Both the position numbers and the translations under genes were made by a program. Shown in pieces: positions 1 to 43,655 of a stretch of DNA of 43,655 bases. Each line of letters starts with the position of its first letter. Position 1 is the stretch's first letter. The notes beneath the pieces were generated by a model. It saw only the letters and a list, made by a program, of their open reading frames with translations, did no database searches and was not told the DNA's origin. The stretch covers positions 1 to 43,655 of IMG/VR virus record IMGVR_UViG_3300025466_000074; one strand, 5' to 3'. The stretch is from a virus.

Positions 1-70
1 ACCGAGAGGGGGCCGAAGGACTCGTCCCAACTGCCTACTGATTAAAATCTAGTAGTGCCGACTGACAAAT

Positions 71-135
71 TGTGCATAAGTCTGTGCATAAGCTGTGTAT
101 AACTTGTGCATAACTTGTGCATAACTTGTGTATAA
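71..135 (-). repeat. Tandem array of six DnaA boxes (TTATNCACA)
   Basis: Six perfect 9-mers TGTGCATAA or TGTGTATAA start at 71, 83, 94, 105, 116 and 127. Read on the minus strand they are TTATGCACA or TTATACACA, all fitting the DnaA-box consensus TTATNCACA. Spacing is 12, 11, 11, 11 and 11 bp, about one helical turn, so all boxes face the same side of the DNA. The rest of 1-262 shows no convincing gene. There is no long AT-rich unwinding region inside the visible flank; the left flank is cut off by the window edge. Known: host initiator DnaA binds this 9-mer. Inferred: a DnaA-dependent origin, a DnaA-titrating site or an operator. The array could instead be iterons of a phage initiator that happen to fit the consensus. 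Confidence 0.8.
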
Positions 136-262
136 AATAGCACCTTTGGAAAGAGCGCAGGATATAGCGGGGACCGATACTCGGATCTAGTCTTAATCCG
201 TGGCTCTGACGAAGCCGTCCAAATTTTCCGTCCGAAGCCCATCCAGAGGACCGTTCGGTAGT

Positions 263-424
263 CTACTCCATGCTATCTGGATCCCACTGATTGGTACCTT
301 CGGGCACTAATTGCCGCAATACGTCCACACGTCCTAGGGATTCCACTAGGCTATCGTCCTCGTATTCTGAGGTATCATTCAGTAAGTCATCCATTAAAAT
401 ATCAATATCATTCATAGGATACAT
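263..424 (-). CDS. Small acidic protein, unknown
   Basis: A 53-residue acidic protein beginning MYPMNDIDIL and rich in Asp/Glu/Ser. No family is recognised. The ATG at 422-424 follows an AAAGG about ten bases upstream. A longer TTG-started form, to 451, is possible. It lies just downstream of the GP88-like gene on the same strand, so it may be co-transcribed with it. A promoter-like element overlaps the proposed start; if that promoter is real, translation may begin at the inner ATG at 413-415. Base composition is less AT-rich than in the main gene block. It could be a small early host-takeover protein, but nothing in the sequence proves this. Confidence 0.45.
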   Translation of the reverse strand: MYPMNDIDILMDDLLNDTSEYEDDSLVESLGRVDVLRQLVPEGTNQWDPDSME

Positions 425-451
425 TCTAACAGGACCTTTCGATCCTGTCAA
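423..451 (-). promoter_or_regulatory. Candidate sigma70 promoter
   Basis: Read leftward: TTGACA (446-451), 17 bp, TAGAAT (423-428). A hairpin, AAGTGC (450-455) pairing with GCACTT (461-466), overlaps the -35. The -10 overlaps the ATG at 424, which is awkward for the small gene called there, so this may instead make a near-leaderless transcript from the ATG at 415, or be fortuitous. Confidence 0.4.
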
Positions 452-478
452 GTGCCTTTCGCACTTTATTCAACCTTT

Positions 479-1198
479 TTATATTGCTTTAATATCAATA
501 ATTCGCTTGACAAATCCTGTGGTATCGTTTTTAGCTTTACCCTTTGCATATAGACCGACAATGCTATTCGGTGCATCCAAAAATCGTAGGTCGGATTCAT
601 CGCCATTAATCACTGGGACATTAAGATATTCACTCGGTAAAGTCTTACTCTCAAACACTACAGCAATATTATACCCATTTTTAATTGCTTTCAATACGTC
701 CGCATCGTTACTATCGGCCGCACTAAATGTCAAGTGATAATTATAGGGCACTTTTCTGTTAGCAATTTTCGTATAATCATAGAATTGAATATCTGGAAAC
801 GCTTCCATAATATTCCGATAGGATCCTACTCTTATCTTTTCCCATGCGATATCCGAAGTACCGTTCAATCGTATGACAGGAATTAATCCGAGTTTTTTAC
901 TTTGCTTAATCGCTAGATTGATATCCGAAACTAGGTCCGACATGAAACCGTCACGATCCTCAAAGAATTCTACCGTTTTGCGGACTCTCGCTTTTTGTAT
1001 CACGTTAGTATTTTCGCCACGCTTAAACATACCACCGCGCCCAGCCGTATTAAGGCAAGCGGTTTTGCATCCGATAGTAGCTTTCGGGCATGTTTGATAC
1101 CCACTCAAGTCGGCTGGCGCTAAGTGTAGAATATAGGAATTGTACCCATACTTCATACCCTTAAGCACCTTAGGATTGCCTGTAGATAATAGCTTCAT
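479..1198 (-). CDS. Gene product 88 (GP88)-like phage protein
   Basis: A 239-residue protein resembling the phage GP88 family, known from mycobacteriophages and many environmental phages; its function is not established. The N-terminal block is diagnostic: GNPKVLKG near residue 7, then LHLAPADLSG near 24, then the cysteine cluster CPKATIGCKTAC (Cys37, Cys44, Cys48) followed by AGRGG. The three close cysteines could bind a metal, or a cluster if a fourth ligand exists. The ATG at 1198 lies a few bases below three tandem leftward promoters, so it is probably an early gene. GC content is visibly higher than in the main block, suggesting separate acquisition. Confidence 0.7.
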   Translation of the reverse strand: MKLLSTGNPKVLKGMKYGYNSYILHLAPADLSGYQTCPKATIGCKTACLNTAGRGGMFKRGENTNVIQKARVRKTVEFFEDRDGFMSDLVSDINLAIKQSKKLGLIPVIRLNGTSDIAWEKIRVGSYRNIMEAFPDIQFYDYTKIANRKVPYNYHLTFSAADSNDADVLKAIKNGYNIAVVFESKTLPSEYLNVPVINGDESDLRFLDAPNSIVGLYAKGKAKNDTTGFVKRIIDIKAI

Positions 1199-1228
1199 AG
1201 TAAAACCTCATAATGTAAGACAATTGCA

Positions 1229-1257
1229 AGTATAAAAGCAATTTTTGAGAATGTCAA
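1229..1257 (-). promoter_or_regulatory. Sigma70 promoter P1 of the GP88-like gene
   Basis: Read leftward: TTGACA (1252-1257), 17 bp, TATACT (1229-1234). The start point would fall about 25 bases before the ATG at 1198. The -35 lies in a block, TCGCTTGACATTCTC, that recurs in the next promoter upstream. Confidence 0.75.
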
Positions 1258-1300
1258 GCGATTTTTTGAAAATTAATCGAAACTTTCAATCGAACTAAAC

Positions 1301-1329
1301 AGAATAGCATAAACAAAAGAGAATGTCAA
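1301..1329 (-). promoter_or_regulatory. Sigma70 promoter P2 of the GP88-like gene
   Basis: Read leftward: TTGACA (1324-1329), 17 bp, TATTCT (1301-1306). The -35 region repeats the block found in P1, 72 bp away, which suggests duplication of a promoter unit. Confidence 0.65.
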
Positions 1330-1412
1330 GCGATTTTTGCGATACGTTGGCGGTGCCCAGGAGCCGGGCTTCTAGTTTTCTTGATTTTCTCATTGTTTGC
1401 TAGTGTAAGTAC

Positions 1413-1441
1413 ATTATAGACTAGACTTTTGAGATTGTCAA
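1413..1441 (-). promoter_or_regulatory. Perfect-consensus sigma70 promoter P3
   Basis: Read leftward: TTGACA (1436-1441), exactly 17 bp, TATAAT (1413-1418), a full E. coli-type consensus. An A/T tract (1442-1475) sits directly upstream as a possible UP element. The transcript would begin near 1406 and run through a GC-richer leader (about 1330-1380) before P2, P1 and the GP88-like gene. No good gene lies in that leader. Confidence 0.8.
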
Positions 1442-1475
1442 GTTTTTTATTTAAAAAATATTTAAAAAAAAAGTG

Positions 1476-1503
1476 TTGACAATTCTAAAAACCAGTGTAG
1501 AAT
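1476..1503 (+). promoter_or_regulatory. Sigma70 promoter of the small rightward operon
   Basis: TTGACA (1476-1481), 16 bp, TAGAAT (1498-1503). It shares the A/T-rich stretch 1442-1475 back to back with leftward promoter P3. It reads into the 27-residue peptide gene and the coiled-coil gene. Confidence 0.7.
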
Positions 1504-1532
1504 GAACTCATCAATTAAACGAAAGGCACAAA

Positions 1533-1616
1533 ATGTTTTCATATCACGAATTAAAAATTATTGCTTGCATTATGTTATTAGCTTGTTTTATCATATGTCT
1601 TTTTATAGGGGAATAA
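1533..1616 (+). CDS. 27-residue single-span membrane peptide
   Basis: The ATG at 1533 is preceded by GAAAGG seven bases upstream and gives a 27-residue peptide ending in a TAA at 1614-1616. The N-terminus MFSYHELK is short and polar. The remainder, IIACIMLLACFIICLFIG, is one hydrophobic transmembrane helix with three cysteines. It sits about 30 bases below a strong promoter and immediately before the ATG at 1619, so the two are probably one operon. Tiny phage membrane proteins include superinfection-exclusion, antiholin and host-modifying factors; which role applies here cannot be told. A longer reading frame overlapping it from 1502 starts inside the promoter -10 and is unlikely. Confidence 0.55.
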   Translation: MFSYHELKIIACIMLLACFIICLFIGE

Positions 1617-1618
1617 TC

Positions 1619-1873
1619 ATGTCAGAAAATACTAATTTTACAAAAGCGGAATTAATTGATATCATACGCTTAAAGAATAAAGAGATTGAGCAATTAAACG
1701 AGAAGTGTACAGACCTCGAAAATGAGAACCAGCAATATCATACTTCGAATTTTTATCTCGAGGAAGAAAATAACTCTTTATACACTCGCATTGAAAAACT
1801 AGTAAAACATAATAACACGCTTGAGGATCAATTGTACAGTATTAAGTTTAACATACAGAAAGCAATATTATAA
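1619..1873 (+). CDS. Small coiled-coil protein, unknown
   Basis: An 84-residue protein starting MSENTNFTKAEL, with AGGGGA well placed upstream of the ATG at 1619. From about residue 15 to 70 it is a heptad-rich coiled coil with many Leu, Glu and Asn. No enzyme motif is seen. It is the second gene of the rightward operon, two bases after the membrane peptide. Its first codons resemble those of the next gene at 1962 (both encode M-x-ENTN). It could be a small regulatory or structural adaptor. No family is recognised. Confidence 0.65.
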   Translation: MSENTNFTKAELIDIIRLKNKEIEQLNEKCTDLENENQQYHTSNFYLEEENNSLYTRIEKLVKHNNTLEDQLYSIKFNIQKAIL

Positions 1874-1881
1874 AAAAACGC

Positions 1882-1910
1882 TTGACATATAACTAATGTC
1901 CCGTTATAGT
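1882..1910 (+). promoter_or_regulatory. Sigma70 promoter before the small basic gene
   Basis: TTGACA (1882-1887), 17 bp, TATAGT (1905-1910). It lies directly after the stop of the coiled-coil gene and would give a leader of about 45 bases before the ATG at 1962. Confidence 0.75.
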
Positions 1911-1961
1911 AGTACCTGTAGTAAACGTTTATTAAATTATATTATGAAAGTGAGATTAAAA

Positions 1962-2177
1962 ATGTTTGAAAATACTAATCCTATCAAAACTAATAACATT
2001 AGCTGGGTCCGTCGGTCAGTGCAAAACGCTATCCCGATGTCCCACTTTGAAACTGTACGAAAACACTTAAAAGCGAATGATATTAAATTCCGCATTCGCT
2101 TTCGTGGTAAAACTCGCCCGGGCAAACGTGATACATTGAAAGCACATGCCAACGCTTTTGCAGTATATCTAAAATAA
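1962..2177 (+). CDS. Small basic protein, unknown
   Basis: A 71-residue, strongly basic protein (many Arg and Lys, for example FRIRFRGKTRPGKRDTLKAH) starting MFENTNPIK. The ATG at 1962 is chosen because a promoter lies 50 bases upstream and a GTGAG lies near it; an earlier ATG at 1944 is possible. The basic charge suggests nucleic-acid binding, but no known fold is recognised. It is followed by a good terminator, so it forms its own transcription unit. The opening codons resemble those of the gene at 1619. Confidence 0.6.
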   Translation: MFENTNPIKTNNISWVRRSVQNAIPMSHFETVRKHLKANDIKFRIRFRGKTRPGKRDTLKAHANAFAVYLK

Positions 2178-2190
2178 CATAGCATAGAAT

Positions 2191-2224
2191 GGGGTGCCTG
2201 TCAAGTGCGGGCTCCCCTTTATTT
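2191..2224 (+). terminator. Rho-independent terminator, rightward
   Basis: GGGGTGCC (2191-2198) pairs with GGCTCCCC (2210-2217) with one T-T mismatch and an 11-base loop, followed by TTTATTTTTT. It ends the small rightward transcript. Confidence 0.75.
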
Positions 2225-2246
2225 TTTGTGTTGTGTTGAATAAAAC

Positions 2247-2259
2247 ACTTGACAAGTGT
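2247..2259. promoter_or_regulatory. Palindrome CACTTG-A-CAAGTG
   Basis: A perfect 6+1+6 palindrome, containing a TTGACA that is followed after 17 bp by TATTGA (2272-2277). It could be an operator over a weak rightward promoter, or part of the termination region. No protein gene follows in that direction. Confidence 0.35.
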
Positions 2260-2276
2260 AGAAAATCCATGTATTG

Positions 2277-2302
2277 AAAAAAGTTCGGTTTGGCCGAAAC
2301 CG
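2277..2302 (-). terminator. Rho-independent terminator, leftward
   Basis: Read leftward: CGGTTT (2302-2297), loop CGGCC, AAACCG (2291-2286), then AAC and six T (2282-2277). It is about 90 bases past the last gene of the long leftward block, so it probably ends that block. It faces the rightward terminator at 2191-2224. Confidence 0.75.
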
Positions 2303-2346
2303 GGTCTCTCGTAACTAGGAATCCCGCACCAAAACCGATATTTTTC

Positions 2347-2416
2347 GAAATTTTCCCGCCAGGATTTTTTTCCGGTAGAACTCCATGGATCAGGAAATTT
2401 TCCCGGCCAGGTTTTT
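2347..2416. repeat. Direct repeat at the end of the leftward block
   Basis: GAAATTTTCCCG, then CCAGG and a T tract, occurs at 2347-2371 and again at 2394-2416 (with one extra G). The second copy is the 3' end of the zinc-ribbon gene; the first lies just beyond its stop. A partial tandem duplication of the gene end is likely. Confidence 0.55.
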
Positions 2417-2623
2417 CTTGGCCACCTTTTTTGCCTTACGTTTCATGTCTCTCTTCTCTGCTTCTTTATCTGCTCTAAGTTTCTCCCGAAGGTCCTCTAC
2501 ACGGTTCGCTTTGTCTTCAAGCACCGCTTTGCTGTATAGTTTATTATAGCACACATCACAGATAAATGGTGGCTCATAATCTGAACCACACTTAGGACAT
2601 ACTTGATATTGACGAATTGCCAT
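2390..2623 (-). CDS. Small zinc-ribbon protein with basic tail
   Basis: A 77-residue protein. The N-terminus carries two CxxC pairs, CPKC (residues 9-12) and CDVC (22-25), a typical zinc ribbon. From about residue 35 it is a charged helix, ending in a Lys/Arg/Ala-rich tail. Zinc ribbons of this size usually bind nucleic acid or other proteins; the actual role is unknown. It is the last gene of the long leftward block, and its 3' end is partly duplicated downstream. Confidence 0.65.
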   Translation of the reverse strand: MAIRQYQVCPKCGSDYEPPFICDVCYNKLYSKAVLEDKANRVEDLREKLRADKEAEKRDMKRKAKKVAKKNLAGKIS

Positions 2624-2632
2624 GATTGTTTC

Positions 2633-2791
2633 CTAATAAAGATTGAAGCGTTTATGCATTCCACACTTAGTACATTTACACATGACTGCATAACCTACCA
2701 TGATTTTATCTGAGTCTTGTACACCAACTTCTTTGTAATCTTCCCAATGATGCCAACATCCAGATGTGAGGAATTCAAATAGCTTTTTCAC
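2633..2791 (-). CDS. Small CxCxxC protein, unknown
   Basis: A 52-residue protein with a GTG start at 2791, chosen because GGAGAAG lies just upstream and the G is shared with the TAG stop of the preceding gene. It has a GCWHHW element near residue 11 and CKCTKC near residue 39, so Cys/His residues could bind zinc. Similar short proteins with GCWHxW and a late CxxC are common in T4-like marine phages; their function is not known. Confidence 0.6.
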   Translation of the reverse strand: MKKLFEFLTSGCWHHWEDYKEVGVQDSDKIMVGYAVMCKCTKCGMHKRFNLY

Positions 2792-2958
2792 TATACTTCT
2801 CCTAATACTTTCCATGCTTTAGCAAGTGCGGCTCTCTGTGCATCGTAGATGTCATCTTCTGGTACTCTGATACCATCAAAGGCATATGAAAGACTCTTCT
2901 GTGATTTATTCCAACCTTTAAGTGTTTGAATGATTTCTCTTGCTTCGTCTTTTGTCAT
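2791..2958 (-). CDS. Small phage protein, unknown
   Basis: A 55-residue protein starting MTKDEAREII at the ATG at 2958, which overlaps the previous stop as ATGA and follows GGAGAAATC. The protein appears helical, with no cysteine cluster, signal or membrane segment. No family is recognised. The tight ATGA and TAGTG overlaps on both sides show that it is translated as part of an operon with its neighbours. Confidence 0.6.
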   Translation of the reverse strand: MTKDEAREIIQTLKGWNKSQKSLSYAFDGIRVPEDDIYDAQRAALAKAWKVLGEV

Positions 2959-3170
2959 GATTTCTCCAATTCTTTCAGTACTTCTTTGCATCCAGTACAG
3001 TTGACATCCTCTTGTTTTTTGTCATATTGACAATCTCGGGTGAAGCGATACTCCCAAGCTAATAGTCCATACTTGGGAAGCTGAACTAACTCTCTCTGCC
3101 GATTGTGTGGCACGATTGTCGAGTGACATCCATTGAGATGACTCGTACTATGATACTGAGTGTTTTCCAT
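2955..3170 (-). CDS. Small Cys/His-containing protein, unknown
   Basis: A 71-residue protein; the ATG at 3170 has AAGGAC upstream. The first 25 residues are His/Ser/Thr-rich; the second half has Cys residues in RDC and CTGC, a possible metal site. It is not recognised as a named family. It starts three bases before the end of the adjacent oxygenase gene and overlaps the next gene by four bases. Confidence 0.55.
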   Translation of the reverse strand: MENTQYHSTSHLNGCHSTIVPHNRQRELVQLPKYGLLAWEYRFTRDCQYDKKQEDVNCTGCKEVLKELEKS

Positions 3171-3172
3171 CT

Positions 3173-3760
3173 TCAAGTCCTTTTTTCTGCTTCATAATAC
3201 TCATACCATCCAGTGGCGATATATTTGTCTTCTGATTTTGAAACAATACCTCTATGCACATGTGTCCAATCGGCTGGCCAAATCAGCGTTAATCCTTTTC
3301 TTGGCTGAACTTTAACATCTTGATGATAAAACTCAGTATATCCTTCATCAGTCACATCATTCAGATATGTCATGAATACTAGATGTCTATTTCTTACTAA
3401 ATCTTTTGTACTATATCTCTCACAATGCATTGCATGATATCCTTGTCCGGGTGCATAGTGCTGAATATTAAATGGTTGCATAATTCCCCATGGACTTGCT
3501 CGATTGCACCAAGGGTACATCTCAATGTATTGGTCACATACTTTCTGCAATTCATTCAGATAATCTGTGATAACAGGTACAGTCCAAAATGAGTTTACTG
3601 CGACAGGAACATCAGTCGAATCTTTGGCTTCTTTGAAAACTCCACTGCCAATTCTTCCTGTAAACTTATTGGGACTTTGATTATAATACTCAATCAATCT
3701 GTCACATACTGACAAATCATTAAGAAAAAATCTTCCTATGAAATCAGAGGTTTTCATCAT
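3173..3760 (-). CDS. 2OG-Fe(II) oxygenase family protein
   Basis: A 195-residue protein of the prolyl-4-hydroxylase-like 2-oxoglutarate/Fe(II) oxygenase type. These enzymes use O2 and 2-oxoglutarate to hydroxylate a substrate. The core is seen at YHAMHCERY (His112-x-Glu114, a possible HxE variant of the usual HxD) and WTHVHRG (His169), followed by a basic residue in the last strand (near Lys179) for 2OG. Two ATGs lie in tandem at the start; the second has better spacing from AAAAGG. The substrate is unknown. Such genes are frequent in T4-like marine phages. A second, divergent copy lies at 11489-12025. Confidence 0.7.
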   Translation of the reverse strand: MMKTSDFIGRFFLNDLSVCDRLIEYYNQSPNKFTGRIGSGVFKEAKDSTDVPVAVNSFWTVPVITDYLNELQKVCDQYIEMYPWCNRASPWGIMQPFNIQHYAPGQGYHAMHCERYSTKDLVRNRHLVFMTYLNDVTDEGYTEFYHQDVKVQPRKGLTLIWPADWTHVHRGIVSKSEDKYIATGWYEYYEAEKRT

Positions 3761-3957
3761 TACCTTTTCTGAGAATTGTCTGCTCTTCCATCTTCGAGTC
3801 CTTTTTGATACATCATGATTAATTGTTTCTCCGTATACAGCTTAGTGCCTGTTTCTGGCATACTGAAAAATCTAGGAGATTTCAATCCTTTAGTATTTCT
3901 AATGGGACTCTCTGACTCTTCGATTATTGCGACTGGTGGCGTATTAATATCAATCAT
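3760..3957 (-). CDS. Hypothetical phage protein
   Basis: A 65-residue protein beginning MIDINTPPVAIIEE. The first half is proline- and serine-containing and probably flexible; the second half is helical and charged. No motif is recognised. Its TAA stop overlaps the ATG of the oxygenase gene, so the two are likely translated together. It is preceded by a 63-base gap with two perfect hairpins. Confidence 0.5.
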   Translation of the reverse strand: MIDINTPPVAIIEESESPIRNTKGLKSPRFFSMPETGTKLYTEKQLIMMYQKGLEDGRADNSQKR

Positions 3958-3990
3958 ACTTTGAATTTACCATTGAGTGTCCTTTATAGT

Positions 3991-4016
3991 TCCTCTGGAG
4001 GAGCGGCTAACGCCAC
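3991..4016 (-). other. Two abutting hairpins in an intergenic gap
   Basis: TCCTC (3991-3995) pairs with GAGGA (3998-4002) over a two-base loop, and GCGGC (4003-4007) pairs with GCCAC (4012-4016, one G-T wobble) over a four-base loop. They occupy most of the gap between 3957 and 4021. No T tract follows on either strand, so this is more likely an RNA processing or stability element than a terminator. Confidence 0.4.
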
Positions 4017-4020
4017 TGAG

Positions 4021-4227
4021 TTATTCGTTGAGTAAGTTTGGACCATCATCATTATTCTGAACAAAATCTTCTGCTAATGATTCTGCTTCTGTTAGAGTAA
4101 TTGTGTTAGTCGTTTTTTTCTTCTTGTCGTTTTCGTAATACTCTACTACGTAACCACGTGATGTTGATTTTAGTACGGTTGCTTGTTTATTACCGTTATA
4201 CCATTTTGATACAATTGCTTGATCCAT
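4021..4227 (-). CDS. Hypothetical phage protein
   Basis: A 68-residue protein starting MDQAIVSKWYNG. The pattern of short beta strands (ATVLKSTSRGYVVEYYEND) resembles a small SH3-like or beta-barrel domain, followed by an acidic helix. No family name can be given. It directly follows the GalE gene, separated by one base, and ends just before the twin hairpins. Confidence 0.5.
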   Translation of the reverse strand: MDQAIVSKWYNGNKQATVLKSTSRGYVVEYYENDKKKKTTNTITLTEAESLAEDFVQNNDDGPNLLNE

Positions 4228-4228
4228 T

Positions 4229-5188
4229 TTAACTTCCTTTCTTAGTACGTTTACGTTTAGCTACTCGTTTTTGTTTAACTTCCCAATTATACGCTGTTTT
4301 GATGATTGTGTCAAGCGTGTGTTCTGGTGTATACATCAAAATACATTCTGCTCGTGTGTTGTCAGCTTTCAATACTGCTGGATCACCTGGTCTGCGTGGA
4401 CCAATCGTTGTTTTAATCTTCTTGTTCAATACTCGTTCTGCTTCTGTGACAATCTGTTTAATCGTCACGCTATTACCTGATCCAATATCAAAGAAGTTAG
4501 TAGAATTGCCTTTGAATAGATAATCTGCGGCAAGCACATGTGCATATGCTAAATCTTCCACATGAACATAATCTCTAGCACAAGTACCATCATAGGTATT
4601 GTAATCATCACCATTGATTGTGAGTCCATCTTTTAAAAATAGATTAGGAATCAGATGTGTTTCTGGATAATGATTCTCACCAAACTCACCATTTGAATCT
4701 GCACCAGCTACATTGAAGTATCGAAGACATACACCATGAATCTTTTCTTTATGTGCATCTTTGATAATATCTTCACTCATTATTTTAGTCTTACCATAGA
4801 CTGATATTTCATCTTCACCATAAACTGCGGCAGTAGATGAAAATACAATCTTATCACATCCAATGCGTTTCATTAGAGATAATGTGTTGATTGTTGAAAC
4901 TACATTATTCTCATAGTATTCTAATGGATGCTGTTCGCTTTCACCAACTTCAATATATCCAGCTAGATGAAATACAATATCAATTTCAATTGCAGGAAAT
5001 ATCTCAAACAATTTATATTTGTCTGTCAAGTCTGCTTGAATATACAAGTCACAATAATTGTTAGACATCAATAGTGCTGGATCTTTTTTATCAATTACGA
5101 TGACTGAATAACCAGATAGCTTAAGTTCTTTCTGTAACTGATGTCCAATGTAACCATTGCCACCAGTAATTAACGCTCGTTTACTCAT
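4229..5188 (-). CDS. galE: UDP-glucose 4-epimerase-like SDR
   Basis: A 319-residue extended short-chain dehydrogenase most like GalE, which interconverts UDP-glucose and UDP-galactose with bound NAD. It has the Rossmann motif GGNGYIG (residues 9-15), then LAGYIEVGESEQHP, then SSTAAVYG and the catalytic YGKTK (Tyr-x-x-x-Lys). The RYFNVAGAD and YVHVEDLA blocks are typical of GalE. The length is slightly below the usual ~335. It overlaps the large VWA gene by four bases and sits away from the main sugar cluster at 27.8-37.4 kb, which it could feed. The exact sugar substrate is not certain. Confidence 0.85.
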   Translation of the reverse strand: MSKRALITGGNGYIGHQLQKELKLSGYSVIVIDKKDPALLMSNNYCDLYIQADLTDKYKLFEIFPAIEIDIVFHLAGYIEVGESEQHPLEYYENNVVSTINTLSLMKRIGCDKIVFSSTAAVYGEDEISVYGKTKIMSEDIIKDAHKEKIHGVCLRYFNVAGADSNGEFGENHYPETHLIPNLFLKDGLTINGDDYNTYDGTCARDYVHVEDLAYAHVLAADYLFKGNSTNFFDIGSGNSVTIKQIVTEAERVLNKKIKTTIGPRRPGDPAVLKADNTRAECILMYTPEHTLDTIIKTAYNWEVKQKRVAKRKRTKKGS

Positions 5189-7359
5189 GAAATCATTCCT
5201 ATGAATTTACTTAAAATTACTCGATTAATAACTTTACCTGTATGATACTTACTTAGTGCATTTACCAGACCTCGTGTTGTTTTAGACTTAACAACCATTT
5301 CATCATCTTCATCAATCTTAGCATCATTTTTCATAATATAGAATTGGTCATAACCAGATGATTCACATACAATACTTTTATTCTTCTTAAACTCTTTACG
5401 AAGTTCATCATAATTTGATGATTTAGGAAATAATGAATGTACTTTCCAATTGAATGTATATTGTGATGTCAGAAAGAATCCTACAACATTACAATCAGTT
5501 ACTAGTTTTAATAGTTTCAATAATGATGCGGTCATTTCAATAGCACCCCATTTAACACGAACTTGATGCTTAGTTGAATTGTGACGAAAAACTACTCTAC
5601 CATCAGTTTCTGAAAAAAGACGTTCACCATCTTTTCGTACATTTAAAACATGTCCATCACCATCAGTCAAGAATACAGTATTCACAATCTGAAGTTTATT
5701 ATCTTGTTTGAATTTAGGAATCATTTGCATAGCACAAATAATTGTTTCATTCAATGGAGTATAACCTAATGAACCCCAACGTGGCCAATAATTCATTCTT
5801 CCAGTTTCTTTATTGCGATAATCATAATTCAATAAAGCATTTGCCATGTAACTAAAGTCTTGACTATTCATTTTACTAGATAACAATTGCATCAAATTGA
5901 ATTTATTTCCCATCATCAAATTATCACCTTTTAAATTGCAATTTGGTGGTAGAAAATCATTATTAGAATCATGATGATAATTTGTTGTAAATGCATAGAC
6001 TTCAAATGGAATACTCAATTTCTTACAGAACAATACTAGATTCAATAATTGTTTGATTGTTTCGTTAATGTATTGTGACATTGAACCTGACCAATCAACA
6101 TACATCACTAGTCCATGAGATTTACCATCAGGTACACTAGAAATACGTTTAAAGATATCTTCTGAGAATTGATATGCATAAATCTTGTTCATATTCAATT
6201 CACCAGTTTTAGATTCTGATACACGTTTCAATTGTTCAGCATTTTTGCGAAGTTCAAATTCTTTTACAAGATATGATACAACTTTATTAGATTTTTTCTT
6301 AAATTGACTATACAAAGTAGGATCAATATGTTCCATTTCAGTTTTTAATCGTGAAACGATAGTTTTATATGAAATAATCACATTATTGAAGTTAATATCT
6401 TCTGGAATAGTAGCATACATTGTATTTCCTACTAAAGGATCAATTAAACTACTCTCATTTCTACGAAATGCATCATCTGTATGTGATTTAATCTCAGTAC
6501 TTGATGATTCGTTATCAAAATTTTCATCAGGACCTTCACTATATGAGTCATCTTGACCAAAATTTCCATCTTTTTCATCAAATTCATCTGAAAAGTCATC
6601 AGAAAATTCATCTTCATCTGATTGTCCATCAAAATCATCTTCATTGATGTCACCTTGACTACCAGATTCGTCAGATTCTTCGTCATCTTCATCAAAATCT
6701 GAGTATTCATCAGTAGGAGATGACTGACCATCTTCATCTTCTTCGTCAATTTCACCTTTTTCACCAGGTTTTTTGTTAGATTTATTCTCTTCTTGTTGTT
6801 TTTGTTGTTCTTCTTGCATGAATTTTGTAATTTTCTTACAAATTTCAATAACATCTTCAAAAGTTTCAGAATTTTCAATTTCTTTGACTAGTTCACGTTC
6901 AGTTTCATTGAATCTAATGCCCAAAGTCCCACCAACCTTGAAATAAAGATTGATTCTGTCTAAGAAATTTATTGTATTTAAGTTTACACCCTTAACTTCG
7001 AAGAAATCTTGTTCCATCAAGTTGGCATATGCACGTAGAAACGGAACTTTTAGTCCTGGAAATCTACGTTTGATTAGTTTTTCGATACGAGCATCTTCAA
7101 CGACATTCAATACTGGCTTAGGAATGCCAGTTATTGAGATGGAGTCTTGATATTGCTGTGGTGGAGTGAATAATGCATGTCCAACTTCATGACCTATGAA
7201 TAAGTCATAGATAGATGGATGCAAATCGTCTGCTAGAATAGGAATTATTAGAGTTCTATCTTTAAGATTGAACGATGCAGTTGTTACATTTCGTTGTTCA
7301 ACTGTAAGATTTTCAGTTGCTAGTAGTTTTGCGAGTTGTGATTTTGAATCAATAAGCAT
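5185..7359 (-). CDS. CobT-like protein: HExxH peptidase-like domain plus VWA domain
   Basis: A 724-residue protein. Residues 57-61 are HEVGH, followed by VVEDARIE (Glu88), a gluzincin-like zinc site as in the N-terminal part of CobT-like proteins. Residues about 190-310 are a long acidic Asp/Glu/Ser linker. A von Willebrand A domain follows, with the MIDAS DWSGS (Asp422, Ser424, Ser426) and a later LTDGDGH. CobT-type proteins normally work with a MoxR/CobS AAA+ ATPase in chelatase- or chaperone-like remodelling; no such ATPase is visible here but one could lie outside the window. The acidic linker creates spurious reading frames in other phases. A good sigma70 promoter stands 30 bases upstream. 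Confidence 0.75.
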   Translation of the reverse strand: MLIDSKSQLAKLLATENLTVEQRNVTTASFNLKDRTLIIPILADDLHPSIYDLFIGHEVGHALFTPPQQYQDSISITGIPKPVLNVVEDARIEKLIKRRFPGLKVPFLRAYANLMEQDFFEVKGVNLNTINFLDRINLYFKVGGTLGIRFNETERELVKEIENSETFEDVIEICKKITKFMQEEQQKQQEENKSNKKPGEKGEIDEEDEDGQSSPTDEYSDFDEDDEESDESGSQGDINEDDFDGQSDEDEFSDDFSDEFDEKDGNFGQDDSYSEGPDENFDNESSSTEIKSHTDDAFRRNESSLIDPLVGNTMYATIPEDINFNNVIISYKTIVSRLKTEMEHIDPTLYSQFKKKSNKVVSYLVKEFELRKNAEQLKRVSESKTGELNMNKIYAYQFSEDIFKRISSVPDGKSHGLVMYVDWSGSMSQYINETIKQLLNLVLFCKKLSIPFEVYAFTTNYHHDSNNDFLPPNCNLKGDNLMMGNKFNLMQLLSSKMNSQDFSYMANALLNYDYRNKETGRMNYWPRWGSLGYTPLNETIICAMQMIPKFKQDNKLQIVNTVFLTDGDGHVLNVRKDGERLFSETDGRVVFRHNSTKHQVRVKWGAIEMTASLLKLLKLVTDCNVVGFFLTSQYTFNWKVHSLFPKSSNYDELRKEFKKNKSIVCESSGYDQFYIMKNDAKIDEDDEMVVKSKTTRGLVNALSKYHTGKVINRVILSKFIGMIS

Positions 7360-7388
7360 AATAGTCTCAATCAGTAGTTGATGATGCT

Positions 7389-7417
7389 ATTATCTCATAC
7401 TATACACATTGAGTCAA
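7389..7417 (-). promoter_or_regulatory. Sigma70 promoter before the CobT-like gene
   Basis: Read leftward: TTGACT (7412-7417), 17 bp, GATAAT (7389-7394), within the 40-base gap before the ATG at 7359. It suggests independent, host-polymerase-driven expression. Confidence 0.65.
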
Positions 7418-8098
7418 GAAATTTTCTTCAGGTTTAATTTTTTTGTTGTATTTACGCAACACTTTTCTGATTTTCTTGATATATTGATATTCTTCTTTTG
7501 TGTCTAATTGAAATTCTTTAATCAATTCTTTATATTTACTTGTAGAAAGCCATGCTTGCATTTCATCAATAAGAACATCTGATGCATATCCCATTTCATC
7601 TAGTGCTTTTTCCACTTTTCGCTCAAGACTAAATGGCATTTGTGATATAATGTCCAACATATCATTACGATATTCAGAATCTAGATAAAAAAGTGCATGA
7701 GCAATTTCATGTTTATATGTTGGCTTATCACCAGCTAATGTTCCAATAACATAAAATGGTCTAGTCATATCAATGAAACTACGAATTTCATTAATCATAA
7801 TTCTTTCAGATTGTGTATATGGATGTCCATCTTGTTCTTGTAGTTTCATCCAATCTTTCAACACATATCCAGGATAATTGAATCCTTCCCAAAATGAGAA
7901 GTATTCAATATTTCCTTTGTCGTCCATATGTTCATTGATGAAATCCCACACAGAGAATGAGTGGCTTTTGATTCTTTCATATTGAGACTCATAATATTCT
8001 TGAATTCTGAAAAACATTAAAGAGAGGTCTTTTTGTTTTTCAAACTCAAAATGCATTATATTATTACTGACTAAATTCACTCTCATTAAGTTTCTCAT
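7400..8098 (-). CDS. HExxH zinc-metallopeptidase-like phage protein
   Basis: A 232-residue protein with KHEIAHALFYLD, an HExxH motif at residues 130-134 that is the zinc-binding and catalytic signature of zincin peptidases. A possible third ligand lies in the downstream DEMQAWL segment. No signal peptide or membrane segment is present, so it acts in the cytoplasm or virion. The start may be the ATG at 8098 or the one at 8086. It lies immediately before the CobT-like gene, which has its own HExxH, so the two may cooperate. Its substrate is unknown. Confidence 0.6.
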   Translation of the reverse strand: MRNLMRVNLVSNNIMHFEFEKQKDLSLMFFRIQEYYESQYERIKSHSFSVWDFINEHMDDKGNIEYFSFWEGFNYPGYVLKDWMKLQEQDGHPYTQSERIMINEIRSFIDMTRPFYVIGTLAGDKPTYKHEIAHALFYLDSEYRNDMLDIISQMPFSLERKVEKALDEMGYASDVLIDEMQAWLSTSKYKELIKEFQLDTKEEYQYIKKIRKVLRKYNKKIKPEENFLTQCV

Positions 8099-8234
8099 TT
8101 TCCCATTCTTTGAACTGTTTTTTTATTTCTGAATGCTCACGAAATTTGTGTTTTCGTTTGGTTTTTGTAGTATGACCAATTACATCTTCTTTATAGTCTA
8201 AGTTCTTGCGAAACTTACCTAGAAATTTACTCAT
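8064..8234 (-). CDS. Small basic protein, unknown
   Basis: A 56-residue, Lys/Arg-rich protein starting MSKFLGKFRKNLDYK. The ATG at 8234 follows AAGAGGATAT. It is highly charged throughout and probably helical, with no recognised family. Its end overlaps the start of the metallopeptidase-like gene by up to 35 bases, so the two are translationally linked. Confidence 0.55.
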   Translation of the reverse strand: MSKFLGKFRKNLDYKEDVIGHTTKTKRKHKFREHSEIKKQFKEWENEKLNESEFSQ

Positions 8235-8242
8235 ATATCCTC

Positions 8243-8665
8243 TTATGGAAGTAGATTTGGAAAACATTCTTTCACAAATTCATAATTTAAGTGTTTGACA
8301 CCTAAATCTTTATTAAAAATTCCCATAATAACTTCTGCTTCACGTGGTTCTAAAGATTCGAGCAATTGTGTCAAGATTTCTGTTTGTTTTCTTGGAGTCA
8401 ATGCTTCTGCTGTAGGATGTCCTTGTTGGAACATATAGATTCTGCGAAGTTCTGTGCCAAGATGTCCATAAGATACACCTGGTAAAGTGTCTGGCACTTT
8501 ATAGTTCTCTGGCATTTCTTTGACTTTCCATTGATACGTTGGGTGAAATGCATATTCAAACACTTTCACTAACGTAGGAGATAAATTCTTCTCAATGACT
8601 GATTTACGTTCTTTCTTATTTTTTGCTAATTCAAATTCATCAAATACTTCATACATGTTTTTCAT
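8243..8665 (-). CDS. Conserved T4-like phage protein (DUF6433-like)
   Basis: A 140-residue protein that resembles a conserved family of T4-like marine phages of unknown function. Characteristic stretches are LSPTLVKVFEYAFHP near residue 30, and LESLEPREAEVIMGIFNKDL followed by a C-terminal VKECFPNLLP. The form is helical and soluble. It starts with AGAGGA upstream of the ATG at 8665 and follows the RNase H gene by one base, a placement that suggests a replication-associated role, though that is only guilt by association. Confidence 0.6.
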   Translation of the reverse strand: MKNMYEVFDEFELAKNKKERKSVIEKNLSPTLVKVFEYAFHPTYQWKVKEMPENYKVPDTLPGVSYGHLGTELRRIYMFQQGHPTAEALTPRKQTEILTQLLESLEPREAEVIMGIFNKDLGVKHLNYEFVKECFPNLLP

Positions 8666-8666
8666 T

Positions 8667-9512
8667 TTAAAAGTCCTCTATTACATCCATTAAATTTTTA
8701 AGACGCTTCTCAATAAAATAAGTTAATATCTTCTTTCTTGAAGCTGGTACTGTTTCCTCATAAGTATTTATGATTTTCTCTGCAATATCATTTGGAATGA
8801 ATGTCAAGTCAATCAATGTTTGATTACGAGAAAAATTTACTTTATCTTCTTCATTCCATTCATCGACAGATTCATACAAATACTTTTCTAATACTTTTTG
8901 TGTAACAGGTTTTTGACGAATATCCCTAACAAAACAATCAGATGGCGAAAACATATTAGGAATACCATCACCTTTATCTCCACGAATAATCTTCTCTTTA
9001 AGTTCTTGAGCAGGATTAGCAGATTTTACATATTTCTTTAATGCTGGATTGTATTGTTTAACGCTAGGATATTTTTGTAACTGTAAGAAGTCACCATCAC
9101 TAGAAAGAATCAATATCTTTTCATGTGGTGCTTTTCTAGGAGTAAGAACACCGATGATATCATCTGCTTCTGCACCATCAATATCAATAACTTTATATGG
9201 AAAGTTTTCTTTTAATTCAATTTTTAATTTATTGATGATTTCATAGATAAGTTGCCAGTCTAAATCTGACTTCTCACGCATCTTCTTACGATTTGCTTTG
9301 TAGAATGGGAAAATGTCTCTGCGCCAGTATTTTCTACTGTCACAACATAATACAACTTCACCATATTCGGCTTTAAATGCTTTAAGATTCAATCGAATAG
9401 TATTCAATACCATATGACGAATTAAATCTTCTTCAATCTTGACTTTCTTATCGCCAGTAATCTGAGCCATGATACCGCCCAACAATACTTGACTTAAATC
9501 AACTAATATCAT
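8667..9512 (-). CDS. rnh: RNase H / FEN-family 5'-3' exonuclease
   Basis: A 281-residue protein of the T4 RNase H type, which removes RNA primers from Okazaki fragments and acts as a 5'-3' exonuclease. The metal-binding acidic residues are seen in MILVDLSQ, in CCDSRKYWRR with FPFYKANRK, in DGAEADDIIGVL, and in LSSDGDFLQL. The helix-hairpin-helix element is IIRGDKGDGIPN. It is near the usual size of T4 RNase H (305). A perfect consensus promoter lies just upstream, so it may be expressed early and independently of the adjacent genes. Confidence 0.9.
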   Translation of the reverse strand: MILVDLSQVLLGGIMAQITGDKKVKIEEDLIRHMVLNTIRLNLKAFKAEYGEVVLCCDSRKYWRRDIFPFYKANRKKMREKSDLDWQLIYEIINKLKIELKENFPYKVIDIDGAEADDIIGVLTPRKAPHEKILILSSDGDFLQLQKYPSVKQYNPALKKYVKSANPAQELKEKIIRGDKGDGIPNMFSPSDCFVRDIRQKPVTQKVLEKYLYESVDEWNEEDKVNFSRNQTLIDLTFIPNDIAEKIINTYEETVPASRKKILTYFIEKRLKNLMDVIEDF

Positions 9513-9539
9513 AATGTTTCCAAATTTTAAATGTCATTC

Positions 9540-9568
9540 ATTATACTTCATATATTAGAAATTGTCAA
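9540..9568 (-). promoter_or_regulatory. Perfect-consensus sigma70 promoter before RNase H
   Basis: Read leftward: TTGACA (9563-9568), exactly 17 bp, TATAAT (9540-9545). It lies in the short gap before the ATG at 9512 and partly inside the end of the previous gene. Confidence 0.8.
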
Positions 9569-9884
9569 GAATTGATTTGACGTAATCATCTGATGTAGAT
9601 GTTTTCTTAGTGAATAATCCAAACAAATTGGCATTAATCATTTCAGACATATATTCTAATGGATCAAGAAGAACCGCTTCAAATGATTCTTCATCATACA
9701 ACTCACCATTCTCATCCTCTCGGAATAGAATGATATGATATATGTGACCAAGATTGCCCATGATATACTCTCCAGGCTCTTTATATCTTAGTCCTTGAAC
9801 AGTTATTGAACCTTCTTCATCTCCAGAAGTAAAAAAGTATGTGTCATATACTTCATTCTTTAGGTCCCTCAGATAATCTAGCAT
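9555..9884 (-). CDS. Hypothetical phage protein
   Basis: A 109-residue acidic protein. The middle part, with SITVQGLRYKEPGEYIMGNL and YHIILFREDE, looks like beta strands; the C-terminus, EYMSEMINANLFGLF, is helical. No family is recognised. It overlaps the SegE-like gene by 32 bases, so the pair is translationally coupled. The RNase H promoter lies across its stop codon. Confidence 0.55.
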   Translation of the reverse strand: MLDYLRDLKNEVYDTYFFTSGDEEGSITVQGLRYKEPGEYIMGNLGHIYHIILFREDENGELYDEESFEAVLLDPLEYMSEMINANLFGLFTKKTSTSDDYVKSILDNF

Positions 9885-10290
9885 TATATCCTTTAATATG
9901 AGATTTTCTCACTCGCACCATAATCCAAGTGTTGTAGTACTCATCACTTTCCATTACGTTACGATGAAATTGTTCTTTTGCTTCTAAGTAACTACATTCA
10001 CCTCTAGATTTACATAAATGCAAAATTTCTCGCTTGAAATTATCTTCACCTGAAGTTTCTACATCTTTTTGTAATTCAGCATTGGAACCATAATACTTGT
10101 CCCAATCACTTAATACTTTAGTCTTTTTCTTTTTACCTTTTACTTGTTTGGTTCTTGAGAAGTGAAATAACTTCTTTCCAATATATTTTCTATCATTAGT
10201 TAAATTAGTAATCTGATAAACAAATCCTATATTATCACCAATCAAGTCTTCAGTAAAATCAACATTATTATAAGTCCAGTTTAGTCCCAT
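9853..10290 (-). CDS. SegE-like GIY-YIG endonuclease
   Basis: A 145-residue protein with a GIY-YIG nuclease core: GFVYQITN (residues 22-29) and KYIGKK (35-40), then WDKYYGS and a helix REILHLCKSRGECSYLEAK with a conserved Glu. This matches the phage SegE-type putative endonuclease group rather than a splicing-type homing enzyme. Known relatives cut DNA, but the target is not known; it may be a free-standing homing enzyme or a nuclease domesticated by T4-like phages. It overlaps a zinc-ribbon gene upstream and an unknown gene downstream. Confidence 0.7.
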   Translation of the reverse strand: MGLNWTYNNVDFTEDLIGDNIGFVYQITNLTNDRKYIGKKLFHFSRTKQVKGKKKKTKVLSDWDKYYGSNAELQKDVETSGEDNFKREILHLCKSRGECSYLEAKEQFHRNVMESDEYYNTWIMVRVRKSHIKGYNARLSEGPKE

Positions 10291-10469
10291 TCTTGCTCAT
10301 CTTCATTTCCGTCTTCTTCATCTATATATTCTTCGGAAATTTCTTCGATGAGTTCACCGCAGAATGGACAATGTTCTGGTAATTCACTTGATACTAATTG
10401 TTCTGTATATGCTATTTGATATGAAGATTCACAGTTTTCGCAATCTCCACTGACGAGTTTATCGTTCAT
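10281..10469 (-). CDS. Small acidic zinc-ribbon protein
   Basis: A 62-residue protein with CENC (residues 10-13) and CPFC (34-37), a two-knuckle zinc ribbon, and a strongly acidic tail (EEISEEYIDEEDG). Function unknown; proteins of this sort may mimic nucleic acid or bind polymerase subunits. It lies between NrdB and the SegE-like gene, overlapping the latter by ten bases. Confidence 0.6.
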   Translation of the reverse strand: MNDKLVSGDCENCESSYQIAYTEQLVSSELPEHCPFCGELIEEISEEYIDEEDGNEDEQEWD

Positions 10470-10484
10470 TTTTATTATCCTTAT

Positions 10485-11468
10485 CTATGCCCATACATCC
10501 CCCCAATTTCCAGATAAAGCACCTTTTGCATAGTCTGTTGCTCTATTCTCAAAGAAATTAGTATGTGTCGGAGCGTTAATCATTTCTTCTACCCACGGTA
10601 ATGGGTTACGTTTAACTTTGAATACACCTTTTAGTCCTAATGAAATTAATCTACGGTCAGCGATGTATCGAATATACTTCTTAACATCTTCTGGTGTTAG
10701 ACCTTCCATTTGACCCATAGAGAATGATAGGTCGATAAACTTATCTTCAAGTTCTACCATTTTCTCAGCTATTGTATATATTCTGCCTTTTAATTCATCA
10801 TTCCAGATTTCATTGTTTTCTTCAATGAATGTTCTGAATAGTTTAATCATGTTCTCGCAATGTTGAGTTTCATCAACAATAGACCAAGTAACGATTTGAC
10901 CCATGCCTTTCATTTTCCCGTGACGAGGGAAATTAAGTAACATGATAAACGAACTGAATAATTGCATACCTTCCGTAAAGGCAGAAAATACAGCGATATG
11001 AGTTGCGGTATTCTCTTTTGTTGTGTTTTTAGCACTAATGTCCATGACATATTCATGCTTCTCCTTCATTTCTGCGTATGCTAAGAATTCGTTATATGTA
11101 GTCTCTGGCAATCCAAGAGTTTCAATTAGATGTGAGTATGCCGCAATATGTAATGCTTCACGAGCCGCAAAGCCCAATAGCATCATTCGAATCTCTGGTT
11201 GTTGGAAGTATGGTAGATAGTTTTTAACATATCCACCAGCAACGTCAATGTCACCTTGAGTAAAGAATCTAAAGATGTTGGTCAAGAAATGTTTCTCACC
11301 AGGTGTCAGCTTCTTCTTCCAGTCTTTCACATCTTCAAGCATCGGAACTTCTGTATGAAGCCAATGTGATTGTTCATGTTTCAGCCATGCATCATATGCC
11401 CAAGGATAATTGAATGGCTTAAAATAACTTCTTTCTTCTGTGAGTTTTTGTTTTTGTTCTTTAATCAT
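10485..11468 (-). CDS. nrdB: Ribonucleotide reductase small (beta) subunit
   Basis: A 327-residue class I RNR beta subunit, which holds the metal cofactor/radical used by NrdA to make deoxyribonucleotides. It is a ferritin-like helical protein with metal-ligand stretches: EQSHWLHTE near residue 32, AAREALHIAAYSHLIETL near 102, TEGMQLFSS near 167, and DETQHCENM near 200. Length is within the normal range. It is in the NrdB-NrdA-MazG-ThyX nucleotide block, separated from NrdA by a 2OG oxygenase and a membrane protein. The start ATG at 11468 gives a complete N-terminus. Confidence 0.92.
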   Translation of the reverse strand: MIKEQKQKLTEERSYFKPFNYPWAYDAWLKHEQSHWLHTEVPMLEDVKDWKKKLTPGEKHFLTNIFRFFTQGDIDVAGGYVKNYLPYFQQPEIRMMLLGFAAREALHIAAYSHLIETLGLPETTYNEFLAYAEMKEKHEYVMDISAKNTTKENTATHIAVFSAFTEGMQLFSSFIMLLNFPRHGKMKGMGQIVTWSIVDETQHCENMIKLFRTFIEENNEIWNDELKGRIYTIAEKMVELEDKFIDLSFSMGQMEGLTPEDVKKYIRYIADRRLISLGLKGVFKVKRNPLPWVEEMINAPTHTNFFENRATDYAKGALSGNWGDVWA

Positions 11469-11488
11469 TATTTGTGATTACCTCTTTC

Positions 11489-12025
11489 TTATGGTGATGG
11501 CATGTAATTTAAATTGATATTGCATCTAACTTGCTCATCGGTACAGGTTGTACTTGCATGATATAAATCAGTATCAAATACAATTAATCTATTCTTAATT
11601 GAATCTACGACTAATCCGTCTTTAAATATTGTTTTTCCATTATTATCATTAATATAATAAATTGCAGTTTTTTGTTTTATTCTTTCAAAATCAATATGCC
11701 AATTATGCTGAATTATATTTTCAGTTCTAGGATATAAATTAGCTTTGATTCTAAAAATACTAAATGGATTTATTCTATTTAATAATGGTGTTAATAAATT
11801 AAATTTGTCTGAATTTTGATGCCCATTAGTATAAAACATATGCCAGAAAAGGAAATTATTTAAATAATCTTCTTTTACCAGTGATTCATCTTTATGAGTG
11901 ATTGTTTTGTTATAATACCAAGGAAATCTTGTAGATAGCATCTCACTTTGTATTTTATCATAATCATCATTATGTAAAAAATTATCATATATTTGATAAT
12001 TAATGCCTTCAATTAATTTGGGCAT
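11489..12025 (-). CDS. 2OG-Fe(II) oxygenase-like protein
   Basis: A 178-residue protein with a typical facial triad: HNWHIDF (His110-x-Asp112), LYHAS (His156), and an Arg (Arg167) for 2-oxoglutarate in EQVRCNINLNY. It is therefore probably an active oxygenase. The substrate is unknown. It sits between the two RNR subunit genes, a place where T4-like marine phages often carry one; a link to nucleotide or metal-cofactor chemistry is possible but unproven. It is not closely similar to the oxygenase at 3173-3760, which has a possible HxE instead. Confidence 0.7.
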   Translation of the reverse strand: MPKLIEGINYQIYDNFLHNDDYDKIQSEMLSTRFPWYYNKTITHKDESLVKEDYLNNFLFWHMFYTNGHQNSDKFNLLTPLLNRINPFSIFRIKANLYPRTENIIQHNWHIDFERIKQKTAIYYINDNNGKTIFKDGLVVDSIKNRLIVFDTDLYHASTTCTDEQVRCNINLNYMPSP

Positions 12026-12026
12026 A

Positions 12027-12254
12027 CTATTTTATTAACCATATGTATGTTGCGATAATGTTGACTATCAAAAAGTATCCATTTTGAAATATCAACGGTT
12101 TATTTTTGTGAGATTTACTAAAATCATAAAGTAAAATTGCGTGGGCAATTACAAAGCACGGAAAGGAAAATTTCAACCAAGGTGCTTGTAATGCCACAGA
12201 AGTTCCACCAAATATGAATAATGCAGTTGCTACCCACTTGATATCAAATTTCAT
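12027..12254 (-). CDS. Small three-span membrane protein
   Basis: A 75-residue protein starting MKFDIKWVATAL at the ATG at 12254, preceded by GAAGGATAAT that includes the NrdA stop. It has three hydrophobic segments (roughly residues 6-24, 28-44 and 56-74) with a basic loop SKSHKNK between the last two. No family is recognised. It is translated directly after NrdA, so it is probably made together with it; why an inner-membrane protein sits there is unclear. Confidence 0.6.
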   Translation of the reverse strand: MKFDIKWVATALFIFGGTSVALQAPWLKFSFPCFVIAHAILLYDFSKSHKNKPLIFQNGYFLIVNIIATYIWLIK

Positions 12255-12255
12255 A

Positions 12256-14064
12256 TTATCCTTCACAAGCCAAGCAGTCATTACCTTGAGCCACTTGAGT
12301 CATATCTAATTCTTTAATTACTTGACGTTCAATACGTTTAGACACTTTATCTGCTTTACCAATCTTTTCTGAACGGCAGTAGTACAATGTCTTAACACCT
12401 TTTTTCCATGCTGTGAAATGAATTGCATGAATGTATTTAATATGAGCATCTGGACGGAAGAATAGATTTAATGATTGTGACTGGTCAATAAATTCTTGTC
12501 TATCTGCGGCATGTTCAATAACCCAACGTTGGTCGATTTCCATTGAAGTCTTAAATACTTCTTTAGTGTAATCATCCATCCATGTTAGATGTTGAACAGA
12601 GCCATCATTAGCAATAATGCTAGACCAAATATCATTATACTTATCCCAATCAAATGGCTTAATTGGATTTCCATCAATCACATGTTCAGAAACAACTTTA
12701 TCTAACCATCTGTTCTTATTAAGGAATGAACCAGATAAGGTATCTTGGCGATATGCGTTTGCACGATAAGGTTCAATACTAGGACTAGTATTACCCATGA
12801 TAATGGACGATGAAGCATTAGGAGCAACAGCCATGCAATGAGAGAAGCGTCTTCCAGTACCAACAGCATCTGGAGCCTCACCACGCTCTTTTCCAAGTCC
12901 AAAGTTTGCATCATCTAATCCTTGTTTAATGTGTTTGAATATTCTAATGTTTGCCGCTTTTGCCATGACTCCTTCAAAGGCAATATTGTTGCGTTGTAGA
13001 TAAGCATGAAAACCGAGAGCCCCCACACCAATGCTACGCTCTTGACTAGCAGACCATTTGGCTCTAGCGATAGTGTCAGGAGCATTGTCAATAAAGTACT
13101 GTAATACGTTATCCAACATCTCTGCCACGTCCCGAAGAAATAGTTTATTATTCTTCCATTCATCATAAGTCTCCAAATTCAATGAAGATAGACAACATAC
13201 TGCTGTTCTTTCTTCGTTAGTTGGTAAAATAATTTCAGAACATAAGTTTGATTGATATACTTTCAAACCTTTATCTTTCAACCATTTAGGTAGATGTCTA
13301 TTGCTTGTATCGATGTAGTGAATATATGGTTCACCAGTATGCATACGAAGTTCTAAGATTTCTTGCCATAATGCTTTAGCAGAAACAACTTCACGCAATT
13401 CATGTGAATGTGGATCAACTAATTGCCAATCATCATTTGCTTCTGGATCCAACATACAACGTTCGATAATTTCCATGAAGTCATCTGTGATGTTGATACC
13501 ATGATGTAGATTCTGACATCGTACATTAGGATCACCAGTTGGTTTTCTCATTTCCAAGAAAGCGATAATATCTGGATGGGATATATCCAAATATGCCGCA
13601 TAGCTACCTCGTCTAGTACGACCTTGACGATATGCAAGAGAACTCGCATCATAAATCTTAAGATGAGGCATAACGCCAGTAGATTTATCATCAGCAGAGC
13701 GAATACCAAACCCAATACCAACTCCACCACCATACATGCTGAGCCAATTCGTTTCCGATAAGTTATCAACTAATCCCTCCGCTGTGTCTTCAATATAATT
13801 TAGAAAGCATGAGATTGGCATACCTCTCTTAGAACGACCAAACGACAGAATAGGCGTTGCGTAAGATAACCAATGCTGTGATGCATAATCATACAAACGC
13901 TGTGCATGTTCAGGATTTGAACTAAATGACTTTGATACAAATGCGAAACGTTGTTGTGGAGAAGTTTCATCTTCACGCATATATGATTCTTTAAGTCGTT
14001 TAAGACCAAGTTCATCAAATAATTTATCTCTTTCTAAATCTATCTCAATACCAAGATAATCCAT
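12256..14064 (-). CDS. nrdA: Ribonucleotide reductase large (alpha) subunit
   Basis: A 602-residue class I RNR catalytic subunit. It reduces ribonucleoside diphosphates to the deoxy form. The core has PISCFLN near residue 83, the catalytic NLCSEI near 271, CCLSSLNL near 287, and the loop APNASSSIIMGNTSPSIEP. The C-terminal CLACEG holds the redox-relay cysteines. At 602 residues it is much shorter than T4 or E. coli NrdA (about 750), and it starts within the catalytic region. It therefore lacks the N-terminal ATP-cone that senses dATP, which suggests loss of overall activity feedback. Its partner NrdB is at 10485-11468. Confidence 0.92.
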   Translation of the reverse strand: MDYLGIEIDLERDKLFDELGLKRLKESYMREDETSPQQRFAFVSKSFSSNPEHAQRLYDYASQHWLSYATPILSFGRSKRGMPISCFLNYIEDTAEGLVDNLSETNWLSMYGGGVGIGFGIRSADDKSTGVMPHLKIYDASSLAYRQGRTRRGSYAAYLDISHPDIIAFLEMRKPTGDPNVRCQNLHHGINITDDFMEIIERCMLDPEANDDWQLVDPHSHELREVVSAKALWQEILELRMHTGEPYIHYIDTSNRHLPKWLKDKGLKVYQSNLCSEIILPTNEERTAVCCLSSLNLETYDEWKNNKLFLRDVAEMLDNVLQYFIDNAPDTIARAKWSASQERSIGVGALGFHAYLQRNNIAFEGVMAKAANIRIFKHIKQGLDDANFGLGKERGEAPDAVGTGRRFSHCMAVAPNASSSIIMGNTSPSIEPYRANAYRQDTLSGSFLNKNRWLDKVVSEHVIDGNPIKPFDWDKYNDIWSSIIANDGSVQHLTWMDDYTKEVFKTSMEIDQRWVIEHAADRQEFIDQSQSLNLFFRPDAHIKYIHAIHFTAWKKGVKTLYYCRSEKIGKADKVSKRIERQVIKELDMTQVAQGNDCLACEG

Positions 14065-14079
14065 ATTTCTACCTTATTA

Positions 14080-14589
14080 TTATTTTTTTGTGAATTGTTC
14101 TAATGATGGTGATGTCCAACCTTCTGGCTTCAATACTTTCCCATCACCTCTTTTGATTACTTTTCCTGTTTCAGGATCTATCTTTTCTAAATTTGACCTT
14201 GCTACTTCATGCCATGCACCAGCAACATCAAATCCTTTCATGTAACAATAACCTAGAATTACCCAAATCATGTCCATGCAAGCATCTAATTGTTCTACAT
14301 CATTTCTATGGAATCTACCATCAATGTATTCATTATATTCTTCACGAATAAGATGATGATATAAATCAACATTTACGTCATTTCGTTCTTGGTCACATGC
14401 TTCGATGAACTTAACTACGTCACCATACATATTTGGAATTTCTTTGAGTTTGAATATTGTGTGAACTAATTTGTCAATTGTTTCAAAATCTCTCTTTTCA
14501 CGCTCATTTGCTGTCTCCAAACGTCTTAATAAAAACTGTTTAACTTGTTCATCAGTCGCTGGTTGCATTACATTGTCATTATCACTCAC
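14080..14589 (-). CDS. MazG/PRA-PH-like nucleotide pyrophosphohydrolase
   Basis: A 169-residue all-alpha NTP pyrophosphohydrolase-like protein. The metal-binding EExxE/ExxD pattern is seen in LIREEYNEY (about 100-108) and DACMDMIWVILGY (about 121-133). The C-terminus, SNLEKIDPETGKVIKRGDGK and then a GW motif, is typical of the phage phosphoribosyl-ATP-pyrophosphatase-like group. Such enzymes split NTPs/dNTPs to the monophosphate and pyrophosphate and may supply dUMP-type substrates or alter alarmone levels. It overlaps ThyX by eight bases, supporting a nucleotide-pool role. Confidence 0.75.
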   Translation of the reverse strand: MSDNDNVMQPATDEQVKQFLLRRLETANEREKRDFETIDKLVHTIFKLKEIPNMYGDVVKFIEACDQERNDVNVDLYHHLIREEYNEYIDGRFHRNDVEQLDACMDMIWVILGYCYMKGFDVAGAWHEVARSNLEKIDPETGKVIKRGDGKVLKPEGWTSPSLEQFTKK

Positions 14590-15226
14590 TTAAGAACTCC
14601 TCAATCATAGGGAAAATTGATTTGATTGCTTCTGCACATGCAAGTGCAACATCACGATGTTCTTTTTGTGTTCCATTTGCACTTCTTAATTGTATATAGT
14701 GTACCCAGGAACGAAGAGTTCCGTTCATATAAAGACGAGAAACTGTGATGCCTTCTGGTAATACTGCTCGTGCTTGTTCTTTAGCAATACCATTTGCAAT
14801 TGCCCAATCATATGCTGTTTTAGCAGAATCAATTACATTATTTTGTACTGTGTCCCATGCATATTGAATATCTGCATCTACACCTGAGATTGAATTTTGA
14901 CGATTTTTTGTATCTTGTAAACGTGCTTCTTTCTTTTCCCAACCTAAATCAGCTACAGCATATCGTTGAGAGAATTCTTGGAATGAAAATGAACGATGTC
15001 GTAGAATTTGTCGTGCAATATCTCGTGTGGTTTCAATTTCTAGACATACATTGACCATCTCTAATGGTGACCAATGTTGATGTTTGATTAGATAACGTAC
15101 CAACTTCTCGGCAGTATCTGTATTATTTTGATTTGCTGGATTTGAAACACGTGCCGCAAAAGCAACTTGTTCCAATAGATTCTTACCATCCGCACCTTGT
15201 GAGTACGATACCAAATTCACTTTCAT
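14582..15226 (-). CDS. thyX: Flavin-dependent thymidylate synthase
   Basis: A 214-residue ThyX that makes dTMP from dUMP using FAD/NADPH and methylene-tetrahydrofolate. The signature RHRSFSFQEFSQRY (a clear RHRxxSxxxxSxRY) lies near residue 75. Later parts include ARAVLPEGITV and LRSWVHYIQLRS, the substrate-binding region. The ATG at 15226 overlaps the primase stop as ATGA and is preceded by GGAGAAAA, so it is preferred to an earlier TTG. It is co-translated with primase and the MazG-like gene. Confidence 0.93.
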   Translation of the reverse strand: MKVNLVSYSQGADGKNLLEQVAFAARVSNPANQNNTDTAEKLVRYLIKHQHWSPLEMVNVCLEIETTRDIARQILRHRSFSFQEFSQRYAVADLGWEKKEARLQDTKNRQNSISGVDADIQYAWDTVQNNVIDSAKTAYDWAIANGIAKEQARAVLPEGITVSRLYMNGTLRSWVHYIQLRSANGTQKEHRDVALACAEAIKSIFPMIEEFLSE

Positions 15227-16230
15227 ATTTTTCTCCAATTACTTAATTCCAATGTTAATCTCAATCCACTAAATGTATACTTATCTATCATTTCCATCAA
15301 TTCGGTAGATGTTTTACCATTTAATATTTGGTCATTTATATCTTTACTATCTGTAGATTCTGGTAACACACAAATACTGAAACCATCATTTGCAGATTTA
15401 TTCATTTGTCTAACAATTTCTTTATTTCTAGGCTCATTGTCATACACTAAAACAACATCTTCAAGATTCAATTGTTTAACTCGTGCTAAGTCTGAATCTG
15501 CTGTTGCAATTGCATTAGGAATAAACATAGAATCTATTGGTCCTTCTACAACATAAACTCGTTTACTTCTATCTATTCTATCTAATCCAAAGAATTTTGT
15601 AACATCTCTGTTGACTGATATTGTTATATATCTAATCTTGGAATCCGTTAATGCTCTACCTTGAAATGCAATAAGTTCTTTATTTTCATCATAGAATGGA
15701 ATAATGAGTCTTGGGTCGTTTTCTTTTAGCCCATCCTTATCAATTTCCAGCGATTCCACGAACTTTTTAAAGTCCTCTGCATAATATAACTCCGAATGAA
15801 AATTAATAGGGATTTGACGGGTTAAAACGTATTTCTTAGCATAATGTTCATCTGGCAATTCTGCTATAGATGGTAAACTAATTTTTTTCTTAAATATAGG
15901 TTTTGCTTTGAATTCATCGAATGTTGGTTTTGGATAATTATTATTACCTGTTTCACCATTCTTATATCGTTCTAATGAATATTCCTTGACAAGTGATGAA
16001 TCAACATGTCGTAAGAAATTATAAAACGTATGACTTGCGCCACAATTGTGACAGCGATAGAAGTAGTCGTTACCTTTACGATAAACGAATCCTCTTGTTT
16101 TTGTTTTGTTTTTTTGTGAATCACCGCATAGTGGACATCTAAAATTGTATAGGTCATCGTTCTTTCGAGTGAATCTATCCAACTTTGGAGATACTAAGTG
16201 TAAAAATTTTCTATCAATGTATATGCTCAT
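15223..16230 (-). CDS. 61: DNA primase, T4 gp61-like
   Basis: A protein of about 335 residues that synthesises RNA primers for lagging-strand replication with the gp41 helicase. The N-terminal zinc-binding domain has CPLCGDSQ and CHNCGASHTFYNFL, about 25 residues apart. The catalytic TOPRIM region includes RLIIPFYDE, IAFQGRAL, and YVVEGPIDSMF. The ATG at 16230 (MSIYIDRKF) is chosen over a GTG 18 bases upstream, but no clear Shine-Dalgarno precedes either. Its length agrees with T4 gp61 (342). Confidence 0.88.
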   Translation of the reverse strand: MSIYIDRKFLHLVSPKLDRFTRKNDDLYNFRCPLCGDSQKNKTKTRGFVYRKGNDYFYRCHNCGASHTFYNFLRHVDSSLVKEYSLERYKNGETGNNNYPKPTFDEFKAKPIFKKKISLPSIAELPDEHYAKKYVLTRQIPINFHSELYYAEDFKKFVESLEIDKDGLKENDPRLIIPFYDENKELIAFQGRALTDSKIRYITISVNRDVTKFFGLDRIDRSKRVYVVEGPIDSMFIPNAIATADSDLARVKQLNLEDVVLVYDNEPRNKEIVRQMNKSANDGFSICVLPESTDSKDINDQILNGKTSTELMEMIDKYTFSGLRLTLELSNWRKI

Positions 16231-16238
16231 AATGTAAA

Positions 16239-16267
16239 ATATTATCACAATTCAACATAAATGTAAA
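16239..16267 (-). promoter_or_regulatory. Weak sigma70-like promoter before primase
   Basis: Read leftward: TTTACA (16262-16267), 17 bp, TAATAT (16239-16244). It ends only about nine bases from the primase ATG at 16230, which would make the message nearly leaderless, so it may be fortuitous. Confidence 0.3.
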
Positions 16268-16286
16268 GTGACTAATTAAACATTAC

Positions 16287-16730
16287 CTATTTTTTTAGGA
16301 ACATATCAATAATATTAATGTGAGATACTAACCATGATATAACTACAATACCACCAGCAACCATCCATTTCCATTGAAGTAACTTATCAAGAGATTCTTT
16401 TTCTTTGTTGTTGTGGTCTTGCATTTCTTTTCTGAGTGATTTTAATTCTTCCATCAAACGCAATTCAGATGCTTGTACTTTATCTAATACTGTGTCAATT
16501 CGTTCATGAAGTTCTTTGATATCAGATTCTGTTTCTTTTCTTCTAGATTCCATGTCAGTATAGACCTTTGCAATGTGTCTGTCGTGTTGATCCACAAGTT
16601 TCTCAATAACCTTATCCATCTTGTCACATAGTAGTGTCAAGGTTGTTATTTGTTGTTTCAATACACCCACATCGATTTTAGTATCGATACAATCTGGTGA
16701 TACATATTGTTGTTGATCCCCAACTGACAT
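16287..16730 (-). CDS. Coiled-coil protein with C-terminal membrane anchor
   Basis: A 147-residue protein. Residues 20-115 form a long coiled coil with many Lys, Glu and Leu. A C-terminal hydrophobic segment, WMVAGGIVVISWLVSHI, at about 121-138 would anchor it in the inner membrane. There is no signal peptide. It lies next to the holin and lysis cluster, so it may be a lysis accessory or regulatory protein, but no named family is recognised. Confidence 0.6.
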   Translation of the reverse strand: MSVGDQQQYVSPDCIDTKIDVGVLKQQITTLTLLCDKMDKVIEKLVDQHDRHIAKVYTDMESRRKETESDIKELHERIDTVLDKVQASELRLMEELKSLRKEMQDHNNKEKESLDKLLQWKWMVAGGIVVISWLVSHINIIDMFLKK

Positions 16731-16731
16731 A

Positions 16732-16911
16732 TTATTTCTTTACTGGCACTTTAGTTGCATCATCAAGTTTTTTGTGAACTTTAATCACTTTACAAACTTG
16801 AGTAGTTTTACCTTTAACAACTTTTGCATGACAAACTTTAGAAGTATCTGCCATAGCTGTAGTTGAAAAGGAAACGATTGTAGCTAATAATGCAACATAT
16901 AAAAATTTCAT
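16732..16911 (-). CDS. Small secreted (periplasmic) basic protein
   Basis: A 59-residue protein starting MKFLYVALLATIVSFS. A clear signal peptide ends at about AMA-D (residues 20-22). The mature part of about 38 residues is Lys-rich and has two cysteines (CHAK and QVCKV) that could form a disulphide in the periplasm. The ATG at 16911 and TAA at 16732 are found by direct reading. It lies between the holin and the anchored coiled-coil gene, so it may help in lysis or alter the periplasm. No family is recognised. Confidence 0.65.
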   Translation of the reverse strand: MKFLYVALLATIVSFSTTAMADTSKVCHAKVVKGKTTQVCKVIKVHKKLDDATKVPVKK

Positions 16912-16919
16912 GCTAATCC

Positions 16920-17372
16920 TTATAATTCTGGTTGAGATACTGTTGGTATTGCCGCTTTACTATTTAGTTTAGTAGCAGGTGCAGGAGTCGCAACAGGAGT
17001 TGTTGTTGATGTTGAACTTGTGACATCAACTGTTATTGATTGTGCTGGTGCAGGAGGTGGTGGAACATATGCACCACCAGCATTTGCGCCAGCTAATTTC
17101 TCTTGAGTTCTACCAAATGCGGCAATACCCAATACTGCACCCATAGCCATATGAAATAGTCCAGCACCTTGAAGTGTCAATGGTTGCCATTGAGTTTGAA
17201 CACTACCATGGTCTGATGCTTGAATTAAACTCCATAGAATTGGTGCAATCACAAAATCGAATGTACAAATACCCATGTACATCCAACCCATCATTGGGCG
17301 CCACTTACTATTCATCCAATCTTCTTTTTTCTTTTCACTTTCACTCATAGTTACAGGAGTTGAGTCTGGCAT
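16920..17372 (-). CDS. Holin of the 3-TM family
   Basis: A 150-residue protein similar to phage 3-TM holins, marked by the KWRPMMGWMYM motif near residue 24. The hydrophobic segments are near residues 30-50 and about 70-85. After that, a Pro/Ala/Thr-rich flexible tail runs to the end. Holins open the inner membrane at lysis time and let the endolysin reach the wall. It heads the region of secreted and lysis genes, and its tail is unusually long and low-complexity, perhaps for regulation. Confidence 0.75.
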   Translation of the reverse strand: MPDSTPVTMSESEKKKEDWMNSKWRPMMGWMYMGICTFDFVIAPILWSLIQASDHGSVQTQWQPLTLQGAGLFHMAMGAVLGIAAFGRTQEKLAGANAGGAYVPPPPAPAQSITVDVTSSTSTTTPVATPAPATKLNSKAAIPTVSQPEL

Positions 17373-17374
17373 TT

Positions 17375-17581
17375 TTATCCTAATAGACTTGCTGTTGTGA
17401 TAACTGCTTGCAAGATTGCATAGTCAGTTTCATTTTGTTGCTGGTCATCTACTAATTGAGCAACACTTTGTTGAATTTGAATATCATCAACTAATTCTTT
17501 GAACTCGTCAGCAGAAAGTTGACCAGCATCATATTGTTGTTTGTATGTATCAGCTTGTTGTGCTAATTCTTGTAATGTCAT
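17375..17581 (-). CDS. Small hypothetical protein in the lysis region
   Basis: A 68-residue Gln/Asp/Ala-rich helical protein starting MTLQELAQQADTYKQQ. No family is recognised; similar short Gln-rich proteins occur near the holin in T4-like marine phages. It overlaps the adjacent lipoprotein gene by four bases and lies two bases from the holin, so it belongs to the same operon. A lysis-timing role is possible. Confidence 0.5.
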   Translation of the reverse strand: MTLQELAQQADTYKQQYDAGQLSADEFKELVDDIQIQQSVAQLVDDQQQNETDYAILQAVITTASLLG

Positions 17582-17970
17582 CTTGGTTTCTTTCCTATAA
17601 TAGTTTGAACTTGTTTTGCAATACTATTTATTGTAGTAATTTTTGCTTTACAGTATGCTGGAGAAACAGATTTTTCAGAATTCACTTTTGTATAAAATTC
17701 AGTAACTAATGTATTCATATTCTTAGAAATTGTTGCAACATTATCATTATGTGGTGTTAATTCTGCATAGTTAGCAAATAATGCAACATCATGTTTTAAT
17801 GTTGAAATTTGAGAAGTTGAACAGAATTCATCAGCATTATCAGTTTCAGTTCTAATTGTATTAATTAATGCATATTCGTTTGCATCATATTTTGCTTGTA
17901 CATAAGTTTCATACAAAGCACATCCACTTAATTGACTTAATAGAATGCCACATAAAATTAGTTTTTTCAT
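17578..17970 (-). CDS. Phage lipoprotein
   Basis: A 130-residue lipoprotein: signal sequence MKKLILCGILLSQ followed by the lipobox LSGC near residue 16. The rest is a soluble, helical domain with two cysteines. It will be lipidated and attached to the inner or outer membrane. The ATG at 17970 is chosen because AGGTGGAT lies upstream; a GTG at 17979 is possible. It follows the endolysin. It could be an additional spanin-like or superinfection-exclusion protein. Confidence 0.7.
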   Translation of the reverse strand: MKKLILCGILLSQLSGCALYETYVQAKYDANEYALINTIRTETDNADEFCSTSQISTLKHDVALFANYAELTPHNDNVATISKNMNTLVTEFYTKVNSEKSVSPAYCKAKITTINSIAKQVQTIIGKKPR

Positions 17971-17971
17971 A

Positions 17972-18586
17972 TTATCCACCTAGAATTTGTAATGCTTCTT
18001 GAGTATATTGTCTACGTTCTTCTAGTCCAATAGTACCACCATTAATAATTTTAGAAATTTTATCCCAATCACCTGCATCTGCATGAGCATTTAGATTGTG
18101 TGATTCCCAAAAGAAACAAGCTGATTGAACACAGCCTTCGAAAGTTTCTAGATAAGCTGGAACATCATCAATATTCATTTGAAGTGAATCTGCAAATGCT
18201 TGATAGTTGTCACGACCAGTCAATTGAATTAATCCTCTACCACAGAATTTAGCACCATCACCAGATGCTTCATCACCATTACCCATACGATTAGCATATG
18301 CACGATTAGCAATCATGTCTGGCTGATGGGCATATTGTTCTGCGATTTCATGTGTAGGAAAATGACTTGGCCATTGATGCAACAATGACTCAGCTTTATA
18401 ATTCAAATTCTCTTTGATTGCAGTATACTTACCCGATTCTACTTTAGTTTCACCCATGAATGCCGCGATTCTATTAGGTGTAGTAATATCATAATCTGGT
18501 AAGCAATTGTTCAATGCTTCTACCCAATGTTCTGCATATTGATTATTTCCAATAATTGCTTGGAATTGTTCTATTGAAATTGTCAT
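17972..18586 (-). CDS. GH19 chitinase-like endolysin
   Basis: A 204-residue glycoside hydrolase family 19-type endolysin, which cuts the peptidoglycan glycan strands. The catalytic Glu lies in MGETKVESGKYTAIKENLNY (near residues 44-63), and the substrate-binding GRGLIQLTGRDNYQAF lies near 116-131. There is no signal sequence, so it depends on the holin for export. It is immediately before the spanin genes, forming a complete holin-endolysin-spanin lysis cassette. Confidence 0.88.
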   Translation of the reverse strand: MTISIEQFQAIIGNNQYAEHWVEALNNCLPDYDITTPNRIAAFMGETKVESGKYTAIKENLNYKAESLLHQWPSHFPTHEIAEQYAHQPDMIANRAYANRMGNGDEASGDGAKFCGRGLIQLTGRDNYQAFADSLQMNIDDVPAYLETFEGCVQSACFFWESHNLNAHADAGDWDKISKIINGGTIGLEERRQYTQEALQILGG

Positions 18587-18873
18587 TATTTTACTCCATC
18601 AAAAACTTTTTTGTTGTCTGAATACCATTCAATGAAGCCATCTAGTTTGGCTTGACATTCGTAATATGTACCATAATTAGTATTTACTGTTAAAAGTAAA
18701 TTACTTAGTGTCGCTTGATCCATTTCCTGTAGATCCGGACAAGGTATCATCAATGTCTGAGGCGCTTCTGGAAATTTGATTATGAGCGGCTCTGTTGTGC
18801 AACTCGATAGCAATAGGAGGAAACTTACACTCAGCATCAATAACTTGAGCGTTTTGTTGAATACTGTTAGCAT
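18586..18873 (-). CDS. Outer-membrane spanin (o-spanin, Rz1-like) lipoprotein
   Basis: A 95-residue lipoprotein with a hydrophobic leader and the lipobox LLSSC near residues 21-25, then a Pro-containing periplasmic part. It starts inside the i-spanin gene in another frame (173-base overlap) and extends past it to the endolysin. Such partly embedded Rz/Rz1-type pairs form the complex that fuses inner and outer membranes in the last step of lysis of Gram-negative hosts. AAGGTG precedes the ATG at 18873. Confidence 0.8.
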   Translation of the reverse strand: MLTVFNKTLKLLMLSVSFLLLLSSCTTEPLIIKFPEAPQTLMIPCPDLQEMDQATLSNLLLTVNTNYGTYYECQAKLDGFIEWYSDNKKVFDGVK

Positions 18874-19213
18874 TATTTTTCACCTTTTCTTTAATACGTT
18901 GAATCTTTGTTACAGTTTTTGTTTCAATTTTAGTTTGAATTTGTTGAGATTTATTTTCAGCATCAGAAATCTCTTGTTTTAATTTAGCAACTTCATTACG
19001 ATGCATCATCTCATTACCATAACTACCTTCAAGATATACACCAATAATAAGAATTATATATCCTAAAATCTTTGGTAATTTACTATATGGTGATGTGATT
19101 GGAAAATATTTAAATAATATTCCCATCACTAATGATACTGCTCCTAATAATACAATTGCATGAACAGCTAATTGATACCATGTGTCTGGTATTAGACTTA
19201 ATAAAAACATCAT
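18701..19213 (-). CDS. Inner-membrane spanin (i-spanin, Rz-like)
   Basis: A 170-residue protein with two or three hydrophobic segments in the first 65 residues, then a coiled coil, VAKLKQEISDAENKSQQIQT and on to about residue 125, then a polar Ser/Gly-rich tail. This fits an i-spanin that spans the periplasm and binds the o-spanin. It shares its last 173 bases with the o-spanin gene in a different frame. The extra N-terminal membrane segments are more than the single one of classic Rz. Confidence 0.75.
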   Translation of the reverse strand: MMFLLSLIPDTWYQLAVHAIVLLGAVSLVMGILFKYFPITSPYSKLPKILGYIILIIGVYLEGSYGNEMMHRNEVAKLKQEISDAENKSQQIQTKIETKTVTKIQRIKEKVKNNANSIQQNAQVIDAECKFPPIAIELHNRAAHNQISRSASDIDDTLSGSTGNGSSDTK

Positions 19214-19220
19214 TTATTCC

Positions 19221-19412
19221 TCACTTCATTGGTGGTGTTCTTCTACCCATTGATATTAAGATTGGTCTACGCTTTTTCTTTTTCATATTAACAGCAGTAG
19301 CACTTACTGGATCAGTAGAAGTATTTGTACCTGTAACATTAGTTGGTCCAGCAGAACCGCCTCCAACTGCACCACCACTCATTTCATTGATGAACATTTT
19401 AAATGATTTCAT
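19221..19412 (-). CDS. Small protein with capsid-targeting-like N-terminus
   Basis: A 63-residue protein starting MKSFKMFINE, with the ATG at 19412 overlapping the previous stop as ATGA. This N-terminus parallels the T4 internal-protein capsid-targeting sequence (MKTYQEFIAE), with I-x-E at residues 8-10, the site that the prohead protease gp21 would cut. The rest is Gly/Thr-rich and then strongly basic (KKKKRRP). If cut, it would release a small basic peptide with the packaged DNA. This is inference from the signature only. Confidence 0.55.
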   Translation of the reverse strand: MKSFKMFINEMSGGAVGGGSAGPTNVTGTNTSTDPVSATAVNMKKKKRRPILISMGRRTPPMK

Positions 19413-19816
19413 CTGCAATTCCATTTACGTAGAGATTTATTGATTCTTGAATCTGGATCTCGTGCAGTTTCTGCCGATGTTAATCTAGATTTCATTCCCT
19501 TCATTCTTGCACAGAATGATTTTCTTCTTTTGGCAGATTTACTTCCAGCTTTTAATTTTGATGGTGGTGTTGTAACTGCTGTTGACAATTTTGAACCAGG
19601 ATGTTCTTTTCGATATGATGCTACACCTTTACGATTCAGTCCACCTTCTGGATTTTTACCTTCTTTTCTTTTCCATGCGGCAGATTCTTCAATTGCTTGT
19701 TCATTAACATCAATTTCTTCTTTTGTGCATGAGCCTTTAGAATATGGTTTCTTACCTGGAACAGGTTTATATCCAGTCCAACATCTTTCACCAATATATT
19801 GTTTAAATGTTTTCAT
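19409..19816 (-). CDS. Basic protein with capsid-targeting-like tag (DUF5872/DUF6321-like)
   Basis: A 135-residue protein with MKTFKQYIGE at the start, again a T4-internal-protein-like tag with I-x-E at 8-10. A Cys-containing segment CWTGYKPVPGKKPYSKGSC follows. The C-terminal half, from GGLNRKGVASYRKEHPG through RRKSFCARMKGM to LRKWNC, resembles a small basic domain known in phages and large viruses and classed only as a DUF. The domain is Arg/Lys-rich and may bind nucleic acid; with the tag it would be a DNA-associated internal protein. Confidence 0.65.
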   Translation of the reverse strand: MKTFKQYIGERCWTGYKPVPGKKPYSKGSCTKEEIDVNEQAIEESAAWKRKEGKNPEGGLNRKGVASYRKEHPGSKLSTAVTTPPSKLKAGSKSAKRRKSFCARMKGMKSRLTSAETARDPDSRINKSLRKWNCR

Positions 19817-20202
19817 TATAGATTCCGTAATATATTTGCGACATTCATATCAACAGGAATTTTATCAACAACGATTACTTTTCCGTTAATACTTTTTAAT
19901 GACTCAGGCAATAAGTTGAGATATAATAAAAATGTCTTTAAGACATCATAATCTTTCTCGTCCACTTTGTAGAACAATATTCTCGAAGTAGCTTCTGCAC
20001 CAAAGACATTATTCAATAAAATGATATGATTTAAAATGAGACGTTCTTTAAGAGTTTTTGTTACTTTATATCTTCTGAGTAATCTCTTTAGATATTTTGT
20101 TCTCTTTAAGTCACCTTCAAACTCTGACATAATACAGTTAGGCGATTCATACGCCTTAACTGCATATATCATAAACGTCTCATCATTCAAATCATCAATC
20201 AT
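19816..20202 (-). CDS. Conserved T4-like phage protein, unknown
   Basis: A 128-residue protein starting MIDDLNDETFMIYAVKAY. It resembles a conserved protein of T4-like marine phages, with a middle part LKRTKYLKRLLRRYKVTKTLKERLILNHIILL (shown in two pieces: LKRTKYLKRLLRRY and LKERLILNHI) that is basic and helical, and then NVFGAEATSRILF. It may be a small regulator or structural cofactor. It is in the virion-gene region, overlapping the next gene by one base. Confidence 0.55.
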   Translation of the reverse strand: MIDDLNDETFMIYAVKAYESPNCIMSEFEGDLKRTKYLKRLLRRYKVTKTLKERLILNHIILLNNVFGAEATSRILFYKVDEKDYDVLKTFLLYLNLLPESLKSINGKVIVVDKIPVDMNVANILRNL

Positions 20203-20217
20203 AATATTAATAAACTA

Positions 20218-20844
20218 CTATAGACCAGAGAAGTATGTTTGTGAGTTACTTGTATTACCTGACAATGTATTAGCCGCAACTGGATTAGATAATGCAACAA
20301 GCACTTCAGTTTGTACACGACCTGCACGACCACCAGTACCTGTGATAACTTCTACCCAACCAGCATGTGCTACTGCACCTTGTGCTAAGTTTGCTGATGA
20401 ATATCCATTAGGGAATACTGCATTAGCTAAACGAGTATCTGTTACTAAAACAGTATTTTTGTTATAGTTAACTTCAGATGTTTTGTTTGTATTGTATGTA
20501 ATTCCAGTATCAAACTCAATAATTGTACCACCTGCTGTAGTATTGAATGTTGGATTTGCAAGAGTGATATTATTACCACTAATATACTGAACTGAGTTGT
20601 TAGATGCGTAAAATCCTGGAACACCATTGCCCGCAAGACCTGTACCAAAATATACATACTGTCCTACTGATACACCAATGTTGGCAACGTTATTGCCAAA
20701 ACCATCATTGTATACCAATGTTACAATTGTATTACCTGATGTTGTAGTATTTGCAGTTGCTAAACGAATAACTTCTCTAGTCTGTCTTTCTTGACTGAAT
20801 CTTGGTTTAGCTACCGCTGAATCTGTATTTCCCCATGTTGGCAT
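20218..20844 (-). CDS. Virion structural protein, T4-like marine type
   Basis: A 208-residue Gly/Thr/Asn-rich beta-structured protein. The start MPTWGNTDSA and the late block AHAGWVEVITGTGGRAGRV resemble a structural protein conserved in T4-like cyanophages and other marine myoviruses; the exact position in the virion is not known. It has a strong Shine-Dalgarno (AAAGGAGAT) and a late-promoter-like AATAAATA about 30 bases upstream, both in line with abundant late expression. Confidence 0.7.
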   Translation of the reverse strand: MPTWGNTDSAVAKPRFSQERQTREVIRLATANTTTSGNTIVTLVYNDGFGNNVANIGVSVGQYVYFGTGLAGNGVPGFYASNNSVQYISGNNITLANPTFNTTAGGTIIEFDTGITYNTNKTSEVNYNKNTVLVTDTRLANAVFPNGYSSANLAQGAVAHAGWVEVITGTGGRAGRVQTEVLVALSNPVAANTLSGNTSNSQTYFSGL

Positions 20845-20872
20845 TTCTATCTCCTTTAATTGCCTATACTGC

Positions 20873-20880
20873 TATTTATT
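20873..20880 (-). promoter_or_regulatory. Candidate T4-type late promoter
   Basis: AATAAATA read leftward, about 30 bases before the ATG at 20844, followed by a strong ribosome site. It fits the T4 late -10 TATAAATA with one change, and the looser NATAAATA form of T4-like marine phages. Confidence 0.5.
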
Positions 20881-20881
20881 G

Positions 20882-22486
20882 TTATTTTTTATCTGACTTC
20901 TTATCGTCTTTTTTGTCTTTATCTTTGTCTTTGTCTTTACCTTTAGTGATATCAGGTTGACCAGGACGATTACGCATCATTGGGTCTAATTCAACAACAT
21001 CTCTGTCTTGACCCGTTAATGTTCTCCCACCAGATAAAGTTGCGGCAGCCTGAGGTTTATTCTCACTTTTAGATTTCTCTTTATCGTCAGGTTTTTCCAA
21101 CTTTGGTGCTTTACCATAAACTCTTGCTGGATCTTTCTCTTCTTTATCTTTATCATACATTTCTTCAGACATACTTTTCTTATGTCCTTTGACAATGCTT
21201 TTAATCAATTTGAATGCTCTGCTTCTTTCAGATACACGAGTTAATGTGCCTTCTGGTTCATCATGTAATACTGACTCTTTTTGAGTTTGTAATGCATGTT
21301 CTTTCCATTTACGGAAAGCATCAGTTCTTGCTTCTGCGGCTTTCTTTTGTTGGTCAACATACTTAGGATTGATACCTTTAGACATAAGATACTTATCAAT
21401 CAATGAGTAATGTTGTTTTACTGCATCAGTCTCATACATTCCACCAGCACCAGACCACTCATAATTACTTTCTTTTTGCATTTTTTGAATATGTTTTTCA
21501 TGATGCTTTTTGATTGCATTTATGATTTCTGATTTTGTTGCTTCTGGATGATGGAAGTATTTGTATCTAACTCCAACCGCATCATCATCACCATGATGCA
21601 CGCCTTCCCAACCACCTTCATCATGTTTACTTACATAACCGATAATTTTTCCATTATGTTTAACATCCGATTCATCAATAGATTCAATTTCTTCTTTAGC
21701 TAACTTAGATACTGCTTTTTCTATTCCTTGTTGTCTTTTGTTGAGCGTTGTTGCCATTCTATGTACAGATTTTTTTTGTAAATCCCTCATAATATCGCTA
21801 TTTTTTCCTGTATATTTTCTAGCAGAAACATGTGCTATACCATGTGCAGTATCTGCCGCACTTCTACTTGCACTTGTAACATATGAACCTAAAGTTTTCT
21901 TTGATAATTCATCAAGTTCTTCAACTTCTTCCTTTTTAAGTTTAGTATTCAACTTTTTATCAGATGGACTATTTGTTGTATTTGCATTAGAAACGAAAAC
22001 AGATTGTGAACCACAACCAGCATCCATGTTAGGATCTTTGCCTTCGTTAGTTTTCTTGCGGTCATTAACATTTCTAGCTGTTGTGATATATCCACCATAT
22101 GCATTATCGTGTCTATCTTGGGCACGAGATGCCGCGGCACGAGTTTTATATCTACCAACTACACGTTGTTGTTGACGATGATAAACTTCCCAAGGATGAG
22201 TTTCATCTGTAACTTCTTCATCTAAATCTCTAATCTCAACTTCTTCTTGTTTAGTACGAGTTGATGCCCAATTTTGATACTCATGACTTCTAGCTAAAGC
22301 CGCTTTCTTTTGTTGGTCAACATACTTAGGATTCTGTCCTTTAGCTAACAAATAGTTGTCGATAGAAGACTCTTGAATGCCAGCCTTTGCTGACCAAGGA
22401 TCTTTAGGATCAGTACCAAATGTCTCTTTGACCTTTCTTGCGGCCTTAAGAAGTTTTTCAGATGTCATTCCAGCTTTACCCAACAT
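20882..22486 (-). CDS. Large modular, His/Lys-rich protein; probable capsid-interior polyprotein
   Basis: A 534-residue hydrophilic protein with no membrane part. It contains two copies of a ~37-residue unit with the core NPKYVDQQKKA (about 38-73 and 357-394), and a central unit EEVEELDELSKKTLGSYV (about 186-203). A His-rich segment lies near 285-335, and the tail is Lys/Asp-rich. Several modules follow an (L/I)xE: LDE at 88-90, LDE at 191-193 and IDE at 270-272. That matches the T4 prohead protease (gp21) cleavage pattern. I infer an internal or scaffold-like protein cut during head maturation; this is unproven. Confidence 0.5.
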   Translation of the reverse strand: MLGKAGMTSEKLLKAARKVKETFGTDPKDPWSAKAGIQESSIDNYLLAKGQNPKYVDQQKKAALARSHEYQNWASTRTKQEEVEIRDLDEEVTDETHPWEVYHRQQQRVVGRYKTRAAASRAQDRHDNAYGGYITTARNVNDRKKTNEGKDPNMDAGCGSQSVFVSNANTTNSPSDKKLNTKLKKEEVEELDELSKKTLGSYVTSASRSAADTAHGIAHVSARKYTGKNSDIMRDLQKKSVHRMATTLNKRQQGIEKAVSKLAKEEIESIDESDVKHNGKIIGYVSKHDEGGWEGVHHGDDDAVGVRYKYFHHPEATKSEIINAIKKHHEKHIQKMQKESNYEWSGAGGMYETDAVKQHYSLIDKYLMSKGINPKYVDQQKKAAEARTDAFRKWKEHALQTQKESVLHDEPEGTLTRVSERSRAFKLIKSIVKGHKKSMSEEMYDKDKEEKDPARVYGKAPKLEKPDDKEKSKSENKPQAAATLSGGRTLTGQDRDVVELDPMMRNRPGQPDITKGKDKDKDKDKKDDKKSDKK

Positions 22487-22487
22487 A

Positions 22488-24539
22488 TTAATTTCCTTTA
22501 GTCAATGCTTTGTATAAAGTTTCTTTTGCTAATTGTTCAGCTAAAGTTGGTTGTTTAACTTCAGTTTCTTCTTTATGCATTTTATTTAAACGTTCAACTT
22601 CCCACTTAGCTGTATCATGAGCATCTTCTTTATCATCATAGTGATGTGATACTTGGTCTTCACCATTGTGTTTACCATCTGTATAATGATGAACTTGATA
22701 ATCATTCCATTGAGAATCATGTCTTACTTCAGCGTGATGTTTTTGTCCTTCACCATAAGTTTTAATTTTACGAGTGCCAGCAGTTGGACTTACACGACCC
22801 TCTTCAATTGTTTGAACGAACTCATTGAATGACCATGTAGATGATTCTTCTTTTGTATATTTCTTAGCGGCTTTAATTACACCAGTATTACGTTTAGATA
22901 ATTGTGCTTTCAATTTAGCACGTTCTTTTGGATCAGTTGTTGCACTAATCTTTTTGTGTAATTCGTTACCTTGAGCAAAAGATTTGTGTACATATGATTG
23001 TAATGTGTCTTTTGACAATTCATCCAATTGATTGAACTCTTCTGATTCCATGAATGCTTGTAAATCATCTAAGTCATATTGGTCTAAATCAATTTCAACT
23101 TCTTCTTTCATAAGACCATGCATTTTTTTCAAATGCATTAATCCTTTTTTAGTGGTAATTGTATGCATGGCATTATGTTCTGCATCACCGAATGTTGGAT
23201 GTACAGATGAATGTACTTTTTTATTATTATAGAAAAAATGCACATGATGAGGACCTGATAATCCTTTATCATCTGTATGATGTACAACAGCAGAAATGAC
23301 ATTATCTTTGGTGTTGTGCATAATCGCTTCAATTTTTCCCTTATGTTTTTTTAATTCAGCATTGACATTAGGATGAAATTGTGAAAACTCAGAATCTTCA
23401 AAAATTTCAACTTCTTCAGATTTCATGCAATCTTTTTTAACCATTTTCTTAACTAGTTTTTTATCTTGTGCTTCATCTGGATGAACTTCTTCAGAACCAG
23501 CCGCTTCTGCTTTCAATTTAATTTTGAAACTAGAATGTTGATTCTCTTTACCACCTTTGATACGACCAGCTAATGTGTCGGTTGTTTTCTTTTCTGCGTC
23601 AATAGCTTCTTCTAATGCTGATTCATCAACAACATAATCCTCTTGCATTGCTAATTTAGTAGCAGTAGCATACATTACGTTTTTCCAACGAGCACCATAT
23701 TTTTTCTTGAATTCAGCAGTTTTGCCTTTCATAGACTTAACGATTTTTTCACGTTTAGTTTTTTGTGAATCAGACATATCTTTTTCTTCGTCCATGATTT
23801 CATCTAGGACTTCTGATTTCTTGTCACCCATTGATTCAATTAATTTATTTCTGAAATTTGCATAGAAGTCATTTTCTTCACCATAAACTTCGTGAGTTAC
23901 TCCACATGCTTTCATGAATTTGTGATGGTCAAATCTTGGATTTTGTTGTGCAAAAATTGCGGCATGGTGACCAGCTAATTCTTTACGTTTGTCATGACTA
24001 TCATGGGCACGAATTAAATCTGCAACCATTTGGAAGTCTTTGCGTGTTGCGGCTTCTTCGATTTGCTCTAAGTCAACTTCTTCATATGTTTTTTTATAAT
24101 GAGCATGAATATCATTTTTTGATACATTATGTTTACCAATCTCTCCAGCTTTTTTAGCGGCCTTTACTACTCCATGAGAGCCGTATCGATTGGCAATATA
24201 TTGAGATGTTTTTTGGACTTGACCTGGTTTATCAGTAGGTGCTCTTGACATTCTAGCCGCATATGCATCTGAAGATTTTTTCAATGAAATTTCGTCTAAT
24301 TCCTCAACTTCTTCTTTATATTCAGTACCATAAGTACCTTTATGTGTACGAACTGAGTCTTGTCCTTTGATGCCAGTACCTTTTTCAGCACGTTCATCTT
24401 CTTGCTTATCTTTGATTGCTTGTAATTTTTTGCGTCTAGCAATCGCTTCTGCATCAGGAGCCGCAGGTTCAACCTTAGCTTCCAATACAGAATAAACTGC
24501 ATTAATCATTGATTGAGACACTTTATCTTTCACCCACAT
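22488..24539 (-). CDS. Large modular hydrophilic protein; probable capsid-interior polyprotein
   Basis: A 683-residue, highly charged, His-rich protein. It shares modules with the neighbouring 534-residue protein: EEVEELDEISLKKSS near 77-90 and NQLDELSKDTLQSYV near 503-517, each followed by a basic helix ending in VIKAAKK or VVKAAKK. Candidate (L/I)xE processing sites precede the modules: LDE 81-83, IEE 160-162, LDE 245-247, LEE 309-311, LDE 505-507 and IEE 578-580. SFNEFVQTIEE (570-580) resembles an internal copy of the capsid-targeting tag. No enzyme motif is seen. Confidence 0.5.
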   Translation of the reverse strand: MWVKDKVSQSMINAVYSVLEAKVEPAAPDAEAIARRKKLQAIKDKQEDERAEKGTGIKGQDSVRTHKGTYGTEYKEEVEELDEISLKKSSDAYAARMSRAPTDKPGQVQKTSQYIANRYGSHGVVKAAKKAGEIGKHNVSKNDIHAHYKKTYEEVDLEQIEEAATRKDFQMVADLIRAHDSHDKRKELAGHHAAIFAQQNPRFDHHKFMKACGVTHEVYGEENDFYANFRNKLIESMGDKKSEVLDEIMDEEKDMSDSQKTKREKIVKSMKGKTAEFKKKYGARWKNVMYATATKLAMQEDYVVDESALEEAIDAEKKTTDTLAGRIKGGKENQHSSFKIKLKAEAAGSEEVHPDEAQDKKLVKKMVKKDCMKSEEVEIFEDSEFSQFHPNVNAELKKHKGKIEAIMHNTKDNVISAVVHHTDDKGLSGPHHVHFFYNNKKVHSSVHPTFGDAEHNAMHTITTKKGLMHLKKMHGLMKEEVEIDLDQYDLDDLQAFMESEEFNQLDELSKDTLQSYVHKSFAQGNELHKKISATTDPKERAKLKAQLSKRNTGVIKAAKKYTKEESSTWSFNEFVQTIEEGRVSPTAGTRKIKTYGEGQKHHAEVRHDSQWNDYQVHHYTDGKHNGEDQVSHHYDDKEDAHDTAKWEVERLNKMHKEETEVKQPTLAEQLAKETLYKALTKGN

Positions 24540-24540
24540 A

Positions 24541-26592
24541 TTAATTCTCCTGTTTCTTTTTCTTTTTGTTAACTATTGTTTTAATGTTATATACTGGATC
24601 TTTGTAAGTCACAAGTGCTTGATTGTTGCCACCACCACCTAATACGCCACCTAGTCCAACATCTATTGCACCTGGATCGTCAATTGCTTCTTTTACTTTT
24701 GATTTTCTTATGTCTTTGAAGTTTTTGCGAAGTCCATCTGCGGTATCTTCTAAAATGTATTTATCATTTGATTTCTCTACATTTTCACTATATCCTGGAT
24801 TACCTAAACCAGCACCTGCGGCCGCACCTTGAGCACCTGCTCTACTATCAAATTCAGGTCCCATTCCTGGTGTTCTAATACGTTGATTTGGTGAAGAAAT
24901 CCATTTAGATTTCTTAATTTTTTCTTTTTCTTTATCTTTAGTAAAGTTGGGCTCTTTTGGTGGTGGATTAATCTTCAATGTAGGTTGTGATGATTCATAT
25001 GTTCTGAATGCAAATCCAGAATTACTTTTAACATCACCATCTTTAACCGAATCTACTTTACCAGCTTTTCTCAACATTTGCATTGTAGGAGAATTGTTTT
25101 CAGCATGGACTTTTCCTAACTTAGGACCAACTTTCTTAGGTTTAAACTCTAAGTATGGTTTATTTGATTTTGTTGCGTTGATATCACTTTTCAATTTATC
25201 AATGGAGTTCTTGACTTTATCGTCATTAGCTTTCTTCTGGTCTTTTAGTTTTTGAATGTTCATTTTAACTGAATTGATATTACCAGGAGTAATTAGTTTT
25301 TTTCTTTTCACAATACCTTTTTGTGAAATATTATCAACATTACCTTTAACTAATGTTCTATCTGCTTCTTTTAGGAAATCTCTTTCCCAAAGAATTGTGA
25401 TTTGTTCATCTAAACTAATTCTGCCATTATTCATCATCCAATTAATTGCATTTTCAGACAATGATTTTGAATCTAAGAATTCATTGATGTGTTCATATGC
25501 ATCAGTCAAGCATTCTTCTAATACCAAATCATCTCCATCATTAATGAATAGATTGAAGTCTTCAAATGTATTATAGAATTTAACTTTATTTTCTTGTGCT
25601 TTTGCCCATTTCTCATATCGAATAGACTCTGCAAACATACGTTTTAATGTTTGATTACGTGCTTTGCTTACATCATTTGATGTTTCAACGTAAACCATCA
25701 TCGTAGAATATCCTAGTTCTTCTAGTTCTTCTTTGATTGATTCAACACGTTCAAAGTTATCTGCTGTACATGAAATAACTAATGGTGAGCGATTACGAAT
25801 TGCTTCTCTACGGAAGTCATTGCTTTGTTCTGATAGTTTTTGTTTGTCCATCAAGTAATCGTGTGCTTGAACAGAATTTAATTCCACTGCACGTTTTTCT
25901 GCAATACCTTGACGAACAACAATATCTTTGCCTGAGCCTGGTCCACCTGCAACAAAAATTGCTTTGAATAATCCTCTATCAACATTTTCGTTGATGCCCA
26001 TACCTCTACGAGTGTCATCATACATTCTTTTTGATTGAACATGTGACATTGTGCTTGGAACTAACTTTCTGAATTCAGAATAGTTTCCATCTTCTGCATG
26101 TTGTCTCATCTTAGTAGCAGAAACACCTTCAACACCATTTGACTTTGGATCACGAGTACCAGCAGATTTTACTTCAATTTTATCGAAGTTATGATATCCA
26201 GCCTTACCATTATTCTTTTGTAAAATATCATTGTAGTATTTTACTCTATCTGCGCCAGCAACCATAATTAAATGTTTATGTCCAGCATCATTTAATTTCT
26301 TAGCATATTTAAGAAATGTTCTGCATTCTTTTGATGATGTTTGAATGTTTGCATCTGGAAAACAATGTTTTGCATGTTTAACTTTAGCATCTAATGCAAC
26401 TGGATTGTTTTTAGAATCTTGAGAGTGTGACAATACGATATGATGGTCTACATCTTTTTCGTCAGCCAATTCTTTAACTTTGTTTACTAGTTTCTCATGT
26501 CCAGCAGAAATAGGATTCATGCGACCAAATGCCATAACAACTGGATTCAGTTCTTTTTCTTTTTCTTCTGCTATTTGTAAAAATGATTTCAT
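24541..26592 (-). CDS. Nucleotidyltransferase-kinase fusion with capsid-targeting-like tag
   Basis: A 683-residue protein. MKSFLQIAEE at the start resembles the T4 capsid-targeting tag (I-A-E at 7-9). Residues 18-180 form a cytidylyl/adenylyltransferase fold: FGRMNPISAGHE (an HxGH variant, Ala30-Gly-His32) and GVSATKMR (a match to the ISxTxxR motif). A P-loop kinase-like domain follows: AIFVAGGPGSGKD (211-223). This order, nucleotidyltransferase then kinase, is that of NadR, so a role in NAD salvage is possible, but the substrate is not shown. The last ~280 residues are Lys-rich and disordered. It overlaps the upstream gene by four bases. Confidence 0.65.
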   Translation of the reverse strand: MKSFLQIAEEKEKELNPVVMAFGRMNPISAGHEKLVNKVKELADEKDVDHHIVLSHSQDSKNNPVALDAKVKHAKHCFPDANIQTSSKECRTFLKYAKKLNDAGHKHLIMVAGADRVKYYNDILQKNNGKAGYHNFDKIEVKSAGTRDPKSNGVEGVSATKMRQHAEDGNYSEFRKLVPSTMSHVQSKRMYDDTRRGMGINENVDRGLFKAIFVAGGPGSGKDIVVRQGIAEKRAVELNSVQAHDYLMDKQKLSEQSNDFRREAIRNRSPLVISCTADNFERVESIKEELEELGYSTMMVYVETSNDVSKARNQTLKRMFAESIRYEKWAKAQENKVKFYNTFEDFNLFINDGDDLVLEECLTDAYEHINEFLDSKSLSENAINWMMNNGRISLDEQITILWERDFLKEADRTLVKGNVDNISQKGIVKRKKLITPGNINSVKMNIQKLKDQKKANDDKVKNSIDKLKSDINATKSNKPYLEFKPKKVGPKLGKVHAENNSPTMQMLRKAGKVDSVKDGDVKSNSGFAFRTYESSQPTLKINPPPKEPNFTKDKEKEKIKKSKWISSPNQRIRTPGMGPEFDSRAGAQGAAAGAGLGNPGYSENVEKSNDKYILEDTADGLRKNFKDIRKSKVKEAIDDPGAIDVGLGGVLGGGGNNQALVTYKDPVYNIKTIVNKKKKKQEN

Positions 26593-27752
26593 TTACTTCT
26601 GCCTAAAAAATTTCTCTTGCTAAATTCGTGTCTATGAATTAATTTATTTGTTTTACCATTATAATGAAATACATATCCTTCTGGATTTGCTGGTTCACCA
26701 TTATGCATATGGTCATAATCTTGATGCTGATTTAATGTTGATACTAATACATTTTTTGCATTTTGTAAATGCTTATGCATCTTTAATAAATTATCATAAT
26801 GTTGTTTATTTGCTTTGATATGAGAAATATGTCCATCTAATTCTTCTCTTTTAGCATTTTTAGCTTTATCAGTTTTTAATTTTTCAGTCATACTATCATA
26901 TTTTTTAGAGATATGATTGATTAGTCCTTTATGTGAAGGCTCTTCATCACTCTTAACTGTATGATTTATATATGTCTCTAGATGTCCACCATTTCCTTGA
27001 TGGCGTTTAGTTCCAGCATACATTTCTGGTCCAAATTCATCATGAATATCTATGGCAGATTGAAGATGGTCATCAAATTCTTTCTGTGATTTTTTTCCAT
27101 ATGAAACTTTAGATGTATCATATGATGGATTGATATGATGAACATCATCATGGGCTTTGAAATTATTGAAATCGACATCATGATTGGATTCCATTTTAGA
27201 AATAGTATCACCTTGATATCTTGAATGTGTAACAAGTCCTAATTTTGATTTCTTTACTTTTTCTACATCTTGACCTTTCGGAACATAAGTTAGTCCCGAA
27301 AAGTTTGGTGCCATAGTAACATCTTCTTTGAGAGTTTCATCTTTACCATACATGAAATCGCCTTGATATACACCACTCTTTGGTGCAATTTTATGTAAAT
27401 GTCTTAATGCATATTTTAATTTACTAGCAAGATTTGGTGTATTACCATGATTTCTATCAACATCATGTTCAGTATAGTTTATTTTTGGATTCTTATTGAA
27501 TGCTGATTTAGTAGCAACAAAGAATTGTTTAGTCTCTGGATGACGACCATAGATGATAGATGGTGATCCATCAAACTTTGTAGAAAGTTCTGATGTGTGT
27601 TTTTTTGCTTTGATGTGTTTGTGTGCGCCAAGTAGTGAATCCACTGCTTGATGAAAGCCTACTTCACCAGATTGGAGAGGTCTATCTTCAACATGAGTGA
27701 TGTGTTTATTCTGTTTAGCTTCTTCAATTAAGAATGATTTAAAAGATAACAT
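26589..27752 (-). CDS. DUF6267-like protein with ligase-like motifs and capsid-targeting-like tag
   Basis: A 387-residue protein starting MLSFKSFLIEEA, a tag-like N-terminus (LIE at 8-10, IEE at 9-11). Motifs resemble covalent nucleotidyltransferases (DNA/RNA ligases): TKFDGSPS (Lys59-x-Asp-Gly62, motif I), GVYQGDFMYG (127-136, like motif III), EGYVF (358-362, like motif IV) and a Lys-rich end (motif V?). The family is known in marine T4-like phages only as a DUF, as far as I recall; the ligase idea is inference. The protein is unusually His- and Lys-rich. A late-promoter-like CTAAATA lies about 40 bases upstream. Confidence 0.6.
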   Translation of the reverse strand: MLSFKSFLIEEAKQNKHITHVEDRPLQSGEVGFHQAVDSLLGAHKHIKAKKHTSELSTKFDGSPSIIYGRHPETKQFFVATKSAFNKNPKINYTEHDVDRNHGNTPNLASKLKYALRHLHKIAPKSGVYQGDFMYGKDETLKEDVTMAPNFSGLTYVPKGQDVEKVKKSKLGLVTHSRYQGDTISKMESNHDVDFNNFKAHDDVHHINPSYDTSKVSYGKKSQKEFDDHLQSAIDIHDEFGPEMYAGTKRHQGNGGHLETYINHTVKSDEEPSHKGLINHISKKYDSMTEKLKTDKAKNAKREELDGHISHIKANKQHYDNLLKMHKHLQNAKNVLVSTLNQHQDYDHMHNGEPANPEGYVFHYNGKTNKLIHRHEFSKRNFLGRSK

Positions 27753-27790
27753 AAATTCCTCGAAAATACAATACGCTGTGATTGTTTAAT

Positions 27791-27798
27791 TATTTAGT
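27791..27798 (-). promoter_or_regulatory. Candidate T4-type late promoter
   Basis: ACTAAATA read leftward, about 40 bases upstream of the ATG at 27752 and overlapping the stop codon of the previous gene. It fits the loose NTAAATA late signal of T4-like marine phages and would drive the packaged-protein genes. Confidence 0.4.
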
Positions 27799-28612
27799 AT
27801 TGAATTAATTTATCTATGATATCTGCTATTGAATAATTGGGTTCAAATCCTAATTGTTTAAGTTTTGTGACATCTAATACCATATTCGTTGCTTGCACAA
27901 CTTTATGGAAATCAGCAGTTTCTATTGACAACATTTTTGATTTTGAGTTAGATTTCTCGATTGCGTATTTGATTAAAGAAACAATTGTCCAAGAAAATCC
28001 ATTACCTATGTTATAGATTTCATTAGTGTTTCCTTTTTCCATCACCAATTTAATTGCATCAACAGCATCATCAACATAGATATAGTCTCTAAATGCTTGT
28101 CCACCATCATATAATGACACATCTTCATTATTCTTAACGAGATTAATCATGTATTGAAGTGCGTTTTTCTTCTTAGATACTTTTGTATCAGTCTCTCCTA
28201 ATACATTAGCAAGTCTAAGAATGCGATATTTAATTCCAAATGTTTCGCAATATGAGATTAGTAATTGTTCTGCGGCTCGTTTTGTGATGCTATAGAATCC
28301 CTTTGGATCACAGTATGAATCCTCTTTGGCTGGAAGAGGAACATTACCATACACAAACCAAGAACTAACAAAATTGAACGTGACATCTTTTCCCTTACAA
28401 CTTTCAAGAGTTTTAATTAATGTGGTTAAATTTGTATCAATGTCCAAGTATGGATTTGTATGCACATTATAGTTGTCGATAGTTGATATGAAATAAAGCA
28501 CATTATTAGACTTTACTTCATAATCATTTCTATCATTAACTATAACATTGGGTGTCATTTCACAGAAACGACCACCCACAAATCCAGCACCTAATACATT
28601 TACTTGTTCCAT
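27794..28612 (-). CDS. NAD-dependent epimerase/reductase (extended SDR)
   Basis: A 272-residue extended SDR that uses NAD(P)H on a nucleotide sugar. The Rossmann glycine motif is GAGFVGGRF, the serine SSWFVYG, and the catalytic pair YSITK (Tyr-x-x-x-Lys). Later DYIYVDDAVDAIKL and NIGNG are typical. It follows an E1-like 3-dehydrase and an RmlB-like dehydratase, so it may reduce the 4-keto group as in CDP-abequose or CDP-paratose synthesis; an epimerase role is equally possible. The ATG at 28612 is preferred to a TTG at 28621. Confidence 0.72.
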   Translation of the reverse strand: MEQVNVLGAGFVGGRFCEMTPNVIVNDRNDYEVKSNNVLYFISTIDNYNVHTNPYLDIDTNLTTLIKTLESCKGKDVTFNFVSSWFVYGNVPLPAKEDSYCDPKGFYSITKRAAEQLLISYCETFGIKYRILRLANVLGETDTKVSKKKNALQYMINLVKNNEDVSLYDGGQAFRDYIYVDDAVDAIKLVMEKGNTNEIYNIGNGFSWTIVSLIKYAIEKSNSKSKMLSIETADFHKVVQATNMVLDVTKLKQLGFEPNYSIADIIDKLIQY

Positions 28613-29907
28613 GCAATACAAACTTTCTCAATGTAATTCAAAATGTTTTCATTATATAGTGGTGAACATCCTAAGAAGAACACATTACTTAATGCTAGAT
28701 TAGAATTTGGATATTGTTGATAGTCATCAAGATGTCTATATCCAGGATGCATCAGAATATTACCAGCAAAGTAATTACGAGTTTGAATCTTATTATCTTC
28801 AAAATATTTAACTAATTTTTCTTTATCTGCTTGGGTTTCACAATAGATTGGCACACCAAACCATGATGGATCAGCATTAGGAGTAGCATTAATTACTCGT
28901 GCTTCTGGAATATTATCTTCAATGAACTTCTGAATTCTATTCTTATATGTTCTACGTGATTCTTCTAAGAAATCAAACTTCTTCAATTGCTCAATACCAA
29001 TAGCACCTTGCAAATCAAGAGGTTTTAAGTTATAACCCATATTTGAGAATACATATTTGTGGTCAATGATTCCATCATATGAATTTAACCAGTTATCAAA
29101 TCGTTTTCCACATTGTCCACATTGCAATAGATTATTTGATCCAACACAGTAACATGCTCTACCCCACCACGCAATACTCCGTGAGGTATCGATAAATTCT
29201 TCATAATTAGAGCATACCATCCCACCTTCACCAGTACTGATGTGGTGAGCAGGATAGAATGATGTTGTCCATGCATAGTAGTAATCAGTAATCAGATTAC
29301 CATTCCATAATGTACCTAATGAATCACAATTATCACCCAATAAGATAATCTCATGTTTATCGCAAATATCAATAATTTTATCCATATCTGGTGGATTACC
29401 CAACACTGGTGATACAAAGATTGCTCGTGTTTTTGGTGTAATCTTTTCTTCAATCTTATTCACATCAAAGTTTAATGTATTCATTTCAATATCAATGAAT
29501 ACTGGAGTTAATCCATTCTGTGAAATTGGTGCAATTGTTGTTGGAAAGCCAACTGGAGATACAATGATTTCATCACCATCTTGCCAATTGAATTGCTTCT
29601 TCATTGCAGTAATCAACACAAGGTTTGCAGAACTACCTGAATTGACCATCAATGAATGTTTGACATTGAATCGTTTGCTGAATTTCTTTTCAAATTGAGC
29701 AACACGTTCACCAGAAACTACCCATTTACCATTTAGAATAGAGTCGATTGCGGCATAGATTTCATTATGGTCCCAAAGTTGTCCAGAATACTGAACAAAG
29801 TCACCTTCTTTATAGTCATCATAATTTTTGATGTATTTTGGATTAGCAGAGTTTGCTAATAGACTAATCATTTCTTGAGTCAAATTATTAGATGCATTAT
29901 TTTCCAT
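28600..29907 (-). CDS. rfbH: E1-like CDP-4-keto-6-deoxyglucose 3-dehydrase (RfbH type)
   Basis: A 435-residue DegT/DnrJ/EryC1-fold protein. The active-site motif is SFYPAHHISTGEGG (216-229): His replaces the usual PLP-binding Lys, as in the E1/RfbH branch that removes the C3 oxygen. E1 also needs a [2Fe-2S] cluster, C-X57-C-X1-C-X7-C: here Cys194 is followed after exactly 57 residues by Cys252 and then Cys254, with Cys263 or Cys266 (before GKRF) as the last ligand. This marks 3,6-dideoxyhexose synthesis, typical of some O-antigens. The reductase partner E3 is not in the window. Confidence 0.82.
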   Translation of the reverse strand: MENNASNNLTQEMISLLANSANPKYIKNYDDYKEGDFVQYSGQLWDHNEIYAAIDSILNGKWVVSGERVAQFEKKFSKRFNVKHSLMVNSGSSANLVLITAMKKQFNWQDGDEIIVSPVGFPTTIAPISQNGLTPVFIDIEMNTLNFDVNKIEEKITPKTRAIFVSPVLGNPPDMDKIIDICDKHEIILLGDNCDSLGTLWNGNLITDYYYAWTTSFYPAHHISTGEGGMVCSNYEEFIDTSRSIAWWGRACYCVGSNNLLQCGQCGKRFDNWLNSYDGIIDHKYVFSNMGYNLKPLDLQGAIGIEQLKKFDFLEESRRTYKNRIQKFIEDNIPEARVINATPNADPSWFGVPIYCETQADKEKLVKYFEDNKIQTRNYFAGNILMHPGYRHLDDYQQYPNSNLALSNVFFLGCSPLYNENILNYIEKVCIAWNK

Positions 29908-30856
29908 TATTTTTTCCTGACGTATACCATTTAATAGTTTCTTTTAGGCCTTCTTCTAAAGTGTATTTTGGTTCATAGCCTAATTCTTTTTTTATCTTTG
30001 AGCAATCGATAGAATATCTTCTATCATGTCCTGGTCTATCTTTTACATATTCTATCATAGTTCCAGAGATATTCATAGCTTTTAGTATCATCTTTACCAA
30101 ATCAATATTGGCAACTTCTTCACCGCCACCAATATTATATTTCTCTCCAACAACACCTTTACGAATCACCAACTCTAATGCTCTACAATGATCCTCAACG
30201 TACAACCAATCACGAACATTTAATCCATCACCATAAACAGGAACGTTCTTTCCTGCTAATATACTCTTAATGATTGTTGGAATAAACTTTTCTGAATGTT
30301 GATTTGGACCATAATTGTTTGAACAATTGGTGATGATTGTAGGAAGTCCATATGTTTTTCCATATGCTTCTACAAAGTGGTCTGATGATGCTTTTGATGC
30401 TGAATATGGACTATTAGTTTGATACTGAGAATATTCAGTAAAACTATGTTGGTCATCTAATTCAAGACTACCATAGACTTCATCTGTTGATACATGAATG
30501 AATTTATCAAGAGAATCTAAATTCATCGCATGATTTAATAGATTAACTGTGCCTAAAACATTTGTCATGATGAATGGACTAGAATCTTTGATTGAATTAT
30601 CAACATGAGTTTCTGCCGCAAAGTTCACAATAACATTTGGTTTATAATGTTTGAATACTTTTTGAATAGTTTCAAAATTTGTGATATCTACTGGTTCAAA
30701 TGCAATACCAAATTCTTCAATTAGTGGTGCAATATAATTATAATTTGATGCATATGTTAAACTATCAACACAAACAACATCATCATTAAATTTTCTTTTT
30801 AGATGATATAGAAAATTACTTCCAATAAACCCAGCACCACCAGTAACTAAAATCAT
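29897..30856 (-). CDS. rmlB: dTDP-glucose 4,6-dehydratase-like (RmlB type)
   Basis: A 319-residue extended SDR that makes a 4-keto-6-deoxyhexose nucleotide from the glucose nucleotide. The motifs are GGAGFIGSN, AAETHVDNSI, STDEVYG, the catalytic YSASK, then NNYGPNQ, GDGLNVRDWLYVEDH and DRPGHDRRY. They fit RmlB closely. With the E1-like gene next to it, CDP-glucose may be the natural substrate, but sequence likeness favours dTDP-glucose; I cannot decide. It overlaps the dehydrase gene by eleven bases, supporting co-expression. Confidence 0.85.
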   Translation of the reverse strand: MILVTGGAGFIGSNFLYHLKRKFNDDVVCVDSLTYASNYNYIAPLIEEFGIAFEPVDITNFETIQKVFKHYKPNVIVNFAAETHVDNSIKDSSPFIMTNVLGTVNLLNHAMNLDSLDKFIHVSTDEVYGSLELDDQHSFTEYSQYQTNSPYSASKASSDHFVEAYGKTYGLPTIITNCSNNYGPNQHSEKFIPTIIKSILAGKNVPVYGDGLNVRDWLYVEDHCRALELVIRKGVVGEKYNIGGGEEVANIDLVKMILKAMNISGTMIEYVKDRPGHDRRYSIDCSKIKKELGYEPKYTLEEGLKETIKWYTSGKNNGK

Positions 30857-31563
30857 AAATCAACTCCATAATGTTTTGCCACTCCATGTTTTCCATGGAA
30901 ACCTAAACTCTTACCTAACCAAGGTGAACCCATATTATGTTCAATACTAAATCTGTCAGCAATTTCATTTGTTGCAAATTTAATATCATAAACTTCTTGA
31001 AGTTCATCTCTATATATCTTGCAAATAATATTGTCTTCTGGAACTACTTTATCACCTTTTCCATCAATCACATAATATCTAGAATCACCTAAATCATAAT
31101 TAATTGATTCATATCCAATGTCCATAGATAACATTGCATCATATAGTTTACGACTTCTTAAACAGAAACCACCATTACCAACTCCACCATTTGGCCATCT
31201 TGCGCCAATATAATCATAATTGAGAAATTCATCAGTCCATGCATCAGCATTAATTGCAAATCCATCAGCATGAATGATTAAATTAAAATCTTCTACTGCA
31301 ATATGTGGAACCAATTTTAATGTGATGAAATTGTATTCATCAGTATATCTTTTAAATCTTTTGATTTTTGTCCATTGTACATCAATATTTAAAAATTGTA
31401 ATCTTTGTGCCGCATTTTCTGGCATAGGAATATCAGAGAACCAATAAACTTTTGACACACGAATGCCAGCATGATGTAATGTCTCTTCAGTTTTTAATAA
31501 TGCTTGAATTGTTGGTTCATATGTGTATGCATCAATACATGTTATACTAAGTGTTTTATTCAA
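30853..31563 (-). CDS. DUF5672-type sugar-cluster protein, likely glycosyltransferase
   Basis: A 236-residue protein with parts LIIHADGFAINADAW, YDYIGARWP and GNGGFCLRSRKL, which match the DUF5672 family, a group found in polysaccharide clusters and considered GT-A-like. The TTG at 31563 is chosen as the start because GATAGG lies upstream and no ATG with a good site is nearer; an ATG at 31614 would overlap the previous gene by 59 bases. Acceptor and donor are unknown. It lies between the RmlB-like gene and other glycosyltransferases. Confidence 0.65.
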   Translation of the reverse strand: MNKTLSITCIDAYTYEPTIQALLKTEETLHHAGIRVSKVYWFSDIPMPENAAQRLQFLNIDVQWTKIKRFKRYTDEYNFITLKLVPHIAVEDFNLIIHADGFAINADAWTDEFLNYDYIGARWPNGGVGNGGFCLRSRKLYDAMLSMDIGYESINYDLGDSRYYVIDGKGDKVVPEDNIICKIYRDELQEVYDIKFATNEIADRFSIEHNMGSPWLGKSLGFHGKHGVAKHYGVDL

Positions 31564-32197
31564 AATCGTACCTATCAACAGATGTACCTGCACTATGAGA
31601 ATATTGCAATACATCTTGTCCCATGAAATTATGATAATTTTCTAATAGACACACATCATCGTGTAATCCTAAATCGCCAATAGAATCGAACCAAACATAT
31701 TCTAAGTCTTTGTCACAACGAGAAACTTCATTCAATGACAATGTCCTATTAAAGAAATCAATTTCAGTAAAGTACATTTGTGTGCCATATGTGACATTAT
31801 TACCCCATTTCGCAGTTACTGCTTTCTTACCTGTTTGTTTACATTTAGTAATCACATCATGATAATCTAAGTCTGGTTTATTATCATAAGTCACTTTCAT
31901 AAAGTATTTGAAATCACCTAAAAACTTTAATGCATTGTGAACAGAAGTCAATTCTGCAACGCCATGATTTGTTGTTCTATTTGGTAACCCATTGATTTGA
32001 AAGCTATTATTACTATCATAAACATAAGCATGAACATATTTTTGAGTTTCTTCATCAATTGTTGAGTGTGATGCAAGCACAACATGATGTCCTGCTTCGA
32101 ATAATCTCTTACAGATTACTCGTGTCATTTTTCTTTTTTCTGCTTCAAAGTTACCGCCACAATAAGATGTGACAATTATTGCTGTATCATTCTGCAT
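31556..32197 (-). CDS. Unknown sugar-cluster protein, probable glycosyltransferase
   Basis: A 213-residue protein beginning MQNDTAIIVTSYCGGN, typical of an N-terminal nucleotide-binding strand of a GT-A fold. ATG at 32197 is preferred since AAGGGA lies just before it and it overlaps the previous gene by only eleven bases. The middle part, FMKVTYDNKPDLD, carries an aspartate-rich stretch where a DxD motif is often found. No firm family is assigned. Context alone suggests a role in envelope-sugar assembly. Confidence 0.5.
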   Translation of the reverse strand: MQNDTAIIVTSYCGGNFEAEKRKMTRVICKRLFEAGHHVVLASHSTIDEETQKYVHAYVYDSNNSFQINGLPNRTTNHGVAELTSVHNALKFLGDFKYFMKVTYDNKPDLDYHDVITKCKQTGKKAVTAKWGNNVTYGTQMYFTEIDFFNRTLSLNEVSRCDKDLEYVWFDSIGDLGLHDDVCLLENYHNFMGQDVLQYSHSAGTSVDRYDFE

Positions 32198-32864
32198 AAG
32201 TTTCCCTTGGTAAGTACCAACGATTGTCTTGTCCTGGATGCATATCGTACCATTTTGGATCTCCACTTCCAATCCAACATTCATAATCAAATCGATGATG
32301 TGGTTGTCCTGCAAATTGTGGTACATAATTATTTGATTCTGGAGTATCTAATCTTCTACACTTGCGTAGATATGATGATTTCGCCCAAAAGAAAGTTCCA
32401 GCATAAAATGGATATGGTGGATTATTAAGATATGCACATCCTACAGTATCATATCCTTCATCTAGTTTTGCAACACAATCTTTCCAACGTTCGATATTCC
32501 AGTATTGCATATATCTACGCCAATTTTGATGTGGTCCATCTGAATGTGAGATACCTTTACTTGTGATGTTTAACACATAGTAATCCCAATTTTGATTATG
32601 TGCATCTTCTTGTATACGATGAATAGTTGTTGCTTCATACCATTCTTTATAAGATTCATCAAAATGTTCATAATATACATTGGTTCTATCTTTCCATCGT
32701 TCTTTCAACCAATTATAACTATCAATATTATAATGACACATAACATTTACTTCATCAACATTATCAATTAATTGAGTTGATTCTAATAATTTAACTTGCT
32801 CGAATAGAATATCAAATCCTCTAGGAGTGATATCCATTGCGTGTATATAAACTTTAATCTTCAT
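32187..32864 (-). CDS. Glycosyltransferase-like protein (GT-A type)
   Basis: A 225-residue protein resembling phage and bacterial glycosyltransferases with the pattern WDYYVLNITSKGISH, then WRRYMQYWNIERW, GYDTVGCAY, and FYAGTFFWAKSSYL, ending with ECWIGSG. This is typical of a family that moves a sugar to a cell-surface polymer. The donor is not known. It overlaps neighbours on both sides, a sign of coupled translation in the sugar cluster. Confidence 0.65.
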   Translation of the reverse strand: MKIKVYIHAMDITPRGFDILFEQVKLLESTQLIDNVDEVNVMCHYNIDSYNWLKERWKDRTNVYYEHFDESYKEWYEATTIHRIQEDAHNQNWDYYVLNITSKGISHSDGPHQNWRRYMQYWNIERWKDCVAKLDEGYDTVGCAYLNNPPYPFYAGTFFWAKSSYLRKCRRLDTPESNNYVPQFAGQPHHRFDYECWIGSGDPKWYDMHPGQDNRWYLPRETYAE

Positions 32865-33576
32865 TTAGTGGATCCAAATTCCATTCATGATTGAACATAA
32901 TAATTTTACCTTGTCCTTGCATTGCATAGAAAGGTGTTGTGTGTAGTAGTCCAACTGAACCATAAAAGTAATAACGTTTCTTATCATCATCAATTGCAGA
33001 TGCATAATGAGATGTTCCAGTATCACCACCAATGTAATGACTACACTTAGCAATGTAATGTAGATTTTGAATTAAATCTGTTGAGATTGCAAACTTAGTT
33101 GGTTTGATGTTGAAGTTTAGTCCTGGTGCAACACATAGAATCTTACCATAATCATCATACTTTTCTTGCTCATAATGATTAATGATGTCTTGTAACATCT
33201 CATTTGACCAATTTCGATATGTATTGTATGGTGCATCCATGACTGGTGCAATACAAATCAACTTTTCTTTAAATACATTAATATTTAATTTGATGATATC
33301 ACCAGTCTGTGACCTAATTTCCCATAAGTTTGCACCAGACATCATTGGATCTAGTATTGCTGTACCAGGTTCTTCTGATAGAAATCCACGCTTAACTAGA
33401 AAGTCTCTAAAGTCTTTACAATGTTGTCCTTGTCCTAAAGACCTATCTGGCACATAAAATTGAACATCACCATATAAAGGTGGATGCTTTCTCAGGTGCC
33501 ACAAATAGTTTAATAGTGCAATCATGTCACCATTACGCAATGTACTAAAATTATATGGCTCAATATTAATAATCAT
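32854..33576 (-). CDS. GT9/heptosyltransferase-like protein
   Basis: A 240-residue protein with a C-terminal IAKCSHYIGGDTGTSHYASAI. This recalls the GT-B nucleotide-sugar-binding part of ADP-heptose:LPS heptosyltransferases (D-T-G-x-x-H-x-A). It is shorter than full-length enzymes (about 320-350), so it may be a trimmed version or one half of a pair with the adjacent gene at 33566-34306, which has a heptosyltransferase-like N-terminal half. Donor and acceptor are unknown. Confidence 0.5.
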   Translation of the reverse strand: MIINIEPYNFSTLRNGDMIALLNYLWHLRKHPPLYGDVQFYVPDRSLGQGQHCKDFRDFLVKRGFLSEEPGTAILDPMMSGANLWEIRSQTGDIIKLNINVFKEKLICIAPVMDAPYNTYRNWSNEMLQDIINHYEQEKYDDYGKILCVAPGLNFNIKPTKFAISTDLIQNLHYIAKCSHYIGGDTGTSHYASAIDDDKKRYYFYGSVGLLHTTPFYAMQGQGKIIMFNHEWNLDPLNED

Positions 33577-34306
33577 ATTTAAAATCTCGAATGTATTTTA
33601 ACTTTGCTCCTCTATCTTTATAATAGTGCAAGTCAAAATCATGTTCAACTGGAAGTCCTTGCCATGTTCGCATATCTTCATCCCACAAGACATACAAATC
33701 TTTCTTCATTAAGTCAGCAAGAATACCAATTCCTGTGAATGTTGTAACGAATGGATTAGGATTATATTTAATCAAAGCACAATTATACAGTAAATCATTA
33801 TTGTAGTCAAGATAGACTGCTTTATTTCTATCAATAATGCCAGAACTCTCAATGAGATTGGAATATCTACGAGTATCTACATCTGGCGCATCTTTAGGTG
33901 ACCATCTATCACCAACAATCATCTTTTCTTCATGATAATCAATATCTAATTTAGGAATTTGCAATTTAAAGTCATCATCGTTATAAAGTGTAAACCCATA
34001 TGTTTTATTGAAATAGTTGAGATATTGTCTATTTGCAATAGGTGCTTGTGCATTACCTTCAGTTGTTCCAGTATCATCGAGGATAGCACCATTCATGTAG
34101 TTAAACTTTTGTTCTCTCCAAAAGAAAACTTCTTCAATCATATCTTGTGCTAATAGTAACTCTTTGATTCCTTTGAATCTTTCAAGTCTATCACAAATTG
34201 AAAATGATAGTTTTTGACCAGTTGCTTTATATAAAGCCGATAGTGTAGGAAGACAATGTGCAAAGTCTCCTAAATTATGTATTCTAGGTGAGGCTACGCT
34301 AATCAT
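33566..34306 (-). CDS. GT-B-like sugar-cluster protein, possibly a glycosyltransferase
   Basis: A 246-residue protein. Its start, SPRIHNLGDFAHCLPTLSAL, looks like the first Rossmann strand and helix of GT9-type transferases (LGD..H..P.L.AL). The remainder is not characteristic. It may form a functional pair with the neighbouring gene, whose C-terminal part carries the nucleotide-sugar-binding pattern missing here. It overlaps that gene by eleven bases. Confidence 0.45.
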   Translation of the reverse strand: MISVASPRIHNLGDFAHCLPTLSALYKATGQKLSFSICDRLERFKGIKELLLAQDMIEEVFFWREQKFNYMNGAILDDTGTTEGNAQAPIANRQYLNYFNKTYGFTLYNDDDFKLQIPKLDIDYHEEKMIVGDRWSPKDAPDVDTRRYSNLIESSGIIDRNKAVYLDYNNDLLYNCALIKYNPNPFVTTFTGIGILADLMKKDLYVLWDEDMRTWQGLPVEHDFDLHYYKDRGAKLKYIRDFKYDY

Positions 34307-35127
34307 GCTAACTCATTAAATTTTTTAAAGATTATAAACCAGTCTGAAGGATCAACATAATGCAATTCGCTATCCTGTGGACTACTTAAGAATGACATCA
34401 ACAATAATGTTTGGTCATCATCAATCAATCTATGACTGAGTAATACTGCTAGGCAATTCGTCATACGACTCATTAAATCTACCCATTTGTGTGTACCTGC
34501 AACAATATGACATCCCATAATATAAACATCACCAGTGTAGATTATTTCATCAATTGGACGCTCTGGTTCAATTGTTCTGATATTGAAATAATGAATCTTT
34601 TCTTTATCAAAATCATATGACCATTCTTTGCTTGATGGGATAGTATTAGGATTTCTGCAATAACCAAAATCAATCCATGCAGTTAAATCTGTCTTGATAT
34701 GACCATTTGTAATTGCATGTGATACATAATATGATTTAAAAATATTCACTAGAACATAATCTGTGTGCCAATATTCAATCAATTGTGGATTATCAACTTT
34801 GCCATAATAGTTTGGATCATTCATGATTTCTGTAACTTTATCACGAATTTCATCAAATCCATTTGGAAGATAACTAGGTAAAACAACGACTGTAGTTTGT
34901 TCTTCTAGTCCAGCATCTTTTCTGATATTGTAGATTCTTTCAGCAAAATCTTGTGATGTGTATATCACCATATCATTTTTTAGTTGGGCAAGATTTTTAA
35001 AATATTCAAAGTATGTGTCCACACTTCTATGTTGATAATGTGGTAATACTCTACCATGTTTCTCATTAGGTAGATTTCCTCTACCAATATCAAAGAATGC
35101 AGTTACTACTGTTATATTTTTATCCAT
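34303..35127 (-). CDS. HtrL/YibB-family protein
   Basis: A 274-residue protein of the HtrL/YibB (WlaTC-like) family, linked to LPS or polysaccharide synthesis but not biochemically defined. The parts that fit are ITVVTAFFDIGRGN at the start, WIDFGYCRN near the middle, and DDDQTLLL near the end, the last two likely binding a metal and nucleotide sugar. The ATG at 35127 (MDKNITVV) is chosen, with GAGAGAA upstream. It overlaps both neighbours. Confidence 0.7.
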   Translation of the reverse strand: MDKNITVVTAFFDIGRGNLPNEKHGRVLPHYQHRSVDTYFEYFKNLAQLKNDMVIYTSQDFAERIYNIRKDAGLEEQTTVVVLPSYLPNGFDEIRDKVTEIMNDPNYYGKVDNPQLIEYWHTDYVLVNIFKSYYVSHAITNGHIKTDLTAWIDFGYCRNPNTIPSSKEWSYDFDKEKIHYFNIRTIEPERPIDEIIYTGDVYIMGCHIVAGTHKWVDLMSRMTNCLAVLLSHRLIDDDQTLLLMSFLSSPQDSELHYVDPSDWFIIFKKFNELA

Positions 35128-35971
35128 ATTTTCTCTCAATCAAATTTTTCCATGCTGGAACTCTATTATATTGATGAACCATAACATACTTATCACCACT
35201 TGGTGTATACACAAACTCACCATCAAATGTAGGTTCACCACATTTCAAATGTGGTCTAAACTTATCAATCTTAGTTGGATCAACTGTTGTGCCACATTCA
35301 CATGCCCAGTTTATATCATGTGAAATGAAATGTGTCATATAAAAATATGGCTTTAGTCCCAACAACACATTGACTGCGGCTTGGTCTGGCGTTGGATTAT
35401 TGATTCCTCGACATAATAATGCAACATTCAATGAGAACTCTTTGAATGATTCAAAATCACCAGCCATTGATCCTGCATTATAAATTTGATTGTCTTTCAT
35501 TGTTTCATAAACATCTGGACCAAAACAATCAATTAAATTTTGTCTTCCCCAATCTTCATTTTTGTACTCTAATCCTTCTGATGCATAAAACAAACTTCCA
35601 TCTAATCCATATACATCTAACCAATCAGATGGATTGCTTTGAAATACTACGTCAGCACAATCAGTCGAAATTACATATCGAATACCACTTTGTTGTTTTA
35701 GATATTGCCAATAAAAATAATGTCTGAGCATTGGAACTTGATATGTTAATCCCAATTCAAATTGATAACCAGTATCATTATAGTTTCTATTTGTTGATGT
35801 TAAAACAACTTCAATTCCATTGTCTTGAAGTTGTTTGATTGTATCATCTTTAATATTGAATGCGATGACAACTTTTCTACCAGTAAATCCACTTCGATTT
35901 AGTGAGTTTACCCAATATTTAAGTTTATCATATCCATATTCTGATACGGCTGTGATGACTAAATCTTGCAT
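35120..35971 (-). CDS. Putative glycosyltransferase
   Basis: A 283-residue protein with GT-A-like features: a first strand LVITAVSEYGYDKL, then YVISTDCADVVFQSNPSDW, in which STDCADVVFQ is similar to the DxD region of several transferases, and later QIYNAGSMAGDFESF. The C-terminal YVMVHQYNRVPAW is typical of these proteins. It would transfer a sugar to a surface polymer; details are unknown. It overlaps the following and preceding genes. Confidence 0.6.
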   Translation of the reverse strand: MQDLVITAVSEYGYDKLKYWVNSLNRSGFTGRKVVIAFNIKDDTIKQLQDNGIEVVLTSTNRNYNDTGYQFELGLTYQVPMLRHYFYWQYLKQQSGIRYVISTDCADVVFQSNPSDWLDVYGLDGSLFYASEGLEYKNEDWGRQNLIDCFGPDVYETMKDNQIYNAGSMAGDFESFKEFSLNVALLCRGINNPTPDQAAVNVLLGLKPYFYMTHFISHDINWACECGTTVDPTKIDKFRPHLKCGEPTFDGEFVYTPSGDKYVMVHQYNRVPAWKNLIERKYG

Positions 35972-36744
35972 AGTTGCTTTCCTAAATCTTCAAATATCTG
36001 TTTATAATTAAATGGTCCAATTTTAACATTCAATTCATCACACAATTTTGTATTATCTAAAACAAATTGTCTATCTAGTTGCCAACCAGTTTTATTGATT
36101 TCTCCACCATAAGTATATCCTTTGACGAGTGATTCTGCAATAACACTAATTGGTAGTGCAATTCCTGAACTGAGATTGAATACTCCAAATGGCTTTACTT
36201 GACATATCTTTTCAATTAATGTCACAGCATTCTGTATTGGTAAAAAGTCTCGTCTTACTGCATCTGAAATGGTGAAGTCAATTATTCCTCTATTGACTAG
36301 ATTTGTCATACAATATCCAACAAAAGAATCTCTACCATATTCAAATCCAAATATATTTGAACCTCTTAAGATAGTAATATTATTACCATAATTTGCAAGT
36401 AGTTTGAATTCTGTATTTAATTTATTTTCTGAGTGGAAGTCATATGGACGAACTTCTGAATTTTCAGAATAACTCATAAAATGTTTACTATTACCATACA
36501 CTTTACTAGTAGAAAGCATCACATAATGACATCCAGCATCACAGGCCTTACGACCAACATACCAATCGACATCTATCTTCTCTCTGTATTTTTGAATCTT
36601 ATAAAGAGGATTTAATGCACAATTCACAACAACATCATACTTTGTGAAATCTACATCATTAAGTTTTTTATATGAAACTCTATCATATTTTTTTAGATTA
36701 CTTCCGATGAAACTATTTTCACCTACGACTAGGACTTTCTCCAT
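35959..36744 (-). CDS. NAD-dependent SDR with altered catalytic tyrosine
   Basis: A 261-residue extended SDR similar to nucleotide-sugar reductases and epimerases. It has the nucleotide-binding VVGENSFIGSNL and STSKVYGNS. In the usual YxxxK position the sequence is FHSENKLNTE: the Lys is present but His stands where Tyr is expected. It may therefore be a degenerate or mechanistically altered enzyme. Later FGVFNLSSG is typical of the family. It overlaps a glycosyltransferase gene upstream by 16 bases and belongs to the sugar cluster. Confidence 0.65.
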   Translation of the reverse strand: MEKVLVVGENSFIGSNLKKYDRVSYKKLNDVDFTKYDVVVNCALNPLYKIQKYREKIDVDWYVGRKACDAGCHYVMLSTSKVYGNSKHFMSYSENSEVRPYDFHSENKLNTEFKLLANYGNNITILRGSNIFGFEYGRDSFVGYCMTNLVNRGIIDFTISDAVRRDFLPIQNAVTLIEKICQVKPFGVFNLSSGIALPISVIAESLVKGYTYGGEINKTGWQLDRQFVLDNTKLCDELNVKIGPFNYKQIFEDLGKQLCKI

Positions 36745-37439
36745 GGTAATTTACCTTTATAATAATCATTTAATTTCATATTACCTTCAATAAAGAATTC
36801 TTTAGTGACTGATCCTTCATTTCCTGCAAGACGATAGTTGACTGTATATTTTCCAGTACAGTCAAATTTATTAAAATGTTGTGCAATAGTAGCAAAGAAT
36901 ACTCTATCTTGACCCCAACCACCATGCCAAACACTTGCAATCTTTGTCATTACATCACGTTTAACACAATAACAATTCGTATCTATGTGATAAGTATGTG
37001 TCCATGCTTGCCACTTGCCTAACGATTCGCAATCATCAGTACAGATGAATTTTCCATCTTTATCACAAATACTTCTTAATGAATAGCACCAATCTAAATT
37101 ATTTTCTTCGATTGTTTCAACACATCGTTGAACATGGAATCTTTCTAAGAATACATCTTGGTCTAGAAACAGAACATAGTCTTCTTTGACAAGATGTGAG
37201 AATGCGGCATAGACTCTATGACCATAGAATCCATTTGCACCGACATTCTCGGGTAGATAGCAAACTTTTAGATTTGGATTGCCCATATAATCGCTTACAA
37301 TTGTTTGGACTTTCCCAGAAAATTCTTCACCGTCACATACAACATAACAAGTTGTTGGATATGTTTGATTGAGAACACTTTCAATTGCGGTTCTGCACTC
37401 TGGAGAACCTGTCACTGGAATAATAACAACGGCAGACAT
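36729..37439 (-). CDS. Family 2-like glycosyltransferase
   Basis: A 236-residue GT-A-fold transferase. VVIIPVTGSPECRTAIESVL at the start is the classical GT2 opening, YLPENVGANG follows, and FLDQDVF carries the DxD metal site. GWGQDRVFF is a late acidic site. It would attach a sugar, perhaps the dideoxyhexose made by this cluster, to an acceptor in the host envelope or on the virion. It is the first gene of the sugar cluster in reading direction. Confidence 0.78.
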   Translation of the reverse strand: MSAVVIIPVTGSPECRTAIESVLNQTYPTTCYVVCDGEEFSGKVQTIVSDYMGNPNLKVCYLPENVGANGFYGHRVYAAFSHLVKEDYVLFLDQDVFLERFHVQRCVETIEENNLDWCYSLRSICDKDGKFICTDDCESLGKWQAWTHTYHIDTNCYCVKRDVMTKIASVWHGGWGQDRVFFATIAQHFNKFDCTGKYTVNYRLAGNEGSVTKEFFIEGNMKLNDYYKGKLPWRKS

Positions 37440-37440
37440 A

Positions 37441-37722
37441 TTAACCTCTAGTAAGTTTTAATACTTTCTCAATTTGTGCTTCAATGATTGGCTTACGATT
37501 TGGCCAATAGATATATTCTTTATCAGCAGTTGCGTATAGCTTCTGTAAGAATGGAATAATAATCTTTTCTACTTCATCCAATCTTGATTTGAAGTCATCA
37601 GCAGTTTCAGCAGTTTTGTTGATGACTGATTGATAATCTTCTTCTGATACGGCAGAAAATCCAAAGTCATCATCTGATTGATATTGCTTTAGAATTTCTG
37701 CACTATTTGTTGATAGTCCCAT
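37441..37722 (-). CDS. Conserved T4-like phage protein, unknown
   Basis: A 93-residue helical protein starting MGLSTNSAEILKQYQ. The parts SDDDFGFSAVSEEDY and YIYWPNRKPIIEAQI resemble a protein conserved next to the helicase gene in T4-like marine phages. Function unknown. The ATG at 37722 follows GAGAGAA; a TTG at 37737 is less likely. A late-promoter-like GATAAATA stands 22 bases upstream. Confidence 0.6.
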   Translation of the reverse strand: MGLSTNSAEILKQYQSDDDFGFSAVSEEDYQSVINKTAETADDFKSRLDEVEKIIIPFLQKLYATADKEYIYWPNRKPIIEAQIEKVLKLTRG

Positions 37723-37743
37723 ATTAATTTCTCTCAAAAAAAA

Positions 37744-37751
37744 TATTTATC
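37744..37751 (-). promoter_or_regulatory. Candidate T4-type late promoter
   Basis: GATAAATA read leftward (TATTTATC on the plus strand), overlapping the helicase stop codon and about 22 bases before the ATG at 37722. If real, it would start a late transcript into the sugar cluster. Confidence 0.45.
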
Positions 37752-39135
37752 ACACTTTAAAATCATCAAAAGACTTCTTAGTGTATGTGTTATTATTTTC
37801 TTTTGCTGGTGTACCAGAATCTGCAAGACCAGTTTGTGCTGATTGTTCAACATCAAATAATCGCATCTTCGCTCTATCAATACCCAACACAAATCTCTTA
37901 TATGATGTTGGATCAGAATATCGATTCTTCAATTGTTTCACCATGATTTGACCAAGTGCTTCAAGTTCTTCTGATGTAACTAATGCAAACATCAAGTCAG
38001 CAGTTGCTGGCAAACCAAATGATTCAGAAGTATCTTCAAGACCAGGATCACTACTTGAGAATCCACTTCTTGTTGTTTGTGTTGCAGTTACAATCGGCAC
38101 ATTGAATTCTACTGCAAGTCCACGAAGTTCTTCTGCAATTGCTTTAACGTATGTGTATGAGTTCACATTAGCACCAGCTTTGATTCTAGCAGAACAACAG
38201 ATATTCAAATAATCAATAAAAATGATATCTGGAATAAAATTCTTCTTTAGATTCAATTCGTTAAGAAGAGTTCTAAAGTGAATAGATGATGCAGATGCAG
38301 TTGGATATTCTTTGATAATCAATTTACCAGTTGTCATCTTACGAACTTTTTCTACTTTCTTTTCGTAAGTTTCTTTAGGCAATTCCATCAAATTATCAAG
38401 TGTGACATTCAATAGATTTGCATCAATACGTTCAGCAATTCTTTCTTCTGCCATTTCCATTGTGATATAGAGTACATTAAGACCCATCGTCATAGCACCA
38501 GCGGCAACATGACACATGAATAATGATTTACCTACACCAGTTCCTGCAAGAGCAACATTCAATGTTTTAGTTGGAAGACCACCTTTAGTAATCTTATTCA
38601 ACATCTCTAAGTCAAATGGAATCTTAGATTCTTTTTTATGATAGAAATCATAACGAGAATCTGCATTCTCAAGATAATCATGACCAACATTAGAATCAAA
38701 ACTGACGGCTAAAGCATCAGACAAAATCTTAGGAATTGCTCCTTTTTCATTTGCTTTATCTTTGCCATCAAGAATTGAAATTGAATTTAAGACTGCGTTA
38801 TATACTGCCTTCTCTTGACAAAACTGCTCGGTTTTATCAATAAGCCAGCTAAGTTCAGTTTTTGATTCTTCACTAGATGCTGACGTAATTTCTGAAAGAT
38901 AAGATCCACACTTCGATACTTCGTCATCTGTAAGATATTTCTTCTCTTGGATTTCCAAGGCAATTGATTCAATCGATGGTGAAGTGTTGTAATCATTAGT
39001 GAATTTCGTGATTTCATCAAAAATAACTTTTTCTGCTCTATCTGAAAAATATTCAGTTTTTATGAAAGGCAATACTTTTCGTAAATATTCATCATTAAAA
39101 ATCAGATTCTTTAAAATCGTCTGTTCCAGTTTCAT
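37750..39135 (-). CDS. 41: Replicative DNA helicase, T4 gp41 / DnaB-like
   Basis: A 461-residue hexameric helicase that unwinds DNA for the phage fork and works with the primase gp61. The RecA-type motor has ALAGTGVGKSLF (Walker A, near residue 204), DIIFIDYLNICC (Walker B), TATQTTRSG (motif with the sensor) and later GIDRAKMRLF. The N-terminal part is helical as in DnaB-type proteins. Length is near T4 gp41 (475). The ATG at 39135 follows AGGA; it overlaps the gene at 39095-39418 by 41 bases. Confidence 0.9.
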   Translation of the reverse strand: MKLEQTILKNLIFNDEYLRKVLPFIKTEYFSDRAEKVIFDEITKFTNDYNTSPSIESIALEIQEKKYLTDDEVSKCGSYLSEITSASSEESKTELSWLIDKTEQFCQEKAVYNAVLNSISILDGKDKANEKGAIPKILSDALAVSFDSNVGHDYLENADSRYDFYHKKESKIPFDLEMLNKITKGGLPTKTLNVALAGTGVGKSLFMCHVAAGAMTMGLNVLYITMEMAEERIAERIDANLLNVTLDNLMELPKETYEKKVEKVRKMTTGKLIIKEYPTASASSIHFRTLLNELNLKKNFIPDIIFIDYLNICCSARIKAGANVNSYTYVKAIAEELRGLAVEFNVPIVTATQTTRSGFSSSDPGLEDTSESFGLPATADLMFALVTSEELEALGQIMVKQLKNRYSDPTSYKRFVLGIDRAKMRLFDVEQSAQTGLADSGTPAKENNNTYTKKSFDDFKV

Positions 39136-39418
39136 CCACAATATCCTGTTCTAAATTGCCTGACATGATTTCAACTAACAAATCACCAATGTAATTCTTG
39201 AAATCAATATCTTTTTCAAGTTTTTTCGCTTTATAATTCTCAGTACATTCTAACACATCATATGCGAAAAGTAAATACATCTCACCATTCTTTTCTTCAA
39301 ACTTGACTTTACCATACTTAAAGATTGTATCTTTGTATTGACCATCAAGTAATCGAACATGAACTGTATCTTTATCTTCTTTTGGATAGATAAAACAGTA
39401 ATCTAATCCTTCAATCAT
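39095..39418 (-). CDS. Conserved T4-like phage protein, unknown
   Basis: A 107-residue acidic protein. It has VHVRLLDGQYKDTIFKYGKV and FKNYIGDLLVEIMS, both well known in T4-like marine phages next to uvsX and helicase. No function is established. It may be a replication or recombination accessory, as its place and its coupled overlap with helicase (41 bases) and the VWA gene (4 bases) suggest. Confidence 0.65.
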   Translation of the reverse strand: MIEGLDYCFIYPKEDKDTVHVRLLDGQYKDTIFKYGKVKFEEKNGEMYLLFAYDVLECTENYKAKKLEKDIDFKNYIGDLLVEIMSGNLEQDIVDETGTDDFKESDF

Positions 39419-40002
39419 TTTACATTTCCTAAAGATGTTTTGACTTCATCTGAGAATTGCATTGAAAGTCCAGATGTGCTATATGCTACTGATGATGCGG
39501 CCAAGATTTCCATACCACGCATCATATTACCTTGAGCATAATTTAATGTCTTACTAGAAGCAACACCAATAGAACCAGAAACAGCTTCAACTGAATCGAA
39601 GTTAGCACCCAAGAAAATCACTTCCCATTTCTTATCTTCGAATGATTTTACTTTAGCTTTAATTGCTTCTTTGGTATATTCTTGTGAAGCATTTTCCCAA
39701 CCATCAGTCATTACAACTAAAATTGTTTTCTTTGCATTATCCAATTCTGCTTGTGCCATAATTTTACCACAAGAATCATACAAAGGTGTACCTCCACGTG
39801 GTTGTACTTCTTGGTCACTGACAGGAATCCATTCAGATGCTTTAACATTACGGATAACATCATGTGATACGTTATCAAATACTGCAAGATGCACTTTATC
39901 TGATTTCTTTAATTTTCCAACATAAGCATTGATTGATCCAATTGCTTCATTCCACAATGTTTGCATTGAACCACTACGGTCTAATAAAATATATACATTC
40001 AT
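39415..40002 (-). CDS. VWA-domain protein
   Basis: A 195-residue protein that is almost wholly a von Willebrand A domain. The MIDAS DRSGSMQ lies at residues 8-14, followed by PRGGTPLYDS and VVMTDGWENAS. This is a metal-dependent protein-binding domain. It sits between uvsX and helicase with 1- to 4-base overlaps, which is an unusual partner for recombination genes. It may bind or organise a complex, perhaps with a MoxR-like ATPase outside the window or with the larger CobT-like protein at 5185-7359. Confidence 0.75.
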   Translation of the reverse strand: MNVYILLDRSGSMQTLWNEAIGSINAYVGKLKKSDKVHLAVFDNVSHDVIRNVKASEWIPVSDQEVQPRGGTPLYDSCGKIMAQAELDNAKKTILVVMTDGWENASQEYTKEAIKAKVKSFEDKKWEVIFLGANFDSVEAVSGSIGVASSKTLNYAQGNMMRGMEILAASSVAYSTSGLSMQFSDEVKTSLGNVK

Positions 40003-41075
40003 TATTTGTCTCCATTTGTTGTGTCAATATCAAAAGTTTCATCGATATCAGTATCAGCAATCATATCACCAGTACCAATTCGATATTTGTTTTCGATAAA
40101 ATCTAAGAATTTCTGGTCTCCTAAAATTGATGACCAGAATTGTTTTGTATTAGTATCGGCAAAGCGATGCTTTTCACCAATCTCACCTGTTTCTAAATCA
40201 ACTTTAGAATACCAACCATTACTTGGTTTAACTACATGACCAGATTCTATAGCAAGATCCAAAAGACCAGACCAACGACTAATACCATTATCGAAAGTTA
40301 CAGATACAGGTATCTTGGACTTTTCTTTAACATATCGAGATTTCTCTACATTGATAATAAAATTATAACCCACAACTTCAGTTCCATCTTTTTCTTGTTG
40401 ACGACCTAAGATGAAAATATTATCTGCTGAATAGTATGAACCTGTACCACCACCAACAACATCTTTAGAATATAATTCCATTGTTTTGTATGTATGATTA
40501 ACTACAATCATTGGAATATCTTTGATTGTTAGATGTGGTGTTACCATTCGGAATAATGATTTGATTTGTTTAGCACGAGTCATATCTGCAACAGTCTTAC
40601 CTTCTAATGCATCATCAACTTCTTTCTTTGATGCAAGATTGCCAATAGAATCTACTACGATAATCAAATGGTCACCACGATTGATTTCTTTTAACTGTAC
40701 CATAATATCAGATTTCAGTTGTTCGATATCTGTTAATGGTGAATGAACTACTCGGTCAGTATCAATGCCAAATGCGTCAAAATATGATTGTGGAGTACCA
40801 AACTCTGAGTCATAGAACAACATTGCGGCATCTGGATATTTGTCTAGATATGATTTTGCCATCAATAGACTGAATGCAGTCTTAAAGTGCTTTGATGGAC
40901 CTGCCCACATAGTAAGTCCTGGTGTTAAACCACCATCAATCTTACCAGACAATGCAACATTGATAATTGGAATTGATGTTGGAATCATATCCTTATCATT
41001 GAATAATTTTGATTCTGATAAAATTGCAGTTTCTTTAATATTACTATTTTTCTTTAATTTATCTAATACACTCAT
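40002..41075 (-). CDS. uvsX: UvsX RecA-like recombinase
   Basis: A 357-residue strand-exchange protein. The Walker A motif is GPSKHFKTAF (near residues 58-67), as in T4 UvsX rather than bacterial RecA. HLIIVVDSIGNLA is Walker B, and VVGGGTGSYYSADNIFILG is the DNA-binding region and following strand. It performs homologous recombination and recombination-dependent replication. The length is near 390 for T4 UvsX. It overlaps the VWA gene by one base and the membrane-protein gene by four. Confidence 0.93.
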   Translation of the reverse strand: MSVLDKLKKNSNIKETAILSESKLFNDKDMIPTSIPIINVALSGKIDGGLTPGLTMWAGPSKHFKTAFSLLMAKSYLDKYPDAAMLFYDSEFGTPQSYFDAFGIDTDRVVHSPLTDIEQLKSDIMVQLKEINRGDHLIIVVDSIGNLASKKEVDDALEGKTVADMTRAKQIKSLFRMVTPHLTIKDIPMIVVNHTYKTMELYSKDVVGGGTGSYYSADNIFILGRQQEKDGTEVVGYNFIINVEKSRYVKEKSKIPVSVTFDNGISRWSGLLDLAIESGHVVKPSNGWYSKVDLETGEIGEKHRFADTNTKQFWSSILGDQKFLDFIENKYRIGTGDMIADTDIDETFDIDTTNGDK

Positions 41076-41935
41076 AGTTTCTCTCTTTTACTAAATGAAT
41101 AAGGTCTTTCTTCATCATACATTGTTACTATATTTTCTTTTTCGACATTAATTGCTGTTTGTTCTTGAATATTCCCCGAAACTTGATCCGTTTTAATCGA
41201 TTCATCCTTCTGAACTGTTGAAGAGTTATCATCTTGTTGATTCTGCTCAGGATTATCCACTTCCGTATTGACATCATCTTTTTTCTCCAATGAGATATTG
41301 CCTGCTATTAATAATAACACAGCCAATGGGTCGAACACAAGCATAATTATCATTATTACCAATCTGACTGCTTTGTCTACTCCATTTTCATCATCACCAT
41401 ATAACATATCGGCAACATATTTTATTGGACCAATATCAGCAGTTAGCTTATTACTTTCTTTAAGTAATGGTAATCGTTGAGTATTGATTTGTGATAATTG
41501 TTTCTGTGTATCTTGAATTTGCTTATCTAATTTATTGCTTGCAGTAGATGGATCTTTTGCTCGTGCTAGAAGATAATCAAGTTTCTCTTTAACATTATTC
41601 TCTTGCTCATTCAAAGATTTTAATTCAACAGTATTTTCACCAGCATTTAATGTTGAATCAATATGAGATTTTGCTAAGAAACCAAAAATACCCATTGAAG
41701 TAATGAGCATTAAAAGTAACACAGCAATAGTGAGATATGTTTTTAATAAAATATGTGAACTCTTCCAATTACGATACAACCAAGATGCAGTCACAAGTTT
41801 GGCGAATTCTAATGATGAACCCATCATCACAACTGGCCAAAATGCACCCACAAATATTGATGTGAGACCAATAACTGAATAATATGCGGCAATACCTGAT
41901 AACAAGAATGCCGCTAAGAAAGTTAAAAATATCAT
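41072..41935 (-). CDS. Multi-pass membrane protein with coiled coil
   Basis: A 287-residue protein with membrane segments near residues 3-20, 22-42, 65-88 and 190-215, and a coiled coil between the third and fourth (LNEQENNVKEKLDYLL and onward). The C-terminal ~70 residues are acidic and polar. The sequence SSLEFAKLVTASWL and VFDPLAVLLLIAGN recall an uncharacterised family that occurs in T4-like phages. It is placed between uvsX and DNA polymerase; a role in tethering replication to the membrane is a possible guess only. Confidence 0.6.
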   Translation of the reverse strand: MIFLTFLAAFLLSGIAAYYSVIGLTSIFVGAFWPVVMMGSSLEFAKLVTASWLYRNWKSSHILLKTYLTIAVLLLMLITSMGIFGFLAKSHIDSTLNAGENTVELKSLNEQENNVKEKLDYLLARAKDPSTASNKLDKQIQDTQKQLSQINTQRLPLLKESNKLTADIGPIKYVADMLYGDDENGVDKAVRLVIMIIMLVFDPLAVLLLIAGNISLEKKDDVNTEVDNPEQNQQDDNSSTVQKDESIKTDQVSGNIQEQTAINVEKENIVTMYDEERPYSFSKREKL

Positions 41936-43655
41936 GAGAAAAATGCGTCCAATGTGCTTTGTTCTTCAATAGTCCAATCAATACAATCAAGAATCACTTT
42001 TATTGGATCAATAAATGATTTTTCATATTGAGTATCATAATCAATATATTTGTCTAGTCCAAACTCTTTAGGCAAGTTAGTCGGAAATGAAATAACTGTT
42101 TCTTTAGTTGGATTAGGCATCTTTAGATATGCGAACTTAATCTTTTCTCCATCTTGAATTTCAGGATACTTTTTAGTAAGTTTCATTTCTTTTAATAATT
42201 TATTATATATCAAAGCACCTTTAACATGAATTGGTGTTCCTTTTACATACAAAGAAATTGTTCCAGCATATTTGTCGATACCATTAACACCTCTCGGAAA
42301 AGAGATGTCTTCTGATTGTAATGTCTTGAACTCTTCTTTAAAATCTTTAATGAAATTATGTAAATCCGACTCTGTACCATTCATCATGATTTTGATTGCT
42401 TTTTTCATGTTCTCACGAACTGGTGCTGGAGTTGATGACTTCACAACTTCAATACCCATGATTTTCATGTCTGGTTCATTATAGACAACACCTTCATTGT
42501 CATAAACATTTAAAATATAACGTTTCTTTGCAGTCCAAATACCTTTATCTGCAAGTGCTTCACGTTTCATTTCCATTTTCTGACTATAAGCATGGACATA
42601 GTCAGCAAGTTCTTTATAACTAGCATCGATATACGGTTGAATCTTAGTTTCACAAACCTTGTCCATGAAGGAGATGACTTTAAGAGTTTCTTTCTTTTCA
42701 CCGAATATTTTATGAACAAGCGGCCCAAGTTTAAGATAAATCGAGTCTGTATCGGATGCGATGACATAATCTTCCTCTGTCTTCAAAAGTTTGTTCATAT
42801 ATTCATTAAGTTTAGCTTCAATCCAACGAATGGAAAGCTGGCCAGCAAGCGTAATTGCTGAGGCTTGTCTGACATCAAAGAATCTAAAATATTCGTTACC
42901 AAGAGCACCATATGCTGAATTTAAACATACTTTCTTCGCAAGTTGTAGATTGTGATATCGAGCAACACGTTTTTTGATTTCATATTGTTTGCTTGGGTCA
43001 GATTCTTTTTGTAAATCTTGCTTTGCTAAAATAGATTTCTTTTTGTACGTTTTTCTGTCTTCATACATCGTTTCCATAATCTTTGGCAAGAATCCACGAA
43101 TATCTGTTCTGAAGAATTCACCATTTGGAGTTACAGTAACATTTGATAATTGACTAGTATCTATTTGTTTATTAAGAAGTTTTTCAACATTAACTTCACC
43201 AACAATCTTACGCATCACATCAGTGTATTCATTTCTATTAACTAATGTTTCTGGACTGATATTGTATTGCATAATCAAATGTGGATATAGACTATTCAAA
43301 TCGAATGATGCTACCCAATCATGCTTACCGACTAATGGAACTTTAACATATGCACCTTCAAATGCTTCAGATTTCTCTTTACGCTCTGTTGGTGGAATAA
43401 TGATATTATCTTTAAGTAAAAAGTTATAGATAATGATATCCCACATTAGTACTTGTGTAAACACATCGTCAATATTAGTTTTACTATCATATGCAAGTGT
43501 CAAAGCTAATTCAATAAGTTTTAACTTATCATCAAGTTCTTGAATCAATTCAACGTCAACAATATTGTATTCGATATACTTTTGATGATTTTGAACATAC
43601 AATTCATGCAAAGAATCATATTCGTCATATGACAATTTGTTCTTACCTAATTCTA
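41932..43655 (-). CDS. 43: DNA polymerase, T4 gp43-like (family B), truncated by window edge
   Basis: The C-terminal ~573 residues of the replicative polymerase; the reading frame is open to the right edge, so the N-terminal part lies outside. The visible start, ELGKNKLSYDEYD, leads into the last exonuclease segment (YIEYNIVDVELI). Then come the polymerase motifs: FDLNSLYPHLI (motif A), KKVCLNSAYGALGNEYFRF (motif B) and IASDTDSIYLKLG (motif C). The palm and thumb are complete. It copies the phage DNA with 3'-5' proofreading. The stop at 41932 overlaps the next gene by four bases. Confidence 0.93.
   Translation of the reverse strand, partial: ELGKNKLSYDEYDSLHELYVQNHQKYIEYNIVDVELIQELDDKLKLIELALTLAYDSKTNIDDVFTQVLMWDIIIYNFLLKDNIIIPPTERKEKSEAFEGAYVKVPLVGKHDWVASFDLNSLYPHLIMQYNISPETLVNRNEYTDVMRKIVGEVNVEKLLNKQIDTSQLSNVTVTPNGEFFRTDIRGFLPKIMETMYEDRKTYKKKSILAKQDLQKESDPSKQYEIKKRVARYHNLQLAKKVCLNSAYGALGNEYFRFFDVRQASAITLAGQLSIRWIEAKLNEYMNKLLKTEEDYVIASDTDSIYLKLGPLVHKIFGEKKETLKVISFMDKVCETKIQPYIDASYKELADYVHAYSQKMEMKREALADKGIWTAKKRYILNVYDNEGVVYNEPDMKIMGIEVVKSSTPAPVRENMKKAIKIMMNGTESDLHNFIKDFKEEFKTLQSEDISFPRGVNGIDKYAGTISLYVKGTPIHVKGALIYNKLLKEMKLTKKYPEIQDGEKIKFAYLKMPNPTKETVISFPTNLPKEFGLDKYIDYDTQYEKSFIDPIKVILDCIDWTIEEQSTLDAFFS

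Follow-up and report, generated by a model that had tools for sequence, protein, structure and literature searches.

Phage identity and gene content

The window, meaning the whole stretch of DNA that we analyzed, is a linear 43,655-bp IMG/VR fragment whose first base lies 70 bp from a tandem array of DnaA boxes. It encodes gp43 DNA polymerase, UvsX, a gp41-like helicase, primase, T4-type RNase H, ribonucleotide reductase, and ThyX, and because these genes are present we identify it, on gene content, as a divergent T4-like phage. The polymerase belonged to the PHROG DNA polymerase family and had cyanophage gp43 proteins as its top database matches (~57% identity). A first-pass annotation of this DNA had called the phage T4-like, an assignment borne out by gp43, UvsX, gp41, primase, and T4-type RNase H. 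Elsewhere in the window, a large block at 27794–37439 contained genes that, from their translations alone, were sugar-nucleotide epimerase/dehydratase-like, aminotransferase-like, and glycosyltransferase-like.

Along the minus strand, a GP88-family gene is followed by a host-type promoter (451–423), a 50-aa ORF, and the noncoding region with the array (Table 1). The GP88 gene and the 50-aa ORF are the array's only neighbors, and no Rep domain adjoins it. The inverted repeat beside the array, CTACT-N11-AGTAG, matched solely the known relative described below (L125/L209) in an IMG/VR search. Two other identities for the noncoding region were considered and rejected. An RNA element had no Rfam match at curated thresholds and the region's folding did not surpass that of shuffled sequences, and for a plasmid-derived origin a search against plasmids gave no match.

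Table 1 Features at the array-bearing end of the window.
Feature	Position	Strand	Evidence or remark
Noncoding region with array, cut by contig end	1–262	-	48% GC vs 33% window mean
Inverted repeat CTACT-N11-AGTAG adjoining array	35–55		Identical in L125
Whole array, six DnaA-box consensus 9-mers TTATRCACA	71–135	-	Motif scan; kept in L125 6094–6157
Box 6, last in reading direction, TTATGCACA	71–79	-	Motif scan
Box 5, TTATGCACA	83–91	-	Motif scan
Box 4, TTATACACA	94–102	-	Motif scan
Box 3, TTATGCACA	105–113	-	Motif scan
Box 2, TTATGCACA	116–124	-	Motif scan
Box 1, TTATACACA	127–135	-	Motif scan
Small ORF, 50 aa, without Pfam match	263–415	-	One residue differs in L125
Sigma-70-like promoter TTGACA, 17 nt, TAGAAT, extended -10, ahead of small ORF	423–451	-	Sequence
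GP88-family gene (PF17338, phrog_1617)	479–1198	-	Profile match

The DnaA-box array

A motif scan of the window found six exact TTATNCACA 9-mers at 71–135, all noncoding and in one orientation. Start-to-start distances were 12, 11, 11, 11, and 11 bp, leaving gaps of 2 or 3 bp, and the boxes were of two kinds, TTATGCACA (four copies) and TTATACACA (two copies), with the array consensus TTATRCACA. Tandem Repeats Finder also recovered the 11-bp array. Across the 43.6-kb window there were just two further TTATNCACA matches (23315 and 29456), so the background of the motif is not raised, and from base composition the expected number of six boxes in a row at 11/12 bp spacing was about 1e-20 to 3e-20. 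The six same-direction boxes, their spacing, and the claim that such an array is very unlikely by chance all came from the first-pass annotation and held up, with the strand now assigned as minus.

Conservation in the closest relative

A second contig, IMGVR_UViG_3300022602_000661 (L125/L209), contains the array in continuous flanks that are 92–94% identical to the window and extends past the array beyond the window's end, which ruled out an assembly chimera. Its array (L125 6094–6157) lies at the matching location and has six boxes with every spacing at 11 bp. When the two were aligned, none of the 48 fixed box positions had changed and four of the six N positions had (p about 5e-5), so that all substitutions inside boxes fell at the degenerate N. 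Spacer bases differed too, and since a spacer indel separates the two sequences, the array is unlikely to be coding. By our reading of the alignment, shifting L125 by one box lowers the substitution count; one-box slippage would account for part of the changes, with the core and copy number still kept.

Beyond its array, L125 has in order the inverted repeat, an AT-rich stretch about 75–170 bp from the array, a TTGACA-type promoter at 6323, and small early genes. In this relative the noncoding region extends a further ~170 bp outside the window, crossing the AT-rich stretch before the next early gene begins, and all transcription in this early stretch runs in one direction. An early-mode promoter and small early genes were present at the array locus in both the window and L125. 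At L125 6323, 6777, 7213, 8528, and 9179, small early genes follow early promoters that are all but identical (TTGACA, 17 nt containing GGCAA, TACAAT-like -10).

Patchy presence in other T4-like phages

T4-like peptidase homologues at ~32–46% amino-acid identity marked 80 loci, of which 20 continued for 7.3 kb or more beyond the peptidase gene. Tandem boxes were present in two of these 20, with three boxes at 11 and 12 bp in L419 and two at 11 bp in L435. Both sets lie on the same strand as the window's boxes, ~7 kb downstream of the peptidase versus ~5 kb in the window, and each precedes a promoter-like sequence, read by eye, and an early ORF. A further contig with a T4-like peptidase homologue (L308) had three boxes 420 bp downstream of the peptidase. 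The whole genomes of T4 and KVP40 contained no two boxes within 20 bp. The first-pass annotation had made its interpretation depend on the array being conserved in close relatives, and this expectation held in part: the closest relative keeps six boxes, but T4 and KVP40 are without a box pair and few of the long T4-like loci have tandem boxes.

Within the KVP40 group, the Vibrio phages ValKK3, phi-Grn1, QD01, VS2, and nt-1 had an early gap with 4–7 boxes, all in one strand and spaced mostly at 20–23 and 12 bp; the ValKK3 cluster lies at 33.15–33.26 kb. KVP40 and VH1_2019 had conserved flanks with the box cluster replaced by unrelated sequence (L378 and L381 vs L205, L379, L380, and L383). In these alignments the DnaA-box element behaves like an exchangeable cassette. 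Four T4-like lineages (L125, ValKK3, L419, and L435) shared a layout of noncoding gap, array, host-type early promoter, and small gene. The records of Vibrio phages R10Z, R11Z, PVA23, and PVA8 start or stop inside the DnaA-box gap, and the window itself ends 70 bp from its array.

Recurrence in phages and bacteria

Three boxes at a period of 11 occurred in at least 120 IMG/VR stretches, versus one for the reversed motif, and five boxes at that period in at least 13; these counts are lower bounds from contigs that are fragments, and the samples are perhaps non-random. With gaps left free, 160 of the 293 viral spacings among the matches listed were 11 or 12 bp, with a second rise at 21–22 and few at 13–17. 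Viral arrays lay outside ORFs in 91 of 127 cases among the matches listed, against 26 expected, and occupied the longest gap of the locus in 33 of 58. The families matched by ORFs adjoining viral arrays include replication initiators, a DnaD-like helicase loader, and helicases, while portal, head, and terminase were the commonest families of distant ORFs at these loci; this comparison is qualitative, covering the 25 leading families, and terminases occur near arrays too. The carriers were many unrelated phages, including microviruses and Vibrio, Lactococcus, and freshwater phages, and judged by motif and spacing DnaA-box arrays are not peculiar to the window's phage. For phages in the literature, we found one Ori-Finder prediction of a DnaA array, in a Pseudomonas phage (PMC11512268), and open-access full texts contained no description of DnaA-box arrays for T4-like phages or KVP40 relatives.

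The four-box form was found in at least 51 stretches among 84,980 prokaryote genomes, and neighbors at the 51 loci listed included 15 DnaA and 9 DnaN. Very long arrays (7–11 boxes, period 11) were seen in MAGs of Holosporales and Binatia, where they lay at the ends of contigs, and in pSOE2, a small plasmid of Candidatus Pantoea edessiphila (L329, L365, L345, L347, and L328). A small Buchnera plasmid had several places resembling long box arrays.

The GP88 neighbor

GP88 genes were found in 7 of ~225 array-bearing loci, the window's sister contig included, and six of these were within ~2 kb of the boxes. Among 48 non-redundant GP88 loci picked regardless of boxes, the 2 kb preceding the gene had 0.29–0.36 boxes/kb and the remainder ~0.06, a 5–6 times higher density upstream, and the reversed-motif control gave one match in the 2-kb upstream span of the same 48 loci. 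GP88 (PF17338) has three invariant cysteines (C-x6-C-x3-C) and occurs near box clusters in diverse phages (L064, L096, L249, L265, L315, L030, and L208). In the cultured Limnohabitans phage DC31, likewise, a 120-bp span ~1.8 kb upstream of the GP88 homologue contains five boxes. A fold model of GP88 (pLDDT 85) had no PDB match at E ≤ 0.001, and the structure gave no function.

Host DnaA as the probable ligand

In vivo, E. coli DnaA requires box pairs 2 or 3 bp apart, and 1 bp inserted into a 3-bp gap strongly reduces its binding (PMC11317965). Thermotoga DnaA does best with a 2-bp gap (PMC10316083), and the low-affinity arrays of E. coli oriC have 2-bp gaps (PMC6727663). The stretch at 71–135 is likewise a same-orientation box cluster with gaps of 2–3 bp, and the DnaA assignment of the first-pass annotation agrees, in both consensus and spacing, with the double-box rule measured in E. 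coli (PMC11317965). Because of this spacing rule and because the sequence is common to unrelated phages, host DnaA is the best candidate and very probably the ligand of the six-box array. The recurrence of one sequence across unrelated phages fits a universal host protein better than a phage protein.

Proposed role and alternatives

We favor, tentatively, an early replication-initiation element as the role of the array, because of its early position, the gene families that neighbor such arrays, and its likeness to oriC; a role of this kind is quite possible. The array would be an early-region platform on which host DnaA binds and oligomerizes in a virulent T4-like phage. On entry, ahead of phage protein synthesis, host DnaA-ATP would fill the six boxes head to tail as at oriC, and the filled array could serve the first round of phage replication by helping to open adjacent DNA or to position a helicase or primer, with the phage gp41/gp43 machinery taking over afterwards. 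It counts against initiation that T4 and KVP40 have no comparable array. T4-like phages possess their own initiation machinery, and DnaA loads host DnaB; we know of no loading of gp41 by DnaA. Viral arrays had no DnaA-trio enrichment and were no more AT-rich than other gaps, and no cumulative GC-skew extremum fell at the arrays of ValKK3, AM4, and DC31, skew being a weak test in T4-like phages. With trio, unwinding, and skew signals missing, DnaA removal and gene control both stay serious rivals. These three readings correspond to the phage origin, DnaA sink, and operator suggested in the first-pass annotation.

The array could instead act like datA, binding DnaA-ATP or promoting its hydrolysis and so halting host initiation and freeing nucleotides and replisomes. 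A count of five to six boxes is comparable to that of E. coli datA, the array sits in an early, host-takeover region, its absence in KVP40 shows that it is dispensable, and the viral arrays examined lack the unwinding or skew signal of an origin. One genome copy, however, offers just six sites at the early stage, and for a pure sink several copies would be expected, yet in ValKK3 and in DC31 almost every clustered box belongs to one cluster. We regard such a sink as rather unlikely. Control of early genes, in which bound DnaA would activate or block the downstream early operon or read-through from promoter 451–423, is unlikely as well. DnaA is a known transcription factor and the succession of gap, array, promoter, and small gene is common to L125, ValKK3, L419, and L435, but the next -35 box lies at different distances from the array (~165 bp in L125 vs ~45 bp in L419), the upstream promoter is ~290 bp from the array, and the strand of the array relative to the gene differs between ValKK3 and L125.

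Evenly spaced direct repeats are also typical of Rep-type origins, and the assignment of DnaA as ligand rests on motif and spacing, so the boxes could belong to a phage-encoded initiator or repressor, as iterons with a coincidental likeness to DnaA boxes. This is improbable given that the identical 9-mer and spacing occur in microviruses and in Vibrio, Lactococcus, and freshwater phages, that the array has no adjoining Rep-like gene, and that viral arrays match cellular arrays beside dnaA. A functionless, inert tandem duplication is very improbable: slippage can enlarge 11-bp tandem arrays and the one-box shift of L125 gives fewer substitutions, but the 48 fixed positions are unchanged, arrays of the reversed motif are about 120 times rarer, and viral arrays strongly prefer noncoding gaps.

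Extending the initiation reading beyond the window, it is possible, though we put this forward with slightly more reserve, that some T4-like and many other phages independently use host DnaA, via an exchangeable early-region array cassette, to fire their first origin, and that phages of the KVP40 group gain or lose this cassette at one constant position. T4-like phages are the standard textbook example of replication that does not rely on the host initiator. Several T4-like lineages have a strict, phased DnaA array, and culturable Vibrio phages provide natural pairs with and without boxes at one locus, so that DnaA use by such phages can be tested directly. Well over 100 phage loci obey the E. 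coli double-box spacing rule, which suggests that recruitment or removal of DnaA is a common, little-discussed phage strategy, and some viruses may borrow or disable the host replication starter.

Comparison with known systems

The array resembles those of bacterial oriC (E. coli low-affinity arrays; Aquifex, Thermotoga, and Thermus) in its 9-mer consensus, single orientation, and 2- to 3-bp gaps, and cellular arrays of four boxes built alike are often found beside dnaA/dnaN. Unlike bacterial oriC, it lies in a lytic phage with no dnaA nearby, all six of its boxes follow the strict consensus, and there is no proven unwinding element. The N position is G or A in the window's boxes, whereas it is mostly C in other viral arrays. 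E. coli datA and DARS are DnaA-box clusters outside oriC that alter DnaA activity, and what they share with the window is the clustering of boxes.

T4 oriE, like the window, has direct repeats at even spacing, along with small early genes and an early-mode promoter, on which oriE relies; the role of its repeats has been described as ill defined (PMC3016281). Unlike the window's boxes, the oriE repeats are 24-nt periodic and lie within the coding sequence of gene 5. We rejected them as DnaA boxes, as the repeats found at the annotated oriE contain none; the window, in which we identified no gene 5, does not share the repeat type and place of oriE. At the annotated oriE, the 24-nt periodic repeats occupy L384 4403–4570 (T4 79402–79569), and these 'iterons' may merely mirror protein repeats of gp5.

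Another close parallel is with the Schizotequatrovirus members ValKK3, phi-Grn1, QD01, and VS2, plus nt-1. Their clusters differ from the window's in having boxes mostly two helical turns or one apart (20–23 and 12 bp) and in being replaced in KVP40 and VH1_2019, but like the window each of these T4-like phages carries a single cluster, of 4–7 boxes, in an early gap before a host-type promoter.
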